From positions 434,001 through 498,000 of the forward strand of contig CAJXNC010000001.1 of NCBI GenBank assembly GCA_913056125.1: a stretch of DNA of 64,000 nucleotides, in the 5' to 3' direction. The notes under the pieces were generated by a model, which made no database searches, was not told the origin of the DNA, and saw only the letters and a program-made list of their open reading frames with translations. Every line of letters begins with the position of its first letter. Within the stretch, counting starts at the first letter, position 1. This DNA is from an uncultured Altererythrobacter sp. (GTDB lineage Bacteria > Pseudomonadota > Alphaproteobacteria > Sphingomonadales > Sphingomonadaceae). Below, one piece after another: positions 1 through 64,000 of this stretch. The translations under genes and the position numbers were made by a program.

Positions 1-432
1 CGCCTGCATCAGGCTGAAGGTTCCATGGTCGAAGCCGCGCTCGGGATCGAGCCGCGCGGTCATTCCGCCGCCGACCAGCAGATCGGCGGCACGCTGCGCC
101 AATGCCGGATCGCCCGGTGCATCGTAGCGGATTGCGTACATCTCGCGCGGGAAGCCGTAATAGTCGTAGAGCATGGGCGGCGCGCGCGAAGAGGAGAAGC
201 TGAACACCTCTTCCTCCCAATGCGCGGTCACCATCAGCACCGCCTTGGGCGCATCTCCCAGCTCTCGGCGCAGTTGCTTGAGCGAGGCGTCGAGCCTTTC
301 GAAGGTGCCGCCCGCCCCTTCCATCATCCACGGCCACGGCCCGCCGCCATGGCTGAGGAAATAGGTCGGCAGTGGGGACGCCGAATTCCGCTTGTTCTGC
401 ATGTCGATGATGTAGGAAGCGCCGCAAGGCAT
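1..432 (-). CDS. DODA-type extradiol ring-opening dioxygenase, 3' part cut by window edge
   Basis: Read directly from the minus strand; it is missing from the ORF track because it runs off the left edge after 144 codons. The protein opens with a LSHGGGPWPWMM segment and then has TAHWEEE and FDHGTFSLMQ. These are the conserved His-containing motifs of the LigB-superfamily 4,5-DOPA dioxygenase (YgiD-like) group, which cleaves catecholic rings using a single metal ion. The start at 432 has a GAGG element about 11 bases upstream; a second in-frame ATG lies 10 codons downstream and cannot be excluded. It begins 15 bp after the AraC-type regulator, so the two are probably co-transcribed. The last part of the active site is outside the window. 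Substrate is unknown; a catechol-type intermediate of the neighbouring cluster is a reasonable guess. Confidence 0.85.
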   Translation of the reverse strand, partial: MPCGASYIIDMQNKRNSASPLPTYFLSHGGGPWPWMMEGAGGTFERLDASLKQLRRELGDAPKAVLMVTAHWEEEVFSFSSSRAPPMLYDYYGFPREMYAIRYDAPGDPALAQRAADLLVGGGMTARLDPERGFDHGTFSLMQA

Positions 433-447
433 TACAGGTGAGCCTCT

Positions 448-1458
448 TCAACTTTGCGGGGCATTGCCCGCGCGCCATTCGCGCGGCGTAATGCCGAAGC
501 GCTTGCGGAACAGGCGCGTGAAATAGCCCGGATCGAGGAAGCCGGTGCGATAGGCGATATCGGATATTGAAAGGCCCCCGGCGCGCGGATCGGACAGCAA
601 CTCGCTTGCCCGTTCTAGCCGTGTTGCATTGAGCTCCTGCACGAAGCTGGTCCCGCTAGCTGCCAGCAGCGTCTGCAGATAGCGCTTGGAAATGCCCGCC
701 CGGTCCGCCGCCATTTCGGGCGAAAGGTCCGGATCGGCATAATCGCTTTCGATATGTCGCAAGATCCGTGCGGCGAGCTGGTTGCGGTGGCGCGGTGCCT
801 CGTCGCCTTGTTCATGTCCTGCAGCCAGGGCCAGCAGGCTGCCGAACTGCTCGGCGATAAGGGGGCGCGGCAGCGGAGCATTCTCGAGCCCGCCATCGAG
901 GATTGTGTCGATCAGCGCGCCGAGCGGGGCACCCCAGCCTTCGCTCGCCGAAAAGGGCCGTGCGAGCAAAGCCTGCGGGTCGGGCAAATACTTCTCCAGC
1001 CAACCCTGCGGCATCATCAAATCGATGCATTCGTGCTCGGTTACCATCTCCATCTGGTAGAATCTTGTATTGTCGAGCAGCACGAACGCGCCCGGGTTCA
1101 CATCGAATGTGCGCCCGGCCATGGTGGTCTTGAGCACGCCGCTGCGCGACCAGACCAGCTGGATCGACGGCGCGGCGCGCATCGGTACGCCGGCTGAACC
1201 GACATGGGTCACGCGTTGGGCGGGTGCATGGATATGCAGCAGCCGCAACTGGCCGATGCCGTGATTGACCCAGCGCGCGGCAAAGGCATTGGGATCGAAC
1301 AGCTCGACTTCGATCGGTGCAATAGTGTTGGCAGCCCAGTCGCGCCAGGCATTGATCGCATCGCGCTGGGCCAGCCCCGAGGAGCTCCAGCTTTCATCCT
1401 GTGTCTGGGCGGGCTTCACCATGACGCTCAGGCTAAGACGCGCCGCCGTCTGGGGCAA
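448..1458 (-). CDS. AraC family transcriptional regulator
   Basis: 336 residues. The C-terminal third (about residues 225-330) is a typical double helix-turn-helix AraC domain, ending in the family signature around ISDIAYRTGFLDPGYFTRLF and RKRFGITPREWR. The N-terminal part is a cupin-like effector domain of the AraC_binding_2/FeaR type (ligand-binding region with LVWSRSG and FVLLDNTRF). It lies immediately upstream of the DODA-type dioxygenase and is divergent, across only 74 bp, from the operon beginning with the substrate-binding lipoprotein. It is therefore the obvious candidate regulator of both transcripts, probably responding to an aromatic compound. Internal ATG at codon 13 is an alternative start. 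Regulator class is clear; the inducer is not visible from the sequence. Confidence 0.9.
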   Translation of the reverse strand: MPQTAARLSLSVMVKPAQTQDESWSSSGLAQRDAINAWRDWAANTIAPIEVELFDPNAFAARWVNHGIGQLRLLHIHAPAQRVTHVGSAGVPMRAAPSIQLVWSRSGVLKTTMAGRTFDVNPGAFVLLDNTRFYQMEMVTEHECIDLMMPQGWLEKYLPDPQALLARPFSASEGWGAPLGALIDTILDGGLENAPLPRPLIAEQFGSLLALAAGHEQGDEAPRHRNQLAARILRHIESDYADPDLSPEMAADRAGISKRYLQTLLAASGTSFVQELNATRLERASELLSDPRAGGLSISDIAYRTGFLDPGYFTRLFRKRFGITPREWRAGNAPQS

Positions 1459-1532
1459 GATTTGCCGTGGCCCATGGTGTCCAACCCGCTACACAGAACA
1501 AGGTCCTGTCGCGGGATCGAGGGGAGGATTGA

Positions 1533-2528
1533 ATGCGATTTGCCGTAACCGCCATTCTGGGCGCGATGGCGCTGGCAAGCTGTACTGCCGAGCCCGAGCC
1601 GCTGCCCGATCCCGGGCCGATAGCCGTCTATGGCAACAAGCAGACTTTCGAGATTGCACCGGTCCTGCTGGCGGCAGAACATTACTATCCGGGCGAGGCC
1701 TATGTCGGCATGGGCTCGATCGCCAATCTCGTAGGTGCGCCGCCCGTTCCCGGTTTCGGTGAGGAAGGCGATGCCGACCTCGCGACCAATGCCGAGACGC
1801 AGATCCTGCGCTATTCGGTCGAGAATCCCAACCTGCGCGTGATCATGACGGTGACAGAGGGCCTTTACCGCATTGTCGCTCGCCGTTCCGCCGGGATCGA
1901 AAGCGTGGCCGACCTCAAGGGCAAACGCGTTGCCACCATTCCGCAGACGAGCGCGGGCTATTTTACCAAGATGATGCTGGAGGATGCGGGCCTCACCTTC
2001 GAAGATATCGAGGCGGTTCCGATCGTCCCGCTCGCCGGCATGACCGAGGCGCTCGCCAATGGCGAAGTCGATGCGGTGGCGATCTGGGAGCCTGAAAGCG
2101 AGAATGCCGCGCAGGTGCTGGGCGACGATCTGGTCGTGTTCGGTGGCGAGGGCGTTTATCGCGAGCTCTTCAACCTCAATTCGACGGCAGAGAACCTTGC
2201 CGATCCGGAAACGCGCAACAAGATCGTGCAGTTCATCCGCGCGATCCTCGATGCCTCGGAAGAGGTACGCACCAGTCCCGAACGCGCGCAGGCGCTGATC
2301 GTTGAATCAGGTGAATTCGATCCGCAGGACGTGCAGGATAGCTGGGTTCACCAGGGCTGGATTGCCGCCGTGCCCGACGATCTTCTCGACGTGCTCGAAG
2401 TGCAGGAAGTCTGGCTTGCAGAACAGGCCGATCGCGAACCGCGCGGCCGCGAGGAACTGGCGACGCTGATCGATACCAGCGCCTATGAAGAAGCCGTTGC
2501 GCTTGGCCCGAGGGGTGAGCGCGAATGA
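1533..2528 (+). CDS. Orphan ABC-type substrate-binding lipoprotein (NMT1/SsuA-like)
   Basis: 331 residues, starting after a strong GGGGAGGA Shine-Dalgarno. The N-terminus is a lipoprotein signal with lipobox LASC (Cys17). The rest resembles the NMT1/THI5/SsuA family of periplasmic binding proteins: ADLATNAETQ, then the VADLKGKRVA and TSAGYF region, then AVAIWEPE. No permease or ATPase gene lies beside it, so it is an orphan binding protein. It may feed a transporter encoded elsewhere or act as a ligand sensor. A clear paralog with the same architecture and length is encoded at 55.9-56.9 kb on the other strand. Its stop overlaps the start of the next gene by 4 bp (ATGA), indicating translational coupling to the triple-SnoaL protein. 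Confidence 0.85.
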   Translation: MRFAVTAILGAMALASCTAEPEPLPDPGPIAVYGNKQTFEIAPVLLAAEHYYPGEAYVGMGSIANLVGAPPVPGFGEEGDADLATNAETQILRYSVENPNLRVIMTVTEGLYRIVARRSAGIESVADLKGKRVATIPQTSAGYFTKMMLEDAGLTFEDIEAVPIVPLAGMTEALANGEVDAVAIWEPESENAAQVLGDDLVVFGGEGVYRELFNLNSTAENLADPETRNKIVQFIRAILDASEEVRTSPERAQALIVESGEFDPQDVQDSWVHQGWIAAVPDDLLDVLEVQEVWLAEQADREPRGREELATLIDTSAYEEAVALGPRGERE

Positions 2529-4414
2529 TCCGAAGTCTCTTTGCGGCCCTTATCGTCCTGCTGCTGGCGGCCCTCCCGGCGTCAGCGCAGGACGACCCGG
2601 CCATTGCCACGGCGCAGGCCGAGGACCTGACCTCGGTCCGCCAGATCAAGCATATGCAGGCCCGCTGGGGCCATATGGCACTGGCGGGCAATTGGTCGGG
2701 CATGGCCGACATGCTGACCGACAATGCCGAGCTGGTGACGCGCGGCGGGGTCATATCGGGCCGCGGAGGCATCGAAGGCTGGCTTCGCACCACGCAGGGA
2801 CACGGCACGGATGGAATGGTGCAAGGCCGGCTCAACCTGCACCTCTGGATCAGCCCGATCATCACGCTCGCCGATGACGGACAGAGCGCTACCGGGCGCT
2901 GGCACGAACTGGCGCTGACCGGCGATATTGGCCAGTCGGCGGATTGGGCGGGCGGCACCTGGGTTGTGCAATATGCCATGCAGGGGGATGCCTGGCGCAT
3001 CGCGCAGATGCGCTATTACCACCAGTTTGCAGGCTCCTATGCCGATGGCTGGAGCCACGATGCCGAGACGCTCGAGCGGGCGCCTTATCACTACACGCCC
3101 GAAAGCGCCGGGATCGTCATTCCCGAGCGAAGGGCGGCGCAGCCCTGGTCGCAGGAAGCGATCGACCGGCGCGCCAATGTGCTGCTGGCAGAGGGCCTCG
3201 CGCTCAACACGGTCAATGCCTACGGCTTCTACCTCGACCGTGGCATGTATGACGATATCGTCGACCTGTTTTCCGAGGACGCCAAGATCGAGATTGGCGG
3301 CTTCGGCAGCTGGAACGGGGAAGAGGGCGTGCGCGCTTTCCTGACGCGTTATGGCGAGCCGGGCCTGCAATATGGCGAGCTGAACGATCACGCCCAGCTC
3401 ATGCCGATGGTCAATATTGCCGAGGACGGTTCGATGGCGCTGGTGCGCAATATCGACCTTGCGCAGATGGGCCAGCATGGCGGCGAGGGATACTGGCAGG
3501 TCATGATGCAGACCTTCCTGCTGCGCCCCGACGAAAACGGGAACTGGCGGATCACGCTGGTGCATCACAACCCGGTGATGCGCGCCACCTATGCCAATGG
3601 CTGGATGGACCCGATTGCCGCCGAGATTCCCTTCCCCGAAGGCGGTGAGCCCAATGGCGAGACGCAGCTGGGATCAATCGACTTCCGCAACGGCCCCTAT
3701 GGCGTCCCGCCGCTGGGTGAGAGCCTGTTCATGCCCGCGCGCGGCGAGCCTGCGCCGCTGGCAGCTGTGCCTAATGCGCTGGCACGCGCCGAGGCGTTCG
3801 ACGGTGCGGAGAATATCTCCAACGCCTATGGCTATTACATCGACCAGTTTTCCTGGCGCGAAACGACGGAGGTGTTTTCGCAGGAGGGCTGGAAGGAGCT
3901 CTCCTATATCGGCACCTTCGTCGGGCGCGAGCGACTGTGGTCGAGCCTGGTGCAGCGCTATGGCAATAGTGGGCCGAGCAATGCTTTCCAGGCGATCCAC
4001 CAGAAGACCCAGCCATATGTCACTGTCTATGACGACGGCACGCATGCCTTCATCCGCCAACGGCTGATGCAGTATAACAGCTCGGCCAGCGGGCCGGGTT
4101 CGTGGAATAGCGGCGTCTACGAGAACCAGATCGTCAAGGAAGACGGAGCCTGGCGCATTGCCGGCATGGACTTGGATTATACCTGGACGGCGCCCTACAC
4201 GGTCGGCTGGACCGGGGTCGATCCCGATGCCGCCTCGCGCTCGCTGATGTCGGAGGAGGCGATTGCCGAATTCGCGCCGGATTCACCGTTGCGGGGCACG
4301 ATTGCCGCCCCCTATCCGCAGGTTGCGCCGATGGGCTTCCATTTCGACAATCCGGTGAGTGGCCGCGAACCCGAAACGAAGCTAGAGTGGTCCGACGGAC
4401 GCACGCCACGCTAA
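2525..4414 (+). CDS. Exported protein with three SnoaL/NTF2-like domains
   Basis: 629 residues with a classical Sec signal peptide (hydrophobic LFAALIVLLLAALPASAQ, cleavage near residue 22). The mature part holds three consecutive SnoaL/NTF2-like cone domains, at about residues 32-175, 210-360 and 420-570. Each starts with a helix carrying an N-A-Y-G-Y/F-Y or equivalent motif and ends in an xGxWRIxxM/LxxxH-type strand. Single SnoaL domains are common small cyclases, dehydratases, hydratases or binding folds, but a periplasmic three-domain chain is unusual. It is translationally coupled to the upstream substrate-binding lipoprotein and sits inside the aromatic cluster. A role in binding or hydrating a ring-fission or cyclic substrate in the periplasm is inference. 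Two further exported SnoaL-like proteins are encoded at 14.3-16.2 kb. Confidence 0.8.
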   Translation: MIRSLFAALIVLLLAALPASAQDDPAIATAQAEDLTSVRQIKHMQARWGHMALAGNWSGMADMLTDNAELVTRGGVISGRGGIEGWLRTTQGHGTDGMVQGRLNLHLWISPIITLADDGQSATGRWHELALTGDIGQSADWAGGTWVVQYAMQGDAWRIAQMRYYHQFAGSYADGWSHDAETLERAPYHYTPESAGIVIPERRAAQPWSQEAIDRRANVLLAEGLALNTVNAYGFYLDRGMYDDIVDLFSEDAKIEIGGFGSWNGEEGVRAFLTRYGEPGLQYGELNDHAQLMPMVNIAEDGSMALVRNIDLAQMGQHGGEGYWQVMMQTFLLRPDENGNWRITLVHHNPVMRATYANGWMDPIAAEIPFPEGGEPNGETQLGSIDFRNGPYGVPPLGESLFMPARGEPAPLAAVPNALARAEAFDGAENISNAYGYYIDQFSWRETTEVFSQEGWKELSYIGTFVGRERLWSSLVQRYGNSGPSNAFQAIHQKTQPYVTVYDDGTHAFIRQRLMQYNSSASGPGSWNSGVYENQIVKEDGAWRIAGMDLDYTWTAPYTVGWTGVDPDAASRSLMSEEAIAEFAPDSPLRGTIAAPYPQVAPMGFHFDNPVSGREPETKLEWSDGRTPR

Positions 4415-4444
4415 TCAGCCGGCCTGTCCGCAAGGGAGGACGGG

Positions 4445-5188
4445 ATGGCAACGGTCACAGCGGGGAGTGCGGCGCGCGCAGGCTTCAGGCCCAGCTTCCA
4501 TCTCGTCATGTCGCTGGTCATGGCGACCTTCGTCGTGATCGGCTTCGGCCTGAGCTATTTCATTCCCATGGCGCAGGGCACGCGCCCGCCGGATTCGCCC
4601 ATCGTGCATTTGCACGGCTTTGCCTATTTCAGCTGGATCGCGCTGCTCGTGGTCCAGTCCGCACTGGTCAATGTGAAGAAGGTCAAGTTGCACCGCGCGC
4701 TTGGCACTTTCGGGATCGCGGTGGGGACGTTCACCGCGCTGATGGGACTGGCGATCATGTTCGCCGCCGCCTCGATCACGACCCTCAATGAAGTGGCGGT
4801 GCGGATCTACTGGCTCAACGTGACGGCACCGCTCAATTTCGCGGTGGTTTTTGCCATGGGTATCGCCGTGGCGCGGACGCGCCCGCAGGTTCATCGCAAC
4901 CTCATGCTCATCGCCACGATCGGCGTGCTCATGCCCGCGATCAACCGCGTCTACATGCAGGGGCTGGGCGTGGAGGGCGTACCTTTTATCGCTACCTATC
5001 TGACAATGGACGTGCTGCTTGCCGCGACGCTCTGGCATGAGCGAAAAACACTCGGATCGATCAGCCGCTGGAGCCTCATTGCCGCCGCCATTGTTGTGGG
5101 GCTGCAAGCACTCAACTTCCCCGTTTCAAGCACGCCCGAATGGAGCCAGTTCGTCTATTGGCTCGGCACATTCGTGGAATATCACTAG
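4445..5188 (+). CDS. Multi-pass membrane protein of unknown function
   Basis: 247 residues preceded by an AGGGAGGA Shine-Dalgarno. Seven or so hydrophobic segments can be counted (around residues 20-40, 52-72, 85-105, 118-140, 150-165, 175-195 and 205-225). Conserved-looking histidines lie near membrane faces (HLHGFAYFSW, KLHRALG, VHRNLM). The pattern recalls DUF2306/cytochrome-b-like small membrane proteins, but I cannot assign a family with certainty. It follows the triple-SnoaL gene by 30 bp in the same direction and precedes an amidohydrolase, so it is probably part of the same transcript. Function could be uptake or membrane electron transfer; neither is shown. Confidence 0.75.
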   Translation: MATVTAGSAARAGFRPSFHLVMSLVMATFVVIGFGLSYFIPMAQGTRPPDSPIVHLHGFAYFSWIALLVVQSALVNVKKVKLHRALGTFGIAVGTFTALMGLAIMFAAASITTLNEVAVRIYWLNVTAPLNFAVVFAMGIAVARTRPQVHRNLMLIATIGVLMPAINRVYMQGLGVEGVPFIATYLTMDVLLAATLWHERKTLGSISRWSLIAAAIVVGLQALNFPVSSTPEWSQFVYWLGTFVEYH

Positions 5189-5254
5189 CAGCATTGCGCC
5201 GGGCGGCAGTCCGCTCCTAAGACTGTCGCAAACATACCAGCGGAGAGGAATGCA

Positions 5255-6292
5255 ATGGGTAACAAGTGCCGCCTGATCGCCTGCGAGGAAGCATGGTCGA
5301 TCCCCGAAGTCGCCGCCGAGCTGAAGAAGGTCGCACGCAGCCCGAGCCAGAGTCTGGACAAGCTGCTTGTCGCCGGGATCTACGATGCCGAAACCGATAC
5401 CAGTGGCTATGGCAAGATGGATTTCCTCGGCGGCCTGCTCGATGTCGAGCAGCAGCGCCTGCCGCAGATGGACGATTACGGCGTGGACATGCACCTGCTC
5501 ACGCTGACCGCGCCGGGCGTGCAGATGTTCGATGCCGATACGGCGACCGACCTCGCAGCGCTCAGCAATGACCGCATGGCGGAAATCTGCGCCAATCGGC
5601 CCGATCGCTTTGCCGGGCTGGGCAGCTTTGCCCCGCATTCGCCCAAGCGCGCCGCGAAAGAGGTCGAGCGGGTGATGACCGAGCTCAAGCTCAACGGGCT
5701 GGTCGTGAACTCGCACACCAATGGCGACTATTTCGACGATTACCGCTTTTGGCCGATCCTCGAGGCGGCCGAGGCGCACAACGCCACCATCTATATCCAT
5801 CCGCGCGCGCCTTCGGACACGCTCAAGGGGCCGCTGCAGGACTATGCGATGGATTCGGCCATGTGGGGCTACGGTGTCGAAGTCGGCACGCATATGCTGC
5901 GCATGATGGCGGGCGGCGTGTTCGACCGCTTCCCCAACCTCAAGATCTGCGTCGGCCATATGGGCGAGATGGTTCCCTACTTCATCTGGCGGATCAATTT
6001 CATGAATTCCCGCGCGCAGAAGGTCGGCCGGGCGCCCAAGACCGAGCGCAGCATGGAAGAGTATTTCCGCGACAACTTCGTCTTCACCACCAGTGGTGTG
6101 GAGGACCATCTCACGCTTCGCTACGCGATCGAGCGCATGGGCATCGAAAACGTCATCTGGGCGATCGACTATCCCTACCAGCCGATGAAGCCGGCGGTCG
6201 ATTTCATCGAGAGCTTCGACTGCACCATGGATGAGCTTCACGCGCTTTGTCATGGAAATGCCGAAAGGGTGTTCCATATAGATCCCGAATAG
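5255..6292 (+). CDS. Amidohydrolase-2 family protein, probable aromatic acid (de)carboxylase or hydrolase
   Basis: 345 residues with a GGAGAGGA Shine-Dalgarno 5 bases before the ATG. It belongs to the TIM-barrel amidohydrolase 2 family (ACMSD, gamma-resorcylate decarboxylase, 5-carboxyvanillate decarboxylase LigW). The usual N-terminal HxH is replaced by ACEEAW (Glu11/Glu12). His182 (IYIHPRAP), His235 (VGHMGEMVPY) and Asp305 (WAIDYPYQP) complete a metal site of the Glu/His/His/Asp kind, which I recall from non-oxidative aromatic decarboxylases. Sitting with an extradiol dioxygenase and a CoA transferase, it most likely decarboxylates a hydroxylated benzoate or hydrolyses a ring-cleavage product. 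The exact substrate cannot be read from the sequence. Confidence 0.85.
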   Translation: MGNKCRLIACEEAWSIPEVAAELKKVARSPSQSLDKLLVAGIYDAETDTSGYGKMDFLGGLLDVEQQRLPQMDDYGVDMHLLTLTAPGVQMFDADTATDLAALSNDRMAEICANRPDRFAGLGSFAPHSPKRAAKEVERVMTELKLNGLVVNSHTNGDYFDDYRFWPILEAAEAHNATIYIHPRAPSDTLKGPLQDYAMDSAMWGYGVEVGTHMLRMMAGGVFDRFPNLKICVGHMGEMVPYFIWRINFMNSRAQKVGRAPKTERSMEEYFRDNFVFTTSGVEDHLTLRYAIERMGIENVIWAIDYPYQPMKPAVDFIESFDCTMDELHALCHGNAERVFHIDPE

Positions 6293-6306
6293 GGAGGTTT
6301 GCGCTC

Positions 6307-6750
6307 ATGGTGATGTTCCTTGGTTTCATGGCGGCAATCACGCTGGTGATGTGGCTCGCGCCGGATTCTGCGGCGGGCCGTGCGCTCAACCAGCAACTGG
6401 TCGAGCGCCCGCTGGACCAGCTATCGAAAATGCGCAGCCACCACCTGATCTTCCTCATCCTCATGGCCGGGTTTGCGCTGGGTGGCGGGGAGATCTTCCT
6501 CCTGATGGGGCCGGAGCTCGCCACCGCCTTCGTGGTCGACCTGTCGATCTATTTCGATGCCGTGCTGGTGACCTACGCCGTCTCCGCCTTGGCGGTAGCG
6601 CGCAAGAGCATGCGCTTCCTCGCTCTGCCCTTCACTTCGCGATTGCGCAGGGTTCGGGCGAGACGAAAGCGTTCCGCTATTCGCAAGGCAGAGCGCAGGC
6701 CGAGCAATGATGACGAACCCGATCCTGCCCTCCTGCCGCTGGCTGCCTGA
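6307..6750 (+). CDS. Small membrane protein of unknown function
   Basis: 147 residues using the ATG at 6307, which has a GGGAGG Shine-Dalgarno at 6294-6300. The ORF track starts earlier, at 6247, inside the amidohydrolase gene, which is less likely. Three hydrophobic segments are visible: the N-terminus (MVMFLGFMAAITLVMWLA), the centre (HHLIFLILMAGFALGGGEIFLLM) and one around residues 80-98. They are followed by a very basic, Arg/Lys-rich cytosolic tail. No family recognised. It lies 14 bp after the amidohydrolase and 5 bp before the CoA transferase, so it belongs to the catabolic operon and may be an accessory to the other membrane protein of the cluster. Confidence 0.7.
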   Translation: MVMFLGFMAAITLVMWLAPDSAAGRALNQQLVERPLDQLSKMRSHHLIFLILMAGFALGGGEIFLLMGPELATAFVVDLSIYFDAVLVTYAVSALAVARKSMRFLALPFTSRLRRVRARRKRSAIRKAERRPSNDDEPDPALLPLAA

Positions 6751-6755
6751 TCGCC

Positions 6756-7868
6756 ATGTCTGCACCGCTTGAAGGTATAAAGGTCGTCGAACTGGCGCGC
6801 ATCCTTGCCGGGCCATGGGCCGGGCAGGTGCTCGCCGATCTGGGCGCGGAAGTGGTCAAGGTCGAAAGCCCGGCGGGTGACGATACGCGCACCTGGGGAC
6901 CGCCCTTCATCCAGCGCGCCGATGGCTCGCAAGATGCCGCCTATTTCCACGCCGCCAATCGCGGCAAGTCGAGCATCATCGCCGATTTCAACGATCCGGA
7001 GGACCATGCCAAGGTCCTCGACCTGATCCGCGATGCGGACGTGCTGATCGAGAACTTCAAGACCGGCGGTCTCGCCAAGTTCGGCCTCGATTATGAGAGC
7101 GTGAAGGAGATCAATCCGCGCCTCGTCTATTGCTCGATCACCGGCTTCGGTCACACAGGGCCATACGCGCCATTCGCGGGCTATGATTTCATTATCCAGG
7201 GGATGAGCGGGATGATGGATTTGACCGGCTTTCCCGATGGCCCGCCGACCAAGATCGGCATGGCCTATGCCGACATATTGACTGGACTTTACGGCGTGAT
7301 CGGCATCCAGGCGGCGCTGCACCAGCGCGAGAGTACCGGGCGCGGCCAGCATATCGATATGAGCCTCTTCGACACCATGGTCGGCACGCTTGCCAACCAG
7401 GCGATGAACTATCTCGTTTCCGGCAAGGCGCCGCATCGCATGGGCAATGCCCATCCCAATATCGTGCCCTATGAGGCATTCCCTTGCGAAGATGGCTGGC
7501 TGATCATCGCGGTCGGTAATGACCGGCAGTTCAAGCGGCTGGTCGAGCTCCTTGAGCTGGAATGCGAGGAGGGCTGGGCGACCAATCCGGGCCGCGTGCA
7601 GGACCGCGTGGACGTTTCCGCCGCAATTTCCGCCGCCACCGCCAATTGGAAGCGCGACGATCTCCTCGAAAAGCTGGAGGAATTGCGCGTTCCCGCGGGT
7701 CCGATCCACGATGTGGGCGAGGCGCTTAACGATCCGCAGATCGTGGCGCGCAAGATGGTGGTCGATCTGGAAGAGAATATTCGCGGCATCCGCACCCCGA
7801 TCACCTTCTCCGATGCTGAACTGGCACTTGGCAAACCTTCGCCCATGATGCCGAAAAAGGGTGCGTAG
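6756..7868 (+). CDS. CaiB/BaiF family (class III) CoA transferase
   Basis: 370 residues, full length for the family. The N-terminus LEGIKVVELARILAGPWAGQ is a textbook class III CoA-transferase opening, and KVESPAGDDTR and CSITGFGHTGPY match the CoA-binding regions. The catalytic aspartate, which forms the aspartyl-CoA thioester, is probably Asp173 in MAYADILTGLYG. Such enzymes move CoA between carboxylic acids (formyl-CoA:oxalate, crotonobetaine, benzylsuccinate types). Its stop codon overlaps the GTG start of the double-OsmC gene by one base, so the two products are probably made together. In this operon it would activate an acid produced from the aromatic substrate; the donor and acceptor are unknown. 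Confidence 0.92.
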   Translation: MSAPLEGIKVVELARILAGPWAGQVLADLGAEVVKVESPAGDDTRTWGPPFIQRADGSQDAAYFHAANRGKSSIIADFNDPEDHAKVLDLIRDADVLIENFKTGGLAKFGLDYESVKEINPRLVYCSITGFGHTGPYAPFAGYDFIIQGMSGMMDLTGFPDGPPTKIGMAYADILTGLYGVIGIQAALHQRESTGRGQHIDMSLFDTMVGTLANQAMNYLVSGKAPHRMGNAHPNIVPYEAFPCEDGWLIIAVGNDRQFKRLVELLELECEEGWATNPGRVQDRVDVSAAISAATANWKRDDLLEKLEELRVPAGPIHDVGEALNDPQIVARKMVVDLEENIRGIRTPITFSDAELALGKPSPMMPKKGA

Positions 7869-9034
7869 TGGCGGGACACGAGAACATCCTTGGCCATGAT
7901 GCGCGACCCAGCTTCTTCCTGGTGAAGGACGGAACGGAGCGCCTGCAAGCACCGCCCCCGCGCAAGGGCCAGTCTGTGCGCTTTGCCGCGCGTTCGCTTT
8001 CGGTGATGCAGAAGGAGGGGCTGGTCGCATCCAGCGCCTCTGGCCAGGTCTGGCGGTTGGTTTCGGACGAAGGCGCCTATCTCGACGGTTTCAACGAGGC
8101 GCCCTGTCCTTTGAGTTTCCTCACCACCGGCATGGTCTCGTCCTACATGACCGAATTGCTCGCGCTGGCCGAACAGCGCGGCATCGTCATTCGCAATGTC
8201 ACGCTGGTGCAGGACAATTTCTACACCATGAAGGGCAGTGCACTCAAAGGTACGATGACCGGCGGTGCCAAGGATGTGGAGCTCGAGGCGCGGATCGACA
8301 GCGATGCCAATGCCGAGGCATTGCGGGCGTTGGTCTATGACGCGGTCGCCGCATCCCCGCTCAACGGATTGATGCGCGGCTGCAAGGACAGCCTGTTCAC
8401 ACTGACTCACAAGGGCCGCCGCGTAATCCCCGACAAGGCGAAGCCTGTCTTTGGCGACATCCCGCCCGATCCCGGCCCGGTAATCGAGGGCGTGGTGCCG
8501 GAAACGTCCGAACGCTTCATCCGCCGCGGCCCAATGAGCCCGCTGACCGAAGAGGCAACCTCGTCGCAGGGCTCTTCGCTGGCCGAAGAGCAGGACCGCA
8601 TTCTCCACATTCGCGGCATCTGCACCGTGCGCGAGGATGGGGTGAAGCAGGTCGAGCAACAGCTCTTCAACCCGCATGGCAGCATCTTCCATTTCCTCTG
8701 TGACGAGCAGGGTCGCGCGCCCGATGCGGGCTCCTATATCGCGGCGGGGATCGGCTTCTGCTTCATGACCCAGCTGGGCCGTTATGCGAAGATCGCGAAG
8801 AAGGACCTCTCCGCCTATAATGTGGTGGAAGACATCCATTTCTCGCTGGGAGGGGCCAGCGGCGGGACCGGACAGGCGGGCAACGCCGAACCTGTCGAAA
8901 CGCATGTCTATCTTCATTCGACCGAGGACAGCTTCTTCGCCCGCGCCGCGCTCGACATGGGTGAGCAGACTTGCTTCCTCCATGCCTTCTGCCGCACCGA
9001 CCTCAAGGCACGGGTCAAAGTTACGCGGGTTTGA
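7868..9034 (+). CDS. Protein with two tandem OsmC-like domains
   Basis: 388 residues starting at a GTG that overlaps the CoA-transferase stop. It appears to hold two OsmC/Ohr-type modules. The first is at about residues 45-170, with Cys80 in FNEAPCPLSFLTTGM and a helix-rich segment after it. The second is at about 265-385, with Cys in AAGIGFCFMTQLGRYA and a C-terminal GEQTCFLHAFCR. A Pro-rich linker separates them. OsmC/Ohr proteins usually work as single-domain dimers that reduce organic hydroperoxides through paired cysteines. This chain would be a covalent pseudo-dimer, and its cysteines are not in the canonical spacing. Coupling to a CoA transferase suggests thiol/thioester chemistry or a hydrolase role rather than stress defence, but that is inference. 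Confidence 0.75.
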   Translation: MAGHENILGHDARPSFFLVKDGTERLQAPPPRKGQSVRFAARSLSVMQKEGLVASSASGQVWRLVSDEGAYLDGFNEAPCPLSFLTTGMVSSYMTELLALAEQRGIVIRNVTLVQDNFYTMKGSALKGTMTGGAKDVELEARIDSDANAEALRALVYDAVAASPLNGLMRGCKDSLFTLTHKGRRVIPDKAKPVFGDIPPDPGPVIEGVVPETSERFIRRGPMSPLTEEATSSQGSSLAEEQDRILHIRGICTVREDGVKQVEQQLFNPHGSIFHFLCDEQGRAPDAGSYIAAGIGFCFMTQLGRYAKIAKKDLSAYNVVEDIHFSLGGASGGTGQAGNAEPVETHVYLHSTEDSFFARAALDMGEQTCFLHAFCRTDLKARVKVTRV

Positions 9035-9085
9035 CTCTCGGCCGAATTGGCAGATGATGCCCCTTGAAATCGAGGGAGGATCACC

Positions 9086-9889
9086 ATGCTGAGAATGGCC
9101 CTGGCGCTTGCGCTTTCTACTTGCATGGCCATGCCGCTCGCCGCGGCGTCGGTCGATGATATGCCGATCAAATCGAGCGTGATGGGTGAAGGCGAGACGA
9201 TCATCTTCATCCATGGCTGGACTTGCGACGAGAGCTCCTGGGACGAGCAGATTGCCCATTTCGCGCAAGATTACCGCGTGGTCACTCTCGACCTGCCCGG
9301 GCACGGGATCAGCGGCCAGCCAGTGCTGGAGGATTTCTCGCTCGAACTGTTCGCCGAGGCGGTCGAGGCGGTGCGCGCCGAAGTCGGTGCCGACAAGGTC
9401 GTGCTGGTCGGCCATTCCATGGGCGGTCCGGTCATCCGCCAATATGCGCTCGATTTCCCCGAACATGTTGCCGGGCTGGTGGCGGTCGATGGCCCGCTCG
9501 ACATGCGCGGCCTTCCTGCCGCGCCGCTAACCGATTTCACTCCGGCTGCGCGCGAACAGATGATCCAGCTGTTCTTCGTGCCGGAAACCTCAACGCAGGT
9601 GCGGGACCAGGTGCTGGGAATGATGCTTTCGGCTTCGGAAACCACTGCCGAGGGTGCGATGACGGCGATGTTCGCTCCCGATGTGGATCGCGAAAGTGTG
9701 GTCGCGGCACCCGCGCTCGCAGTACTGGCGGGCAACAGCTTCATGAGTGACGATCCCGCTGCGCGCGAAGTGGCGCCCGATCTCGAAGTGACGGTCATGC
9801 CCGGTACCGGTCACTTCCTGATGATGGAGAAGCCGGCCGAGTTTAACGCGCTGCTCGACACCTTCCTGACGGAACGAGCGGAGTTCTGA
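9086..9889 (+). CDS. Exported alpha/beta hydrolase
   Basis: 267 residues with a GGGAGGA Shine-Dalgarno 5 bases before the ATG. The N-terminal 22 residues form a signal peptide (MALALALSTCMAMPLAAA). The fold is a classical alpha/beta hydrolase: oxyanion region FIHGWTCDESSW, DLPGHGISGQP, nucleophile elbow GHSMGG (Ser111), and a catalytic His in PGTGHFLMMEKP near the C-terminus. It is the last gene of the rightward aromatic operon and converges with the DUF2189 gene 10 bp away. Export distinguishes it from cytosolic meta-cleavage hydrolases. It may release an aromatic from an ester outside the inner membrane before uptake, which would fit the exported SnoaL and binding proteins of the same operon. 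Confidence 0.87.
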   Translation: MLRMALALALSTCMAMPLAAASVDDMPIKSSVMGEGETIIFIHGWTCDESSWDEQIAHFAQDYRVVTLDLPGHGISGQPVLEDFSLELFAEAVEAVRAEVGADKVVLVGHSMGGPVIRQYALDFPEHVAGLVAVDGPLDMRGLPAAPLTDFTPAAREQMIQLFFVPETSTQVRDQVLGMMLSASETTAEGAMTAMFAPDVDRESVVAAPALAVLAGNSFMSDDPAAREVAPDLEVTVMPGTGHFLMMEKPAEFNALLDTFLTERAEF

Positions 9890-9898
9890 TCCTCCCGC

Positions 9899-10669
9899 CT
9901 AGCTGATTGCCCTGCGATAAAGATGCCAGCTGGCATGACCCAGGCATGGCAGAACGAACAGCAGGCCGATGAAGACAGGGATCGCCGCAATCACCAGGGT
10001 GACGGCAATCAGCGCGGCCCAGCCCAGCATGACGCCGGGATTGGCTTTCACGCAGGTCATGCTGGCGATCATCGCGGTGATCAAATCGACGTCGCGGTCG
10101 ATCAGCATGGGCAGGCTCATGACCGAAATGGCATAGAAAGCGAGCGCCATCGCGCCACCTACTGCGCCGCCCACCAGCAGCATGACCAGGCCCGAATTAG
10201 TGGTGAAGAAGGCGAGCGATTCCGTGGTCATCCCGGCGCCTGCCAGGAACATGTAGAAGATTGCATGGGCGAGCATGACCCAGAAGGCGAAGATCACGAA
10301 GACGATTACCCCCATGCCCAGGATCTGGTCGTCCCCGCGTCCGCGTAGCGCAGTCAGCACCGCGCCCCATGTCACGGGGATGCCGGCCTCGCGCCGGCGG
10401 CTCACCTCGTAAATGCTTACGGCGGTGAAAGGCGCCAGCAGCGGAAAGCAGGCCGCTGCCGGTACCAGCCAGACGACCTCGCCATGCGACATCAGCGCAT
10501 AGAGAATGGCGAGTCCGGAGATCACGTAGACGGCGGAAATCGCCATCCCGTAGATCGGGCAGGCCAGGAAATCCCGGCATCCCGCCGCAAGGGCAGCTTT
10601 CAAATCTCCGGCATTTAAATCGCGCGCTACGACGACAGGCGCTGCCGACGCCTGCTCCACATTTTCCAT
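9899..10669 (-). CDS. DUF2189 domain-containing membrane protein
   Basis: 256 residues from the ATG at 10669, which has a perfect GGAGAGGAG Shine-Dalgarno. The ORF-track start at 10762 adds 31 residues with no membrane or family character. The sequence shows the DUF2189 pattern: a LNAGDLKAALAAGCRDF opening, then about six hydrophobic segments and a FAISVMSLPMLIDRDVD-like stretch (here YAISVMSLPMLIDRDVD). The family is common in Alphaproteobacteria and has no established function; some members sit near cytochrome oxidase genes. It lies downstream of the S9 peptidase on the same strand (gap about 90 bp), and the relation to the neighbouring catabolic genes may be only positional. Confidence 0.85.
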   Translation of the reverse strand: MENVEQASAAPVVVARDLNAGDLKAALAAGCRDFLACPIYGMAISAVYVISGLAILYALMSHGEVVWLVPAAACFPLLAPFTAVSIYEVSRRREAGIPVTWGAVLTALRGRGDDQILGMGVIVFVIFAFWVMLAHAIFYMFLAGAGMTTESLAFFTTNSGLVMLLVGGAVGGAMALAFYAISVMSLPMLIDRDVDLITAMIASMTCVKANPGVMLGWAALIAVTLVIAAIPVFIGLLFVLPCLGHASWHLYRRAIS

Positions 10670-10758
10670 GACGCTCCTCTCCCCAGTTCGAAGCGCGGGG
10701 GCAGGAGAATGGTGCAACACATCGTGCTGCGCGGCAAGAGCTGTGAAGGCGAAGTGCC

Positions 10759-12765
10759 TCAATCCTTCAAGTGGCTATCGAGCCAGCCGATCCAGCGGGT
10801 GATCCGGTCGCGGCGGAAGCTCGGACGCGAGATGCCGTGATATTCTCCGGGATAGATTACCAGCTGCGTCTCGATTCCACGATGTTTCAGGGCCTGGTAC
10901 ATCTGCTCGCTGGCGATCGTGGGAACATTGACGTCCGCACCGCCGACGATGAACATTGTCGGCGTCACGATCCGCTGGTTCTCGAAGAAGGGATAGCTGA
11001 TTGCCAGCCAACCTTCAAAATTCTCCCACGGCGTGCCGATTTCGGCGATGTAGTCGCGGATATACTGGTCGTGGCCGAAGCCGGTGAAGATGTTCGAAAT
11101 GGAGGATCCGCTGACCGCTGCCTTGAAGCGCGTATCGCTGGCGATCACGTAATTGGTCAGCATGCCACCATAGGACCAGCCACTGACGCCGAGCGCATCG
11201 GGATCGGAAATGCCCTGCGCCACTGCCTGATCCACGGCCGCCAAGACGTCCTCCACGTCGAGATCGCCCCAGCGCGAATGGCTCGCCATGGCGAATTCCT
11301 CTCCTCGACCCGTACTGCCACGCGGATTGGGAGTTAGCACGACGTACCCGGCGGCCAGCTGGTAGAGGGTCTCGGGGTCCCATGAATGATCGAATTGCGC
11401 CGCCGGGCCGCCATGCAGGTTGAGGACGGTCGGATGCGCCGTGCCATCCGCGAAATCGGTCGGCAAATAGGTGAATCCATGCACCTCGGTGCCGTCCTCG
11501 CTGTTGAAGACTGTCCGTTCGACAGTGCCGAACTCGATATCGGCTAGCCACGAGTCATTCTGCGCACTGACCTTGGTGAGGGCACCGTCGGAAAAGCTGT
11601 AGACTTCGTAAGGCGCAAAATTGCTGGAGCGCAGCATGGCCATGGCGCCGCCCGCCATCTCGGTCGGTGACCAGAGCGTATAGTCGCCGAAAGCAAGCTG
11701 GCGTACATCGCCTCCCGCGGGATCGATCTCGGCGAGATATTGGCGGCCGTCATCCTCGACGATGAAGCGAATTGCGCTCCCATCCTCGGTCCACAGCGGG
11801 TCCTGCACATTGCGATCGAGCGGGGCCGTCAGAATGGTGGGGGTGCCCCCATCGGCGTCGACCACGGCGAGCGGGGTAACGCCGTACCAGACCTTGGAAA
11901 GCTCGGCGCCGTGGACATAGGCAATGTACTCGCCGTCCGGACTCCAGGCAGGATAGCTGTTCTCGCTATCCGCGCCTTCGAACGTGGTCACCTGCCTCGG
12001 CGTTGTGGCGGGCGCAGCCAGGCTGGCGACAAACACGTCCGTGTTGCTGTCGCGATCGGGGTCTGCACCGCGATTGGACACGAAGGCTATCTCGCTGCCG
12101 TCGGGCGAAAATGAAGGATAGGCTTCGTCGAAATCGCCATCGGTGAGGCGCTCGAGCGAGCCCGTGGCCAGGTCATAGAGCCAAAGCCGTTCACGGCGAT
12201 TGTCGAGAAAACCGGTATTGTCTTCCTTGAAGCGGTAGCGATCGATGACGATTGGCTGAGGCCTGTCCTTGGTCTCTTCATCCTCGCCCTCGACCTCCGG
12301 CTTGGGATCCTGGACGATCAAGGCCAGCTTGCTGCCATCGGGCGACCATGCATAATCGCTGACCGAGCCTTCGATCGATTCCAGCGGTCGTGCCTCGCCG
12401 CCAGCCATAGGCAGCAGCCAGAGCCGTGTCGGGGCTTCGTCCTCATCGTCCCCGCGCGAGGACAGGAAGCCAAGCTGCGAGCCATCAGGGCTGAATTTGG
12501 GCGAGGTCTCGCTCTCACCGTCGCGGCTGGTCAACTGCCTTTCGTTCTCCCCGTTGATCGAGGCGATCCAGATATGGCTGGTGTTCCTGTCTTCGTCCCA
12601 GTCCGTTGTCCTCACCGTGTATGCCACCGTCGCGCCATCGGGCGAGATGGCAGGCTCGGACACGGAAATTTGTTTCAATACGTCGGCGGGTTCGGCGGGC
12701 CTGCCGAGGGCAGGAACGCTGACAGCGAGCGAGACAATTGCGGCGACGACTGATTTCAGTTTCAC
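10759..12765 (-). CDS. Exported S9 family (prolyl oligopeptidase/acylaminoacyl-type) peptidase
   Basis: 668 residues from a GTG at 12765 that has GGAAGGAA five bases upstream; the ORF-track start six codons earlier is a TTG overlapping that Shine-Dalgarno. A signal peptide follows (VAAIVSLAVSVPALG). Residues about 30-400 form a TolB/beta-propeller-like region with repeated SPDG motifs (AISPDGATVAY, KFSPDGSQLGF, AWSPDGSKLAL). The C-terminal catalytic domain has the nucleophile elbow GWSYGGMLTNY, an Asp near FIVGGADVNVP and the His in EYHGISRPSF. Typical function is cleavage of short peptides, probably in the periplasm. The gene separates the catabolic operon from ligAB and is probably not part of the pathway. 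Confidence 0.92.
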   Translation of the reverse strand: MKLKSVVAAIVSLAVSVPALGRPAEPADVLKQISVSEPAISPDGATVAYTVRTTDWDEDRNTSHIWIASINGENERQLTSRDGESETSPKFSPDGSQLGFLSSRGDDEDEAPTRLWLLPMAGGEARPLESIEGSVSDYAWSPDGSKLALIVQDPKPEVEGEDEETKDRPQPIVIDRYRFKEDNTGFLDNRRERLWLYDLATGSLERLTDGDFDEAYPSFSPDGSEIAFVSNRGADPDRDSNTDVFVASLAAPATTPRQVTTFEGADSENSYPAWSPDGEYIAYVHGAELSKVWYGVTPLAVVDADGGTPTILTAPLDRNVQDPLWTEDGSAIRFIVEDDGRQYLAEIDPAGGDVRQLAFGDYTLWSPTEMAGGAMAMLRSSNFAPYEVYSFSDGALTKVSAQNDSWLADIEFGTVERTVFNSEDGTEVHGFTYLPTDFADGTAHPTVLNLHGGPAAQFDHSWDPETLYQLAAGYVVLTPNPRGSTGRGEEFAMASHSRWGDLDVEDVLAAVDQAVAQGISDPDALGVSGWSYGGMLTNYVIASDTRFKAAVSGSSISNIFTGFGHDQYIRDYIAEIGTPWENFEGWLAISYPFFENQRIVTPTMFIVGGADVNVPTIASEQMYQALKHRGIETQLVIYPGEYHGISRPSFRRDRITRWIGWLDSHLKD

Positions 12766-12871
12766 GAAGATTCCTTCCGGCAAGCCGTTGCGCCTTCGGG
12801 CGCCCTTGGCTGCTTGGAAGTGATTTCAAGAGTGACCAATTGTCAAGCGGCGATCACTCAGATGCCGGAAT

Positions 12872-14118
<1,247 letters not shown>

Positions 14119-14230
14119 GTGTGTGCTCCTTTCAAGAGCTTGTTGCCGTTCCAGTACCAGCAGGGCGGGGCAAGCGCCAGATCATCCGTGTTGCAGATCG
14201 CGCAACAGCCATTGCAGCATTCGCGCAAGC

Positions 14231-14268
14231 AAAAGGGCCGGGGAAGCGTGTTGCTGCCCCGGCCCCTT
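14231..14268 (-). terminator. Rho-independent terminator after the SnoaL gene pair
   Basis: On the minus strand the sequence forms a GC-rich stem of about 11-12 pairs (AAGGGGCCGGGG with CCCCGGCCCTTT, one G-U pair) around a 13-base loop, followed by a short T run. It sits 22 bp after the stop of the 14291-15181 gene and insulates ligAB from the upstream transcript. Confidence 0.85.
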
Positions 14269-14290
14269 GCCTTGTCGATGATAGTGACGA

Positions 14291-15181
14291 TCAGTCGGCG
14301 TTCGGATCGTTGCCGATCGGCGCACCCGTCGCGTCCACCTGCGGACCCGGAATGGCGGTCAGCGTATGGATCTGGCGGAACTTGCCGTCGATATAGCGGA
14401 AAGTGTGCGAGTCCGGACCGCCATTTTCGGAGCTGCCGAAGCGCATGAAGACGTTGATCACACCCTTCTGCTCGTCGATCAGATAGTCGCGATTGGTCAG
14501 GTAGAGCACGCCGGCCGGCATGCCCAGCTCGCAAGATGCGTAGGGATCGCCAGAACGGTTGGTATAGGCACCGCCCTCAAGACGCGCGCAGGGCACACCC
14601 CAGGGAATGTCGGTGAACTTGTCCATGAACCCGTCGAGATAGGCATTGGCGCCGCGGATCATTTCCGACGGATCGGTCAGCTGGTAATCATGCAGGTCGG
14701 TCCAGTCTTCCTGCTGTGTATAAAGCAGGAAGGCGTCAGCATTGAACAGCCAGTCACCGGTCGTGGTGACAATCGAGTCCATACGGATGATTTCGCCTTC
14801 ATGGACGAAGAGCCGTGTGCCGATGACATAGGGCGTGGGACCGGTAACGATGATCTCGGTAAAGGTCTTGCAGCGCGTATCGTCATGGAAGCTCATGTCA
14901 TTGTCGACTTCGAGTGCGGTGTTCCACAGGCCTGCCGAGGCATCCACCGTGTCCATGTTTTCCAGGTAATGCGCGTTCGACGCGAGCGGCATGCCGCTGA
15001 TGTCGCCTGTGCGCTGGGCCTGGACATAGGTGTCGGTAATCGCTTCCAGCTCTTCATGGGTGCAGGTCGGACGGTCCACGCGCGGGGCGAACTGCGGTCC
15101 GCCGCCTTGCTGGGCCATTGCCGGTGTGGCGGTGGCGATTGCCGCGAGCGAGGCGGCCGCCAGTGCTACTTTCTTCAACAT
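14291..15181 (-). CDS. Exported SnoaL-like protein of unknown function
   Basis: 296 residues with a clean signal peptide (MLKKVALAAASLAAIATATPAMAQ). The mature part begins with a CTHEELEAITDTYVQAQRTG helix, like the first helix of NTF2/SnoaL folds. It continues with strands containing VIGTRLFVHEGEIIRMDSIV and ends FRYIDGKFRQIHTL. Four cysteines (CTHEE, DDTRCKTF, VPCARLEGG, ASCELGMP) could form disulfides outside the cytoplasm. The layout recalls DUF8021-like proteins, which I cannot confirm. It is the second gene of a pair with the 15206-16240 gene, and the pair sits directly upstream of ligAB. Export and cluster position suggest binding or conversion of an aromatic-derived compound in the periplasm. 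Confidence 0.75.
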   Translation of the reverse strand: MLKKVALAAASLAAIATATPAMAQQGGGPQFAPRVDRPTCTHEELEAITDTYVQAQRTGDISGMPLASNAHYLENMDTVDASAGLWNTALEVDNDMSFHDDTRCKTFTEIIVTGPTPYVIGTRLFVHEGEIIRMDSIVTTTGDWLFNADAFLLYTQQEDWTDLHDYQLTDPSEMIRGANAYLDGFMDKFTDIPWGVPCARLEGGAYTNRSGDPYASCELGMPAGVLYLTNRDYLIDEQKGVINVFMRFGSSENGGPDSHTFRYIDGKFRQIHTLTAIPGPQVDATGAPIGNDPNAD

Positions 15182-15205
15182 TGGATTATCTCCTCGAACT
15201 CGGAC

Positions 15206-16240
15206 TTAGCGGACGTCCTGGACCTCTTCGCTGCGGCACTGCTCATAGGTGCTCCAGCCCGAGCACATGCCATACGGGCCGCGGATGAAGATGGCTTCGA
15301 TGCGGCGGATCTGGTTGTTCTCGATCTTGAAGATCTCGCCCAGCTGCCAGGTCCAGTTGATCGGACGGTGATCGAAGAAGGCGAAGGCATAGGTCAGGCC
15401 GCGTTCCGGATCGACCGCGACAACACGACGATCACGAATACCGGTGACGACACCGAGCAGGCTCTCCTCGAACTGCTGCTTGCAGCCCATGGTGTTGGGG
15501 CCGACGCCGGGCGCGCCTTGCGGGCCTGCCGAGATACTGCCATTCTCGTGGCGCAAGCAATCGTCGGTGAAGGGATAATAGCCCTGACCGTCATTGCGCT
15601 GCATCGCCTCGAAATAGTGATTGGTCACGGCGACCAGGTCTTCGCGGCTCATCCGCTCATCTTCAGGGATGATCTCGTTGAAGATCGGATGCGGTGCTCC
15701 CATCGCCTCGACATTGGTGCCGAGGTCGCCGAACGGGCTGGGCGGCGCTTCGCCGATCAGCGGACGGTCGGGACGCGCCACAATCTGCTCGATCTCGCTG
15801 ACCTTGCCCTCGTCATTGAGCTTGAGGCGCACGTCCACACCGATCGGCTGGACCAACGCATCGCTGGCGGTCGAACCGGCGCGCGCTTCCTCCATCATCG
15901 TGCCCATATAGGTGATCGTCTGCGTCTGCTCGTCGGCGACGTAGAACTTGTAATTGCCGCGCGCAGCCGCGCTCGCCCACAGGCCTTCATTGCCGAGCGG
16001 GAATTCGATCCCGTTTTCGGTAAAGCGCACGAAGCGGGCGAACATGTCGTTGTCTGCATCCTGATCGACCATGGCGTCGAGATAGGCATCCATGACGCCG
16101 ATCAGGCACTCACGATCGCAGGCCGGATCGGGCCAAGGAATACCGCCCTGGCGGACGACTTCGGCGTTTGCCGGTGTGACAGCCAGTGTGGCCAGCCCAA
16201 GGCCGGCAGCCGCCAGCGTGCTTCGGATAGAAATTCGCAT
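15206..16240 (-). CDS. Exported SnoaL-like protein, probably two domains
   Basis: 344 residues from the ATG at 16240, chosen because it has a GGGAGGGG Shine-Dalgarno and starts a proper signal peptide (STLAAAGLGLATLAVTPANA); the track start 31 codons upstream has neither. Two SnoaL/NTF2-like units can be seen: about residues 40-155 (DRECLIGVMDAYLDAMVDQD helix) and 205-335 (SREDLVAVTNHYFEAMQRND helix, ending WQLGEIFKIENNQIRRIEAIF). Cysteines CDRECL, DDCLRHE, MGCKQQF and MCSGWSTYEQC suggest disulfides. It precedes the other exported SnoaL gene by 24 bp. Both resemble, in plan, the triple-domain protein at 2.5 kb. No enzymatic activity can be assigned. Confidence 0.75.
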   Translation of the reverse strand: MRISIRSTLAAAGLGLATLAVTPANAEVVRQGGIPWPDPACDRECLIGVMDAYLDAMVDQDADNDMFARFVRFTENGIEFPLGNEGLWASAAARGNYKFYVADEQTQTITYMGTMMEEARAGSTASDALVQPIGVDVRLKLNDEGKVSEIEQIVARPDRPLIGEAPPSPFGDLGTNVEAMGAPHPIFNEIIPEDERMSREDLVAVTNHYFEAMQRNDGQGYYPFTDDCLRHENGSISAGPQGAPGVGPNTMGCKQQFEESLLGVVTGIRDRRVVAVDPERGLTYAFAFFDHRPINWTWQLGEIFKIENNQIRRIEAIFIRGPYGMCSGWSTYEQCRSEEVQDVR

Positions 16241-16376
16241 TAGTTTCCCCTCCCAATGGAAAGGGCGAGTGTATCGTGCCTGTCGCAGGGTTCCAGCCCG
16301 AAAATGTAATTCTTCGTGTCGACTGGCCTGCACTTGCGAAGGTTATTGGCCTGCTATTAGTTGGGTAGGTGGAAGC

Positions 16377-17768
16377 TCAAAATGATCTTGGCAGAATTTC
16401 GCGCAGCTTGCGGAGCAGATCGTCAAGCACCTCGAACGCCAATACCGGAATGCCACTTTCGCGCGGCCACAAGGCACCAGTATTGCCCAACATGAACCGC
16501 CCGGTCAGCGGGCGCCCAAGTTCCTCGAACTTATCGAGCACGGGCGGGATTGGATTGTCGGGACGAGGCGACGTGATGATTTCGCCATTCTGGAACATCT
16601 CGCCAATGCATTCATGGCTGAACAGGCTGGCGCGCGGATGAAGCCGATCTGCAACCACCATCAAGTCGCGTGCTGACAGCTCAAGATCGACGTCCATCCA
16701 CAAGCACATGAGTTGCGGAGGCCGGTATTCGCGGAAAGTATCGCTGTAGAACCCCTTATGGAAAGTGACGACATCGATCGCCCCCAGCCGCCTGACATTC
16801 TCCTGCACTTCTTCCAGCCCGCCGGCATAATCGCCAGCCGTGTAACCGCTATGCGGTGCAGGTGGCAGGCCCTCGAAGGAATCGAAGATGTGCATCTTCA
16901 CGCCCAACTGCGAGCAGGCGAAGCTGAGCATTGCGGAGCTGAAGCCCTTGAAACAGCCGAACTCGGCAAAGTCGCCATCAATTCCATACGATTTGAGGAC
17001 GTAGAGCTGGTGCGCGATGGAGATGATCTCGCCCACCGAATTGGGCTTGCCGTGAAAATCGTGGGCCTCGGCACGTGAAGCCGCATTGCCCGTCGGGAAG
17101 AAAGCGTCAACCGTCGCAAAATGCGCGGAAATCGCGCGCAGATAGCGCATATAATCGGCAAGGGCCGGTGTTTCGCGCAAGGACGGAACGGCCAGGACCC
17201 TGATCAAGGCTTCGACGAAAGCTTTCTGCCCAATAACGGATTCCAGATCGGTGCACGCTGCCGGTTCCATTGCCGCAACCACATCGATCACTTTGCTCGG
17301 GAATGGGCCGGTGATGTCGCTTCTTGGAGCGTTTGCGAGTTTTGCTACCAGCTCGGTGCCGGCCATTCTCACAGTGCCCAATTTGGCGGCTGGCAAGAGC
17401 GGCGATTGCGGGTGCGCGCTCACCACGACATCGAAAACCCGGTCAGCGGGAATCGCGTCAAAAGGGACTTCGAGCGAGAATCCGCAGAAGCGTGAACGTT
17501 TGTATTGTGGACACAACCGCTCGACATCAGGGCGTTCTCCGCCGGTGATTGTCGAGCCCACCAGCTGACCGTCGATTCGTGCTTCGATACGCACGTCTTT
17601 GCCATCGCGCGCCAGGGCCCATCCAGCAAACCGGTTAAGCGCCTGGGCGTCCAGATGCGCGCGCGTACCCATCAGGTTTTGTACCCGACGACGAAATCGG
17701 CTCGGTCGTTTCAAGTAATTCTCCAGTCTTGCCGGCTTGTTGGGCGCGGTGTTCTTGGACCGATGCAC
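16377..17768 (-). CDS. TylF/MycF-like SAM-dependent methyltransferase with N-terminal extra domain
   Basis: 463 residues. The C-terminal half (about 225-440) matches the TylF (macrocin O-methyltransferase) family: GDFAEFGCFKGFSSAMLSF is the SAM-binding loop, HIFDSFEGLPP is the family signature, and WMDVDLELSARDL carries the metal-binding acidic residues. The N-terminal part (about 35-150) is a separate beta-rich module beginning AQALNRFAGWALARDGKDVRI, a type seen in front of glycosyl- and methyltransferases of surface polysaccharide clusters. It is alone here, on the same strand as its neighbours but separated by more than 60 bp. Likely role is O-methylation of a sugar or polyketide-like acceptor; the acceptor is unknown. 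Confidence 0.8.
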   Translation of the reverse strand: MHRSKNTAPNKPARLENYLKRPSRFRRRVQNLMGTRAHLDAQALNRFAGWALARDGKDVRIEARIDGQLVGSTITGGERPDVERLCPQYKRSRFCGFSLEVPFDAIPADRVFDVVVSAHPQSPLLPAAKLGTVRMAGTELVAKLANAPRSDITGPFPSKVIDVVAAMEPAACTDLESVIGQKAFVEALIRVLAVPSLRETPALADYMRYLRAISAHFATVDAFFPTGNAASRAEAHDFHGKPNSVGEIISIAHQLYVLKSYGIDGDFAEFGCFKGFSSAMLSFACSQLGVKMHIFDSFEGLPPAPHSGYTAGDYAGGLEEVQENVRRLGAIDVVTFHKGFYSDTFREYRPPQLMCLWMDVDLELSARDLMVVADRLHPRASLFSHECIGEMFQNGEIITSPRPDNPIPPVLDKFEELGRPLTGRFMLGNTGALWPRESGIPVLAFEVLDDLLRKLREILPRSF

Positions 17769-17836
17769 CAGCGCAACCTATTGAACAAGCGGCTAATTGC
17801 TTTGCCACGCCTCTTTCCCGGGTGCGGCTGAAAGGA

Positions 17837-18469
17837 CTATTCTGCCACAGAACGCTTATAGCCAGGGCGTGCTGTCAGGCGCTGCCAATAGGATTCAACA
17901 CGTGGCGGCAGGGTAATCTCGCATTCGGTGAATTCTGCCAGCAGGAACGCATAGCCGATGGAGATATCGGCGATTGTGAAACGGTCGCCCGTTACCCATT
18001 GCCTGCCGTCGGACAGATGTTGGTCGAGGAAGCCGAGCCTTTTGGCAAGCTGGCCCAGCTGGTCCTCGATCGTGTTGTTGCTCTGCTCCCCGGTGAAGAC
18101 GCGTGTGCGGAAGATCGTCCCAATGGGCGTTGCCAGATCGGCTTCTCCGAAATGGAGGAATTGCAGGTGCTCGGCATAGGCGGCGGGATCGGGCAGGGGG
18201 CCGGTGGTCAGGCCGGTAGCGACCTCGTCCTTCGCCACGAGGCGGCGTCCGGTGAGATATTGCAGGATCGCCAGGCTCTCGAACATGGTGATCGGGGAAT
18301 CTGCATCGTCGTCGGTAATCGTCGGGACCGAGCCGAGCGGATTTACCTCGAGAAAGCTCTCCGGCACCGGAATGCCGAATGTTTCCAGCCTGTACGGCTC
18401 GCCCATTTCCTCCATCAGCCAGACGATCCTCTGGCTGCGTGAATTGGGGACGTGGTAGATCGTGATCAT
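17837..18469 (-). CDS. Glutathione S-transferase
   Basis: 210 residues with the two-domain GST plan: thioredoxin-like N-terminal domain (YHVPNSRSQRIVWLMEEMG, then NPLGSVPTI and the gamma-Glu-binding FESLAILQYL) and a helical C-terminal domain containing GDRFTIADISIGYAFLL, the conserved N-capping/hydrophobic staple motif. The probable catalytic residue is Ser in PNSRSQR. It is cotranscribed with the small membrane protein 6 bp upstream. In sphingomonads GSTs often take part in beta-aryl-ether cleavage of lignin dimers, but there is no direct sign of that specificity; general detoxification is equally possible. Confidence 0.9.
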   Translation of the reverse strand: MITIYHVPNSRSQRIVWLMEEMGEPYRLETFGIPVPESFLEVNPLGSVPTITDDDADSPITMFESLAILQYLTGRRLVAKDEVATGLTTGPLPDPAAYAEHLQFLHFGEADLATPIGTIFRTRVFTGEQSNNTIEDQLGQLAKRLGFLDQHLSDGRQWVTGDRFTIADISIGYAFLLAEFTECEITLPPRVESYWQRLTARPGYKRSVAE

Positions 18470-18475
18470 CTGTCT

Positions 18476-18874
18476 TCAGGCTCCGGTTTTTCGCGCGACC
18501 AGCCAGCCGCCGATCACGCCGCCAACAACCTTCAGGCCATGGGCGAACAGGTATGACGGGCGTATGCTATTCTCTAGCTCAAAATCGGCTGCGGTCGCAC
18601 TGAGGACCAGCGTCAACGCCACATAGAGCGCGATGCCCCAAAGCCCGGCGATCAAGCCGTTGAGCACCGGGGCGCTCGTGCCCCTGCCGCACCAATAGCC
18701 TGCGAGAATGAAAAGGATCAGCGCCATTACCGGGATTGCCGGGTTCAGCTCCTGTGTGGAGACCCCCGTGGTGACAACGCGCACGAAGGTTGGGATGACC
18801 AGCGCAATCTCGATCAGAACAGCAGCAAGAAGCGCGCGCCATATCCGCAGTCGCGGTAAATCCTGTTCGATCAT
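18476..18874 (-). CDS. Small four-helix membrane protein, unknown
   Basis: 132 residues with four hydrophobic segments (about residues 12-32, 45-62, 70-92 and 108-126) separated by short polar loops. The ends are RIWRALLAAVLIEIALVIPTF and VVGGVIGGWLVARKTG. No family signature recognised. It ends 6 bp before the glutathione transferase start and so probably shares its transcript. No enzymatic motif is visible; it could be an accessory or stress-related membrane protein. Confidence 0.7.
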   Translation of the reverse strand: MIEQDLPRLRIWRALLAAVLIEIALVIPTFVRVVTTGVSTQELNPAIPVMALILFILAGYWCGRGTSAPVLNGLIAGLWGIALYVALTLVLSATAADFELENSIRPSYLFAHGLKVVGGVIGGWLVARKTGA

Positions 18875-18910
18875 CGATGTTCTCCCCCAAGAACGACCCC
18901 GGGGAAGTGT

Positions 18911-20857
18911 CTAGCGTGCGTGCGGGCTGTTCGCCAGCAAATCGTCCACCACCGAAGGATCGGCCAGCGTCGAGGTATCACCCAGATTGCCGGTGTCGTT
19001 CTCGGCGATCTTCCTGAGGATGCGGCGCATGATCTTGCCCGAGCGGGTCTTGGGCAGGCCGGGCGCGAATTGCACCACGTCGGGCGTGGCGATGGGGCCG
19101 ATTTCCTTGCGCACCCATTGCACCAGTTCCTTGCGTAGCTCCTCGGTCGGCTCGACGCCTTCCATCGTGGTGACATAGGCATAGATACCCTGTCCCTTGA
19201 TGTCGTGCGGCATGCCTACCACTGCTGCTTCGGCCACGGCATCGTGGTCCACCAGCGCGCTTTCGACTTCTGCCGTGCCCATGCGGTGGCCCGAGACATT
19301 GATCACATCGTCGATGCGACCGGTGATCCAGTAATAGCCGTCCTCGTCGCGGCGGCAGCCGTCGCCGGTGAAATACTTGCCCGGATATTGGGTGAAGTAG
19401 GTCTGGATGAAGCGGTCATGGTCGCCATAGACGGTGCGCATCTGGCCGGGCCAGCTGTCGAGGATGACCAATGCACCCTCGGTCGCCCCGTCGAGGATAT
19501 GGCCGTCGGCAGGATCGACCACGGCTGGCTGCACGCCGAACATGGGGAAACTGGCACTGCCGGGCTTGAGCGCATGAGCGCCGGGCAGGGGGGTGATCAT
19601 GTGGCCGCCCGTCTCGGTCTGCCACCATGTGTCGACGATGGGACAGCGATTGTCGCCGACCACGTCGTAATACCAGTCCCACGCCTCCGGGTTGATCGGT
19701 TCGCCCACCGAACCGAGCACCTTCAGGCTCTTGCGGCTGGTCCTCTTCACCCATTCGTCGCCCTCGCGCATCAGCGCGCGCAGCGCAGTGGGTGCGGCAT
19801 AGAACTGCTCGACCTTGTACTTGTCGACCACCTGCCAGAAGCGGCTGAAATCGGGATAGTTGGGCACGCCCTCGAACATCAGCGTGGTCGCACCGTTCGC
19901 CAGAGGGCCATAGACGACATAGGAGTGACCGGTGACCCAGCCGATATCGGCAGCGCACCAGTAGATCTGGCCGGGCCGGTAATCGAAAGTGTATTCGTGC
20001 GTCATGCTGGTCCACACGGCATAGCCCCCGGTCGTGTGCAGCACGCCCTTGGGCTTTCCGGTAGAGCCCGAGGTGTAGAGGATGAAGAGCGGGTCCTCCG
20101 CATTCATTTCCTCCGGCTCGCAACCGTCGGGCATGTCGGCGACTGCCTTTGCCCAGTCCACATCGCGGCCCTCGACCATGGGCACGTCGGCACCGGTGTG
20201 GCGCAGCATGATGACCGTATCGACCCTGGCCTTTTCGCAAGCCGCATCGACATTGGCCTTGAGCGGGACCTTCTTGCCGCCGCGCAGTCCTTCGTCAGCG
20301 GTGAGGACCACCGTGCTTTCGCAATCCTCGATCCGCTGGGCGAGAGCATCGGGCGAGAAGCCGGCGAAGACGATCGAATGCACGGCGCCGATGCGGGCGC
20401 AGGCGAGCATGGCCACCGCCGCCTCGGGCACCATGGGCAGGTAGATCGTGACCCGGTCGCCGCGCTTGACCCCCTTGTCCTTGAGCAGGTTTGCGAACTG
20501 GCAGACCGCGTGGAACAGCTCGTGATAGGTCAGGCTGCGCGAAGGCGTGTCGGGATGATCAGGCTCCCACAGGATCGCGACCGTGTCGCCGTGTTCGGCA
20601 AGGTGGCGGTCAAGGCAGTTGGCGGAGAGGTTGAGCGTCCCGTCCTCGAACCACCTGATGCGGAAATCCGCAGCGTCGTAGTTCGTGTCCTTGATCGTCC
20701 TGGGTTCGCGCATCCAGTCGATCCGCTGCATCTCCTTGCGCCAGAAGCCTTCCGGGTCCTCGACCGAGCGGCGATACATCTCCTCATAGGCCTTCGCATT
20801 GATCTTGGCGCTGTCGGCCCATTCCTCGCTGACCGGATGAACCTTGTGCTCGTGCAT
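18911..20857 (-). CDS. acs: Acetyl-CoA synthetase (AMP-forming)
   Basis: 648 residues, the usual Acs length. Motifs are all present: ATP-binding [53 protein letters not shown] split across the A8 hinge, and the C-terminal [11 protein letters not shown] with the regulatory acetylatable lysine. It converts acetate, ATP and CoA to acetyl-CoA in two half-reactions in the cytosol. It lies about 50 bp from the MarR gene on the same strand and next to the ferulate module, whose hydratase-lyase releases acetyl-CoA. Co-regulation with ferulate degradation is possible but not shown. Confidence 0.97.
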
Positions 20858-20905
20858 GCTCGACTCCCAATTCTCTGTCGGGAGTGAGTTAGGAAATCGG
20901 CGCGC

Positions 20906-21316
20906 CTAGCGCCAGAGGGCATCCAGCGCCGGCAGCAAATGGGCACGGTGCTGCGGCGGGATGCGTTCCAGCAATTCGTTCTCGAATGTCTCGATAATGG
21001 CAAGGGCTGCGTCGCGTGTGTCCTGCCCTTGCGGGGTCAGGACAAGGCCTTGCGATTTGCCGTCCAGTGGATTGCGGTCGATCCACTCGGCATCCTCCAG
21101 CTTCTTCAGCAGCGGGACCATGTTGGCTCGCTGTATGTCGAGCTGTCGGCCCAGCGCGCTGGCGGTGGTATCGGGATTCTCTCCGATCAGGATCAGGACC
21201 GACGCATCTACTTGCCGCAGGCCGATTTCGCCCAGCCGCGCGGACAGTTCTGCCGCGGTGGCGTTGGCTGCGCGGCGCAGGGAATAGCCGGGAAGCGAGG
21301 GCAACGGATCGTGCAT
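20906..21316 (-). CDS. ferC: MarR family regulator, FerC-like
   Basis: 136 residues with a winged helix-turn-helix: GLRQVDASVLILIGENPDTTASALGRQLDIQRANMVPLLKKLEDAEWIDR (split here for reading), a wing ending DGKSQGLVLTPQG, and a C-terminal dimer helix. Its gene is divergent from the hydroxycinnamoyl-CoA hydratase-lyase gene, exactly as FerC is placed against ferBA in Sphingobium SYK-6. There FerC represses the operon and is released by a hydroxycinnamoyl-CoA. A near-perfect inverted repeat lies only 15 bp upstream of its start, in the shared promoter region. The regulator class is certain; the FerC identity is by synteny. Confidence 0.85.
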   Translation of the reverse strand: MHDPLPSLPGYSLRRAANATAAELSARLGEIGLRQVDASVLILIGENPDTTASALGRQLDIQRANMVPLLKKLEDAEWIDRNPLDGKSQGLVLTPQGQDTRDAALAIIETFENELLERIPPQHRAHLLPALDALWR

Positions 21317-21331
21317 GAAGACTTTCTAGCG

Positions 21332-21377
21332 ATTGTTATTGCTCATAGCAATCCTTATCGCTATGAGCCATAACAAT
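21332..21377. promoter_or_regulatory. Probable MarR/FerC operator: 18-bp inverted repeat
   Basis: Two 18-base arms, ATTGTTATTGCTCATAGC and GCTATGAGCCATAACAAT, are reverse complements at 17 of 18 positions and are separated by 10 bases. The site lies between the divergent regulator and hydratase-lyase genes, 15 bp from the regulator start and 53 bp from the other. It is AT-rich compared with its surroundings. On the plus strand a possible TTGTTA/TATCGC promoter pair is embedded in it, so binding would block transcription of the ferulate genes and also autoregulate. Confidence 0.85.
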
Positions 21378-21430
21378 TCGGGAGCGACGCCGAGTCGCGC
21401 CCGTCATTTCGTGCAAGAGGAGAGCACATC

Positions 21431-22294
21431 ATGGCCAAAGGTCCGTCGAAACCCGATCCCCGTCCGCAGGAAGAAACCGTTCGCTACGAAGTGGAGAACG
21501 ACATTGCCTGGGTCTATTTCAACCGTCCCGACAAGCGCAATTGCATGAGCCCCAAGCTCAACCGGCAGATGAAGATCGTGCTGGAGGAGCTGGAATTCCG
21601 CGATGACGTGAAGGTTCTCGTGCTCACCGGCGAAGGTTCGTCCTGGACTGCCGGCATGGACCTGCTCGAGTATTTCCGCATGACCGAGGCCGAGGGCCTG
21701 CACGCCATCCGCCGCAGCCAGCGCGAAAGCTATGGCTGGTTCGAGCGCCTGCGCTGGTACGAAAAGCCGACTGTGGCGATGATCAATGGCTGGTGCTTCG
21801 GCGGCGGCTACGGCCCGCTATTCGGCTGCGACATCGCCATTGCTTCCGAAGATGCGCAGTTTGGCCTGTCCGAAATCAACTGGGGCATCCTGCCCGGTGG
21901 CGGCGCTTCCAAGGTGGTGCAAGAGCTGATGCCGTTCCGCAAGGCCATGTATCACGCCATGATGGGCGAGAACCTGTCCGGCAAGCAAGCCGAAGAGCAG
22001 GGTCTCGTCACCGAATGCGTGCCCGCAGACAAGCTGAAGGAACGCGTGATCGAGATCTGCGAAGTCCTGAAGAAGAAGGACAGCCAGGCTCTGCGCGCCA
22101 CCAAGTGGACCGTCCGCCGCATGGTCGACATGACCTATGACAATGGCCTGGAATACCAGATCCGTGCGCAGGAAGCGCTGCACAGCTTCGGCGGCAAGGA
22201 AGCCCGTGTCGAGGCGACCAAGCAGTTCCTCGACGACAAGGCCTTCAAGCCCGGCCTCGGCTCGTTCGACACGAGCAAGGTCAAGAAGGACTGA
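21431..22294 (+). CDS. ferB: p-Hydroxycinnamoyl-CoA hydratase-lyase (FerB/Ech-like)
   Basis: 287 residues, crotonase superfamily, with an excellent GAGGAGAG Shine-Dalgarno. The sequence has the signature of hydroxycinnamoyl-CoA hydratase-lyases: VAMINGWCFGGGYGPL forms the oxyanion hole, and SEINWGILPGGGA carries the catalytic Glu148 (Glu143 in the Pseudomonas enzyme). It converts feruloyl-, caffeoyl- or coumaroyl-CoA to the matching aldehyde (vanillin for ferulate) plus acetyl-CoA. The next gene is an ADP-forming CoA ligase and the divergent gene a MarR regulator, so this is the core of a ferulate pathway. A strong terminator follows 12 bp after the stop, separating it from the ligase. Confidence 0.95.
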   Translation: MAKGPSKPDPRPQEETVRYEVENDIAWVYFNRPDKRNCMSPKLNRQMKIVLEELEFRDDVKVLVLTGEGSSWTAGMDLLEYFRMTEAEGLHAIRRSQRESYGWFERLRWYEKPTVAMINGWCFGGGYGPLFGCDIAIASEDAQFGLSEINWGILPGGGASKVVQELMPFRKAMYHAMMGENLSGKQAEEQGLVTECVPADKLKERVIEICEVLKKKDSQALRATKWTVRRMVDMTYDNGLEYQIRAQEALHSFGGKEARVEATKQFLDDKAFKPGLGSFDTSKVKKD

Positions 22295-22305
22295 TTTTGC
22301 ATCTG

Positions 22306-22345
22306 GAGGCGGCGCGGGCACTTGTTCGCGCCGCCTCTTCTTTCT
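22306..22345 (+). terminator. Rho-independent terminator between ferB-like and ferA-like genes
   Basis: A perfect 11-bp stem (GAGGCGGCGCG pairing with CGCGCCGCCTC) around a 10-base loop is followed by TTCTTTCT. It starts 12 bp after the hydratase-lyase stop. As the ligase gene lies 66 bp further on in the same direction, it may set the ratio of the two products or mark separate transcripts. Confidence 0.85.
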
Positions 22346-22366
22346 AGGCAGCTCCAGCAAACACCC

Positions 22367-22385
22367 GCCCCGGTTCAGCCGGGGC
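22367..22385 (+). other. Short GC-rich hairpin in the leader of the CoA ligase gene
   Basis: GCCCCGG and CCGGGGC form a perfect 7-bp stem with a 5-base loop, 26 bp before the ligase ATG and just after the terminator. It has no T run. It could stabilise the 5' end of a processed ligase mRNA or be an incidental repeat. Confidence 0.5.
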
Positions 22386-22410
22386 TTCGCATGTCCGAAG
22401 GGATGACCCA

Positions 22411-24531
22411 ATGACGACCCGCCGCTTTTCCAATGAACAGATCGACCGCCTGCTGCGCCCGAAATCGGTGGCGGTGGTCGGCGCCTCCGACCGTCATGGC
22501 GCGCTCGGCTGCACGCTGCTCAACAACCTCGTCCAGTATGAGTTCGATGGCGACATCTACCCCGTCAATCCCAAGCGCGACGAGTTGCAGGGCCTCAAGG
22601 TCTACCATTCGGTCAACGAACTGCCCCACGGCGTCGATTGCGCCGTGCTGGCAATCCCGCGTCCCTTCGTGGTCGATACGGTGCGCGACCTGGCCAAGAA
22701 TGGCTGCGGCGCCGTGGTGATTTATGCCGCCGGTTTCTCCGAAGCGGGCGAGGAAGGCGCCAAGGACCAGGCCGAGCTGGCTCGCATTGCCGAAGAATAC
22801 GGCATTGTCATCGAAGGCCCGAATTGCCTCGGCTGCACGAACTATGTCGCGCGTATCCCGCTGACCTTCGTGGAAACCAATATGCGCACCCCGCCGGAAG
22901 GCGCGCGCGCCGTAGGCATAGCCAGCCAGTCGGGCGCCCTGGCTGCCGTTCTGGCAACCACGCTGCATCCGCGCGGCTGCTACGTCTCCACCTCGGTCTC
23001 GACCGGTAACGAGGCGGCATCGGGCGTCGAGGACTATGTCGAATGGCTGATCGACGATCCCTCGACCAATGTCATCGCTATGTATGTCGAGAATTTGCGC
23101 CGTCCCGCTGCTTTCATCGCCGCGGCGCGCCGCGCGCGCGCTGCAGGCAAGCCCATCGTCATGCTGCACCCGGGCAAGAGCGACAAGGCGCAGGAGAGTG
23201 CCGCCACGCATACCGGCGCCATGGCTGGCGACTATGCGCTGATGAAGGCCAAGCTGGGCCGCGAAGGCATCATCTTTGCCGATACGCTGGAAGAGCTGGC
23301 CGATATCGCCACCATTGCGGTGACCTGCGAGAGCCTGCCGGGTGCGAACATGGCGGTGCTGGGCGAAAGCGGCGCGCTGCGCGGCCTCGCCTTCGATATT
23401 GCCGAGGATATCGGTCTCGACCTGGTCGACCTCAATGACGAAAACAGCCCGGCCATCCGCGCCGTGCTGCCCGATTTCGTGCCCGTCTCGAACCCGACCG
23501 ACATTACCGCGATAGGCCTCAGCGAGCCGGAGATTTACACCAACCTCCTCAAGGCCCTGCTCGAGGACGAGCGCATCGGCTCGGTGGTCGCCTCGATCAT
23601 CCAGTCCGACCCCATTACCTCTAAGATCAAGTTCCCGCCGATCCAGAAGGTTCTCGATGGCGGCGACCTGGGCAAGCCGCTGGTCTTTGCCGGCGTCGAC
23701 GAAGGCGCCAACGTGCCGCAGGAATATATCGACGGGCTGGCCCGCGTTGGCATCCCCTATTTCCGGTCCACCGAACGCGCCTATCGTGCCATTGCCCGAC
23801 TGGCCGACCTGGCCAAGCGTGACCTGACCGACAATTCGCCGGATCCGGTCGTGTTGCCGGGCCTGGCCGAGGAAAGCGGCGTGATCCCCGAATACAAGGC
23901 CAAGGCCCTGCTGGCAGAGGCCGGCATCCTTTTCCCGCCGAGCAAGTTCGCCGCCAATACGGAAGAGGCAGAAGCCGCCGCCGAGGAAATCGGCTATCCG
24001 GTCGTGATGAAGGCGCAGGCTGCCGCGCTTGGCCACAAGAGCGATGCGGGCGGCGTGAAGCTCAATCTCAAGTCGCGCGAGGAGGTCAATGCGGCCTTCC
24101 AGCAGATGTATGTCGACGTCGCCAATTACGACGCCTCGATCACGCTCGACGGTGTGCTGATCGAGAAGATGGGCAAGATGGGCACCGAGATGATCGTCGG
24201 CGCCAAGTCCGATCCCGAATGGGGCCCGGTCGTTCTGGCTGGTTTCGGCGGTGTGACGGCGGAGATCCTCAAGGACGTGAAGCTGTTCACGCCGGACATG
24301 GGCAAGGACCAGGTCAAGGCCGGCCTGCTGGCGCTCAAGCAGGCGCCGCTGCTGACCGGCTGGCGTGGCAGCCCTGCGCTCGACGTGGACGCACTGGCCG
24401 ACCTGATCGTCAAGATCGGTGCGGTCATGCTCGGCAATCCTTCGATCCGGGAGATCGACCTCAACCCGGTGATCATCCACCCGGCGGGCGAGGGCGTGGC
24501 CGCGCTCGACGCGCTGATGCTGGTCGATTGA
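22411..24531 (+). CDS. ferA: ADP-forming acyl-CoA synthetase (FerA-like hydroxycinnamate-CoA ligase)
   Basis: 706 residues, full-length fused alpha-beta form of the NDP-forming acyl-CoA synthetase family. The order is: CoA-binding Rossmann domain (SVAVVGASDRHGALG, residues 13-130), succinyl-CoA-ligase-like domain with the phospho-His loop ATHTGAMAGD near residue 267, then an ATP-grasp domain from about 480 with GYPVVMKAQAAALGHKSDAGGV and a C-terminal EIDLNPV. In sphingomonads the feruloyl-CoA synthetase FerA is, as I recall, of this ADP-forming type rather than the AMP-forming type of pseudomonads. The position next to the hydratase-lyase gene makes that assignment likely. Substrate range among hydroxycinnamates is not visible. 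Confidence 0.88.
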   Translation: MTTRRFSNEQIDRLLRPKSVAVVGASDRHGALGCTLLNNLVQYEFDGDIYPVNPKRDELQGLKVYHSVNELPHGVDCAVLAIPRPFVVDTVRDLAKNGCGAVVIYAAGFSEAGEEGAKDQAELARIAEEYGIVIEGPNCLGCTNYVARIPLTFVETNMRTPPEGARAVGIASQSGALAAVLATTLHPRGCYVSTSVSTGNEAASGVEDYVEWLIDDPSTNVIAMYVENLRRPAAFIAAARRARAAGKPIVMLHPGKSDKAQESAATHTGAMAGDYALMKAKLGREGIIFADTLEELADIATIAVTCESLPGANMAVLGESGALRGLAFDIAEDIGLDLVDLNDENSPAIRAVLPDFVPVSNPTDITAIGLSEPEIYTNLLKALLEDERIGSVVASIIQSDPITSKIKFPPIQKVLDGGDLGKPLVFAGVDEGANVPQEYIDGLARVGIPYFRSTERAYRAIARLADLAKRDLTDNSPDPVVLPGLAEESGVIPEYKAKALLAEAGILFPPSKFAANTEEAEAAAEEIGYPVVMKAQAAALGHKSDAGGVKLNLKSREEVNAAFQQMYVDVANYDASITLDGVLIEKMGKMGTEMIVGAKSDPEWGPVVLAGFGGVTAEILKDVKLFTPDMGKDQVKAGLLALKQAPLLTGWRGSPALDVDALADLIVKIGAVMLGNPSIREIDLNPVIIHPAGEGVAALDALMLVD

Positions 24532-24532
24532 G

Positions 24533-25669
24533 CTAGCTGAACAGGTCCGCCAGTTCGCTTGAGGGGCCGAGCACGTCGCCCGGCGTGGCCAGCGTATTGC
24601 TGGCAAAGGCGATGGCGATCTGCTGCCCGGGATAGAGCACCAGGCTCGCCCTGCCGCCCACCGTGCCACCCGCATGGTGCCAGCGCAGGCGGCCCTGTCC
24701 GTCCTCGTCCACGCGCCAGCCAAGGCCGAGCGGCGGACTGGCCGCGGTCTTTTCGGTCAACGGGGTGAAAAGCAGGTCGCGCTCCTTGCTCGTGATGGCG
24801 GAGCCCCTTGCATCGAACAGCGCCGCACCGAATTGCGCCAGCTCGGGCATGTTGGAGAGCAATCCTGCTCCGGCCCAGCAGAATGCCGGATTGCCGAGCG
24901 GAGCCTTGGAGAAGGGGCCATCGCCGCGGAATTTCTCGACCGCGGGCATTGTCAGTGAAAGGAAGTCCAGTTCCTGCGAGGTGAAATAACCTTCCACGCG
25001 TCCGGGAACGGTCTTGGCGAGGTCGTCCGTACACAGGCTGCGCAGGCCCATCGGCCGGGAAATCCATTCCTCCACCAGTGCGGGGAAGCTGCTGCCCGTG
25101 GCGGCCTCCAGAACGATCGAGGCCAGCGAATAGCCGAATGAGGAATAGCTGACCGTAGTGCCGGGCGGGGCAACCAGTTCGTCCTCGATGAAGAGGGCCA
25201 GGATCTCGTCCGCATTGGCATAATTGCGCGCGGTGATCGGGCCGCCCGGCGCGTCGGGATCGTAATCCTCCGCCCGGTAATGGCGGATCCCGCCCATATG
25301 GGTGAAGAGCTGACGCAGGGTCGTCTTGCGGTGCGGTTCGGGAAGGTTCGGCAACCAGTAGGCGATCGGCAGGTCTAGGTCGATAATCCCGCGGCTGGCC
25401 AGCCGCGCGGCGAGCGTGGAACTGATGACCTTGCTCACCGAGCCAAGGCGAAACAGGCTCGCGCTTTCGGCCAGCACGTCATATTCGAGGTTGGAATTGC
25501 CGAAGGCCATCGCCCAGGCGAGGCCGGAGGGGCGCGCGACGGCGAAGGACATGGCAGGCACGCCGCATTTCTCGAAGAATGCGCGCGCCCAGTCCTCGGC
25601 TCCGGCCAGGTCTTTCCGATAGGTGTTCAGCAGCCCCTCCATGAGAAGTGCATTATCACCATAATACAC
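24533..25669 (-). CDS. Serine hydrolase of the beta-lactamase (class C/PBP4*-like) family
   Basis: 378 residues if the GTG at 25669 is used; an ATG nine codons later (25642) is an alternative and neither has a good Shine-Dalgarno. The fold is that of class C beta-lactamases, penicillin-binding proteins and esterases: SxxK in RLGSVSKVISS, Tyr motif YSSFGYS, and the C-terminal HHAGGTVGG in place of the KTG box. LRQLFTHMGGIRHY is the usual LLTHTSG-type segment. No signal peptide is evident, which argues for a cytosolic esterase or peptidase rather than a beta-lactamase. It converges with the ferA-like gene, with only 1 bp between the stop codons. Confidence 0.87.
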   Translation of the reverse strand: MYYGDNALLMEGLLNTYRKDLAGAEDWARAFFEKCGVPAMSFAVARPSGLAWAMAFGNSNLEYDVLAESASLFRLGSVSKVISSTLAARLASRGIIDLDLPIAYWLPNLPEPHRKTTLRQLFTHMGGIRHYRAEDYDPDAPGGPITARNYANADEILALFIEDELVAPPGTTVSYSSFGYSLASIVLEAATGSSFPALVEEWISRPMGLRSLCTDDLAKTVPGRVEGYFTSQELDFLSLTMPAVEKFRGDGPFSKAPLGNPAFCWAGAGLLSNMPELAQFGAALFDARGSAITSKERDLLFTPLTEKTAASPPLGLGWRVDEDGQGRLRWHHAGGTVGGRASLVLYPGQQIAIAFASNTLATPGDVLGPSSELADLFS

Positions 25670-25743
25670 CTGCTCACAAGGGGGAAAGCGCGCCGGCTCC
25701 GCCGGGCGGGAGACAAGGGATTGCGAGTCGCCAAACTGTCATA

Positions 25744-26046
25744 TTGGCTCACCATCATCACTTCGGGTGGCGACTCGCATTCAGGGGTGGAAGCGCAATC
25801 AAGGGGCATCTCATCAAGGGTATTTCAGGCGAATACTGCGCCTGCCCGAGCGATGACATCTGCGCGGACGAGCAGGTCATGCTGACCGAGCTTGCCGCGA
25901 CCCTTTACGGCTGGAAGAACCGCAATATCGTCTTCGAGAAAGCGATCCGTTCGGTGGCTCTGGAACTGCTCGCCATGGCGCAGGAGGGGATGCCTCCTGC
26001 TGATGCGCAACCCGATCAGCGCGACCTGCCCGACGCGCGCGTGTAA
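25744..26046 (+). CDS. Small hypothetical protein, start uncertain
   Basis: The downstream part of the 25648-26046 ORF has normal host codon use (GC-rich third positions) and reads like a real protein: GISGEYCACPSDDICADEQ, then LTELAATLYGWKNRNIVFEKA. The ORF-track ATG at 25648 falls inside or against the start of the divergent beta-lactamase-like gene, and its first 40 codons look non-coding. The only plausible alternative is a TTG at 25744, used here provisionally. The 3' end overlaps the convergent TonB-like gene by 31 bp. There are two closely spaced Cys (CAC) but no recognised family. Confidence 0.45.
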   Translation: MAHHHHFGWRLAFRGGSAIKGHLIKGISGEYCACPSDDICADEQVMLTELAATLYGWKNRNIVFEKAIRSVALELLAMAQEGMPPADAQPDQRDLPDARV

Positions 26047-26873
26047 TCGATCCTGATTCTTACCCAGCTCCCGACCAGTGACGTGTTGCCCCGCCGCGGC
26101 GGACGCACTTCGAATTGCCAGGCCGCTGCAAGCACGGCGCGCAGCATGTTGGAGCCTTGCGGGTATTCCTCCAGCCCGATGCAGTCCTCGACGCGGTAGT
26201 CGGAGGCGGTGCGGCAGGCGATCAGCGCCCAGCTGTCTATGTCTGCGGTGGAGAGGTAGCCGCGCAATTCCTGCTGGCTCGGCTCGCGATACCAGCGGGC
26301 GCCATAGAGCGGTTCTCCATTGGGCATGGTTCCAACGACCTGGCTATCGCCGGAGGACGACGATGGAGCACTCGGCCCGTAGCTTCGGCCCGTTGGCGCA
26401 TCGGGTCGGCGGCGCGGCAGGTTGGAGATATCGAGATCGGCCATCTGGTCCGGCGGCACTTCGATCATGAGCGGCCCTGTCGGATTGAGCGCAACGGCGG
26501 CGGGCAGTTCGGGCGGCGGCGGAGCCAGGTCCTCTTCGGTCGGCGTTTCTGCCGCGCGTGCCTGAGGGGTGGGCGACGAAGGTGGCGGCTCCTCGGCGGG
26601 TGCCTGCTCCTCTGCATTGACGCCTTGTACGTCGAAGCTGGCAATGCTCCCGGCAGATGGTGTCGGTTCCGCATGGTTTAGGCCGATCAGCACGATCATC
26701 AGCACCAGCAGCGCCTCGATCGCCAGCGCCAGCAGGATGCCGAGCGCGCGCGGACCCAGTTGCGCGCGCCATCGTTGCCACCGGGCGATCCAGGTCCGGC
26801 GCATTGCGTGCGTGGTTGGCTGGCTGGAAATGACTGGGGGACCCTTGGCTGGTTCTGGCTGCGGTTTGCCCAT
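26016..26873 (-). CDS. TonB-like single-pass membrane protein
   Basis: 285 residues. A basic cytosolic N-terminus (WIARWQRWRAQLGPR) precedes one membrane helix (ALGILLALAIEALLVLMIVLIGL). A long Pro/Glu/Ala-rich periplasmic stretch follows (EEPPPSSPTPQARA, APPPPELPAA), then a compact C-terminal domain (about 190-280) with YREPSQQELRGYL and a closing set of beta strands. This matches the plan of TonB/energy-transducer-like proteins, though the canonical C-terminal YP motif is not obvious. The two Cys in ACRTASDYRVEDC could form a disulfide. There is no adjacent exbB or exbD. It lies at the downstream end of the envelope cluster with the OmpA-like and vWA genes. Confidence 0.7.
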   Translation of the reverse strand: MGKPQPEPAKGPPVISSQPTTHAMRRTWIARWQRWRAQLGPRALGILLALAIEALLVLMIVLIGLNHAEPTPSAGSIASFDVQGVNAEEQAPAEEPPPSSPTPQARAAETPTEEDLAPPPPELPAAVALNPTGPLMIEVPPDQMADLDISNLPRRRPDAPTGRSYGPSAPSSSSGDSQVVGTMPNGEPLYGARWYREPSQQELRGYLSTADIDSWALIACRTASDYRVEDCIGLEEYPQGSNMLRAVLAAAWQFEVRPPRRGNTSLVGSWVRIRIDYTRASGRSR

Positions 26874-26973
26874 GCGGAGCCCGCCAGCCTCGCATAGGCC
26901 AGTGGGTGTTAAGTCTGCAAAGATGAAGGGAAGCTGTCGGCTTGCCTTCGACGGTCGTCTCGTCGGTCAGGGC

Positions 26974-27462
26974 TCAGGTGCGGCCGAATTTGTCCTCGAA
27001 ACCCGCTTGGTCGCCTGCAGCGAGATGCTTTGCCTGTTCGACCCAGTTGTCGCGCCGGATGCGGCCCTGGAACCGGCCGAGCCGGGCATCGACGCGATCG
27101 ATTTCGGTATCGTCCCAGGCGGCGATCTGCGCAAAGCTGGTAATGCCCATTTCGCCAAGCTGCGTCTTGAGCTTGGGGCCAAGGCCCTTGATGCGCGTCA
27201 GGTCGTCGGACGCCGCGGAAGCCGCAGGAACGGGCGCCGCTTCCCGCTGCGCTGCGGTCACGGGCGGAGGCGGCGGTGCGCTGGCTGCGGGCGGGGCGTC
27301 GATCAGCGCCTGGTTGCGCTTGGCGGTGCCGTCGCCCTCTTCCTTCGGCTCGATCTCGACCTTGGTCTTGCGATTGGCGACGAAGATCCACCACGCGACG
27401 ATAATCCCGAGCACCAGTGCGGCGACCAGGTAGATCCAGTTCGCCTGCAGCAATTCAGCCAT
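26974..27462 (-). CDS. Membrane-anchored helix-hairpin-helix protein
   Basis: 162 residues from the ATG at 27462, which has GGGAG 8 bases upstream; the track start two codons earlier is TTG. One N-terminal membrane helix (WIYLVAALVLGIIVAWWIFV) is followed by a charged and Ala/Pro-rich linker and a C-terminal helix-hairpin-helix domain (DDLTRIKGLGPKLKTQLGEMG, then AQIAAWDDTEIDRVDARL). This domain, often annotated as predicted 5' DNA nuclease or flap-endonuclease-like, is fused in Alphaproteobacteria to ribosomal or membrane proteins and probably binds nucleic acid or proteins rather than cutting. Its tethering to the inner membrane is visible. Function is unknown. Confidence 0.8.
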   Translation of the reverse strand: MAELLQANWIYLVAALVLGIIVAWWIFVANRKTKVEIEPKEEGDGTAKRNQALIDAPPAASAPPPPPVTAAQREAAPVPAASAASDDLTRIKGLGPKLKTQLGEMGITSFAQIAAWDDTEIDRVDARLGRFQGRIRRDNWVEQAKHLAAGDQAGFEDKFGRT

Positions 27463-27477
27463 TCTCAAAACTCCCGA

Positions 27478-27567
27478 TCACTCCTTGCCCCATATCAGCC
27501 AGCCGATTCCGATCCCCGCGGCATAGGCCACGAGCAGCAGGACCAGCAGTTCAAGCCAGATGGGCAT
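27478..27567 (-). CDS. 29-residue single-helix membrane microprotein
   Basis: Below the ORF-track cutoff as a separate gene but visible as the tail of a longer frame. It consists almost wholly of one hydrophobic helix (MPIWLELLVLLLVAYAAGIG) ending in WLIWGKE. It ends 16 bp before the start of the membrane-anchored helix-hairpin-helix protein, suggesting one transcript. The Shine-Dalgarno is weak. It could be a small membrane regulator of its neighbours. Confidence 0.5.
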   Translation of the reverse strand: MPIWLELLVLLLVAYAAGIGIGWLIWGKE

Positions 27568-27619
27568 GGGAGGCGTCTCTAATGGTGACAGGCATTGCTT
27601 GGCAATGAGGCTGTGATGC

Positions 27620-28369
27620 TCATCGCGGGCCGGGCGTGTCGACAGGCGTGGGCAGGATGGGTTCGGTGGCGATGACGGAGAATTCGATACGCCGGTTGGC
27701 GGGATCGGCGGGGTCCAGCCCATCGACCGGTTCCTGCGAACCCACGCCGCGCACGCGCAGCCCGTCGGCCGGAATGCCGCGCGACACCAGCGCATCCTGC
27801 ACGGCATTGGCGCGTTCGCGGGAAAGTTCGAGATTGCCCGGCTCGGGACCGGAGGAGTCGGTATGGCCGGTAATGGCAATGATGCTGCCGAGGCAGGGGC
27901 GCAGCGCCTCTGCCACTTCGTCGATCAGCGATGCGCTGGCCCGATCGATCCGGGCAGAGCTCTCCTCGAAGCGGATGGTACGAGCGCGCAAGAGCGCTTG
28001 CACCTCGTCCTGGCAATGCCGGGGATGGACGACCTGAACCTCGCCTTGTGAGCGCATCGATCCATCGGCCCAGCGCACACCGCCGACACCTGCCACGCCG
28101 CCCACGGCGCGGGCAATCCGCGCCCTCACGGCATCGTTGAGCTGCTCCCCGCCTTCGAGAACGGGATGGCGGCTTGGCAGGCCATTGGGGCTGGCGAAAC
28201 GGGCGTTCACCTGTCCGCCACCGCCTGCTTCGGCAATGGCAGCCTCGGCTCGTGCGGAAAGAGTCGCGGCGATTCCAGGTCCTGTCTGTCCTCCGGCAAA
28301 GGCCGCCAAAAGGATGACCAGGATCACGCCCAGGGCAGTGGCGAATTGGGGGCTGCGCAGGAATCCCAT
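27620..28369 (-). CDS. OmpA family protein with N-terminal membrane anchor
   Basis: 249 residues behind an AGGAGG Shine-Dalgarno. An uncleaved-looking N-terminal helix (FATALGVILVILLAAFAG) is followed by a region of roughly 100 residues that looks like a BON-type segment (LNDAVRARIARAVGGVAGV). A C-terminal OmpA/MotB peptidoglycan-binding domain covers about residues 120-240, with ITGHTDSSGPEPGNLELSRERA and NRRIEFSVI. The protein would bridge inner membrane and cell wall rather than sit in the outer membrane. It lies 23 bp after the vWA lipoprotein gene on the same strand. Confidence 0.9.
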   Translation of the reverse strand: MGFLRSPQFATALGVILVILLAAFAGGQTGPGIAATLSARAEAAIAEAGGGGQVNARFASPNGLPSRHPVLEGGEQLNDAVRARIARAVGGVAGVGGVRWADGSMRSQGEVQVVHPRHCQDEVQALLRARTIRFEESSARIDRASASLIDEVAEALRPCLGSIIAITGHTDSSGPEPGNLELSRERANAVQDALVSRGIPADGLRVRGVGSQEPVDGLDPADPANRRIEFSVIATEPILPTPVDTPGPR

Positions 28370-28392
28370 GCGCAGCCTCCTAGCGCGTCAGG

Positions 28393-30165
28393 TCACTGCA
28401 CGTCGAGTGCGTCTGCAAGCATGGCAAGCTGGAGGAACTCCTCGCGCCAGAAGCCTTGCTGCTGTCCGGCCAGATCGACGGCATCGGCAAAGCCGAAACC
28501 GTTCATCAGCTCGTCTCTGCGCATGATCTGGCCATAGGCGGCAACCGCCGTAGCAAAGGCCATGTCGCCGCGCGGCGCGCGTGCAGAACGCATCAGGCTG
28601 GAAGAGATTGGCCGTTGGATCAGCGTGGAGTGTTCCTCGCCCGGCAGCTTGTAGCGCAACTGCACGAAGGCAATTTCGTCCTGATGGTCTGCGGGCAGGG
28701 TGTTCGGCACGTCGCCATAGCGGCGATCGCGGATCCAGCCGCGCGAGCCGGCAGGTACGATCTCGTAGATCGCAGTCACCTGGTGTCCGGCACCGATTTC
28801 ACCCGCATCGACCGCGTCATTGTCGAAATCCTGTTCGCGCAGCGCGCGGTTTTCATAGCCGATCAAACGATACTGGCTGACCTGTGCGGGATTGAATTCG
28901 ACCTGGATCTTCACATCGCTGGCGATGGTGAAGAGCGTTGCCTCCATCTGGTCGGCCAGCACGCGCTGCGCCTCCAGCGCGCTGTCGATATAGGCGTAAT
29001 TCCCGTTCCCGTGATCTGCGAGTTGCTCCATCATGGACTCGTTGAAATTTCCGGTGCCGAAGCCGAGCGTGGTCAGCGAAATGCCGCTTTCGCGCTGGCG
29101 TTCGATCATCTCGATCAGGGCATCGCGATCGCTGATCCCGACATTGAAATCGCCATCGGTGGCGAGGATCACGCGGTTGATCCCGTCCTCGATAAAGGTC
29201 TCTTGGGCGATATTGTAGGCCAGTTGGATGCCTGCCCCGCCAGCGGTGGATCCGCCTGCTTCCAGCGAGTCGATTGCCTTGCGGATCAGGCCTGCATCGT
29301 TTGTAGGCTGCAGGACCACGCCCGCCGCACCGGCATAGACGACGATGGAAACGCGGTCATGGTCTTCGAGGCGCGTCGCCAATTGCCGCATGGCCGTCTT
29401 CACCAGGGGCAGCTTGTAGGGATCGTTCATCGAGCCCGAGACATCGAGCAGGAAGACCAGGTTGGCCGAAGGGCGGCTTTCGGCTGGCAGCTCGTAGCCG
29501 CGCAGGCCGATCCGCAGCAGCCGCGTCTGCGGGTTCCACGGCGTTACCGCCATGTCGGTCGAGACGCTGAATGGTTGGGTCCGATCCTCCGGAACGGGAT
29601 AGTCGTAACGGAAATAGTTGATCAGTTCCTCGGTCCTCACGGCTTCGGCCGGCGGCATGGAGCCGGTGGTCAGGAAACGCCGGGCATTGGCGTATGACCC
29701 GGTATCGACATCGACCGAAAAGGTCGAAACCGGATCGCTTGAGGCCATGTGGATCGGGCTGACTTCCTCGCCGTCATAGCGCTCGCGACCGATATTGGCT
29801 TGCTGCTGCGCTGGCGGGACGTAGGCGTAGCGCGAGCCCTGTCCGACAACGAACTGCGGCAGCTTGTTCAGTTGCTGCTCGACTGCACCACTGGAAGAAC
29901 CCTGAAAGAATTGCTGGTCTACTGTGACGACGGGAGAACTTGCCTCGTAATCCTGTCGTGCAATCCGGTTGCCGGTGACTGTAATCCGGCTGTCGTCTTC
30001 GCTCTGCGGCGCGGCAGGTGGCGGAGGAGGTGGTGGCGGAGGGGCCGAAGCGACTTGGGTTGGCGCTGGCTCTGGCGGGAGCGATTCGGCCATTTCGGTC
30101 TGCTTCGAGCAGCCGGCGATTGCGGTGACCAGAAGGCCGGTGAATACCACTCTCGAAATACGCAT
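28393..30165 (-). CDS. von Willebrand factor A domain lipoprotein (YfbK-like)
   Basis: 590 residues with GGGGGAG Shine-Dalgarno and a lipoprotein signal (TGLLVTAIAGCS, Cys19). A Pro-rich and low-complexity stretch (residues 30-60) is followed by a partial plug-like segment, an N-terminal vWA-associated domain and the vWA domain with the MIDAS motif DVSGSMNDP. ATDGDFNVGISD and TLGFGTGNFNE are further vWA signatures, and a DUF3520-like C-terminal region follows. YfbK-like proteins are surface or periplasmic adhesion/metal-dependent scaffolds with no firm function. The segment ITVTGNRIARQDYEASSPV resembles a TonB-dependent-receptor opening and is odd here. Next to an OmpA-like cell-wall protein, a role in envelope organisation is likely. 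Confidence 0.9.
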   Translation of the reverse strand: MRISRVVFTGLLVTAIAGCSKQTEMAESLPPEPAPTQVASAPPPPPPPPPAAPQSEDDSRITVTGNRIARQDYEASSPVVTVDQQFFQGSSSGAVEQQLNKLPQFVVGQGSRYAYVPPAQQQANIGRERYDGEEVSPIHMASSDPVSTFSVDVDTGSYANARRFLTTGSMPPAEAVRTEELINYFRYDYPVPEDRTQPFSVSTDMAVTPWNPQTRLLRIGLRGYELPAESRPSANLVFLLDVSGSMNDPYKLPLVKTAMRQLATRLEDHDRVSIVVYAGAAGVVLQPTNDAGLIRKAIDSLEAGGSTAGGAGIQLAYNIAQETFIEDGINRVILATDGDFNVGISDRDALIEMIERQRESGISLTTLGFGTGNFNESMMEQLADHGNGNYAYIDSALEAQRVLADQMEATLFTIASDVKIQVEFNPAQVSQYRLIGYENRALREQDFDNDAVDAGEIGAGHQVTAIYEIVPAGSRGWIRDRRYGDVPNTLPADHQDEIAFVQLRYKLPGEEHSTLIQRPISSSLMRSARAPRGDMAFATAVAAYGQIMRRDELMNGFGFADAVDLAGQQQGFWREEFLQLAMLADALDVQ

Positions 30166-30243
30166 GTATGCTCCCCCACAAATGCTTTCCGACTATGTGG
30201 GGCAAGGCTCTGCCTTTGGCCGTGAATACTTTCTGAACGCTTC

Positions 30244-31794
30244 CTAATTCTCTGAATCGACGGTTTTATCTGGAGATTCTTCGCTCATTTTTCGCCGGAA
30301 CAAGACCCTGTCTTCCGGACCGAAACCGCGCGTCCAGATGATCCAGCCATAGACGCCGATGATGGCCGGAACGCCAATGGCGAGTTCGGCCCATTCGGGC
30401 AACATGATGGCTACCTGGCCCACCAGAACGGCGGCGGCGGTGGCCCAGACCAGCGCCCAGCGCCAGTTGTTGATCCTCTGTTGCAAGATGCGGCTGAGCA
30501 TCACCGCCTTGACCACGGAGGCGGCTGCCAGCGCCAGCATTAGCGCCATGGCGGCGCCCGCGGCTCGGTAATAGTCGGCTTGCTCGGCACTGCCGAAATC
30601 GATGCGGTCGACCAGCAGCATCACGCCGATTGTCAGCAGGATCTGCAGCACGATTGTGCCGATCGAGACCCACAGATTGCGCAGGCGCGCGACATAGATC
30701 AGCGCGGCTTCGGACACGACGGCCGTGGCCGCGACCACTTCCGCTGCCAGCAGGAAAGCCAACGCCCCGGTGCCGGGCACGAATTCGCCCCCGGTTCCGA
30801 ACAGGCCCATCAGAGCCTCGCCGGGGATGCCCAGAGCCAGCGCGATACCGGCCTGCATGGCGACGATCCAGAAACCCACCTGGCAGACTTGCCGGGCAAT
30901 GGCGGCATAGTCCTTTTCCTTGAGCTTGGCGGTGATCACAGGCCCAAGGATCGGCTCGAAACTGGTCTTGAGCTTCTGCGGCAGGCTCGCGACCTGCTGC
31001 GCCATGTAATAAACGCCCACGGCAATCGGCCCGGCGAACAGGCCGAGGATGAACAGGTCGATCCGCCTGGTGCCCCATTCGATGGCATCGGCCACGGCCA
31101 GCGGCAGGGCGCGCCAGACCATACGCAAGATTCGTCTTGGCTCCGGCCTGTAGTAGCGCGGCCGACCATAAGTGCGGAAGAAGGGGAACAGCGCGGCGCC
31201 CAGACCGGCATAGATGGAGGCGACATAGGCCATGGAAAGGCCGGATTCGCTGACCAGTGGCCAGAAGAAGAAAGCGGCGGCAAGGATCGAGATGGTCCAT
31301 GGTTCGACCACGGCCCTTGCGCGCACCGTGGTGGCAATATCGTATTTATAGGCCTGCGCGGCGAGGACGATCTCTGTCAGCGCGTAGCCGGGTATGGCCA
31401 GCACGATCCAGCGGTCCATCTCGGTGTAGATGCCGCTGGGGAAGAGCGGTGCCGGGAAAACGTAGAGTATCGCTGCGGCCAGGCTCGAAAGGACCAATGC
31501 GACCAGGATGGAATCGGCGATCAATGGGGCCTGGTCCTCGTCCCGGTCGCCTTCGGAAAGGCGCTGGGCGAGGCCGCGTTTTTCGCCGATCGAGCAGACC
31601 AGCGCGACCAGTTCGACCACGATCAGGGCGGATGCATAGCGGCCGACAGCAGCGGCGCCGTAAAGCTGGCCGGCCACGAAGAGGAAGGGCAGGCGCGCGA
31701 GCAGGCGCAGGAGGAAGCCGAAGAAGTTGGTCCTCCCGCCCTTTGCCAATGCCGCGATATCGCTGCCTGCCGGCTCCCCTCCCGGCTGGCTCAT
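30244..31794 (-). CDS. Polysaccharide/lipid-linked oligosaccharide flippase (MATE/Wzx-like)
   Basis: 516 residues with about 12-14 hydrophobic segments and the plan of Wzx/MviN-type flippases, starting GRTNFFGFLLRLLARLPFLFVAGQLYG. Long membrane helices occur throughout, with charged loops GTRRIDLFILGLFAGPIAVGVYYMAQQ and PQKLKTSFEPILGPV in the centre. Its start overlaps the gpsA stop by 4 bp, so expression is coupled. The exact lipid-linked substrate is unknown: exopolysaccharide, O-antigen or glycolipid are all possible. The C-terminal 20 residues are charged. Confidence 0.85.
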   Translation of the reverse strand: MSQPGGEPAGSDIAALAKGGRTNFFGFLLRLLARLPFLFVAGQLYGAAAVGRYASALIVVELVALVCSIGEKRGLAQRLSEGDRDEDQAPLIADSILVALVLSSLAAAILYVFPAPLFPSGIYTEMDRWIVLAIPGYALTEIVLAAQAYKYDIATTVRARAVVEPWTISILAAAFFFWPLVSESGLSMAYVASIYAGLGAALFPFFRTYGRPRYYRPEPRRILRMVWRALPLAVADAIEWGTRRIDLFILGLFAGPIAVGVYYMAQQVASLPQKLKTSFEPILGPVITAKLKEKDYAAIARQVCQVGFWIVAMQAGIALALGIPGEALMGLFGTGGEFVPGTGALAFLLAAEVVAATAVVSEAALIYVARLRNLWVSIGTIVLQILLTIGVMLLVDRIDFGSAEQADYYRAAGAAMALMLALAAASVVKAVMLSRILQQRINNWRWALVWATAAAVLVGQVAIMLPEWAELAIGVPAIIGVYGWIIWTRGFGPEDRVLFRRKMSEESPDKTVDSEN

Positions 31795-32786
31795 GGATCG
31801 CTGCCTTCCGCCTTGAGCGGACGGGTGAGGATGTCCTGCGCCACTTCGGCAGCGGCGGCCCCTTCAAGCAGGCGGTTGACTGCCTCGACGATGGGCATGT
31901 CCACGCCCTTCTCGACAGCCAGCTTGTGCAGGATAGGGGCGGTAAAGGCGCCTTCGGCCACAGTGCGGCGGTCCGCCATAAGGGCTTGCGGGTCTTGCCC
32001 TTCGCCCAGCGCCTTGCCGAGCGAGAAATTGCGGCTCGATGTCGAGGAACAGGTGAGCACGAGGTCGCCCAGGCCGCACAGGCCCGCCAGCGTGTCGCGC
32101 CGAGCGCCGAAGGCTTCGCCGAAACGCATCATCTCGGCATAGCCGCGGCTGATCAGCGCAGCGCGAGCATTCTGGCCGAGCTGCAAGCCCTCGACCACGC
32201 CGCAGGCAATGGCGAGCACGTTCTTGACCGACCCGCCCACTTCGGCCCCGACAAGGTCGTCCGAGTAATAGGGGCGGAAGGTCGGGCGGGCGATTATGCG
32301 GGATAGCCGATCCCACTGCTCCTGCCCGCCACCGCAGGCCAATGTGACCGCGGTCGGCAGCCCGGCGGCTACTTCATGCGCGAAGGTCGGGCCGGAGAGG
32401 ACCGCGATATCGCATTTCGGTGCCATCTCATGCGCCACATCGTGCATCATGCGACCGCTCGAGGCCTCGATGCCCTTGGAACACAGGACAAGATCGCGCG
32501 GCAGGCTGCCCATTTGCGCCATGACCGAGCGCAAATGCTGCGCCGGGGTGACCAGCAGCAGCACCTCGCATTGCGCCATGTCGGCAATGGCATTGGTGGC
32601 TTTGATGGAAGGCGCGAGCTCGGCGCTTGGCAAATAGAGATCGTTGCGATGGGTCTCGTTGATCGCTTCGGCGAGGCCATCCTCGAGCGCCCAGAGCAGC
32701 ACCTCGCTGCCATCGCTGGCAAGCATTTGTGCCAGCGCCGTGCCCCATGCACCCGCTCCGACGACGCCGATCATACCCGAACTCAT
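31791..32786 (-). CDS. gpsA: Glycerol-3-phosphate dehydrogenase [NAD(P)+]
   Basis: 331 residues. The Rossmann fingerprint is at the start (GVVGAGAWGTALAQML), followed by CSKGIEASSGRMMHDV and SGPTFAHEVAAGLPTAV. The catalytic Lys region is GGSVKNVLAIACGVVEG, and GLCGLGDLVLTCSS precedes the C-terminal domain. It reduces dihydroxyacetone phosphate to glycerol-3-phosphate for phospholipid synthesis. The start overlaps the tsaD stop by 4 bp (ATGA), and its stop overlaps the flippase start, so three genes form one translationally coupled unit. This tsaD-gpsA order divergent from hemC is common in Alphaproteobacteria. Confidence 0.97.
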   Translation of the reverse strand: MSSGMIGVVGAGAWGTALAQMLASDGSEVLLWALEDGLAEAINETHRNDLYLPSAELAPSIKATNAIADMAQCEVLLLVTPAQHLRSVMAQMGSLPRDLVLCSKGIEASSGRMMHDVAHEMAPKCDIAVLSGPTFAHEVAAGLPTAVTLACGGGQEQWDRLSRIIARPTFRPYYSDDLVGAEVGGSVKNVLAIACGVVEGLQLGQNARAALISRGYAEMMRFGEAFGARRDTLAGLCGLGDLVLTCSSTSSRNFSLGKALGEGQDPQALMADRRTVAEGAFTAPILHKLAVEKGVDMPIVEAVNRLLEGAAAAEVAQDILTRPLKAEGSDP

Positions 32787-33820
32787 GCCTTGTACCCCGC
32801 GCCGCGCACCGGCTCTGCATCGGGATCGAGCGGCCAGCGAGGCCGTGCGGAAATATTCAGCGGATCAGGCTTTGTGCCGATGGAAAGCTTCTCGATTCCC
32901 GCCCAGGCGATCATCGCCGCATTGTCGGTACACAGCTTGAGCGGCGGCGCGGTGAAGCCAATGCTGTGATCTTCGGCCAGGCCTTCGATGGCGGATCGGA
33001 TCACCTTGTTGGCGGCGACACCGCCCGCCAGCACCAGCGCATTGACCGGTCCCATGGCTTGGAGGGCAATCTTCGTCCGGTCGAGCAGGCAATCGACTGC
33101 CGCCTGCTGGAAGCTCGCGGCGATATCTTCAGGCTTGTGCTCGCCACTCTCTGCTGCGCGCAGCACTGCGCTCTTGAGTCCGGCGAAGGAGAAATGCGGT
33201 TCCCCACTGCCGACCAGCGGGCGCGGAAGGGGGACGGCTGCGGCGTCGCCCTGGAGAGCCAGTCTCTCCAGGGCAGGTCCACCAGGATAGCCAAGGCCGA
33301 GGATTTTGGCGCTCTTGTCGAAAGCCTCGCCCAGCGCATCGTCTATCGTGGTGGCAAAGCGGCGATACTGCCCCACGCCATCGACGCGCAGCAGCTGGCA
33401 GTGCCCACCCGAGACGAGCAGCAGCGCATAGGGGAATTCGAGTTCCGGATCGGCAAGGCGCGGGCTCAGCGCATGGCCTTCAAGGTGGTTGATCGCGAGC
33501 AGCGGCTTGTCGCTCGCCATGGCCAGCGCCTTGGCGGAAACGAGGCCGACCATGACCCCGCCGATCAGGCCCGGTCCGGCTGTCGCTGCGATCGCGTCAC
33601 AGTCGTTCAGTCCTTTCTGGGCTTCGCTCAGTACCTTCTCGATCAGGGGCATGAGGCGTTCTGCATGGGCGCGGGCGGCGATCTCGGGCACCACGCCGCC
33701 ATAGGGTGCGTGTTCGGCCTCCTGGCTGGCGATTGCCTGCGCCAGAATGCGCCGCTCGCCATCGACCAGCGCGGCAGCCGTTTCGTCGCACGAACTCTCT
33801 ATGCCGAGGACCAGCGTCAT
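32783..33820 (-). CDS. tsaD: tRNA N6-adenosine threonylcarbamoyltransferase
   Basis: 345 residues from the ATG at 33820 with GGAAG upstream; the track start seven codons earlier is a TTG. The N-terminus MTLVLGIESSCDETAAA is the TsaD/Kae1 signature. The metal-binding His region is EIAARAHAERLMPLI, and the nucleotide site shows LLLVSGGHCQLL, YPGGPALE and VLAGGVAANK. With TsaB, TsaE and TsaC (not in the window) it makes t6A37 on ANN-decoding tRNAs. It is divergent from hemC across 47 bp. Confidence 0.97.
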   Translation of the reverse strand: MTLVLGIESSCDETAAALVDGERRILAQAIASQEAEHAPYGGVVPEIAARAHAERLMPLIEKVLSEAQKGLNDCDAIAATAGPGLIGGVMVGLVSAKALAMASDKPLLAINHLEGHALSPRLADPELEFPYALLLVSGGHCQLLRVDGVGQYRRFATTIDDALGEAFDKSAKILGLGYPGGPALERLALQGDAAAVPLPRPLVGSGEPHFSFAGLKSAVLRAAESGEHKPEDIAASFQQAAVDCLLDRTKIALQAMGPVNALVLAGGVAANKVIRSAIEGLAEDHSIGFTAPPLKLCTDNAAMIAWAGIEKLSIGTKPDPLNISARPRWPLDPDAEPVRGAGYKA

Positions 33821-33867
33821 CGCGGCTTCCACTGGACGCAAATGCCCTCTAGGGCAAGCCGCACTCT

Positions 33868-34797
33868 ATGACCGACAACATCAAAATCAGGCTCGGAACA
33901 AGGCGTTCGCCGCTGGCAATGGCACAGGCGGAGGAAACTCGCGCGCGGCTATGCTTGGCACATGGCTGGGACGAGAGCGCGGTAAAACTGGTGCCGGTCA
34001 CCGCCAGCGGGGACAAGGTGCAGGACCGTCCGCTTGCCGAAATCGGCGGCAAGGCGCTGTGGACCAAGGAACTGGATGCCTGGCTGGCCGAGGGCGAAAT
34101 CGACGCCTCGGTGCATTCGCTCAAGGATGTCGAGACGATCCGTCCGAAAGAATTGCATATCGCAGCCATCCTGCCGCGCGCGGACAAGGCCGACCGGCTG
34201 ATCGGCGCCGCAAGCCTTGCAGAGCTGAAACCCGGCGCGGTGATCGGGACCAGCGCCCCTCGCCGTGCCGCACAGGCGCTTCACATGCGCCCCGACTGCA
34301 AAGTCGTTTCCCTGCGCGGCAATGTCGCCACGCGCCTGTCCAAGCTGTCTGCAGGGGAAGCGGATGCGACTTTTCTCGCTGCGGCCGGGCTCGAGCGGCT
34401 GGGGCAGGACGAGACGGGCACAAGGCTTGATCCCGCGCACTGGCTGCCCGCACCATCGCAGGGCGCCATCGCCATCGAATGCCGGACGGAGGATGCCGAA
34501 ACGCGGGAGCTGCTGAAGGTGCTCGATCACGCGCCAAGCCGGGCCGAGGTCATGGCCGAACGTGCCCTGCTGCTGGCTCTGGGCGGGACCTGTCATTCGG
34601 CCATTGCCGTGCTGTGCGATGTGGATGGCGAGGAACTTGCCATGCGCGCCGCCCTGTTCAGCGCGGACGGGTCGGAGCGGGTCGAGGGGGAGGCGCGTCT
34701 TGCGATTGGCGATGCGGAGGCACCCGCAAAATTGGCGCAGGACCTGCTGGCCCGATCTTCCGACGCCGTCCGTGCACTCTTCGGTGAGGGTGCTTGA
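33868..34797 (+). CDS. hemC: Hydroxymethylbilane synthase (porphobilinogen deaminase)
   Basis: 309 residues. IRLGTRRSPLAMAQAEE is the family opening, HSLKDVETI and IGTSAPRRAAQ follow, and GGTCHSAIAV holds the cysteine (about residue 241) that carries the dipyrromethane cofactor. It joins four porphobilinogens into the linear tetrapyrrole for heme and related pigments. Divergent from tsaD, and its last codons overlap the hemD start by 4 bp, so HemC and HemD are translationally coupled. Confidence 0.97.
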   Translation: MTDNIKIRLGTRRSPLAMAQAEETRARLCLAHGWDESAVKLVPVTASGDKVQDRPLAEIGGKALWTKELDAWLAEGEIDASVHSLKDVETIRPKELHIAAILPRADKADRLIGAASLAELKPGAVIGTSAPRRAAQALHMRPDCKVVSLRGNVATRLSKLSAGEADATFLAAAGLERLGQDETGTRLDPAHWLPAPSQGAIAIECRTEDAETRELLKVLDHAPSRAEVMAERALLLALGGTCHSAIAVLCDVDGEELAMRAALFSADGSERVEGEARLAIGDAEAPAKLAQDLLARSSDAVRALFGEGA

Positions 34798-35474
34798 CGA
34801 CGCTCGTTATCATCCGGCCCGAACCGGGTGCCAGCGCCACGCTCGAAGCGGCACGCGCGCTCGGGCTGGATGCTTCCTCTTTTCCCTTGTCGGAAGTGCA
34901 GCCCCGCAATTGGCGCATGCCCGACCCGGCGGATTTCGATGCGATATTGATCGGCAGCGCCAATGTCTTCCGCGCCCATCAATCATGGATCGAGGCTTTC
35001 CGGCACCTGCCGGTTCATGCTGTCGGACAGGCGACGGCGGAAGCTGCGCGCGAGGCCGGTTTCGAAATCGGTTTCATAGGCAAGGGCGGGCTGCAATCGG
35101 TCCTCGACGCGCATGAGGGACAAAAGATCCGTTATCTGCGCCTGTCTGGCAGCGAGCGGGTCGATCTCAAGCCCTATCGCGGGATGGTGATCGACACGCG
35201 CGTAACTTATGAGGTCGTGCATCACCCCTTGCCGCAGGAATTGCAGCAATTGCTCGCAAGCGGCGATTGCCTCGTCCTGCTCCATTCTGCCGCAGCGGCC
35301 CGGCACTTCGCCAGCGAATGCGACAGGATCGGCCTGGATCGTTCAAGCATCAGCCTCGCAACGATCGGGCCGCGCGTTTCCGCCGCAGCGGGCGAGGGCT
35401 GGAAAGAGCTTCGCCATGCTCCACAACCCAATGACGCCGCCCTGTTGGCCTTGGTTGCGGACATGTGCCATTAA
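34794..35474 (+). CDS. hemD: Uroporphyrinogen-III synthase
   Basis: 226 residues starting at a TTG that overlaps the hemC stop (TTGA). The protein has the two-lobed HemD plan, with IIRPEPGASATLEAARALG at the start, then AVGQATAEAAREAGF in lobe two and TIGPRVSAAAGEGWKE near the end. Sequence conservation in this family is weak, so identification leans on position after hemC and these short motifs. It cyclises and inverts ring D of hydroxymethylbilane. The next gene is the Mic60-like membrane protein. Confidence 0.93.
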   Translation: MTTLVIIRPEPGASATLEAARALGLDASSFPLSEVQPRNWRMPDPADFDAILIGSANVFRAHQSWIEAFRHLPVHAVGQATAEAAREAGFEIGFIGKGGLQSVLDAHEGQKIRYLRLSGSERVDLKPYRGMVIDTRVTYEVVHHPLPQELQQLLASGDCLVLLHSAAAARHFASECDRIGLDRSSISLATIGPRVSAAAGEGWKELRHAPQPNDAALLALVADMCH

Positions 35475-35529
35475 TCAGTCCTCCTGAAGTGGGGCGGATC
35501 ACGCGCCACCAAGGGTCGCAAGGGAAGTG

Positions 35530-36462
35530 ATGGAAGAAGGTTATTCATTCCGTACCCAGCCGGCGCGCGGTTCCGGACTGTCCACGCGCGGCATCGTGCT
35601 TGCCGTGCTGGCGGCCTTTATCCTCGGCCTTGGGCTGGCCTGGTACCTGTTTGCCGACGAGGATTCGGCAGCGGGCGACATCTTCCGCCTGCGCGACGGC
35701 AATGAGGCCGCGGTGGAGGCTCCAGCTCCGGTAGAGTCCGAACCCGCGCCCGAAGCCAGTGCCAGCGAGCCGGCGGAAGAAGTGGTGCAGGAGGCGCGCG
35801 AAGCGGTCGAACGCGCCGAACAGGTGGTTGTCGCCACGGGCGGGATCGACCAGCGCGTGGCCGCAATGGAACAGCGCCTGACACGGCTCGACCTGCAATC
35901 GCAGGCTGCCATGGGCAATGCCGCGCGGGCAGAGGGCCTGCTGATCGCCTTTGCCGCTCGGCGCGCGATCGAGCGCGGCACGCCGCTCGGCTACCTCGAG
36001 GACCAGCTACGCCTGCGCTTCGGCGATGCGCGGCCCAACGCCGTTCAGACGGTGATCGATGCGGCTGCGGAACCTGTCACGCTCGACCAATTGCTCACAC
36101 GGCTCGACGGTATCGCGCCCGAGCTGGAAAGCCGCGAGATCGAGCAGGGATTCTTCTCCTGGCTCGGCAGCGAACTGTCGCAGATGTTCGTCGTGCGCAC
36201 CGACGACACGCCTTCACCCGCGGCCGAGAGGCGGCTCGAACGCGCACGCATCTATCTCGAGAGCGGTCGCATCGAATTCGCCGTTACCGAAGTGCGCAAC
36301 ATGCCCAATGCCGAAGTCGCCGAGAGCTGGCTGACGGATGCGGAGCGCTATGCCGCCGCGCAAAGGGCGCTCGAAGTGCTCGAGACCGCCGCCATTCTCG
36401 AGCCGCGTGAATTGCGCGATGCGGAGGGCAACCAGGTCACCCAGCCCAGTCCAGCTAACTAA
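35530..36462 (+). CDS. Mic60/mitofilin-like inner-membrane protein (COG4223-type)
   Basis: 310 residues from ATG 35530 (track uses the GTG one codon earlier) with GGGAAG upstream. One N-terminal membrane helix (TRGIVLAVLAAFILGLGLAWYLF), an acidic Ala/Pro/Glu linker, a probable coiled coil (about 95-140: VERAEQVVVATGGIDQRVA, then MEQRLTRLDLQSQAA), and a helical C-terminal part with SRTSRGTP-like gap replaced by RAIERGTPLGYLEDQLRLRF. It ends with a mitofilin-like QGFFSWLGSELSQMF and ARIYLESGRIEFAV. Alphaproteobacterial Mic60 genes are known to sit beside hemC-hemD and to shape intracytoplasmic membranes, the ancestor of mitochondrial cristae organisers. Length and position match. Confidence 0.82.
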   Translation: MEEGYSFRTQPARGSGLSTRGIVLAVLAAFILGLGLAWYLFADEDSAAGDIFRLRDGNEAAVEAPAPVESEPAPEASASEPAEEVVQEAREAVERAEQVVVATGGIDQRVAAMEQRLTRLDLQSQAAMGNAARAEGLLIAFAARRAIERGTPLGYLEDQLRLRFGDARPNAVQTVIDAAAEPVTLDQLLTRLDGIAPELESREIEQGFFSWLGSELSQMFVVRTDDTPSPAAERRLERARIYLESGRIEFAVTEVRNMPNAEVAESWLTDAERYAAAQRALEVLETAAILEPRELRDAEGNQVTQPSPAN

Positions 36463-36485
36463 GCCCGGCCAACTGATCTTGCTGA

Positions 36486-37700
36486 TCAGCCCTTGAGCAG
36501 TTCGGGGACCTTGCCGGAGACCCCGCGCGCCTCGTCCATGAACCAGCGTTTCAGAGGCGGTGTGCGCTGAACGACACCCATGCCGAGGCGGCGGACCGCA
36601 CTGGGAAGTTTGCCGGGAATGCCGAACAGGCGGGTGAGCGTGTCTGTCGCGGACATGACCATGAGCGAATCGAGCGCGCGCCACTTCTCGTAACGCGCCA
36701 GCATCTGTGCATCGCCCGGATCGAGGCCGAGGCGCATGCCTTCGACCAGCACTTCCACCAAAGCGCCGACATCGCGCAGGCCAAGGTTGAGCCCCTGACC
36801 GGCAATCGGGTGCATGCCATGCGCGGCATCGCCGACCAGCGCCATGCGATCGCCGACGATCTTCACCGTGTGCTGGAAGGAGAGCGGGTAGCTCATCAGT
36901 TTGCCCTCCAGCTCGATCTCGCCGAGCACGCCGTGCATGCGCTTGGCCACTTCGGCGCGGAAGGTCCCGCGCGGCAGGGCTAGCACGCCGGCGGCATCAT
37001 TTTCCGCCACGGTCCAGACCAGCGCGCTGCGATGTGTACCATCCTCACTGTCGAGCAGCGGCAGAAGGGCGAAGGGCCCTGCGGGATAGAAGATCTCCCA
37101 GGCGACATTGTCATGCGGCTTGGAGTGGGTGAGGCCGACGATCATGGCGCGGTGCGAGTAATCCCACTTGGCCATGGAAATGCCCGCATCCTCGCGCGTG
37201 GGCGAGCCGCGTCCCTCCGCGCCAACCAGCAGGCTCGCTTCGAGCACGGTCCCGTCTCCTAGCGTGGCCGAGACGCCATGTTCGCCGCGCTGGCGGTCCA
37301 CCACATCGACCGGGGCATGCCAGGCGATGAGGTCTTCCTTCTCTGCCGCCTCGAACAGGGCAAGGCGCAGCTGGCGATTGTGAAACATGCGGCCGAGCGA
37401 GCCTTCATGCTCTTCGGGCTGGAAATCGATCCGGCCCGGCTTCATCCCGTCGGTCACGGCGATGGAGGCAATCGGGCAGCCGAACGGCTCCAGCGCATCG
37501 GCGATGCCGATATTGGTGAACAGGTTCCAGCTCGCCGTGGAAATTGCCGAAGCGCGCCCGTCAAACCCTTCTGCGGTCAGTTCAGTTGGGTCCGCGCGGT
37601 CGACCACATGGCTGGAAATGCCCTTGCGTGCCGCGGCGAGGGCCAGGGTCATGCCCACCAGTCCGCCACCAAGGATCAATAGATCGCGCTTGTCGCTCAT
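36486..37700 (-). CDS. UbiH/UbiF/VisC-type FAD-dependent hydroxylase
   Basis: 404 residues from the ATG at 37700 with GGAG 9 bases upstream; the track start adds 58 residues of antisense-like sequence overlapping the divergent gene. FAD motifs: LLILGGGLVGMTLALAAARKG at the N-terminus, the DG motif region LLVGAEGRGSPTRED, and LVGDAAHGMHPIAGQGLNLG. These mark the UbiH/COQ6 family of ubiquinone-ring hydroxylases. It lies between the Mic60-like gene (convergent) and the DsbD-like gene (divergent, 43 bp). Which ubiquinone carbon it hydroxylates cannot be told from sequence alone. Confidence 0.93.
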   Translation of the reverse strand: MSDKRDLLILGGGLVGMTLALAAARKGISSHVVDRADPTELTAEGFDGRASAISTASWNLFTNIGIADALEPFGCPIASIAVTDGMKPGRIDFQPEEHEGSLGRMFHNRQLRLALFEAAEKEDLIAWHAPVDVVDRQRGEHGVSATLGDGTVLEASLLVGAEGRGSPTREDAGISMAKWDYSHRAMIVGLTHSKPHDNVAWEIFYPAGPFALLPLLDSEDGTHRSALVWTVAENDAAGVLALPRGTFRAEVAKRMHGVLGEIELEGKLMSYPLSFQHTVKIVGDRMALVGDAAHGMHPIAGQGLNLGLRDVGALVEVLVEGMRLGLDPGDAQMLARYEKWRALDSLMVMSATDTLTRLFGIPGKLPSAVRRLGMGVVQRTPPLKRWFMDEARGVSGKVPELLKG

Positions 37701-37743
37701 GGACTTGGCTCCTAGATCGTCGGCCACGATGCGCGCAAGCGAA

Positions 37744-39804
37744 ATGCCCCTTATCCGCCTGATGCTGGCGATGGTCGCCCTGCTGCTGGCCATTCCCGTG
37801 GCAGCGCAACAGGCATCGAGCCCTCCCGACATGATGGATCGCGGGACTGCGCGGCTGGTGGCGGAGAAGGCCATCGAGCCGGGGACGAGCGGAGATGTTG
37901 CGCTGGTCTTCGTGCCGATCGAGAACTGGCACGGCTACTGGTCAAATCCGGGCGATGCCGGGCAGGGCATGATGCTGCGCTGGACGCTCCCCGAAGGCTG
38001 GAGCGCGGGCGAGCCGCAATATCCGGTGCCGCAGACCTATGTCGTCGAAGGGCTGATGAACCATATCTTCGAGGGCGAGCATGCCGTTCTGGTTTCGCTC
38101 GATGTGCCGGAGGATGCTACGCCGGGGGCTTATCCGGTCAGCGTATTCGGCCAGTGGCTCACCTGTTCGGAGACGCTCTGCGTGCCGCAACAGGGCACGC
38201 TTTCGACCGTGGTGACGATTTCGGCTCTTGGGGGCGAGGGAGCAGAGGTCAATCCGCGTTTTGCCGAATGGCGTGCCGCTTTGCCGCCGCTGCTCGACCA
38301 GCAGGCCAAGTTCGAGTTCGCCGGTGATTTCCTGCGCGTGGCGATCCCGCTGCCGGCAAGCATGGATCTGGGCATGCCGCATGTCTTTGTCGCCGAGACC
38401 GGACTGGTGGATTACGCCGCGCCCCAGACCTTCTACCGCGATGGCGACGAGCTGGTGGCCGAGATCCGCCGCGACGGCAGGGGCGGAGAGGCAGAGGCGC
38501 TTTCGGGCATCATCGCGCTGGGCAGCGCGCGCGACGGTCTGCGCTTTACCGCCATGCCGGGCGAGGTCGCGACTGGTGGCCGCGTGCTGGCCGCAGCACC
38601 GGGCGACACGCCCGCGCTGTGGTCTTTGCTGCTCGCCGCGCTGGCGGGCGGGCTCATCCTCAACCTGATGCCCTGCGTCTTCCCGATCCTCAGCCTCAAG
38701 GCGCTGACTTTGGCGCGCGCGGGTGAGAGCGAGGCCGGGGCCAAGCGCGAGGCGCTTGCCTATTCTGCCGGCGTGGTGTTCGCCTGCCTGGCGCTGGGCG
38801 GGCTGATGCTGGCCTTGCGCGCTGCGGGAGAACAGGTCGGCTGGGCCTTCCAGCTGCAGGAGCCCGGCGTGGTTGTCGCGCTGCTGGTGCTCGCCGTGCT
38901 GATCACCGCCAACTTTGCCGGCCTGTTCGAACTGCCCTCGCTTTCGATTACGCGGCAGGGCGGTGGATCCTCCGCCTTTGCCACCGGACTGCTGGCCGCA
39001 TTCGTGGCGACGCCCTGCACCGGGCCTTTCATGGCGGCCGCCTTGGGCGCTGCGCTGTTACTGCCCGTGCTGCAGGCGCTGCTGCTGTTTGCGGCATTGG
39101 GTTTGGGACTGGCGCTGCCCTTCCTCCTGCTCGGTTTCGTGCCCGCGCTGCGCAGCCGCTTGCCCAGACCGGGTGCGTGGATGGACCGCTTCCGCAAGAT
39201 CATGGCGATCCCAATGGGGCTGACCGCGCTGGCCCTGATGTGGCTGGTCTCGCGCCTTGGTGGGCAGACATTCGCGTTGGTCACGCTCGCCGTAATTGCC
39301 GGATTGGTGCTGGGTGTCGCAATCGTCGGTCGTTTGCAACGCGCCGGCAAGATGGCCTGGCCCGCCTTTGGGCTGGTTGCCGCCCCCTTCCTGATTCTTG
39401 CCGCTTTCGCGCTACCGGCGACGTTCCAGCCCGGCTCCGAACGTGCTGACGAAAGCCTGCTATCGCCAGTCGATTACAGCGCAACCGCATTGGCCGAAGC
39501 GCGGGCGTCGGACCAGCCGGTGTTCCTCTGGTTCACCGCCGACTGGTGCCTGACCTGCAAGGTCAATGAGGGTGTCGCGATCGAGCGCGAAGCCACGAGG
39601 GAGGCCTTCGAGGAAGCGGGCGTTGTCGCCATGCGCGGTGACTGGACCGTGCGCGACGAGGCGATCACGCAATTCCTGACCGAGCAGGGCGCGGCCGGCG
39701 TGCCTCTCTATATGTGGTATCCGGCTGGCGGAGGCGCACCCGAGCAGCTCCCGCAGGTCCTCACGCCCGACATGCTGGTCGAGCTCGCCGAAGCTACTCG
39801 TTAG
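37744..39804 (+). CDS. DsbD/ScsB-like thiol:disulfide interchange protein
   Basis: 686 residues from ATG 37744 (ATG 37729 also possible; the track start at 37387 is inside the divergent gene). Signal peptide MLAMVALLLAIPVAAQ, then a periplasmic N-terminal domain (about 25-280) of the DsbC-like/ScsB type with NWHGYWSNPGDAG and LTCSETLCVPQ. The CcdA-like membrane domain has redox cysteines in MPCVFPILSLK (about 309) and ATPCTGPFMAA (about 423). A C-terminal thioredoxin domain has DWCLTCKVNE (about 599). This three-part plan passes electrons from cytosolic thioredoxin to periplasmic thiol proteins, for example for cytochrome c maturation. Confidence 0.93.
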   Translation: MPLIRLMLAMVALLLAIPVAAQQASSPPDMMDRGTARLVAEKAIEPGTSGDVALVFVPIENWHGYWSNPGDAGQGMMLRWTLPEGWSAGEPQYPVPQTYVVEGLMNHIFEGEHAVLVSLDVPEDATPGAYPVSVFGQWLTCSETLCVPQQGTLSTVVTISALGGEGAEVNPRFAEWRAALPPLLDQQAKFEFAGDFLRVAIPLPASMDLGMPHVFVAETGLVDYAAPQTFYRDGDELVAEIRRDGRGGEAEALSGIIALGSARDGLRFTAMPGEVATGGRVLAAAPGDTPALWSLLLAALAGGLILNLMPCVFPILSLKALTLARAGESEAGAKREALAYSAGVVFACLALGGLMLALRAAGEQVGWAFQLQEPGVVVALLVLAVLITANFAGLFELPSLSITRQGGGSSAFATGLLAAFVATPCTGPFMAAALGAALLLPVLQALLLFAALGLGLALPFLLLGFVPALRSRLPRPGAWMDRFRKIMAIPMGLTALALMWLVSRLGGQTFALVTLAVIAGLVLGVAIVGRLQRAGKMAWPAFGLVAAPFLILAAFALPATFQPGSERADESLLSPVDYSATALAEARASDQPVFLWFTADWCLTCKVNEGVAIEREATREAFEEAGVVAMRGDWTVRDEAITQFLTEQGAAGVPLYMWYPAGGGAPEQLPQVLTPDMLVELAEATR

Positions 39805-40369
39805 CTTCCGTCTCTTCCTCTTCTTCCGCTTCGGCTGCCACTACCTCGCCGCCCGCGCGGCACCAGGTCACGAACTCGCCCGGAATGCGGCTGCCCGCGA
39901 TTTCCAGCATGCCGCGCCCCGGCAATGTGGCGGTGATGTCGCGCGCGCCGGTAAACACGTCGAGCTGCGGGTCGTCCGCCGGCAGGCTGCCTTCCCAGCG
40001 CCACTCGCCCTCGCTCAGCACAGCATCGACCATGAAGCGGCTGCGCGTGCCATTGCCGAGCACGGGGAAGAGCGCGCTGAGGCCGGGCCGCGCCTCGGCG
40101 TGGCGAATGATGGAGATCTGCGGCGGCTCCGCATCGAGGCGGCAGGCGAGCGTCAGCAGCGGTGCCTCGTCGGCATTGCCGAAACTGATCGATTGGCCGC
40201 TTTCGTCGACCAGCCAGCTGGCCTCGCTCGTATCCGGAGAACTCGCCATCACGCTCGGCGGAGCAGCTTGCGGCTGATCGAGACGGACCTGCTGCACCGG
40301 CGCGGGTTCGGCCTCGCCACATGCGGCGAGGGGGATCAGGAGTGCGAATGCCAATGCGCGGCGGGGCAT
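39794..40369 (-). CDS. Hypothetical lipoprotein
   Basis: 191 residues from the ATG at 40369, where a lipoprotein signal begins (RALAFALLIPLAACGE, Cys near residue 17); the track start adds 24 unlikely residues. After a Pro/Gln-rich spacer there is a compact domain (about 50-170) with ACRLDAEPPQISIIRHAEA and ITATLPGRGMLEIAGSR. The C-terminus is a run of Glu/Ala. No family recognised. Its 3' end overlaps the convergent dsbD-like gene by 11 bp. The gene just upstream encodes a 45-residue CxxC microprotein. Confidence 0.8.
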   Translation of the reverse strand: MPRRALAFALLIPLAACGEAEPAPVQQVRLDQPQAAPPSVMASSPDTSEASWLVDESGQSISFGNADEAPLLTLACRLDAEPPQISIIRHAEARPGLSALFPVLGNGTRSRFMVDAVLSEGEWRWEGSLPADDPQLDVFTGARDITATLPGRGMLEIAGSRIPGEFVTWCRAGGEVVAAEAEEEEETEANE

Positions 40370-40373
40370 GGGG

Positions 40374-40511
40374 TCAGATCGCGTGGCGGCGGCGGTGATC
40401 GCTGAACTTCTCGCCGCCCAGAGCCTGCGTGCGCACGCCATTGACCTTCCACGGCTTGCACAGTTTGCAGCCGGAACGGGCGTTTCGGGGACGGTTGCGC
40501 TTGTGGTTCAT
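40374..40511 (-). CDS. 45-residue basic CxxC microprotein
   Basis: The protein begins MNHKRNRPRNARSGCKLCKP and ends in KFSDHRRRHAI, with two Cys in CKLCKPWK and a strongly basic composition. It resembles a small conserved protein found as a free-standing gene in many Proteobacteria (NRPRNARSGC-type), perhaps a nucleic-acid or zinc-binding mini-protein. It ends 4 bp before the lipoprotein start. The Shine-Dalgarno is poor. The ORF track shows a longer frame (40595) whose first 28 residues are probably not translated. Confidence 0.65.
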   Translation of the reverse strand: MNHKRNRPRNARSGCKLCKPWKVNGVRTQALGGEKFSDHRRRHAI

Positions 40512-40543
40512 GGGGAGCCACTTAGTCCTTGTTGGCCGAATCG

Positions 40544-40651
40544 TCACTTCTTCTTTGCGATCCACATCCCAATCTGGATGCCTCCAAGGGTGCATCCTCC
40601 GGCCCCACCAATTAGGACGATAATCAGACTAACAGTCTCAAATGGCGTCAT
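40544..40651 (-). CDS. 35-residue single-pass membrane microprotein
   Basis: Not in the ORF track (too short). The minus strand from ATG 40651 encodes MTPFETVSLIIVLIGGAGGC followed by TLGGIQIGMWIAKKK, a single glycine-rich membrane helix with a Lys-rich end. An in-frame ATG five codons upstream (40666) is possible. Base composition is lower in GC than the neighbours and no clear Shine-Dalgarno is seen. The window from 40512 to 40740 holds nothing else I recognise. Confidence 0.4.
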   Translation of the reverse strand: MTPFETVSLIIVLIGGAGGCTLGGIQIGMWIAKKK

Positions 40652-40740
40652 GGTGATCGCCCGCATCTGGCCCAAGGTGCCACTCTTGAAGCACGATCAC
40701 AGCAACTTCGCCAGCTAGCTTGAAGTGGCGCAATTCGATC

Positions 40741-41148
40741 CTAGTCATGAGGGCCTAAGCCGGTTCTAAGTGCCCATTGGCCACTTCCGATCCCACCAAC
40801 CGAACGAAACCAATCGAATCTCCCTGTAAAGGCTTCGGAATCAGAGCTGTTATATTCTAGCTCTCTTCGGACAATTGCTTTGAAGTTCACCGGGACGCTC
40901 CGCCCGTTCTGCAGTCGTATCTTCTGTACGGCATTGTAAAGCAGAGAAAGATCGGACGATCCTCCAAGGTTGAACAACGCTAACCTTACGTCGTCTCGCC
41001 AACGAACCCGGTCAGTCGATTCCGTGTCTTTGGTAGGATCAGCAATACCTAGAAGCCGTCGAAGAATCGCGTCTTCGGTTTCCTCTCCGTCCTCACGGTG
41101 AGACCAGATCTTTGCAAAGACATCGGTGCCGACTTCAATGGATCTCAT
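40741..41148 (-). CDS. Small protein with SeqA-N-terminal-like segment
   Basis: 135 residues in a pocket of distinctly lower GC than its neighbours. The first 35 residues, RSIEVGTDVFAKIWSHRED then ILRRLLGI, follow the pattern of the SeqA N-terminal oligomerisation domain, a ribbon-helix-helix-like module. The C-terminal 80 residues (RVRWRDDVRLALFNLGG, LQNGRSVPVNFKAIVRREL, FRSVGGIGSGQWALR) recall small winged domains found near restriction systems. No Shine-Dalgarno is evident. It lies just downstream of uvrB in the same direction. Function unknown; DNA binding is a reasonable guess, and foreign origin is suggested by base composition. Confidence 0.65.
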   Translation of the reverse strand: MRSIEVGTDVFAKIWSHREDGEETEDAILRRLLGIADPTKDTESTDRVRWRDDVRLALFNLGGSSDLSLLYNAVQKIRLQNGRSVPVNFKAIVRRELEYNSSDSEAFTGRFDWFRSVGGIGSGQWALRTGLGPHD

Positions 41149-41193
41149 TCTGCATGAATATCAGAATAGTTTGGAACTATCCAGAACTAAGTT

Positions 41194-43380
41194 CTATTTT
41201 CCGAACTTCCGCTGCGTCTTGCCGTATCGCAGCTTGCGCGTCCCCGGTCTGCCCTCATTGCTCCGCCCAACCACAGGCGCGCGTTTGTCCGCTTCTTCGA
41301 GCCCCAGCTCCTCGTTTTCGAGGCGGCGGATCTCGTCGCGCAGGCGACCGGCCTCCTCGAACTCGAGGTCGGCAGCGGCATCGCGCATGCGCTTTTCCAA
41401 GTCCTCGATATAGGCGCGGAGGTTGTGCCCGACGAGGTTGTTGCGATCGTCATCCCCCGTATCGACGGTGACGCCATCCTTGCTCGCCGTATGCGCGACG
41501 ATATCGGCAATGGCGCGCTTGATGGTCTGCGGGGTGATGCCGTGTTCTTCGTTATAGGCGCGCTGCTTTTCGCGGCGGCGCTCGGTCTCGGCCATGGCGC
41601 GTTCCATGCTGCCGGTAATGCGGTCGGCATAGAGGATGACCTTGCCATCGACGTTTCGTGCCGCGCGGCCGATCGTCTGGATCAGCGAGGTCTCGCTGCG
41701 CAGGAAGCCCTCCTTGTCGGCATCGAGGATGCAGACCAACCCGCATTCGGGAATGTCGAGGCCTTCGCGCAGCAGGTTGATGCCCACCAGCACGTCATAG
41801 ACGCCGAGGCGCAAGTCGCGGATCAGCTCGATACGTTCGAGCGTCTCCACGTCCGAATGCATGTAGCGTACCTTCACGCCCTGTTCGTGCATGAACTCGG
41901 TCAAATCTTCGGCCATGCGCTTGGTCAGCGTGGTGACGAGCGTGCGATAGCCCTTGGCCGCGACCGCCTTGCACTCGGCAATGCAGTCCTGCACCTGGTC
42001 CTCGACCGGGCGGATCTCGACGGGCGGGTCGATCAGGCCGGTCGGGCGGATGACCTGTTCGGCGAACACGCCGCCGGTCTGCTCCATCTCCCACGGGCCG
42101 GGCGTGGCCGAGACCGCGAAGGTCTGCGGGCGCATCGCGTCCCATTCGTTGAAGCGCAGCGGGCGGTTGTCGATGCAGGAGGGCAGGCGGAAACCGTATT
42201 CGGCGAGCGTCAGCTTGCGGCGATGGTCCCCGCGCGCCATCGCGCCGATCTGCGGCACCGTCTGGTGGCTTTCGTCGACGAAAAGCAGAGCGTTTTCGGG
42301 GAGGTATTCGAACAGGGTCGGCGGCGGTTCACCCGGCAGTCGACCGGTGAGGAAGCGCGAATAGTTCTCGATCCCGTTGCAGCTGCCGGTGGCGTGGATC
42401 ATTTCGAGGTCGAAGTTGGTCCGCTGTTCGAGGCGCTGGGCTTCGAGCAGGCGGCCTTCCTCGTGCAGTTCCTTGAGCCGCTCTTCCAGCTCGAACTTGA
42501 TGGCCTGCGTCGCCTGCTTCATCGTCGGGCCGGGCGTGACATAGTGCGAATTGGCGTAGATCCGCACCTTGTCGAGGCTGGCGCCTTTCTTGCCTGTGAG
42601 CGGGTCGAACTCGCTGATTTCCTCGATCTCGTCCCCGAAGAAGGAGATGCGCCAGGCCATGTCCTCATAGTGGCTGGGGAAGATTTCCAGATTGTCGCCG
42701 CGCACACGGAAACAGCCGCGCACGAATGCGGCATCGTTGCGCTTGTACTGCAGCGCGACGAGCTTGCGGATGATTTCCCGCTGGTCGACCGTCTCGTCCT
42801 TCTTGATGTCGAAGATCATCGCCGAATAGGTCTCGACCGAGCCGATACCGTAGAGGCAGGAGACAGAGGCCACGATCAGCACGTCGTCGCGTTCGAGCAG
42901 GGCGCGCGTGGCCGAGTGGCGCATGCGGTCGATCGCCTCGTTTACCGAGCTTTCCTTCTCGATATAGGTGTCGCTGCGCGGCACATAGGCCTCGGGCTGG
43001 TAGTAGTCGTAATAGGAGACGAAATACTCGACCGCGTTCTCGGGAAAGAAGCTCTTGAACTCGCCATAAAGCTGCGCGGCGAGGATCTTGTTGGGGGCCA
43101 GCACGAGGGCAGGGCGCTGCAATTGCTCGACCACCTTGGCCATGGTGAATGTCTTGCCCGATCCGGTAACGCCGAGCAGCACCTGCGTCTGCTCGCCCTC
43201 GCGCGCACCGGCTACCAACTCCTCGATCGCGGTGGGCTGGTCGCCGGCCGGCTCATAGTCCGAGACCAGCTTGAACGGCTTGCCACCCTGCGATTTTTCC
43301 GGTCTTGCGGGCTTGTGCGGGGTAAAGTCCCCGCTGGTATCGGGTTCTTCCAGTCCGCGTCGGATTACGAGTTCAGCCAT
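41194..43380 (-). CDS. uvrB: Excinuclease ABC subunit B
   Basis: 728 residues from ATG 43380 (the track uses a TTG seven codons earlier). It has a 30-residue N-terminal extension relative to E. coli UvrB. Walker [12 protein letters not shown] lies near residue 65, the beta-hairpin [19 protein letters not shown] follows, and the helicase motifs are FVDESHQTV and [13 protein letters not shown]. The C-terminal UVR domain that binds UvrC is [19 protein letters not shown]. It verifies DNA damage in nucleotide excision repair with UvrA and UvrC. It is divergent from the DUF3617 lipoprotein genes across about 120 bp. Confidence 0.98.
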
Positions 43381-43500
43381 GCCGGAACATATGGGGGACA
43401 ACGCAGGTCAACGCAATCGCATTGGAACCGTAACCAAGCGTTGATAGTTTGAGACCATTCTTGCGGGCAGTTTCCGGCCCGCCGACTTGGGGGATTCGTA

Positions 43501-44043
43501 ATGAAGAAATATCTCGTCCTGCCGCTTGCAGCCGCTTTTGCCCTGTCGGCCTGCGGTAGCGATACCGATGAGGAACTGGCCGGCGACGCCATGAGCGCCG
43601 ATGAAGTGGCCGATGCGGTTGCCGAAGCGGAAACGCCACGTGCGGGCCAGTATCGCTCCAGCCAGGAACTGCTCGAATTCGCGGTACCGGGTCTCGATGC
43701 CGACATGGAAGAACTGATCCGCTCTGCTTTCGCGGAGGGCGCAGCCGAGGAAACGACCTATTGCCTGACCGAAGAGGACGCCGCCAACAATCGCGAGGAA
43801 ATGCTGCGTGGCATGGCCGAAAGCGATTGCGAAGTGACCCGCTTCGACATGGTCGGGGGAACGATCGATGCCGCCATGTCCTGCCCCACGGGCGAAGGCA
43901 TGTCGGGAGATGTCACGCTGACCGGGACGATGGATTCGGACGGTGCGGACATGGTGATGAACTTCAGCGCGGACATTCCGAGCATGGGCCCGGCCTCGAT
44001 TCGCATGCGCGTGGTCTCCGAACGCATCGGGGATTGTTCCTGA
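43501..44043 (+). CDS. DUF3617 lipoprotein, copy 1
   Basis: 180 residues with a lipoprotein signal (KKYLVLPLAAAFALSACGS, Cys19). An acidic spacer is followed by the DUF3617 domain: AGQYRSSQELLEFAVPGL, the CLTEEDA motif with the first conserved Cys, ESDCEVTRFDM, MSCPTGEGMSGDVTLTGTM and the closing SERIGDCS. Four Cys can pair in the periplasm. The next gene encodes a second copy with the same Cys pattern. Function of the family is unknown; it is abundant in sphingomonads. Confidence 0.88.
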   Translation: MKKYLVLPLAAAFALSACGSDTDEELAGDAMSADEVADAVAEAETPRAGQYRSSQELLEFAVPGLDADMEELIRSAFAEGAAEETTYCLTEEDAANNREEMLRGMAESDCEVTRFDMVGGTIDAAMSCPTGEGMSGDVTLTGTMDSDGADMVMNFSADIPSMGPASIRMRVVSERIGDCS

Positions 44044-44084
44044 CGTCGCGACTTCGATCTGGCTCCTGCAGGAGCGGATTCTTC

Positions 44085-44582
44085 ATGGGGTGCCTTGTTT
44101 TGCTCTCGGCCTGCGACAGCACGCCGCCGAGCGAGGAGGACATCGTGGCACAGGCAGAGCAATTCGCTGCGCCCGATCCCGGCCTTTATCTCAGCACCAC
44201 CACGCTGATGTCCTTCGAATTGCCCAATGCCGGTCCGGACACGGCGGATCGCATGCGCTCGCAGCTCGACCTGCTTGCACCGCAAGAGCGCGAGATTTGC
44301 CTGACGGAGGCGGATGCCGAGCAAGGCTTCGCGGCCCTCCTGCGCGACATGCAGGAGGGAAATTGCGAGGTCACCAGCTTCGATGCGGGAGAAACGCGCT
44401 TCATCGCCGATTTCGCCTGTCCGGGAACCGGCGGGAGCTCGAGCCGCGTCATGATGGAGGGAACAGGCACCGCCACCACCTCGCAGATGGAGCTCGATAT
44501 CGAGCAGAACGGTTCCGCCATACCGGGCGGCGTTCTGACCATGCGCTTCGTCGTCGAGAATCAGCGCATTGGCGATTGCTGA
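44085..44582 (+). CDS. DUF3617 lipoprotein, copy 2
   Basis: 165 residues from ATG 44085 with GGAG about 11 bases upstream; the track's frame from 43761 runs through copy 1 and is an artefact. A short lipoprotein signal GCLVLLSAC is followed by the DUF3617 domain: PGLYLSTTTLMSFELPNAG, ICLTEADAEQGF, GNCEVTSFDAGE, FACPGTGGSS and NQRIGDC. Order and Cys spacing copy those of the preceding gene, indicating tandem duplication and divergence. The signal sequence is unusually short, so translation could start upstream at a TTG in the same frame. Function unknown. Confidence 0.82.
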   Translation: MGCLVLLSACDSTPPSEEDIVAQAEQFAAPDPGLYLSTTTLMSFELPNAGPDTADRMRSQLDLLAPQEREICLTEADAEQGFAALLRDMQEGNCEVTSFDAGETRFIADFACPGTGGSSSRVMMEGTGTATTSQMELDIEQNGSAIPGGVLTMRFVVENQRIGDC

Positions 44583-44655
44583 CCCCCGTTTGCGGAAACC
44601 GTCTCGCCTCAGCGCGTTCTGTGATTGATAAGTCATTTCTGTTACAGAGGTGCGC

Positions 44656-45450
44656 ATGAAAACGGACGGGTCCAAGCCTTTGCCAATGGCGCAGAATGCC
44701 GCCGAAACGGTTGCCGCGGTGACCGATGGCGTCGCGCGCCGGATCGAGCTGTCCCGTCGGCCGGCCCCCGAAGATGCCCAGCGTCCGTCCAACTGGCTGT
44801 TCTTCGGCGAAGTGGCTGCTTCGGTCGAACCCCTCCTGCGGCAACTCCGCGATCCACTTGTCCTGCCTGAGGCAGAGCATCCCAAGCTGGTCATGCTGCT
44901 CCCCGGCTTCGGTACGCATCCGCTGCGCATGCGGCACATGGCGCGCACGCTCGAGGCGGCGGGCCATACCGTCAAGCGCTGGGGCACGGGCTTCAACCTC
45001 GGCGCCAGCGAGGAGAGTTTCGGCCTGGTTTCCGAGCGCGTGCGCGAGCTGCACGAACGCTATGGCCGCAAGCTGGTTCTGGTCGGCTGGAGCCTGGGCG
45101 GGATCTTTGCGCGAGAGATTGCCAAGCTCTATCCGGAATGCGTGGAGAAGGTCGTGACCATGGGGTCGCCCTTCAGCCACACGCCTTATTCCAACAATGT
45201 CTGGCGCATTTACGAGCTGATTACCGGCCATCCCGTCGACGAGCCACCCATCGAAATCGACCTGGCTGCAAAGCCGCCGGTGGAAACAGTCGCTTTCTGG
45301 AGTCCGCGGGACGGTATCGTCGCGGCGCGCAGCGCCTGCGGCTTACCGGGGGAGCGCGATCGCGAACGTGCCTTGCGCTGCACCCATATGGGATTCTCCA
45401 ATTCGGAAGAAGCCATCAGGGCAGTTGCCGAGGAACTGGATCGCGACTGA
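44656..45450 (+). CDS. Alpha/beta hydrolase (PGAP1/lipase-like)
   Basis: 264 residues from ATG 44656 with AGAGG five bases upstream (the track uses a GTG two codons earlier). No signal peptide. The fold shows MLLPGFGTHPLRMRHMARTL, the nucleophile elbow VGWSLGGIFARE (GWSLGG, nucleophile Ser), FWSPRDGIV with the likely acid, and a His in CTHMGFSNSEEA. The first 70 residues are extra to the core. It resembles cytosolic lipase/PGAP1-like hydrolases. It precedes the Anbu-associated genes by 72 bp in the same direction and may or may not be cotranscribed with them. Substrate unknown. Confidence 0.85.
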   Translation: MKTDGSKPLPMAQNAAETVAAVTDGVARRIELSRRPAPEDAQRPSNWLFFGEVAASVEPLLRQLRDPLVLPEAEHPKLVMLLPGFGTHPLRMRHMARTLEAAGHTVKRWGTGFNLGASEESFGLVSERVRELHERYGRKLVLVGWSLGGIFAREIAKLYPECVEKVVTMGSPFSHTPYSNNVWRIYELITGHPVDEPPIEIDLAAKPPVETVAFWSPRDGIVAARSACGLPGERDRERALRCTHMGFSNSEEAIRAVAEELDRD

Positions 45451-45522
45451 ATCTTTCCCTTAATAATGCACCCTTGGCGCGGCCGAAGTTCCGTGCCATG
45501 TTGCACTGCAGAAAACGGGAAC

Positions 45523-46953
45523 ATGAGCAGCTCAGACCCAACCAATTTTGACGAGATGCACGGACCGGACGGTTCGATCCGCAGTGCGTATCGCGGCTAC
45601 AACGCCTGGCTCGAGGAGCAGGACAAGTCGTGGATGCGTCGCAAGGGCGCAGAAGCGGAGAGCTTCTTTCGCCGCACCGGCATCACCTTCAATGTCTATG
45701 GCGAGCAAGATGCCGAGGAACGGCTGATTCCCTTCGACATGGTCCCGCGGGTCGTGACCGGAGGCGAATGGCGCAGGCTTTCGCGCGGGATCGAGCAGCG
45801 CGTGCGGGCTCTCAATGCCTTTATGCACGATCTCTACCACCGGCAGGAGATCATCCGCTCGGGCCGCCTGCCGGAAAGGCTGTTCCGCGACAATTCCGCT
45901 TGGCTGCCGCAAATGGTCGGCTTCACCCCGCCGGGCGGTGTCTACACGCATATCGTGGGTATCGACCTTGTCCGTACGGGGCCGGACGAATTCCTCGTGC
46001 TGGAGGACAATGCGCGTACGCCTTCGGGTGTCAGCTACATGCTGGAAAATCGCGAGACGATGATGGCCATGTTCCCCGAGCTCTTTACCCGGGTGAAGGT
46101 CCAGTCCGTCTCGAACTATCCGCGACGCCTCGCTGCCAGCCTCGCCGCCAGCGCGCCTGCAAGTGCCGGTAGCACGCCGAGCATCGCTGTGCTGACGCCG
46201 GGTATCTACAATTCGGCCTATTTCGAACACGCCTTCCTGGCAGACAAGATGGGTGCCGAGCTGGTCGAGGGCAGCGACCTGCGCATCGTCGACGGCAAGG
46301 TGCAGATGCGCACCACGGACGGCTATCGCCCGATCGACGTGCTTTATCGCCGGGTCGATGACGATTTCCTCGATCCGCTGACCTTCAATCCCGACAGTGT
46401 GCTCGGCATTCCGGGCATCATGGATGTCTACCGCGCAGGCAATATCACCATTGCCAATGCGCCGGGCACGGGCGTGGCCGACGACAAGGCGATATATTCC
46501 TTCATGCCCGAGATCGTCGAGTTCTATACCGGCGAGAAGGCGCTGCTGCCCAATGTCGAGACCTGGCGCTGCGCCGATCCGGACAGCCTCAAATATGTGC
46601 TCGACAATCTCGAGGAACTGGTGGTCAAGGAAGTCCACGGTTCGGGCGGCTACGGCATGCTGATCGGCCCGACTTCGTCCAAGAAGGAGATCCGCAAGTT
46701 CCGCGAAAAGCTGCTCGAAAAGCCTGAAAACTACATCGCGCAGCCCACGCTTTCGCTTTCGACCTGCCCGATCTTCACGCGCGATGGCCTTGCCCCGCGC
46801 CATGTCGACTTGCGGCCTTTCGTGCTGTGTTCGCCCGATGGCGTGGACATCACGCCCGGCGGGCTGACCCGCGTGGCGCTCAAGAAGGGCTCGCTGGTGG
46901 TCAATTCCAGCCAGGGCGGCGGGACCAAGGATACGTGGGTGCTCGATGACTGA
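45523..46953 (+). CDS. Circularly permuted ATP-grasp type 2 protein (DUF404/407)
   Basis: 476 residues from ATG 45523 (GGGAAC upstream); the track start adds 19 residues. Family signatures: PFDMVPRVVTGGEWRRLSRG, RDNSAWLPQMVGFTPP, FLVLEDNARTPSGVSYM, YRRVDDDFLDPLTF, KEVHGSGGYGMLIGP and HVDLRPFVLCSPDGVD. The ATP-grasp fold here is circularly permuted and predicted to ligate amino groups to carboxylates (peptide-type bonds). It is the first of four genes that recur together in bacteria: ATP-grasp, alpha-E, transglutaminase, Anbu. It overlaps the alpha-E gene by 8 bp. Confidence 0.93.
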   Translation: MSSSDPTNFDEMHGPDGSIRSAYRGYNAWLEEQDKSWMRRKGAEAESFFRRTGITFNVYGEQDAEERLIPFDMVPRVVTGGEWRRLSRGIEQRVRALNAFMHDLYHRQEIIRSGRLPERLFRDNSAWLPQMVGFTPPGGVYTHIVGIDLVRTGPDEFLVLEDNARTPSGVSYMLENRETMMAMFPELFTRVKVQSVSNYPRRLAASLAASAPASAGSTPSIAVLTPGIYNSAYFEHAFLADKMGAELVEGSDLRIVDGKVQMRTTDGYRPIDVLYRRVDDDFLDPLTFNPDSVLGIPGIMDVYRAGNITIANAPGTGVADDKAIYSFMPEIVEFYTGEKALLPNVETWRCADPDSLKYVLDNLEELVVKEVHGSGGYGMLIGPTSSKKEIRKFREKLLEKPENYIAQPTLSLSTCPIFTRDGLAPRHVDLRPFVLCSPDGVDITPGGLTRVALKKGSLVVNSSQGGGTKDTWVLDD

Positions 46954-47929
46954 GGCTGGCGCCATCACCCCCATGGAGCGCCCCATGCTCGGTCGCGTGG
47001 CGGAGGGCATCTTCTGGATGTACCGCTATCTCGAACGGGCCGAGAATACCGCCCGATTGCTGGCAGCCGGTCATCGCATGACGTTGACCCGCGGGCAGGA
47101 AGAGGCAAGCCAGGAATGGCGATCGGTCCTGACCACGCTAGGCCTGCTGAATGCCTATGACGCGGACCATGACAGCTATACCGGGGCGCAGGTCTGCGAT
47201 TTCGTGCTGCGTTCGAAGAGCAATCCGGAAAGCGTCTACAACATGTTCGAGCGCGCACGCACCAATGCGCGTGCCTGCCGATCGGCCATCACCATGGAAG
47301 TGTGGGAAGCGGTCAATGAAGGCTGGATGACGCTGCGCGACCTGCTGGCGCGGCCCGTGCGCGATGCCAATCTCAACCAGGTGCTCGGCGCCATTCGTCG
47401 GGAAAGCACGCTGGCGCGCGGTGCGACCCATGGCTCGATGCTGCGTAACGAGGTCTATTGCTTCGCTCGCATGGGCACTTTCATCGAGCGTGCCGATGCC
47501 ACTACCCGCATCCTTGACGTCAAATACTACCTGCTTCTGCCCTCGCTGGCCTATGTCGGCACTGTGCTCGATACCAGCCAGTGGGACAATATCCTGCGCT
47601 CGCTTTCGGGAGAACGCGCCTATCGCTGGCTCAATGCGGGCCGGATGGATGCCCGCTCCATGGCCGATTTCCTGATCCTCGATCCGCGTTTTCCGCGAAG
47701 CCTGACCTTCTGCTATGCTACGCTGCGCGAGAACCTGAACGAGCTTGCCCAGTTGCACGGCCGCGAAGGCAAATCGCATGTTGCCATGCGCGAGGCCGAT
47801 GTGAAGCTCGCGGGCAAGACCGTTGAGGATATTTTCGAGCAGGGCCTGCACCAGTTCCTGATCGAGTTCAGGAACAGCAACGCCGCCATTTCAACCGCAA
47901 TCGCCGAGGATTATCGCTTCATCCCCTGA
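46946..47929 (+). CDS. Alpha-E domain protein (DUF403)
   Basis: 327 residues, almost all helix. The family opening MLGRVAEGIFWMYRYLERAENTARL (shown in part), RACRSAITMEVWEAVNEGW, the central EVYCFARMGTFIERADATTRILDVKYYLLLP region and RAYRWLNAGRMDARSMADFLI match the alpha-E family. These proteins always accompany the circularly permuted ATP-grasp enzyme and are predicted to serve as its partner or scaffold. It starts within the last codons of the ATP-grasp gene, so the two are translationally coupled, and is followed by the transglutaminase-like gene after 19 bp. Confidence 0.93.
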   Translation: MTEAGAITPMERPMLGRVAEGIFWMYRYLERAENTARLLAAGHRMTLTRGQEEASQEWRSVLTTLGLLNAYDADHDSYTGAQVCDFVLRSKSNPESVYNMFERARTNARACRSAITMEVWEAVNEGWMTLRDLLARPVRDANLNQVLGAIRRESTLARGATHGSMLRNEVYCFARMGTFIERADATTRILDVKYYLLLPSLAYVGTVLDTSQWDNILRSLSGERAYRWLNAGRMDARSMADFLILDPRFPRSLTFCYATLRENLNELAQLHGREGKSHVAMREADVKLAGKTVEDIFEQGLHQFLIEFRNSNAAISTAIAEDYRFIP

Positions 47930-47948
47930 GGAACCGACGCCACAAACC

Positions 47949-48764
47949 ATGCGCCTTTCGATCCATCATACAACCGCCTATCGCTTCGACGGCCCAGTCA
48001 AGCACGGCGTCCAGCGCCTGCGGCTGACGCCCAAGGAGACGCAGGGCCAGAAGATCCTCGATTGGCAGATGGAATATCAGGGGGCGAAGGAAGAGCTCAC
48101 CTATGACGATCAGAACTTCAACCATGTGACGCTTGTCTCGGTTGAAGAGGGTGCCCGCGAAGTGGTGGTCGCCTGCAAGGGCGTGGTGCATACCGAAGAC
48201 CATTCGGGCGTGATCGGCCATCATGCCGGGCACATGCCGCTCTGGTCCTTCCTCGGCCACACGCCGCTGACCAAGCCGGGCCCCAAGATTCGCCAGCTGA
48301 TCGCCAGCGTCGAACGTAGCGACGAAGGCATGGTGTCGACCTTGCACCGCCTCTCCGCCGCCATTCGCGAGGCGGTCGATTACGGTACCGGCGAAACCCA
48401 TGTCGCCACTACGGCGGAAGAGGCCGTGGAGAGCGGGCTTGGCGTGTGCCAGGACCATGCGCATGTCTTCATCGCCGCCGCGCGCATGCTGGAAATTCCG
48501 GCGCGCTATGTGAGTGGTTATCTGATGATGGATGACCGCATCGAACAGGAAGCGACCCATGCCTGGGCGGAAGCCTGGGTGCAGAACCTTGGCTGGGTCG
48601 GTTTCGACATTTCCAACCAGATCAGCCCCGATCCGCGCTATGTGCGCGTGGCGACCGGGCGCGATTATCGCGATGCCGCGCCGATCACGGGCATGAGCTT
48701 CGGTGCGATCACTGAAGACTTGACGGTCAACCTTGCTGTAGAGCAGCAGACGGTTGAACAATAA
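47949..48764 (+). CDS. Transglutaminase-like cysteine protease family protein
   Basis: 271 residues. The N-terminal bacterial-transglutaminase domain (about 1-95) begins LSIHHTTAYRFDGPVKHGVQ and contains RLRLTPKE-like sequence. The core has the Cys-His-Asp triad: Cys in GVCQDHAHVFIAAARMLEIP, His in ATHAWAEAWV, Asp in GWVGFDISNQI. The family includes transglutaminases and peptidases that hydrolyse or transfer glutamyl amide bonds. In the Anbu cluster it would trim or reverse the bond formed by the ATP-grasp enzyme. It is followed 49 bp later by the Anbu gene. Confidence 0.92.
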   Translation: MRLSIHHTTAYRFDGPVKHGVQRLRLTPKETQGQKILDWQMEYQGAKEELTYDDQNFNHVTLVSVEEGAREVVVACKGVVHTEDHSGVIGHHAGHMPLWSFLGHTPLTKPGPKIRQLIASVERSDEGMVSTLHRLSAAIREAVDYGTGETHVATTAEEAVESGLGVCQDHAHVFIAAARMLEIPARYVSGYLMMDDRIEQEATHAWAEAWVQNLGWVGFDISNQISPDPRYVRVATGRDYRDAAPITGMSFGAITEDLTVNLAVEQQTVEQ

Positions 48765-48813
48765 GAAGGCGCGGATTCGCACCGCGCATTGTCAGGGGTA
48801 TTCTGTTTTTTAA

Positions 48814-49575
48814 ATGACTTATTGCGTTGGCATGGTGCTGGACAAGGGCCTTGTCCTGATGAGCGACACCCGCACCAATTCGGGCGTCGACAACATTTCC
48901 GTATTCCGCAAGATGCACAGCTGGTCCGTGCCGGGCGAACGTTTCATTTCCCTGATGACGGCGGGCAATCTGGCCACCACACAGGCTGTAATCAGCCAGT
49001 TGGAAGAGCGCTCCAAACATCCTGACGACCGGCAGAATTCGCTGCTCGAACTGCCGACCATGTTCCAGGTTGCAGTCGAGGCGGGCAAATTGCTGCGCGA
49101 GACGGTTCGGGCTACGCAGCAGGACAATGGGCCTTCGGGTAATGGCCGCTTCACTGCCAGCATGATCCTCGCCGGGCAGATCGCCGGGATGGAGCCGCGC
49201 CTGTTCCTGATCTACCCGGAAGGCAACTTCATCGAAGCCAGCTTCGACACGCCCTTCTTCCAGATCGGCGAAACCAAATATGGCCGACCGATCCTGATCC
49301 GCGGCTATGACCGGAACATGAGCTTCGAAGATGCGGTGAAGCTGCTCATGGTCAGCTTCGATTCCACGCTCAAGGCCAATCTCTCGGTCGGCCTGCCTTT
49401 CGACCTGATGGTGGTCGAGCGCGACAGTTTCGAACCTCTGCACGAGCGGCGGATCGAGCAGACCGATCCCTATTTCGACGCCATTTCATCGAGTTGGGGC
49501 GACGCGCTGAAGCAGGCCTTCCTCTCGCTGCCCGACTATTCCTTCTACCAGGATAGCGACAAGGCAAGCGGCTGA
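48814..49575 (+). CDS. Anbu: proteasome-like beta-type peptidase (COG3484)
   Basis: 253 residues. It starts MTYCVGMVLDKGLVLMSDTR, which after removal of Met leaves the N-terminal Thr nucleophile of the Ntn-hydrolase superfamily. SDTRTNSGVDNISVFRKMHSW is the Anbu-specific opening, and the catalytic Asp and Lys regions are around residues 18-35. GDALKQAFLSLPDYSFY is the typical C-terminus. Anbu (ancestral beta subunit) is related to HslV and 20S proteasome beta subunits and is held to form open helical assemblies. It usually co-occurs with the three genes just upstream, exactly as here. Physiological substrates remain unknown. Confidence 0.94.
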   Translation: MTYCVGMVLDKGLVLMSDTRTNSGVDNISVFRKMHSWSVPGERFISLMTAGNLATTQAVISQLEERSKHPDDRQNSLLELPTMFQVAVEAGKLLRETVRATQQDNGPSGNGRFTASMILAGQIAGMEPRLFLIYPEGNFIEASFDTPFFQIGETKYGRPILIRGYDRNMSFEDAVKLLMVSFDSTLKANLSVGLPFDLMVVERDSFEPLHERRIEQTDPYFDAISSSWGDALKQAFLSLPDYSFYQDSDKASG

Positions 49576-49583
49576 TCCTGGAG

Positions 49584-49604
49584 GGGTTCTACGCAAGAAC
49601 CCCG
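49584..49604 (+). terminator. Hairpin after the Anbu gene, terminator without T run
   Basis: GGGGTTCT and AGAACCCC form a perfect 8-bp stem with a 5-base loop, 8 bp after the Anbu stop. No oligo-T tract follows, so it could be a transcript end-protecting or weak termination structure rather than a classical terminator. Confidence 0.5.
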
Positions 49605-49781
49605 AGGGGATTGCTCACTAGGTAGACATCCTTTCGGGAGAAGTACCGATTTCCAGTCCACAATGGATGGCAATTGGTGATGGATTTTCGAGGGAGAAAG
49701 CCATCCGGGCGCGCCCAATTGCCCGGATATGGTCGCGACACAAGGTGCCTTGGGCCGGGTAAGGGCGCAAACATTGGGGCC

Positions 49782-50453
49782 ATGGAACAGCGCCTCATCC
49801 TGCACATCGTTGGTGGCGATAGCCGCCTCAGGGCCACACAGTCGCGAACGGCCTATTCGCTTGGCCATCACGCCGAAGTCTATTCCGACCTTGCCGAACT
49901 GATCGCCACTTCGCCGCAGGCGGGCGTGATAATCGCCTGTGACGGGCTTCTCGAAGAGGGTGTCGATCAGCTGCTCGCGCAATTGGGCGATGCCGGCATC
50001 TGGCTACCGGTGGTCGCGGCAAGCCATAATCCCGGTGTCGACGATGTCGTGCAGGCCATCCGGGCCGGTCCGCTCGATTATCTCCGCCTGCCGCTGACGC
50101 GCGAGGAATTCACCCGCATGGCCAGCCATGTGCAGAGCGATGCAGGCCGTCATGCGGAGGCGCGGCGGCGGCTGATCGAGGCGCGTCAGCGAATTGGCAC
50201 GCTAAGCGGACGCGAGCGCGAAGTGCTCGACTGGCTAAGCGAAGGCTGTTCCAACAAGGCGATTGCCCGCGAACTCGCGATCAGCCCGCGCACGGTAGAG
50301 ATCCACCGCGCCAACATGATGGGCAAGCTGGGCGCGCAGCACGCTGCAGAGGCCGTCCGCCTGCGACTTGAAGCGCGCTTCGAAGAGGACGAGCCGGAAG
50401 CGAGCGAGCTTTCGGAGGATGAATGCCCGCGCCGGGGCGGGGCGGGCGGCTGA
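49782..50453 (+). CDS. LuxR/FixJ-type regulator with degenerate receiver domain
   Basis: 223 residues from ATG 49782; the track start at the GTG 49674 adds 36 residues with no family character. The C-terminal HTH is canonical: LSGREREVLDWLSEGCSNKAIARELAIS then PRTVEIHRANMMGKLG. The N-terminal 120 residues have receiver size, but the phosphoacceptor and conserved Lys positions are lost: the acceptor region reads GVIIACDGLLEEG, and the KP motif is replaced by YLRLPLTREE. It is thus probably a pseudo-receiver reading something other than phosphorylation. The C-terminal tail is acidic. It directly follows the Anbu cluster on the same strand, about 206 bp away. Confidence 0.85.
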   Translation: MEQRLILHIVGGDSRLRATQSRTAYSLGHHAEVYSDLAELIATSPQAGVIIACDGLLEEGVDQLLAQLGDAGIWLPVVAASHNPGVDDVVQAIRAGPLDYLRLPLTREEFTRMASHVQSDAGRHAEARRRLIEARQRIGTLSGREREVLDWLSEGCSNKAIARELAISPRTVEIHRANMMGKLGAQHAAEAVRLRLEARFEEDEPEASELSEDECPRRGGAGG

Positions 50454-50462
50454 ACCATCGCC

Positions 50463-51149
50463 TCAACGGCAGAAGGAGGAGCCGTCGATAACGCCCTCGA
50501 CATGGAAGTGATCGCGATGGGCTTCGTTGTAGTCCGGCCCGAGAACCGTGTCGAAGCGCTTGCAGGCGCTGCGCTGGACGGTGCGCAGGAATTCGCGTTC
50601 CGCAGCCGTCCCCGCATGCCAGTCTCCGGCGACGGAAATGCGGCGGCCATCCTCCAGCACGAAACCGGCCACATCGATCGCGCCGGCCGTGGCATGGGCA
50701 GAGCGCCTGCTTGATCCCGCGACATTGCGGCAGTTGTAGGAACCCATGGTCTCGATAGAGCGCACCGGCGAACCGAGGATCTGCCGCGCCGCGCGGTCCA
50801 CGCCGTAACGCGCCCAATTGGCGAATGTGTTCGATAGCTCGCATTGCACCGGGCCGATATTGGCGAGGCTGAGGCTGGCAAAGTCCGATTGCAGCGAAGT
50901 CATCTGCACCGTGCCCACCAGGCTGCAACCCTGGCCGGTATAGGAATCGGGGAGGGTGGTAAAATGCACCCCGGCCTGTCCGAGATCGGTCAGGCACTGG
51001 CGCGTAGGCAGCGAAGCGGTGACCGGCGCGGGCTGGAAGCGTGGCGTGGGAGCTACGGCAGTCCTTGTCTGGCCGCCACGAGCTTCGGGGACGACCGAGC
51101 AGCCACTGGCGAGCAGGGCGAGGAGGGCGATGGAGAATGCGCGTTTCAT
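50463..51149 (-). CDS. Extensin-like lipoprotein
   Basis: 228 residues from ATG 51149, where the lipoprotein signal KRAFSIALLALLASGCS begins; the track adds 11 residues. The mature part is an extensin-like C-terminal domain, structurally M15/VanY-like: SYNCRNVAGSSRRSAHATAGAID carries the H-x6-D-type zinc ligands, and EAHRDHFHVEG the last His. Cys pairs CLTD/GCSL, CEL/NCR, ACKR/SFCR suggest disulfides. It may cut or bind peptidoglycan stem peptides. It converges with the LuxR gene (9 bp) and is divergent from serC. Confidence 0.9.
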   Translation of the reverse strand: MKRAFSIALLALLASGCSVVPEARGGQTRTAVAPTPRFQPAPVTASLPTRQCLTDLGQAGVHFTTLPDSYTGQGCSLVGTVQMTSLQSDFASLSLANIGPVQCELSNTFANWARYGVDRAARQILGSPVRSIETMGSYNCRNVAGSSRRSAHATAGAIDVAGFVLEDGRRISVAGDWHAGTAAEREFLRTVQRSACKRFDTVLGPDYNEAHRDHFHVEGVIDGSSFCR

Positions 51150-51336
51150 GGTGAACGGCATATCCCGCACATGGTTAAGCAAGGCGTGCGCTATTTGGTA
51201 AACGTGCCGCTAACCATTCACAATTTCGGGCGTGTTCCCGCAATCTTGCTTGACTCCTTCGCGCGCCGCTCTAGTGCCGCCGACGGGCCACGCGGTCCCA
51301 ACGCCGCGCGTGCTCTCTGTAAGGAGAGAATACAGT

Positions 51337-52497
51337 ATGAATACCCAACCTACGCTCCGTCCGGAGCGCCCCTTCTTTTCATCCGGTCCCACCTGCAAGC
51401 CTCCCGGCTGGTCTGCCGACAAGCTCGACACCAAGTCGCTTGGTCGCTCGCACCGCAGTAAATACGCCAAGGGCCGCCTGAAATATGCCATCGACCTGAC
51501 CAAGGAACTGCTCGGCATTCCCGACGACTACCTCGTCGGTATCATGCCCGCTTCCGATACCGGCGCGCTGGAATGCGCGATGTGGACGATGCTGGGCGCG
51601 CGCCCCGCGACCGTGGCAGCGTGGGAAAGCTTCGGCAACGTGTGGATCCAGGACGCGGTCAAGCAGCTCAAGCTGCCGAACCTGCAGGTCCTCGATGCCG
51701 ATTACGGTGAAATTCCCGACCTGTCGCAAGTTCCGCAGGAAAACGATGTCGTCTTCACCTGGAACGGCACGACCTCTGGCGCGATGATCCCGAACACGGA
51801 CTGGCTTGAGCCGGGCCGCGCAGGTCTTGCCATCAACGATGCCACCAGCGCCGTTTTCGCCATGGAAATGGACTGGGCCAAGCTCGATGCGACCACGTTC
51901 AGCTGGCAGAAGGTGATGGGCTCGGAAGCCCAGCACGGCATGCTGATCCTCAGCCCCAAGGCTGTCGAGCGCATTGAAAGTTACGATCCGGCATGGCCGC
52001 TGCCCAAGCTCTTCCGCCTCAAGAAGGGCGACAAGATCAACAAGGGCATCTTCGAAGGCGCGACGATCAATACGCCGTCCATGCTGGCGGTCGAGGATTA
52101 CATCTGGGCACTGGAATGGTGCAAGTCGATCGGTGGCCGCCAGGCCATGTTCGACCGGGCCAATGCCAATGCCAAGATCGTCAAGGACTGGATCGAAGCC
52201 ACCCCGTGGTTGCGCAACATGGTCTCCGACCCTGCCAAGCAGACCAATACCGGCGTGTGCATGGTCTTCCAGGGCGAGTACATCGACAGCCTGTCTGCGG
52301 AAGATGCCGCAGCCGTGCCGAAGAAGATCGCCTCCAAGCTGGAAGCGATGGATATCGGCTACGATTTCAACGGCTATCGCGATGCCCCTCCGGGCCTGCG
52401 CATCTGGTGCGGCGGTTCGCTGGAAGCAGAAGACATTCGTCGCCTGCTGCCGTGGATCGAATGGGCTTACGAAGAGCTCAAGGCCGGCAATCTCTGA
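51337..52497 (+). CDS. serC: Phosphoserine aminotransferase
   Basis: 386 residues from ATG 51337, which has an AGGAGA Shine-Dalgarno; the track start 35 codons upstream is not supported. The alphaproteobacterial long-type SerC opening is RPERPFFSSGPTCKPPGWSAD. The PLP lysine probably lies in FSWQKVMGSEAQHGML, with WNGTTSGAMIPNTDW and INDATSAVFAMEMDW around the cofactor. It converts 3-phosphohydroxypyruvate and glutamate to phosphoserine. It precedes serA, the preceding enzyme of the pathway, in the same direction, separated by a hairpin. Confidence 0.97.
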   Translation: MNTQPTLRPERPFFSSGPTCKPPGWSADKLDTKSLGRSHRSKYAKGRLKYAIDLTKELLGIPDDYLVGIMPASDTGALECAMWTMLGARPATVAAWESFGNVWIQDAVKQLKLPNLQVLDADYGEIPDLSQVPQENDVVFTWNGTTSGAMIPNTDWLEPGRAGLAINDATSAVFAMEMDWAKLDATTFSWQKVMGSEAQHGMLILSPKAVERIESYDPAWPLPKLFRLKKGDKINKGIFEGATINTPSMLAVEDYIWALEWCKSIGGRQAMFDRANANAKIVKDWIEATPWLRNMVSDPAKQTNTGVCMVFQGEYIDSLSAEDAAAVPKKIASKLEAMDIGYDFNGYRDAPPGLRIWCGGSLEAEDIRRLLPWIEWAYEELKAGNL

Positions 52498-52512
52498 TCG
52501 CTGACTAGCGTA

Positions 52513-52533
52513 GGCCCGCCAGCCCGGCGGGCC
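52513..52533 (+). terminator. GC-rich hairpin between serC and serA
   Basis: GGCCCGCC and GGCGGGCC form a perfect 8-bp stem around AGCCC, 15 bp after the serC stop. No T tract follows, so readthrough into serA is likely; it may act as a partial terminator or mRNA-stability element within a serC-serA transcript. Confidence 0.5.
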
Positions 52534-52618
52534 GCGCATTCACCCCTTTCAAGACATTCATCGCCGGTCGACGCCCGAAATCCCTTTTGCGCACCGGCGA
52601 TCCACATGGAGAAATCCC

Positions 52619-54202
52619 ATGGCAAAGCCCAAAGTACTCATTTCCGACAAGATGGACCCCAATGCAGCGCGCATTTTTGAAGAGCGCGGCTGCGATGTCG
52701 ATGTCATCACCGGTGAAACGCCAGAAGAACTGATCTCGCGTATCGGTGAATATGATGGCCTGGCCATCCGTTCCTCGACCAAGGTCACCAAGGAAGTGCT
52801 CGACGCGGCGACCAATCTCAAGGTCATCGGCCGAGCCGGTATCGGTGTCGACAATGTCGATATCCCCGCCGCCAGCGCCAATGGCGTGGTGGTGATGAAT
52901 ACGCCCTTCGGCAACTCGATCACCACGGCCGAACACGCCATCGCCATGCTGATGGCCCTGGCCCGCGAGATTCCCGCCGCCAACGCCCGCACCCAGGCCG
53001 GCGAATGGCCGAAGAAGGACTTCATGGGTGTCGAAGTCACGGGCAAGACGCTCGGCCTGATCGGCGCCGGCAACATCGGTTCGATCGTTGCCAGCCGCGC
53101 GCTCGGCCTGAAGATGAAGGTCGTCGCTTACGATCCCTTCCTGACCGAAGACCGCGCCGTGGAAATGGGTGTCGAGAAGGTCGACCTCGGCGAACTCGAG
53201 CGCCGGGCGGACTTCATCTCGCTGCACACGCCGCTGACCGACGAGACGCGCAACATCCTCAACCGCGAACGCCTCGAACGCACCAAGAAGGGTGTGCGTA
53301 TCGTCAATTGTGCCCGTGGCGGCCTGATCGACGAAGTGGCTCTCAAGGACCTGCTCGACAGCGGCCATATCGCCGGTGCTGCGCTCGACGTGTTTGCCGA
53401 AGAGCCGGCCAAGGAAAGCCCGCTTTTCGGTACGCCGAACTTCATCTGTACGCCGCATCTCGGCGCTTCGACCACTGAAGCGCAGGTCAATGTCGCGCTG
53501 CAGGTGGCCGAGCAGATGAGTGATTACCTCGTCAATGGCGGTGTCACCAATGCGCTCAATATGCCGAGCCTTTCGGCCGAAGAAGCGCCGAAGCTGCGCC
53601 CGTACATGGCGCTGGCCGAAAAGCTGGGCTCGCTGGTCAGCCAGCTTTCGCATGGCAATTTGACCGAGATCACCATCGAGCGTTCGGGCGCTGCCGCAGA
53701 GCTCAATGGAAAGCCGATCGAAGGCGCCGTGCTGGCCGGCTTCATGCGCCGCTATTCGGACACGGTGAACATGGTCAACGCACCCTATCTCGCCAAGGAG
53801 CGCGGGCTGCAGGTCCGATCGGTCCGCTACGAGCATGAAGGCGTTTACCACACGCTGCTGCGCGTCACCGTTGCCACCAGCACCGGCCCGCGTTCGGTTG
53901 CGGGTACGCTGTTTGCCGACAATGCCCCGCGCCTGGTCGAGATCTTCGGTATCGGCATTGAAGCCGATCTCGACGGTCACATGCTCTATGTCGTGAACGA
54001 GGACGCACCGGGCTTTATCGGCCGCGTCGGCTCGCTGATGGGCGAGGCCGGTATCAATATCGGTACCTTCCACCTTGGTCGCCGCGAAGCCGGTGGCGAG
54101 GCTGTGGTACTGCTCTCGGTCGATGCTGCGATTCCGGCTGACATTATTGCCAAGGCGGAAAAGCTGCAGGGCGTGAAGACCGTCAAGGCGTTGTCTTTCT
54201 GA
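52619..54202 (+). CDS. serA: D-3-phosphoglycerate dehydrogenase (long form)
   Basis: 527 residues, the type I long form. The Rossmann motif is KTLGLIGAGNIGSIVASRAL, catalytic residues lie in NCARGGLIDE and CTPHLGASTTEAQ, and the substrate-binding Arg-Gly region is GRAGIGVDNVD. The intervening ASB domain is about residues 320-450 and a C-terminal ACT domain occupies about 455-527 (MLYVVNEDAPGFIGRVGSLMG). It oxidises 3-phosphoglycerate to 3-phosphohydroxypyruvate, the first step of serine synthesis. The ACT domain makes feedback control by serine likely. Confidence 0.98.
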   Translation: MAKPKVLISDKMDPNAARIFEERGCDVDVITGETPEELISRIGEYDGLAIRSSTKVTKEVLDAATNLKVIGRAGIGVDNVDIPAASANGVVVMNTPFGNSITTAEHAIAMLMALAREIPAANARTQAGEWPKKDFMGVEVTGKTLGLIGAGNIGSIVASRALGLKMKVVAYDPFLTEDRAVEMGVEKVDLGELERRADFISLHTPLTDETRNILNRERLERTKKGVRIVNCARGGLIDEVALKDLLDSGHIAGAALDVFAEEPAKESPLFGTPNFICTPHLGASTTEAQVNVALQVAEQMSDYLVNGGVTNALNMPSLSAEEAPKLRPYMALAEKLGSLVSQLSHGNLTEITIERSGAAAELNGKPIEGAVLAGFMRRYSDTVNMVNAPYLAKERGLQVRSVRYEHEGVYHTLLRVTVATSTGPRSVAGTLFADNAPRLVEIFGIGIEADLDGHMLYVVNEDAPGFIGRVGSLMGEAGINIGTFHLGRREAGGEAVVLLSVDAAIPADIIAKAEKLQGVKTVKALSF

Positions 54203-54228
54203 CGCATCGCACTTAGGGGCAGCTGGTC

Positions 54229-55341
54229 ATGAGTGATCCGACGCAAGACCTGCTGCCCGAAGGGCTCGAAGACCGCTTGCCGCAAAGCGCGGCGACGGCT
54301 GCCCGTATCGAACAAACCGCAATGGCGGTGCTGGGCGCGCATGGTTTCGACCGTGTGCGCCCGCCGCTTATCGAGTTCGAAGGCAGCATGGGCCGCCGCA
54401 TGGACGGGCTGCAGACGCGGCAGATGTTCCGCTTCGTGGATCCCAAGAGCCTGCGCACTCTCGCTTTGCGGTCGGACATCACCGCACAGATCGGCCGCAT
54501 CGCCGCGACCAGCCTTGGTGCTGCGCCGCGTCCGCTGCGCCTGTGCTATTCGGGGCAGGTGGTGAAAATTGCGGGCGACCAGCTCGAACCGCGCCGCGAG
54601 AATTTGCAGATCGGTGCCGAACTGGTTGGCAGCGATACAGCTGCTGCGGCTGGCGAGATGGTCGAACTGGCGATTGCCGCGCTTGAGGCGGCAGGTGCGA
54701 CCGGCATTTCGGTCGATTTCACGCTGCCCGACCTCGTCGACACGCTGGCGGAGGCGGAGCTCCCGCTTGCCGAAGGCCAGCGCGAGGCCGTGCGCCGCGA
54801 GCTCGATGCCAAGGATGCAGGCGGGCTCAAGGATGCGGGCGGTGAAGCCTATATCCCGCTGCTCTTTGCCAATGGTCCGTTCGAAGAGGCGATGGCAAAG
54901 CTCGGCGCGTTGGATGCAGGCGGGGCTCTTGCCAGCCGCATGGACGGCCTCGCCAGGATCGCCGAGCGCGTGGCGGGCAGGGCGCGGCTGACGCTCGATC
55001 CGACGGAGCGGCACGGCTTTGAATATCAGAGCTGGTTCGGCTTCACCCTGTTTGCCGATGGTGTGCGCGGCGCGCTGGGTCGCGGCGGCACTTATCTGAT
55101 CGGCGGAAGCGACGAACCGGCGACCGGCTTCTCGCTTTACCCCGAAGAACTGGTCGAGCTGCTCAAGGCCGACGAGGCCCTTGGCGCCAAGTTGTTCCTG
55201 CCGCTTGGCCATGATCGCAATGCCGCTGCGGCTCTGCGCGCCAAGGGCTGGCGCACTGTCGCGGCTCTGTCCGAGGCGGACGATGCCGCGGCGCTGGGCT
55301 GTTCGCACCTTCTCGAAGGAAGCGAACCGAGGGCGGTTTAG
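54229..55341 (+). CDS. hisZ: ATP phosphoribosyltransferase regulatory subunit
   Basis: 370 residues. It is a histidyl-tRNA-synthetase paralog lacking the anticodon domain: DLLPEGLEDRLPQSA at the N-terminus, GFDRVRPPLIEFEGSM, motif 2-like RTLALRSDITAQIGRI, and GRGGTYLIGGSDEPATGFSLYPEE. HisZ is needed with the short HisG, which is not in the window, to start histidine synthesis and to sense histidine. It follows serA by 26 bp, so serA and hisZ may share a transcript. The serA-hisZ-purA neighbourhood recurs in Erythrobacteraceae as I recall. Confidence 0.93.
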   Translation: MSDPTQDLLPEGLEDRLPQSAATAARIEQTAMAVLGAHGFDRVRPPLIEFEGSMGRRMDGLQTRQMFRFVDPKSLRTLALRSDITAQIGRIAATSLGAAPRPLRLCYSGQVVKIAGDQLEPRRENLQIGAELVGSDTAAAAGEMVELAIAALEAAGATGISVDFTLPDLVDTLAEAELPLAEGQREAVRRELDAKDAGGLKDAGGEAYIPLLFANGPFEEAMAKLGALDAGGALASRMDGLARIAERVAGRARLTLDPTERHGFEYQSWFGFTLFADGVRGALGRGGTYLIGGSDEPATGFSLYPEELVELLKADEALGAKLFLPLGHDRNAAAALRAKGWRTVAALSEADDAAALGCSHLLEGSEPRAV

Positions 55342-55402
55342 GCTTGGGGGTCTGATTGCGCCCCGGTTGTAGTCAACATCCGCTGAGTATATCTAGCTTG
55401 CC

Positions 55403-55834
55403 ATGGGCCAAGCCAAGTCAAGAATGACAGTGCTTCACCATCGGCGACTTCGGAAGTCGCGGACTCCCGAAGCGATTGCCAACTGGGTTCGAATGGGCAT
55501 CAACGCTTCGGCGCTTTCGCATTCAAAGCATGAAGAATTGCTGGGTAGACTCCGGCAACCGGGTAGCAAAATTAGCTGCGCAAGCGGTTCCCTAGACGCC
55601 ATCCTCGCTGAATTTAGTAAGTCGAACGATATTATTGTTGTCATAGGTTGGAACGTCGATGAGGAGCCATCGCTATTGATTCCAGGCGATGCGCTTGCTC
55701 AGTCCCAGACGTTTTTCCGCACAGCCTATCCGGATGGGTTTGTGGTTACTAACCAACCAGTTAGCCACGCTCTTATGATCGATTTTGATGAGTCCGACAT
55801 TGAAGTCGAAGCAGTTTTCTTGGCTGTGAACTAA
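55403..55834 (+). CDS. Hypothetical protein in lower-GC segment
   Basis: 143 residues with a basic N-terminus (MGQAKSRMTVLHHRRLRKSR), then a compact domain with NDIIVVIGWNVDEEPSLLI and FFRTAYPDGFVVTNQ and an acidic tail. Codon use is visibly more AT-rich than in serA or hisZ next door, as in the pocket at 40.5-41.1 kb, suggesting a later arrival. No family recognised. The direction is the same as hisZ, but the spacing (61 bp) gives no sign of cotranscription. Overlapping antisense frames have no support. Confidence 0.6.
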   Translation: MGQAKSRMTVLHHRRLRKSRTPEAIANWVRMGINASALSHSKHEELLGRLRQPGSKISCASGSLDAILAEFSKSNDIIVVIGWNVDEEPSLLIPGDALAQSQTFFRTAYPDGFVVTNQPVSHALMIDFDESDIEVEAVFLAVN

Positions 55835-55917
55835 GGACCGGCTTCCATTCATTTGGAGTCTTAGGGGAGCAGTTGTCCCTCGCGCCCCAAAAGTTACCTG
55901 CTCAGCTCGTCTCCGGC

Positions 55918-56913
55918 TCACTCCGCAAGCGCTTCTTCCAGCACTGAGTAGTCGATGAACTGCGCCAGTTCCTCGCGCGAACGCGGTTCACGGTCCTGCG
56001 CCCTGGCGACCCACCTGTCCTCGACTTCCAGCACATCGAGGATGTCCGGCACGATATGGATCGGGAATTCCATTTCTTCCCAGCTGCCCTCGATATCCGA
56101 GACCGGATAGCCGATTTGGTCGGAGACCATCTGCCAGTACGGCTCCGGGTCTTCCTCCAATGCGTTTGTGGCATCGATAATGGCGCGCACGAAGCCGACC
56201 ACCGCCTTGCGGCGTTCGGGATCGTTCAGCTGGTCCACCGTGGTGTAAAGGCTGAATACCTCGCGATAGACGCTGCGATCCTGAAGCACGATGGCATCGT
56301 CTCCGAGATCGGCGATGGCATCGACAGGCTCGGGTTCCCAGATCGACATGGCATCGGCTTCGCCATCCACCATCAGGTCACTCATCATGTCCATGGAGGT
56401 GATGAGGTCGGGGCCTCGGGGGAAGGGAACCAGCGTCACGTCTTCATCGCTGAGCCCGACCGATTGCAGCATTGCCTCAAGGTAATATCCTGCCGATGTC
56501 CCTGCGGGCACGACGATGCGCTTGCCTTCGAGGTCGGCCAGGGTCTCGATGCCGGAAGAGCGCTTGGCCACGAGGCGGTAGAAGCTCTCGGTCACGGTCA
56601 TGATGAGCCGGATGTCCGGATTGTTGACCGTTTCGCGCAGCATCTGGGTCTCGGCATTGGTGACGATATCGGCTTCGCCGCTGGTCAGGGACCTGACCCC
56701 GCCGGTGCAGATGCTCACATCGCCATTATAGAATTCGTTCGCAGCCACGACCACGGGCGAGAGTTCGATCCACATGCCGCCGCAAAAGCGCACATCGGGT
56801 AGCGGCTCGGCTTCGGCCACCTCCTGCGCATCGGTGCAGCCCGCGAGCAAGCTGACGCTCGCGACCAGTGCAACAACTGCGCGCGGGAGAAGTGAACTTT
56901 TGAGCGATTTCAT
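55918..56913 (-). CDS. Orphan ABC-type substrate-binding lipoprotein, paralog of the 1.5-kb gene
   Basis: 331 residues with a lipoprotein signal (VALVASVSLLAGCTD). Body and C-terminus mirror the protein encoded at 1533-2528: ADIVTNAETQMLRETVNNP, IMTVTESFYRLVAKRSSGIE, LADLEGKRIVVPAGTSAGY, SIWEPEPVDA and the ending VEDRWVARAQDREPRSREEL. As there, no permease or ATPase is adjacent. The family (NMT1/SsuA-like) binds organic sulfonates, thiamine precursors or aromatics in studied cases. Two lone copies in one window suggest a partner transporter elsewhere or a sensing role. Confidence 0.85.
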   Translation of the reverse strand: MKSLKSSLLPRAVVALVASVSLLAGCTDAQEVAEAEPLPDVRFCGGMWIELSPVVVAANEFYNGDVSICTGGVRSLTSGEADIVTNAETQMLRETVNNPDIRLIMTVTESFYRLVAKRSSGIETLADLEGKRIVVPAGTSAGYYLEAMLQSVGLSDEDVTLVPFPRGPDLITSMDMMSDLMVDGEADAMSIWEPEPVDAIADLGDDAIVLQDRSVYREVFSLYTTVDQLNDPERRKAVVGFVRAIIDATNALEEDPEPYWQMVSDQIGYPVSDIEGSWEEMEFPIHIVPDILDVLEVEDRWVARAQDREPRSREELAQFIDYSVLEEALAE

Positions 56914-57002
56914 ATCCAGTCCCTGTGGCTACTCATCTTTTTCGATGGCTTGACCAATGTGCTGGATAGCCTGCTGCGGCCCTGGGCGGTTCCTCCAAGA
57001 GG

Positions 57003-57021
57003 AGTCGATTTTTGATCGACT
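57003..57021 (-). terminator. Hairpin after the glutathione transferase gene
   Basis: AGTCGAT and ATCGACT form a perfect 7-bp stem with a 5-base loop, 9 bp beyond the stop of the 57030-57641 gene on the minus strand. No T run follows. A weak terminator is possible. Confidence 0.4.
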
Positions 57022-57029
57022 GGGCGCGG

Positions 57030-57641
57030 CTAGCCTTCTGCCTCCCACAGATCGTGCTTCTGCATGATCTGCTGGAACAGGTCCGAGGCGAGGAAGTTCT
57101 CCAGCCACTTGCGAAGATGCGGCCAGTCCTGCGCGTCAAACCAGTCGCGATCGGTATTGGCGAATTGCCGGATGAAGGGCGCTATCGCCGCATCGGTGAA
57201 GCCGAAACGCGCGCCTGACAGGAAGGGTCGGTCCGAGAGTCTCTGCTCCAGTTGCATCAGGATCGCGCGCGCTTCGGCGCGATGTTCCTCAGCGTTCGCG
57301 CCTTCGTATCGCGTGGCATACTTGTAGCGGTCGAGATGGTGCTTGAATGGCCTGTCATTGGCGGCGATCAGGGCCTCGTCAGTGCCGCTCAGCCACTCTT
57401 CGGGGTCGCTCTGCTCCAGCGCCCAGCGCATCACGTCGAGGCTTTCTTCGAGCACCGTGCCGTCGGAAAGCAGCAAGACCGGGACCGTACCTTTCGGCGA
57501 TATTTCAAGCATATGTGCGGGCTTGTTGCGAAGGATTATCTCGCGATGTTCGTAGCAGACGCCGCTGACAGCCAGCGCCAGCCGTGCCCGCATGGCATAG
57601 GGGCAGCGACGGAAACTGTAGAGGATCGGAAGTTCAGCCAT
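57030..57641 (-). CDS. Glutathione S-transferase family protein
   Basis: 203 residues from ATG 57641; the track start adds 59 residues that are antisense to the overlapping trhO tail. The N-terminal thioredoxin fold reads [18 protein letters not shown] (a CPYA motif instead of the usual Ser/Tyr), then [13 protein letters not shown] and [12 protein letters not shown]. The C-terminal helical domain holds [20 protein letters not shown]. This CPYA/CPxx type resembles omega-class or glutaredoxin-like GSTs that reduce mixed disulfides or dehalogenate. It overlaps the trhO stop by 8 bp and so is coupled to it. Confidence 0.87.
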
Positions 57642-58647
57642 CGCCCTGTCTGGCGGCCTGCCTTGCGGCTTCCTTTTCGGCGAGCTTTTCGGCCTTGCGC
57701 TCGGCCCGCAGCTTCTCCTGTTTCGCCCCGACATGCGCCTGTCCGCGCTCGCGGGCGAGGCGCGACTGCTTCTCGCGTTCGGCATAGCGGGCGCGCTGTT
57801 CAGCCGTCTTGCCGCCATGGCAATGCGGGCAGGAAACGCCTTCGATGAACAGGTCGGACGCGCGGTCTTCGTCGCTCAGCGGGAAGCGGCAGGCGCGGCA
57901 CAGGGTGAAGTCGCCCGGCACCAGTCCGTGGCCCACGCTCACCCGCTCGTCGAACACGAAGCATTCTCCGCGCCAGCGGCTTTCCTCCTCGGGAATGTCC
58001 TCGAGATATTTCAATATCCCGCCCTTGAGGTGGTAGACGTCCTCGATCCCCTCGGCCTTGAGGAAGGCGGTAGACTTCTCGCAGCGAATGCCGCCGGTGC
58101 AATACATGGCGACCTTGGGCTTGTTGGTGTTGCCGAGCAGCTTGGTGCGTTGTTCACGGAACCAGCCGGGGAAATCGCGGAAGCTGGCGGTCTCCGGATC
58201 GATAGCCCCTTCGAAACTGCCCAGTGCCACCTCGTAATCATTGCGCGTATCGATCACGATCGTGTCGGGATCGGAAATCAGCGCGTTCCAGTCCTGCGGA
58301 TCGACATAGGTGCCGACATCCTGCGTCGGGTCGACGCCGGGCTGGCCGAGCGTGACGATCTCCTTCTTCAGCCGCACCTTCATGCGGTGGAAGGGCATTT
58401 CGGCAGAGCGCGAATATTTGAGCTCCAGCTCCGCGCAGCCGGGCAGGGCGTGGATATGCGCGATCACCGCGGCGATTCCGGCATCGCTGCCCGCAATCGT
58501 GCCGTTGATCCCTTCCTCAGCCAGCAGCAGCGTGCCCATCACGCCATTCGCCTCGCACACCTCCTGTAGCGGTTCGCGCAGGGCGTCGGGATCCTCGAAA
58601 CGCGTGAACTTGTAGAGCGCGGCGATACAGATGGGTTGCTGGGACAT
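57634..58647 (-). CDS. trhO: tRNA uridine(34) hydroxylase, rhodanese family
   Basis: 337 residues. The YceA/TrhO plan is present: an N-terminal acylphosphatase-like domain (residues 1-110, [34 protein letters not shown]), then a rhodanese domain with catalytic Cys181 in [13 protein letters not shown]-terminal zinc-ribbon-like section follows ([18 protein letters not shown]) and then a Lys/Arg/Glu/Ala-rich tail. TrhO hydroxylates uridine 34 of several tRNAs in the path to cmo5U/mo5U. It is coupled to the downstream GST gene. The basic C-terminal tail of about 50 residues is longer than in E. coli and is probably RNA-binding. Confidence 0.95.
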
Positions 58648-58688
58648 GATGCGCCGCCCCTTAGCACGAAGCGCGGCGCATCAAAGCA

Positions 58689-59528
58689 TCAGCGCACGAA
58701 CAGGCTCGCGAGGAAGTCATCGACCACTCGTGTGGCGGGATAGTCCGGATCGCCGAGATTGCGATTGATCTGCATGTGACCGCGCAGGCCGCGCCCGCGA
58801 AGGCCCTGTACCTCTGCCGGAGTGCCCGCGCGATTGAGGGCTGCAGCCAGTGCCACGCTCTGCGCCCGGGCATCCTCGCGCTGGACGTGGAGGATCAGGA
58901 ACTGGGGAGCATTGGGCGAAGCCGCATGCCTCGTGGGGGAAAGGTCGCGCTGCCTCTCCGCGTCCTCGCCGAATGCCTGGCGATAGGTGCCGCGCATCAG
59001 GATTCCGGCGTGATCGAGCTGGTAGGCGACATCGTAGGCGGCACCATCGAGCGGAATCACGCCCAGTATCGCATCGAGGCCTAACCCCTCTGCGGCAAGG
59101 TATTGCGGATCGGTGCCGACCAAAGCGATGAGATGCGCCCCCGCACTATGGCCGATCAGCGCGATGCGATCCGCATCGAAGCCGAGCCTGCCGGCATTGT
59201 TCCGTAGGTAGGCGACAGATGCGGCGACATCGCTGGCCTGCTGTTCAACCGTATTGTCCGGAACGAGGCGGTAATTGACCGAGGCAACGGCATAGCCAAG
59301 ATCTTGCCAATGCTCGAGCTTGTCCGAGCCGTGCATCATCTGTTTGTCGCCGCGTTTCCATCCCCCGCCATGGACGAAAATGACCAGTGGCGCGTCGCGC
59401 GTCGCACCGGCCCAGTAGTCGATGCCCTGCAATTCCTCCGCGCCATAGGATAGCTCCTGTTGGGCGAGAGCGGGTGCTGCGGGCAGGGCGGTGACAAGAA
59501 GGGCAAGGGCAAACAGATTGTGTTTCAC
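58689..59528 (-). CDS. Exported alpha/beta hydrolase (esterase/arylformamidase-like)
   Basis: 279 residues with signal peptide LFALALLVTALPAAPALAQ. Mature enzyme motifs are HGGGWKRGDKQM (oxyanion HGGGW of hormone-sensitive-lipase-like/carboxylesterase enzymes), nucleophile elbow GHSAGAHL, IPLDGAAYD, and the C-terminal RGLRGHMQINRNLGDPD with the likely His. Such exported esterases act on small esters, and some relatives act as kynurenine formamidases. It lies 41 bp before trhO on the same strand. Substrate unknown. Confidence 0.88.
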   Translation of the reverse strand: MKHNLFALALLVTALPAAPALAQQELSYGAEELQGIDYWAGATRDAPLVIFVHGGGWKRGDKQMMHGSDKLEHWQDLGYAVASVNYRLVPDNTVEQQASDVAASVAYLRNNAGRLGFDADRIALIGHSAGAHLIALVGTDPQYLAAEGLGLDAILGVIPLDGAAYDVAYQLDHAGILMRGTYRQAFGEDAERQRDLSPTRHAASPNAPQFLILHVQREDARAQSVALAAALNRAGTPAEVQGLRGRGLRGHMQINRNLGDPDYPATRVVDDFLASLFVR

Positions 59529-59670
59529 GGAAATTCTCCGGCAAACGTCCCGCCGCCAATGTTACGCCCGGTGCATTACACTTCCAGTCGCGCATTGGCG
59601 TAATTTGTCGCGTGGCGGTGCAATGCTTGCCTGCTGCTGAACCTTGACCCTGAATGCCCGGAATTTGGCC

Positions 59671-59979
59671 TTAGCCGTTCCAGTATGCCTGGATGACGCT
59701 GCGGCGGCCGATCACGTCGATGCGTGCCCATTCGGCCTCGGCTTCGGCCTGGGTGGCGCCGCGCTGCATATGGATCTCGATGCTGGCCTCTTGCAGGGCA
59801 TCGCGCTCGGTAAGGCAGCTGTGATTGACCAGCCGGGCGAACTGGTCGATCGGCATGTCCGCTTCCTGTGATTCTCGGGCGACTTCGAACAGGCAGGAGA
59901 CATAGGCTTCGTTCAGCGCGTCGGCGCGTTCGAGCAGGGCCGGTTCGACTGCCAGCGCCGTTGCCAGGATCAGCGACAT
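59671..59979 (-). CDS. Small hypothetical protein
   Basis: 102 residues. A short hydrophobic N-terminus (SLILATALAVEPAL) could be a weak signal sequence. The rest is helical and acidic (ALNEAYVSCLFEVARESQEA, FARLVNHSCLTERDALQEA), with two Cys. The pattern of Cys and helices resembles small periplasmic proteins of sphingomonads with no assigned role. It is isolated between the esterase and purA, with about 140 and 257 bp of non-coding sequence on its sides. Confidence 0.65.
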   Translation of the reverse strand: MSLILATALAVEPALLERADALNEAYVSCLFEVARESQEADMPIDQFARLVNHSCLTERDALQEASIEIHMQRGATQAEAEAEWARIDVIGRRSVIQAYWNG

Positions 59980-60209
59980 GTCATTCTCCCCAAAGTGGGT
60001 TTGCGATGCTGGCGATGCTCGCGGCTCGTCCTCAAGATCGGGTTGCGCAATGCGGTTAACAGGTCAGGGTGCGGACATCGCGCGGGCATGAAACCTGCCT
60101 CCCCCGTTGACATTGCATGCCGCCGCGTTAGTTCCGCCACCGCAATCCGGGGATCGAATCCCCCCTGTCCCATCCCGGCGTCGAGTCCTGTCGAAGGACG
60201 CCTGCGGAT

Positions 60210-60229
60210 CCACCTGGCAGGTGGAGGAG
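60210..60229 (+). promoter_or_regulatory. purA: purA leader hairpin touching the Shine-Dalgarno
   Basis: CCACCT and AGGTGG form a 6-bp stem with a 3-base loop (60210-60224). The 3' arm runs into GGAGGAG, the Shine-Dalgarno of purA (60223-60229), 7 bases before the ATG. Pairing would hide only the first two bases of it. A second larger hairpin lies just upstream at 60177-60202. Regulation of translation is conceivable, not shown. Confidence 0.45.
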
Positions 60230-60236
60230 TGTATCC

Positions 60237-61526
60237 ATGGCCAATGTCACCGTCATCGGCGCCCAATGGGGCGATGAAGGCAAGGGAAAGATCGTCGATT
60301 GGCTCGCCGCGCGCGCGGGTGCGGTCGTCCGTTTCCAGGGCGGTCACAATGCCGGCCATACGCTGGTTGTGGGCAACACCACCTACAAACTCAGCCTGCT
60401 GCCCTCCGGCATCGTCACCGGCACGCTCAGCCTGATCGGCAATGGCGTGGTGCTCGACCCCTGGGCGCTGATGGGTGAGATCGAGCGCCTTGAAAGCCAG
60501 GGCGTATCCATCACGCCGGAAAATTTCGGCATTGCCGACAATTGCCCTCTGATCCTGCCGGTCCACACCCAGCTTGATGTCATGCGTGAAGCCGCTGCTG
60601 GCAAGGGCAAGATCGGCACCACCGGTCGCGGAATCGGCCCGGCTTACGAGGATAAGGTCGGCCGCCGCGCCATTCGCGTGTGCGACCTGGCCCATCTCGA
60701 CGAACTCGAACCCCAGCTCGACCGGCTCTGTGCGCACCACGATGCTTTGCGCGCCGGTTTCGGCGAGGCGCCTGTCGACCGGGCGGCCCTGCTCGATGAA
60801 CTGAAGGGTATTGCGCCTTTCGTGCTGCAATATGCCCAGCCTGTGTGGAGGCGCCTCAATGAGGCGAAGAAGGCCGGCACTCGTATCCTGTTCGAAGGCG
60901 CGCAGGGCGTGCTGCTCGATGTCGATCATGGCACCTATCCCTTCGTCACCAGCTCCAACACGGTCAGCGGCACGGTAGCCAGCGGCTCGGGTCTCGGGCC
61001 CGGCTCGGCCGGCTTCGTGCTGGGTATCGTCAAGGCTTACACGACGCGCGTTGGCTCCGGCCCGTTCCCGACCGAGCTGGAAGACGAGGTCGGCCAGCGT
61101 CTGGGTGAGCGCGGTCATGAGTTCGGAACCGTCACCTCGCGCAAGCGTCGCTGCGGCTGGTTCGATGCCGTGCTGGTGCGCCAGACCTGCGCCATTTCGG
61201 GCGTGACCGGCATCGCCCTGACCAAGATCGACGTGCTTGACGGGTTCGAGACGATAAAGATCTGCACCGGCTACAAGCTCGATGGCGAAGTGATCGATTA
61301 CCTGCCGTCGAACGCGCAGGACCAGGCACGGATCGAGCCGGTCTATGAGGAAATGGACGGCTGGGACGGCACCACAGTGGGCGCACGCAGCTGGGCCGAC
61401 CTTCCGGCGCAGGCGATCAAATATATCCGCCGCATCGAGGAACTGATCGAATGCCCGGTGGCCTCGGTTTCGACCAGTCCCGAGCGCGACGACACGATCC
61501 TGGTACGCGATCCGTTCGCGGATTGA
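60237..61526 (+). CDS. purA: Adenylosuccinate synthetase
   Basis: 429 residues, normal length. The GTP-binding P-loop-like start is [19 protein letters not shown], followed by [15 protein letters not shown] (catalytic His and IMP site), [43 protein letters not shown] and the C-terminal [15 protein letters not shown]. It makes adenylosuccinate from IMP, aspartate and GTP, the first committed step to AMP. Start chosen at the ATG after GGAGGAG. The 257-bp gap before it holds the leader hairpins but no gene. Confidence 0.98.
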
Positions 61527-61605
61527 TCAGTCAGCCGGGGCGAATGTGCTCCGTCGTGTATTCTTGACACGATCCTGATTTGTTCTCATCCTGTTCTTAT
61601 TCAGG

Positions 61606-62604
61606 ATGTCCATGCGAATCAGGAGTGCGATCTTGGCCCAGCTCGATATTGCCTATGCTGCAGCCGCCGATGCGGTTGGCCTGCCCTTTGCGGTTTCCGT
61701 CTTCGCCGATCGCGAGCATGTCCGCAGCGAAATGCGCGAGGATGTCGAGGCGGCGGGGCTGGTCATTCGCGAATGCGGCTCGCTTGCACAGCTGATGCAA
61801 GGCGATCCGCGCCCGCTGGGCGAGGTGATCCTGCTCGATTGCCCGGAGCCGGGGGCGGAAGCTCTTGCAGCATTGGTGCGGCTGGACATGCGCGCCGCGC
61901 GTTCGGGCGCATACATGGTCGTGTCCACTTCGGTCGAGGCTTTGGAGGACATCTATGGCTGCTGCAGCCAATCGCTTCCGCAGATCCTCGTCAATCCGAA
62001 CCGGGCGGACCGGATCATAGCGCTTGGCCAGGTGCTTGCGAATGAGCCCAATTTGCGCCTGCGCGAACTCTCCGAGGATGACCGGCTGACGCTGCTGCGG
62101 CTGACCGAGCAGGTGAACCAGATTGCCGAGCGGCTCGAACGCATGGGCGAGGGCAATGAAGGCGGCTTGCGCAGTCCCGGTCATGCCTTCCGCTTCGATG
62201 GCGGCAATATGGTGCGGTCGGACGAGGACCGTCTGGTGCGCGCCACACGCCCGCCATTGCCGGATGCACGGCTGGTCCGCCGCATCATCCACCAGCGGCA
62301 ATTGCGCGCGCGCTTCTTCGATGGCGATCTTTTTGCCGATCCGGCGTGGGACATGCTGCTCGATCTCACCGCCGCGCGGGTCGAGCATAATCGCGTTTCG
62401 GTAACGTCCTTGTGCATCGCTTCCGGCGTGCCGCCGACCACGGCCTTGCGCTGGATTGGCCAGATGACCGAGGCGGGCCTGCTTGAAAGGGTGGAGGATG
62501 AGACCGACCGGCGCCGCGCCTTCATCCAGCTGACCGACAAGGCGGTCGATGCCATGGCGCGATATTTCGCCGAGATGGGCAAGGGTGCGGCCAGTCTGGT
62601 GTGA
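61606..62604 (+). CDS. Two-domain regulator: receiver-like N-terminus and MarR-type winged helix
   Basis: 332 residues; start ambiguous (ATG 61606, ATG 61612, or TTG 61633 which has AGGAG seven bases upstream). Residues about 10-130 have the size and alternating strand/helix pattern of a response-regulator-like domain (FAVSVFADREHVR, EVILLDCPEPGAEALAAL, ILVNPNRADRIIALGQVL), without a clear phospho-site. A linker helix follows. The C-terminal 90 residues are a MarR-like winged helix (RVSVTSLCIASGVPPTTALRW, GLLERVEDETDRRRAFIQLT). Such fusions seem typical of sphingomonads. A possible TTGACA-like promoter is at 61564. Target unknown. Confidence 0.75.
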   Translation: MSMRIRSAILAQLDIAYAAAADAVGLPFAVSVFADREHVRSEMREDVEAAGLVIRECGSLAQLMQGDPRPLGEVILLDCPEPGAEALAALVRLDMRAARSGAYMVVSTSVEALEDIYGCCSQSLPQILVNPNRADRIIALGQVLANEPNLRLRELSEDDRLTLLRLTEQVNQIAERLERMGEGNEGGLRSPGHAFRFDGGNMVRSDEDRLVRATRPPLPDARLVRRIIHQRQLRARFFDGDLFADPAWDMLLDLTAARVEHNRVSVTSLCIASGVPPTTALRWIGQMTEAGLLERVEDETDRRRAFIQLTDKAVDAMARYFAEMGKGAASLV

Positions 62605-62627
62605 TGTTTGTCCTTGGGTTTTCGATC

Positions 62628-62652
62628 CGGAACGGTCCTCAGGACTGTTCCG
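62628..62652. terminator. Hairpin between the MarR-like gene and tRNA-Val
   Basis: CGGAACGGTCC and GGACTGTTCCG pair over 11 bp (one G-U on the plus strand) around TCA. It lies 24 bp after the plus-strand gene and 13 bp after the 3' end of the minus-strand tRNA. It probably ends transcription of the plus-strand gene, though no T run is present. Confidence 0.5.
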
Positions 62653-62664
62653 CGTGGTCGAAAA

Positions 62665-62740
62665 TGGTGGGCGATGACAGGCTCGAACTGCCGACCCTCT
62701 CGGTGTAAACGAGATGCTCTACCAACTGAGCTAATCGCCC
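62665..62740 (-). tRNA. tRNA-Val(TAC)
   Basis: On the minus strand the sequence folds into a complete cloverleaf. The acceptor stem is GGGCGAT with ATCGCCC, the D arm GCTC-AGTTGGTA-GAGC, the anticodon arm TCTCG-TTTACAC-CGAGA with anticodon TAC, the variable loop GGGTC, the T arm GGCAG-TTCGAGC-CTGTC, then discriminator A. A CCA end is encoded at 62665-62667. It reads GUA and probably GUG/GUU by wobble. Confidence 0.97.
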
Positions 62741-62835
62741 CTGGCCTTAGCCATAGAGCGGCGCCCTTAGCTTAAGGTTACCGCGCAGGGAAGCCCCAAT
62801 GGAAAGTCTGCGCCTCTGTTGCTAGGCAACACGGC

Positions 62836-64000
62836 ATGGACAGGCTCGACATCGCCATTGCCGGATGCGGCGTTGCTGGCCTTGCCAGCGCCTTGCTGCT
62901 TCACCGGCAGGGCCATGAAGTCACGCTCTACGAACGCTTTCCCGAACCGCAGCCGATCGGATCGGGGCTGATGATCCAGCCGACCGGGCTGGCGGTACTC
63001 GCGCATTTGGGCCTCGCGCAGGCCGCTGTAGCAAAAGGATCGCAGATCGAGCGCCTGCACGGCCTCAATCAGCTTGGCGAGGCTGTTCTCGAGGCGGACT
63101 ATCGTCACTTGGAGATCGCGGGCCTGTTCGGCCTCGGCATCCACCGCGGCAGCCTGTTCGAACTGCTCTACCAGGCGGTAATCGATGCGGGGATCGAAGT
63201 GAGGACTAGCCACGAGATTGCCCGCAGCGAATCCTGCGCGAAAGGCAGGCGGCTGCATTTCACCGATCATGCAGCCAGCATAGAGCACCAGTTGCTGGTC
63301 GATTGCCTTGGCGTTGGCTCGCCCTTGGTACCTGCGGGCGACAGCTACCTGCCTTTCGGCGCGCTGTGGTGCACGCTCGAATGGCCCGAAGACGGTCCAT
63401 TCAATGCGTCCCTCCTCGAACAGAGATATGAGCATGCCGGCAAGATGGTGGGCGTGCTGCCCACCGGTCGCCGGACAGAAGGAGGTCCGCGCGAGTTCTC
63501 CTTTTTCTGGTCGCTGCAGCAGGCGGCCTATGCTCCTTGGCAGGAGCAAGGCCTCGAACGCTGGAAGGATGAGGTGTTCGCGCTTTGGCCAGAATGCGCG
63601 GGGATCCTCGAACAGATCGCTGCGCCCGAACAGCTGACCTTCGCCTGCTATGCCCATCGCAGTTGGCATTCCCCGGTGGAGCAGGACCTGATCCATATCG
63701 GCGATGCCTGGCATTCGGCCAGCCCGCAATTGGGGCAGGGGGCGAACATGGCTCTGCTCGACGCCTGGGCGCTGGCTAGCGCGCTGGCGGGTGAGGGCGA
63801 ACTGCAGCAGCGATTGCACCGCGCCATCGCACTACGGCGTGGCCATGTCCGGCTTTACCAATGGCTGACCGCGGCCTTCACACCGCTTTATCAGTCGCAG
63901 GTCAAACTGCCCGCCGTCTTGCGTGACGTCCTGCTGGCACCACTCTCGCGCATCCCGCCGGGCCCGGCCGCAAAGGCCATGCTTGTGGCCGGGCTGGCCG
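62836..64000 (+). CDS. FAD-dependent monooxygenase, cut by right window edge
   Basis: Not in the ORF track because it has no stop inside the window; 388 codons from the ATG at 62836. The N-terminus DIAIAGCGVAGLASALLLHRQGHEVTLYE has the GxGxxG FAD fingerprint (shown in two pieces: GCGVAGLAS and LYERF). The second FAD motif GDAWHSASPQLGQGANMALLDAW places it in the PheA/UbiH/salicylate-hydroxylase-like flavoprotein group. The middle of the protein binds the substrate and is not diagnostic. It could act on an aromatic compound, fitting the catabolic theme, or be a general hydroxylase. The true C-terminus is unseen. Confidence 0.87.
   Translation, partial: MDRLDIAIAGCGVAGLASALLLHRQGHEVTLYERFPEPQPIGSGLMIQPTGLAVLAHLGLAQAAVAKGSQIERLHGLNQLGEAVLEADYRHLEIAGLFGLGIHRGSLFELLYQAVIDAGIEVRTSHEIARSESCAKGRRLHFTDHAASIEHQLLVDCLGVGSPLVPAGDSYLPFGALWCTLEWPEDGPFNASLLEQRYEHAGKMVGVLPTGRRTEGGPREFSFFWSLQQAAYAPWQEQGLERWKDEVFALWPECAGILEQIAAPEQLTFACYAHRSWHSPVEQDLIHIGDAWHSASPQLGQGANMALLDAWALASALAGEGELQQRLHRAIALRRGHVRLYQWLTAAFTPLYQSQVKLPAVLRDVLLAPLSRIPPGPAAKAMLVAGLA

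Follow-up and report, generated by a model that had tools for sequence, protein, structure and literature searches.

A binding-protein gene without ABC partners overlaps the gene of an exported, LdpA-related triple-SnoaL protein in Altererythrobacter: a candidate periplasmic capture-and-convert pair

Gene content of the locus

The window analysed here is a stretch of 64,000 nucleotides from the genome of an uncultured Altererythrobacter sp., an alphaproteobacterium that degrades aromatic compounds. Two of its genes, encoding a substrate-binding lipoprotein and an exported protein with three SnoaL domains (SnoaL3), overlap by four bases and are followed by genes on the same strand. The features are listed below (coordinates, strand, description; L numbers denote loci in other genomes).

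448-1458, minus strand: divergent AraC-family regulator (PF12833/PF14525), beside the pair also in L010, L011, L043 and L044
1533-2528, plus strand: open reading frame for a substrate-binding lipoprotein of the NMT1/THI5/SsuA-type fold, 331 aa (Pfam NMT1/THI5-like, PF09084, E 1.6e-17)
2525-2528, plus strand: ATGA start/stop overlap of the binding-protein and SnoaL genes, read from the sequence
2525-4414, plus strand: exported triple-SnoaL_4 protein, LdpA-related, 629 aa (three Pfam PF13577 stretches, E 3.4e-51)
2588-3124, plus strand: SnoaL domain 1 (about residues 22-200), degenerate, with Leu53 at the catalytic Asp position
3140-3679, plus strand: SnoaL domain 2 (about residues 206-385), with invariant Asp238 and, in the window, His289
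3752-4411, plus strand: SnoaL domain 3 (about residues 410-629), the most conserved, with Asp440 (3842-3844) and His492 (3998-4000)
4445-5188, plus strand: membrane protein of about 6 helices with no Pfam family, in the same place in L011
5255-6292, plus strand: LigW-like amidohydrolase of the 5-carboxyvanillate decarboxylase family (PF04909; PDB 4icm, 1.5e-113), with the pair also in L010, L011, L043 and L044
6247-6750, plus strand: small membrane protein with an uncertain start codon, also present in L010 and L044
6756-7868, plus strand: class III CoA-transferase (PF02515, 9.9e-124)
7868-9034, plus strand: co-directional OsmC-like protein (PF02566)
55918-56913, minus strand: paralogue of the binding protein (about 42–45% identity), with no permease or ATPase gene nearby

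The preliminary description of this locus had noted the ATGA overlap, which is present, and had taken it to mean that the two products are probably made in a fixed ratio in the same compartment. Export of both proteins is supported by the predicted signals, a lipobox on the binding protein and a Sec-type signal on SnoaL3. Because both starts have their own Shine-Dalgarno-like sequence (GGGGAGG before the binding protein, GAGGGG before SnoaL3), translational coupling of the two genes is likely, whereas the fixed ratio, which the overlap favours, is weakened to a plausible reading.

Recurrence of the pair

A scan of SnoaL3 against GTDB genomes returned seven loci, all with the binding-protein gene directly upstream on the same strand. 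When 301 same-family genomes were searched separately for each protein, matching coordinates for both were obtained in G015, G104, G117, G149, G201, G081 and G234, some of which are the same as named L loci. The search for genomes with adjacent genes, suggested at the outset, thus yielded 12 distinct genomes, the window's included, in which the pair is adjacent and on the same strand: Erythrobacteraceae-type relatives and one Parvularcula (L015). SnoaL3 identity among them ranges from 41% to 67%, and each close full-length SnoaL3 orthologue found has a binding protein directly upstream.

The junction reads RTGA in 11 of the 12 (ATGA in nine, GTGA in two), and the Parvularcula locus has a 6-base gap and no RTGA. 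In L043, the signal peptide of the SnoaL protein lies further downstream than the ATGA; its true start may also be further downstream and the ATGA coincidental. Because of this recurrence and the near-constant junction, we take the arrangement to be beyond chance.

The partnership is nevertheless not obligatory, since in the wider family of the binding protein roughly every second member (12 of the 24 on its tree) lacks an adjacent SnoaL gene. On that maximum-likelihood tree of 24 binding proteins, pairing is clustered, with 4 state changes versus 8.4 in shuffles, a pattern in keeping with a pairing that arose early and was lost in some descendants. The system is also restricted, as a class-wide sample of 385 genomes gave no strict-cut-off match beyond the genus; the pair in Parvularcula came from the GTDB scan.

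A binding protein without a cognate ABC transporter

The predicted structure of the binding protein (AlphaFold, pTM 0.74) finds its best Foldseek matches in SsuA (1e-12), and its modelled two-lobe NMT1-type fold, together with export or lipidation, agrees with the binding-protein class of ABC importers. It scores under the NCBIfam cut-offs of the SsuA, TAXI and taurine families (for TAXI it reaches 58.6 bits, where 84.35 are required), and no TRAP genes lie next to the pair in the window.

The lipobox (LASC) places the lipidated residue at Cys17, the only cysteine of the protein, with Thr at +2. The designation as a lipoprotein therefore holds for the window protein but does not extend to the family, as a plain Sec signal stands in place of the lipobox in several of its orthologues, and two genomes have a SnoaL protein that appears lipidated instead of the binding protein. 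In Escherichia coli, Asp at +2 governs to which membrane a lipoprotein is sorted. Because no relative's lipobox has Asp at this position, the lipidated binding proteins are predicted to be sorted to the outer membrane.

The same fold also occurs in an enzyme, DszB (2de2; Foldseek E about 5e-11 to the modelled window protein), which according to its PDB entry title acts on an aromatic substrate. DszB seemingly uses a cysteine (2de3 is a C27S mutant with substrate), whereas the window protein has only that of the lipobox; a DszB-like activity of the binding protein was rejected for want of a second cysteine.

NMT1/SsuA/TauA/Thi5-type ABC binding proteins, with which the window protein shares both fold and Pfam family, have a cognate permease and ATPase, whereas the window protein has neither in its genome. 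No ABC permease or ATPase gene lies near the pair, as had been stated from the outset. We searched the whole genome for ABC permeases (BPD_transp_1) and classed the eight matches by best NCBIfam match, obtaining the Opp, Yej, Mod, Pst and NtrB classes. The only permease of an NMT1-type class is NtrB (nitrate), which is encoded on contig C10 with its own binding proteins adjacent; a cognate ABC system elsewhere in the genome was rejected, as permease and NMT1 family searches gave only NtrB/NrtA, Opp, Yej, Mod and Pst.

Among relatives, no ABC permease gene was found within 20 kb of the binding-protein gene in 17 of 18. The sole exception, G146, has permeases just upstream and an oligo_HPY-type ATPase, forming a peptide-type (Yej/Opp) operon, and ABC genes were accordingly discarded as partners. 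The preliminary description had named an arrangement that would speak against the pairing, a binding-protein gene regularly next to its own permease and ATPase with the SnoaL gene absent; the first part is confined to this one relative, but the second does apply to the half of wider relatives that lack an adjacent SnoaL gene. Judged by these searches, the binding protein is truly an orphan.

A reading as ordinary uptake would have the binding protein serve a distant ABC permease or a secondary carrier such as a DASS-type symporter, with SnoaL3 acting separately on the same substrate. The SsuA/TauA/Thi5-type fold agrees with this, as do the DASS/CitMHS symporter gene that immediately follows the pair in L010 (the same as L045) and L044 and the two unassigned membrane proteins of the window (4445-5188 and 6247-6750). 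We nonetheless consider it unlikely, given that NtrB has binding proteins of its own, that the remaining permeases belong to the Opp, Yej, Mod and Pst classes, and that nearly all relatives lack a permease near the gene. That the two genes stayed together across 12 genomes points to a binding protein that no longer assists an importer and has been re-used to assist a periplasmic enzyme.

Domains and nearest relatives of SnoaL3

SnoaL3 carries a predicted Sec-type signal peptide (about residues 1-21, ALPASA-QDD) ahead of its three SnoaL_4 domains, in agreement with its initial description as an exported triple-SnoaL protein. The domains differ in the residues they retain across the 12 genomes. 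In domain 3, Asp440, which lies within an AYGYYID motif, and His492 are invariant, as are Tyr437, Tyr438, Trp456, Lys457, Lys494, Arg511 and Tyr532. In domain 2, Asp238 is present in all 12, with Arg at the position of His289 in ten; in domain 1, the Asp is absent and the His position is usually Arg in relatives. The window sequence is unusual in keeping His in both domains 1 and 2. Catalysis by all three domains, which the window's three His residues might suggest, was rejected in view of the Arg residues of relatives in domains 1 and 2 and the missing Asp in domain 1; one active domain (domain 3) with two degenerate ones is the better reading of the alignment.

The nearest PDB relative is NaLdpA (8abt; phmmer 8.6e-13, Foldseek 2e-10). 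NaLdpA and SpLdpA are NTF2-family enzymes that convert erythro-DGPD to lignostilbene by formaldehyde loss, and their homologue PcfL acts on phenylcoumarans (PMC12997858, PMC11323797). All three domains show homology to these enzymes (NaLdpA 8abt/8abu, SpLdpA 8abv/8abw, PcfL), with 25–30% identity to LdpA and E-values of 1e-10 to 2e-18 in pairwise tests; domain 3 has 30% identity to NaLdpA over 168 residues. His492 aligns with NaLdpA His97, which is marked as an active-site residue by 8abu, titled as the H97Q variant with substrate. This His and the Asp of the AYGYYID-type motif are conserved in domain 3 only, being absent from domain 1 and mostly not kept in domain 2. The link to aromatic compounds originally drawn from the SnoaL domains is strengthened by these likenesses, as the nearest solved relatives, NaLdpA and SpLdpA, act on aromatic dimers.

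There are also clear differences. LdpA and PcfL are of single-domain length without an export signal, and their pathways are described as intracellular, whereas SnoaL3 has an N-terminal signal peptide, three fused domains (two of them degenerate), a long C-terminal tail and a paired binding protein. LdpA orthologues proper, with 72% identity, are encoded separately in the window genome on contig C6. SnoaL3 is thus best seen as an LdpA relative in fused and exported form; LdpA itself acts on lignin dimers as a cofactorless gamma-formaldehyde lyase. The reaction of SnoaL3 may differ from that of LdpA, since identity is only about 30%.

More distant relatives share other traits. LinA, bile-acid 7-alpha-dehydratase and scytalone dehydratase-like enzymes have the SnoaL_4-type fold in common with the window protein (Foldseek), use an Asp-His dyad and form trimers, but they are single-domain chains and lack a paired binding protein. 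The iota-carbonic anhydrase of microalgae (7c5x) likewise holds several NTF2-like domains in one chain and gives a weak whole-chain Foldseek match; it differs in having no match to SnoaL3 in the phmmer search and an overall TM-score of only 0.14–0.19.

The AlphaFold model of SnoaL3 (pTM 0.81, mean pLDDT 74), which rests on 8 sequences and has low confidence in the linker between domains 2 and 3 and in the C-terminal tail, suggests from its pTM that the three domains pack together. Elsewhere in the genome (C6:137.0-139.2k), three consecutive genes for exported single-domain homologues overlap by ATGA; the proteins are 33–43% identical to one another, and one of them lacks the His. Three consecutive homologous matches at about 700-base spacing recur in 10 of the 11 genomes searched, as judged by coordinates, the sequence having been read for the window genome. 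This trio suggests a split-gene counterpart and, because LinA and scytalone dehydratase are trimeric, the fused protein may be a one-chain version of such a trimer.

Alternatively, both proteins could be non-catalytic. The SnoaL chain would then carry, scaffold or sense hydrophobic aromatics in the periplasm, as other NTF2-like binding proteins do, and the pair would buffer or detoxify ligands. The Asp-His dyad is missing from two of the three domains in most genomes, and many SnoaL-like proteins are not enzymes. The strong conservation of domain 3, with its invariant dyad and further invariant Tyr, Lys, Trp and Arg residues, and the enzymatic nature of the nearest relatives make this improbable in our view.

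Genomic neighbourhoods

Loci with the pair fall into two kinds. Kind 1 (L009, L012-L015, L040 and L041) comprises the pair, in some loci a 300-aa gene of no known family, and usually a LigI-like amidohydrolase. A TonB receptor is encoded beside the pair in L012-L015, L040 and L041 (63–72% identical to that of L014), and L014 further holds an aldehyde dehydrogenase and a BKACE enzyme whose score passes the NCBIfam threshold for 3,5-dioxohexanoate cleavage. Kind 2 (the window, L010, L011, L043 and L044) comprises the divergent AraC regulator, the pair, in most loci a membrane protein or DASS symporter, and the LigW-like decarboxylase; some also have the small membrane protein, CoA-transferase or OsmC protein. 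The pair is the constant core across both kinds, with the TonB receptor and the LigW- or LigI-like amidohydrolases as recurring partners. Solo binding proteins, too, lie next to TonB receptors in L050-L052, L055 and L056.

The window cluster has no TonB receptor, and a search of the window genome for the receptor of the other loci gave only a weak partial match (37%). In strain SYK-6, a TonB receptor for a lignin-derived dimer has been described (PMC6874591).

The neighbours give hints of the substrate. With the LigW-like enzyme next door, carboxylated vanillyl compounds come into view; the PcfL pathway of Novosphingobium also involves LigW (PMC11323797), a further likeness between the window locus and the LdpA/PcfL group. 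The LigI-like enzyme and BKACE speak for pyrones or 3,5-dioxo acids. A purely lignin-dimer role is weakened by this relative of pyrone hydrolases and the 3,5-dioxohexanoate-type BKACE at the other locus kind.

The two genes might also be mere co-transcribed members of an aromatic catabolic cluster that are not directly linked in function and overlap only because genes are packed closely there. Other neighbours in this operon likewise overlap or lie a few bases apart (6750/6756, 7868/7868), and each kind of locus has its own flanking genes. Yet the pair with its overlap is the sole constant between the LigW/CoA-transferase and the LigI/TonB receptor/BKACE neighbourhoods, and pairing is clustered on the binding-protein tree, which leaves this account distinctly improbable.

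Proposed mechanism

As the best explanation we tentatively favour, with somewhat guarded confidence, a capture-and-convert pair that works in the periplasm on an aromatic or pyrone acid admitted by a TonB receptor. Direct backing from sequence exists for the pair, its conservation and overlap, the export signals, the lack of a cognate ABC system, the homology to LdpA with the domain 3 dyad, and the linkage to catabolic and TonB receptor genes. In the proposed scheme, a TonB-dependent receptor would pass an aromatic or 2-pyrone carboxylate across the outer membrane, where the binding protein, probably held by its lipid on the inner face of that membrane, would capture the compound and, where other binding proteins serve an ABC permease, deliver it to the exported SnoaL enzyme with its three domains. 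The three NTF2/SnoaL domains would pack as a one-chain version of the family's usual trimer, and the domain 3 pocket (Asp440, His492) could catalyse an LdpA-like elimination by acid-base chemistry with no cofactor (dehydration or formaldehyde loss), or else a related dehydration or cyclisation. The product might then reach the cytoplasm via another carrier, where the amidohydrolase (LigW- or LigI-like) and the CoA or aldehyde enzymes encoded nearby would act on it. A cofactor-free lyase would suit this compartment, being among the few enzyme types that work in the periplasm without redox partners.

Several observations stand against capture and conversion: the binding proteins that lack an adjacent SnoaL gene; a second triple-SnoaL protein of the same genome (C1:307.4k) that has no binding protein and lies in a kind-1-like cluster (C1:307-316k); the absence of a TonB receptor from the window cluster; and the low identity to LdpA and PcfL, whose pathways are placed inside the cell. 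The full chain, in which an ABC-detached solute-binding protein loads TonB-delivered aromatic or pyrone ligands into a single-chain LdpA-type trimer for periplasmic cofactor-free cleavage or dehydration, is a more doubtful proposition.

Each part of the pair comes from a known family, and a literature search found no paper on exported multi-domain SnoaL proteins or on a binding protein-SnoaL pair; that search turned up neither a fused, exported version with a single active domain nor its partnership with a binding protein that has no transporter. If the proposal is true, lignin-type or pyrone compounds are in part broken down in the periplasm by a cofactor-free enzyme, and binding proteins long seen as transport parts gain a second use as enzyme partners. 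Strain SYK-6 has 62 NTF2-family homologues (PMC12997858), and SnoaL3 is a clear candidate among the many uncharacterised sphingomonad proteins of this family.

The binding-protein paralogue at the far end of the window has GST, rhodanese and esterase genes as neighbours.

Further SnoaL proteins in the same genome

The genome encodes several other SnoaL proteins, two sets of them exported (coordinates on its contigs C1 and C6):
C1, 307409-309547 (L071, 7409-9547), +, second exported triple-SnoaL protein
C6, 137002-139211 (L070, 7000-9211), -, run of three genes for exported single-domain SnoaL_4/LdpA-like proteins
C1, 423177-424043 (L038, 3177-4043), -, double SnoaL_2 protein

The cluster around the second triple-SnoaL protein (L071) lacks the binding protein, and encodes a LigI-like amidohydrolase and a BKACE together with ALDH-like genes, a TAT-exported amidohydrolase, BNR-repeat proteins and a 297-aa homologue of a gene left unassigned in loci L012 and L013. 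This conserved protein of about 300 aa (L013, 9916-10818; also in L012 and L071), which carries the motifs HHHDDFEQ and HHLRWPW, had no match in Pfam, NCBIfam or PDB, and is possibly a cupin. The LigI-like lactonase adjoins the BKACE in L071 (11340-13802) and in L014 (14134-15066 and 9912-10796), where the BKACE exceeds the 3,5-dioxohexanoate:acetyl-CoA acetone transferase cut-off; these two enzymes may form a pathway for 2-pyrones, e.g. triacetic acid lactone.

The single-domain trio is joined by ATGA overlaps and adjoined by a PQQ-type dehydrogenase with a cytochrome c domain, and homologous runs of three consecutive matches occur in 10 of the 11 genomes searched. Elsewhere on C6 (192522-193231; L002, L004), LdpA orthologue(s) 72% identical to NaLdpA indicate that the cell additionally has the ordinary diarylpropane lyase. 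The double SnoaL_2 protein, of a different SnoaL subfamily, lies ∼10 kb before the window begins.

Degenerate domains and aromatic-catabolism genes in the window

Two sets of window positions are relevant here:
2840-2842 and 3389-3391, H106 and H289 codons of the SnoaL protein
12872-14118 and 21431-24531, LigA/LigB ring-cleavage dioxygenase subunits, enoyl-CoA hydratase-type enzyme and ADP-forming acyl-CoA synthetase-like ORF

Both degenerate domains of the window protein carry His where nearly all relatives have Arg and, because H289 occupies the His position of domain 2, the Asp-His pair is complete there. Given the LigA/LigB, hydratase-type and synthetase-like ORFs, the window forms part of an aromatic-catabolism region.

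Follow-up and report, generated by a model that had tools for sequence, protein, structure and literature searches.

Which kind of protein is encoded in the low-GC pocket directly downstream of uvrB in an uncultured Altererythrobacter sp., and on which DNA might it act? Here, we analysed a stretch of 64,000 nucleotides (the window) from this alphaproteobacterium and find that the protein belongs to a coherent, uncharacterised family that joins a ribbon-helix-helix (RHH) module of toxin-antitoxin (TA) regulator type to a restriction-type winged-helix (wH) domain, and that it is not SeqA. The drop in base composition pointed out in the initial annotation is real, as the GC content of the window reaches its minimum at positions 40512-41193 (0.510 compared to a window mean of 0.628); when all 682-bp stretches were compared, the lowest (GC 0.504) started at 40521. 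The sole long frame of this region, as had been described, extends over 40741-41148 on the reverse strand and encodes 135 aa, with a SeqA-N/antitoxin-like RHH (residues 1-34), a linker (about 35-48), and a wH (about 49-129). It starts 45 bases past the stop of uvrB (41194-43401, reverse strand), an upstream neighbour that is kept in seven loci, and the intergenic space between the two (41149-41193, reverse strand) holds a putative operator array.

Genomes of the same genus have a lipoprotein-like gene after uvrB, either at once or past a short gap (L038 and L035; also L032 and L037), and a relative of this gene is located at 39794-40369 of the window. Because the two genes are nearly contiguous in these genomes, the window contains about 0.8 kb of extra DNA, around which no transposon-type long flanking inverted repeats were found. 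Two micro-ORFs share this insert with the RHH-wH gene. The 35-aa frame at 40544-40651 (reverse strand; MTPFETVSLIIVLIGGAGGCTLGGIQIGMWIAKKK), which codes for a single-TM-like peptide, is conserved over its full length (57-60%) in four genomes of another genus and is, judged by this conservation, a conserved small gene. As it is directly downstream of uvrB in that other genus, the RHH-wH gene stands between the two in the window. The 36-aa frame at 40638-40748 (reverse strand), which overlaps the stop of the RHH-wH gene, matched a leucine-dehydrogenase-like protein only weakly and in part, and was dropped as a candidate conserved gene; it is probably not a gene and possibly a remnant. Adjacent to the pocket, a 45-aa CxxC microprotein is encoded at 40374-40511, and DNA similar to this segment is present elsewhere in the same genome (C9) and in congeners.

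All residues by which the SeqA N-terminal pattern had been recognised are present in the protein (MRSIEV, WSHRED, and ILRRLL). SeqA_N is the top Pfam-A match for residues 1-34, although below threshold (15.6 bits, E 0.0099; cut-off 23), and SeqA was also matched in NCBIfam (E 0.035) and, using phmmer, in the PDB SeqA-N structure 1xrx (E 1.5). Similarity to SeqA_N thus persists in a profile comparison, though under the Pfam cut-off and rivalled by DUF7557, which relatives of the protein match as well (best E 5e-5); VAPB_antitox, like DUF7557, is matched weakly by the RHH part. The RHH fold is strand-helix-helix and an obligate dimer. The AF2 model, which is of a monomer, has helices at residues 8-15 and 25-33 and no assigned strand, with residues 1-7 being of low confidence. 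Used as a Foldseek query, it matched the SeqA N-domain 1xrx with a probability of 0.84 and a TM-score of 0.71 on the target, which would be compatible with the RHH fold proposed in the initial annotation. The description of an alphaproteobacterial protein that combines a SeqA-N-like RHH module with another type of C-terminal domain stands, whereas the restriction of the SeqA N-module to gammaproteobacteria is not quite right, as two alphaproteobacterial proteins (L060 and L061) reach the SeqA_N cut-off. The former (L060:1489-2019), from the family of the window, scores above the Pfam cut-off (24.0 bits) and has an unrelated C-terminal domain; the latter (L061:1486-1920) is a fusion of a SeqA_N-like module and RAMA.

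The AF2 model of the whole protein (pLDDT 84) starts with two helices, continues through a loose linker, and ends in a wH of high confidence (pLDDT about 90-97). Three helices (residues 50-60, 67-80, and 89-99) and a beta-hairpin wing (strands 114-116 and 124-127) make up this C-terminal half, as is typical of winged helices. It resembles forkhead-type wH domains in Foldseek (FOXN1, probability 0.99), and with weak E-values throughout these model comparisons would support the fold and not prove homology. Foldseek against viral models was uninformative, and a profile search against the PDB returned chance-like matches alone, e.g., to lectin repeats. Beyond residue 43, neither Pfam nor NCBIfam had a match, and the SeqA C-terminal domain is hence absent. 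PHROGs and PADLOC yielded nothing, Pfam gave no match to HARE-HTH, the extra helix of which is missing from the wH model, and the protein has no nuclease domain of the kind fused to the wH of type IV readers.

HNH endonucleases, enzymes presumed to cleave foreign DNA that bears chemical marks, start with the same wH (about 45-59% identity); they are encoded in alphaproteobacteria (L015-L019 and L021-L025) and also on Firmicutes plasmids. On a Pseudoalteromonas megaplasmid, the wH is found at the C-terminus of a PIN_8 protein encoded directly after dndE (L066:2131-3258). In one further locus (L074:1498-3157), a wH protein gene is followed by a gene read by eye as a Vsr-like endonuclease. The RHH half, in turn, is joined to a RAMA-like domain alone (L009, L011, L028, and others) or to a RAMA-like domain plus wH (L020, L026, and L027). 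The RAMA match is statistically good in L061 only (E 3.7e-6, under the curated cut-off) and elsewhere rests on resemblance; a model of the three-domain protein, with a pLDDT of 65, was of poor quality and left the RAMA fold unconfirmed. Four RHH-RAMA-like genes (L053, L054, L055, and L071) have neighbours of integrase-like, excisionase-like, or serine-recombinase-like type, which suggests integrative elements.

Matches to the RHH-wH protein were obtained in 11 of 401 family genomes, none of them from another member of its own genus, and its distribution is thus sporadic. The proposal that the gene is mobile or restriction-associated stood in part: the C-terminal domain common to restriction-type HNH enzymes and the sporadic occurrence agree with it, but plasmids had no similar DNA and phage records no match. 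Two contigs from viral collections do carry a homologue. One RHH-wH gene (L042:6001-6405) is on the opposite strand within a GTA/HK97-like tail cluster, assigned by eye, of a viral-collection contig. Another (L003, reverse complement, 1495-3375) is followed by genes for a 328-aa protein and an FRG-domain protein (PF08867, 1.2e-8), with a terminase-like gene adjoining.

Seven RHH-wH genes, including that of the window, immediately follow uvrB in the same orientation, and in all six other loci the next gene is a toxin gene that starts with a 4-base ATGA/GTGA overlap or at zero gap; two of these loci (L004 and L005) are near-identical, which leaves five independent cases. HigB (PF05015; E 5e-16 in L013) and HigA-like genes follow in L004, L005, L013, and L014, HicA (PF07927) and HicB in L045, and HicA in L002. 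The layout of a three-component TA operon is accordingly present in the first five loci and in part in L002, but not in the window, and the lack of a toxin gene in the window itself is a counterpoint to a role in TA regulation. A search of the window insert for remnants of HigB, HigA, HicA, or HicB found nothing convincing; the only low E-value (0.001 in a tiny database) came from a 37-residue HicB match on the other strand. The RHH-wH genes of all carriers have a lower GC content (0.50-0.57) than the respective uvrB (0.63-0.66), and L013 and L045 share 92% identity in uvrB but 51% in RHH-wH. These sequence patterns would fit a gene that arrived, or was exchanged, more than once at a single site, and vertical descent with loss might account for them too. 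HigB also occurs behind uvrB without an RHH-wH gene (L080), and part of the linkage may therefore reflect a shared hotspot. Carried further, the gene could be a passenger at an insertion hotspot downstream of uvrB, i.e., a fast-evolving, decaying, or selfish gene that has no functional tie to TA genes. We regard this as unlikely: the sporadic distribution, the empty sites of the same genus in which the lipoprotein gene directly succeeds uvrB, the solitary HigB of L080, and the copies located elsewhere (in the tail gene cluster of L042, and in L003 and L046) are consistent with a passenger, but the frames are intact everywhere, starts and stops overlap with two unrelated toxin families, and the operators are conserved.

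The putative operator array of the window reads AGTTC-N5-AGTTC-N5-TATTC on the reverse strand, with boxes at 41184-41188, 41174-41178, and 41164-41168. Upstream of nine RHH-wH-type genes, we counted 20 AGWTC boxes as compared to 2.9 expected (four matches in uvrB codons removed) and 12 pairs of GWTC at a distance of exactly 10 bp as compared to 0.07 expected (0 of 2000 shuffles), statistics that are descriptive because the motif had been noticed in these loci before counting. The three loci away from uvrB alone contributed five such pairs (0.04 expected). No enrichment of these boxes was seen upstream of wH-HNH genes or of other RHH classes, which have CCTC or CTAT motifs instead. With up to one mismatch allowed, the 3.0 Mb genome of the window has a single copy of the array, and exact three-box matches in G281 are confined to the RHH-wH gene. 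The GATC or GTTC boxes at helical phase and the rank of SeqA_N as top Pfam match could be taken to mean that the protein is a genuine member of the SeqA family, with a role in sequestering origins or in reading hemimethylated sites. This is highly improbable for a protein that scores under the Pfam cut-off, lacks the SeqA C-terminal domain, has its array at its own gene only, and was not found in the other searched members of the genus.

RHH domains normally bind DNA themselves, and the RHH half could therefore be the reader of the boxes. Type II antitoxin RHH domains are established binders of short phased repeats, and both the weak VAPB_antitox and DUF7557 matches and the TA linkage of RHH-wH genes are compatible with a classical autorepressor, in which box reading would fall to the RHH, as it does in antitoxins and in the omega repressor, while the wH reads modified invading DNA or holds a partner protein. 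We consider this possible but doubtful, as nearly the same RHH strand residues go with different boxes (the window and L027 have MRSIEV, L013 and L046 have MRTIEI) and the box type tracks the wH. The RHH of L020 is closest to that of L027 (76%), yet the wH of L020 is class-A-like and its boxes are GATC, while L026, L027, and L046 have another wH type and CCTC boxes in common. From these few discordant cases (L020 and L046), the boxes would seem to vary with the type of wH and not with the RHH, in a small sample in which the class-A loci are related and the box classes were set on the same few loci used to test them.

We infer that box recognition lies with the wH and not with the RHH, and propose, with a probability of roughly one half, that the protein is a small DNA-binding autoregulator. 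Briefly, the N-terminal RHH half would pair subunits, as SeqA-N does, and the C-terminal wH would bind AG[A/T]TC boxes that recur with each helical turn in the promoter region of its own gene, thereby repressing that promoter. As the first cistron of a HigBA or HicAB operon behind uvrB, the protein of the relatives would be the third component in TA control; in the window, from which the TA pair is absent, it would be an orphan autoregulator.

It is tempting to speculate that DNA modification alters this binding. In DpnI and HhiV4I, G6mATC is recognised by the wH domain (PMC11037411), and reader nucleases that bear a wHTH are associated with Dnd modification loci (PMC10853773); together, this makes modification sensing by the window protein worth testing, and nothing more. 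The protein would then be an independent SeqA-like switch in which an RHH multimeriser is coupled to a restriction-type wH that reads GATC/GTTC boxes at every turn of the helix. Its binding would change when GATC carries 6mA or when a phosphorothioate is present in GAAC/GTTC or in GATC, and incoming marked foreign DNA would pull the repressor away and so release the TA operon, a scenario to which we give little credence.

With autoregulation as the preferred reading, a domain by which nuclease defence enzymes read DNA would have been reused, together with a SeqA-N-like pairing module, as a probable regulator that heads TA operons. The phased boxes provide a testable target for an uncharacterised wH family and thus a clue to the recognition sites of the matching HNH enzymes.

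Compared with known systems, the protein resembles SeqA (PF17206 N-domain) in the pattern and size (about 35 residues) of its RHH-type N-module, in the linker that connects this module to a DNA-binding domain at the C-terminus, in having short GATC-like sites spaced by the helical repeat, and in the division of labour, but differs in that its C-terminal domain is a wH, its score is below threshold, its putative operator is at its own gene, and its presence is not genus-universal. Among type IV restriction enzymes with a wH (DpnI wH, HhiV4I; PMC11037411), which recognise G6mATC, the likeness lies in the nearest relatives of the window wH being joined to HNH and in some putative operators containing GATC; unlike these enzymes the window protein has no nuclease, and methyl reading, known there, is speculative here. 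One halobacterial and one Natrinema HNH protein did not match the profile of this wH. HARE-HTH/RAMA proteins are approached by the RHH-RAMA-like and RHH-RAMA-like-wH proteins, which have the same RHH half, and not by the window protein, given its lack of a HARE-HTH match and of the extra helix. Three-component type II TA operons are known as omega-epsilon-zeta and paaR-paaA-parE. While the regulator here is composed of RHH and wH, and the toxin varies (HigB or HicA) and is absent in the window, the relatives have in common with these operons that a separate DNA-binding regulator gene heads the toxin and antitoxin genes.
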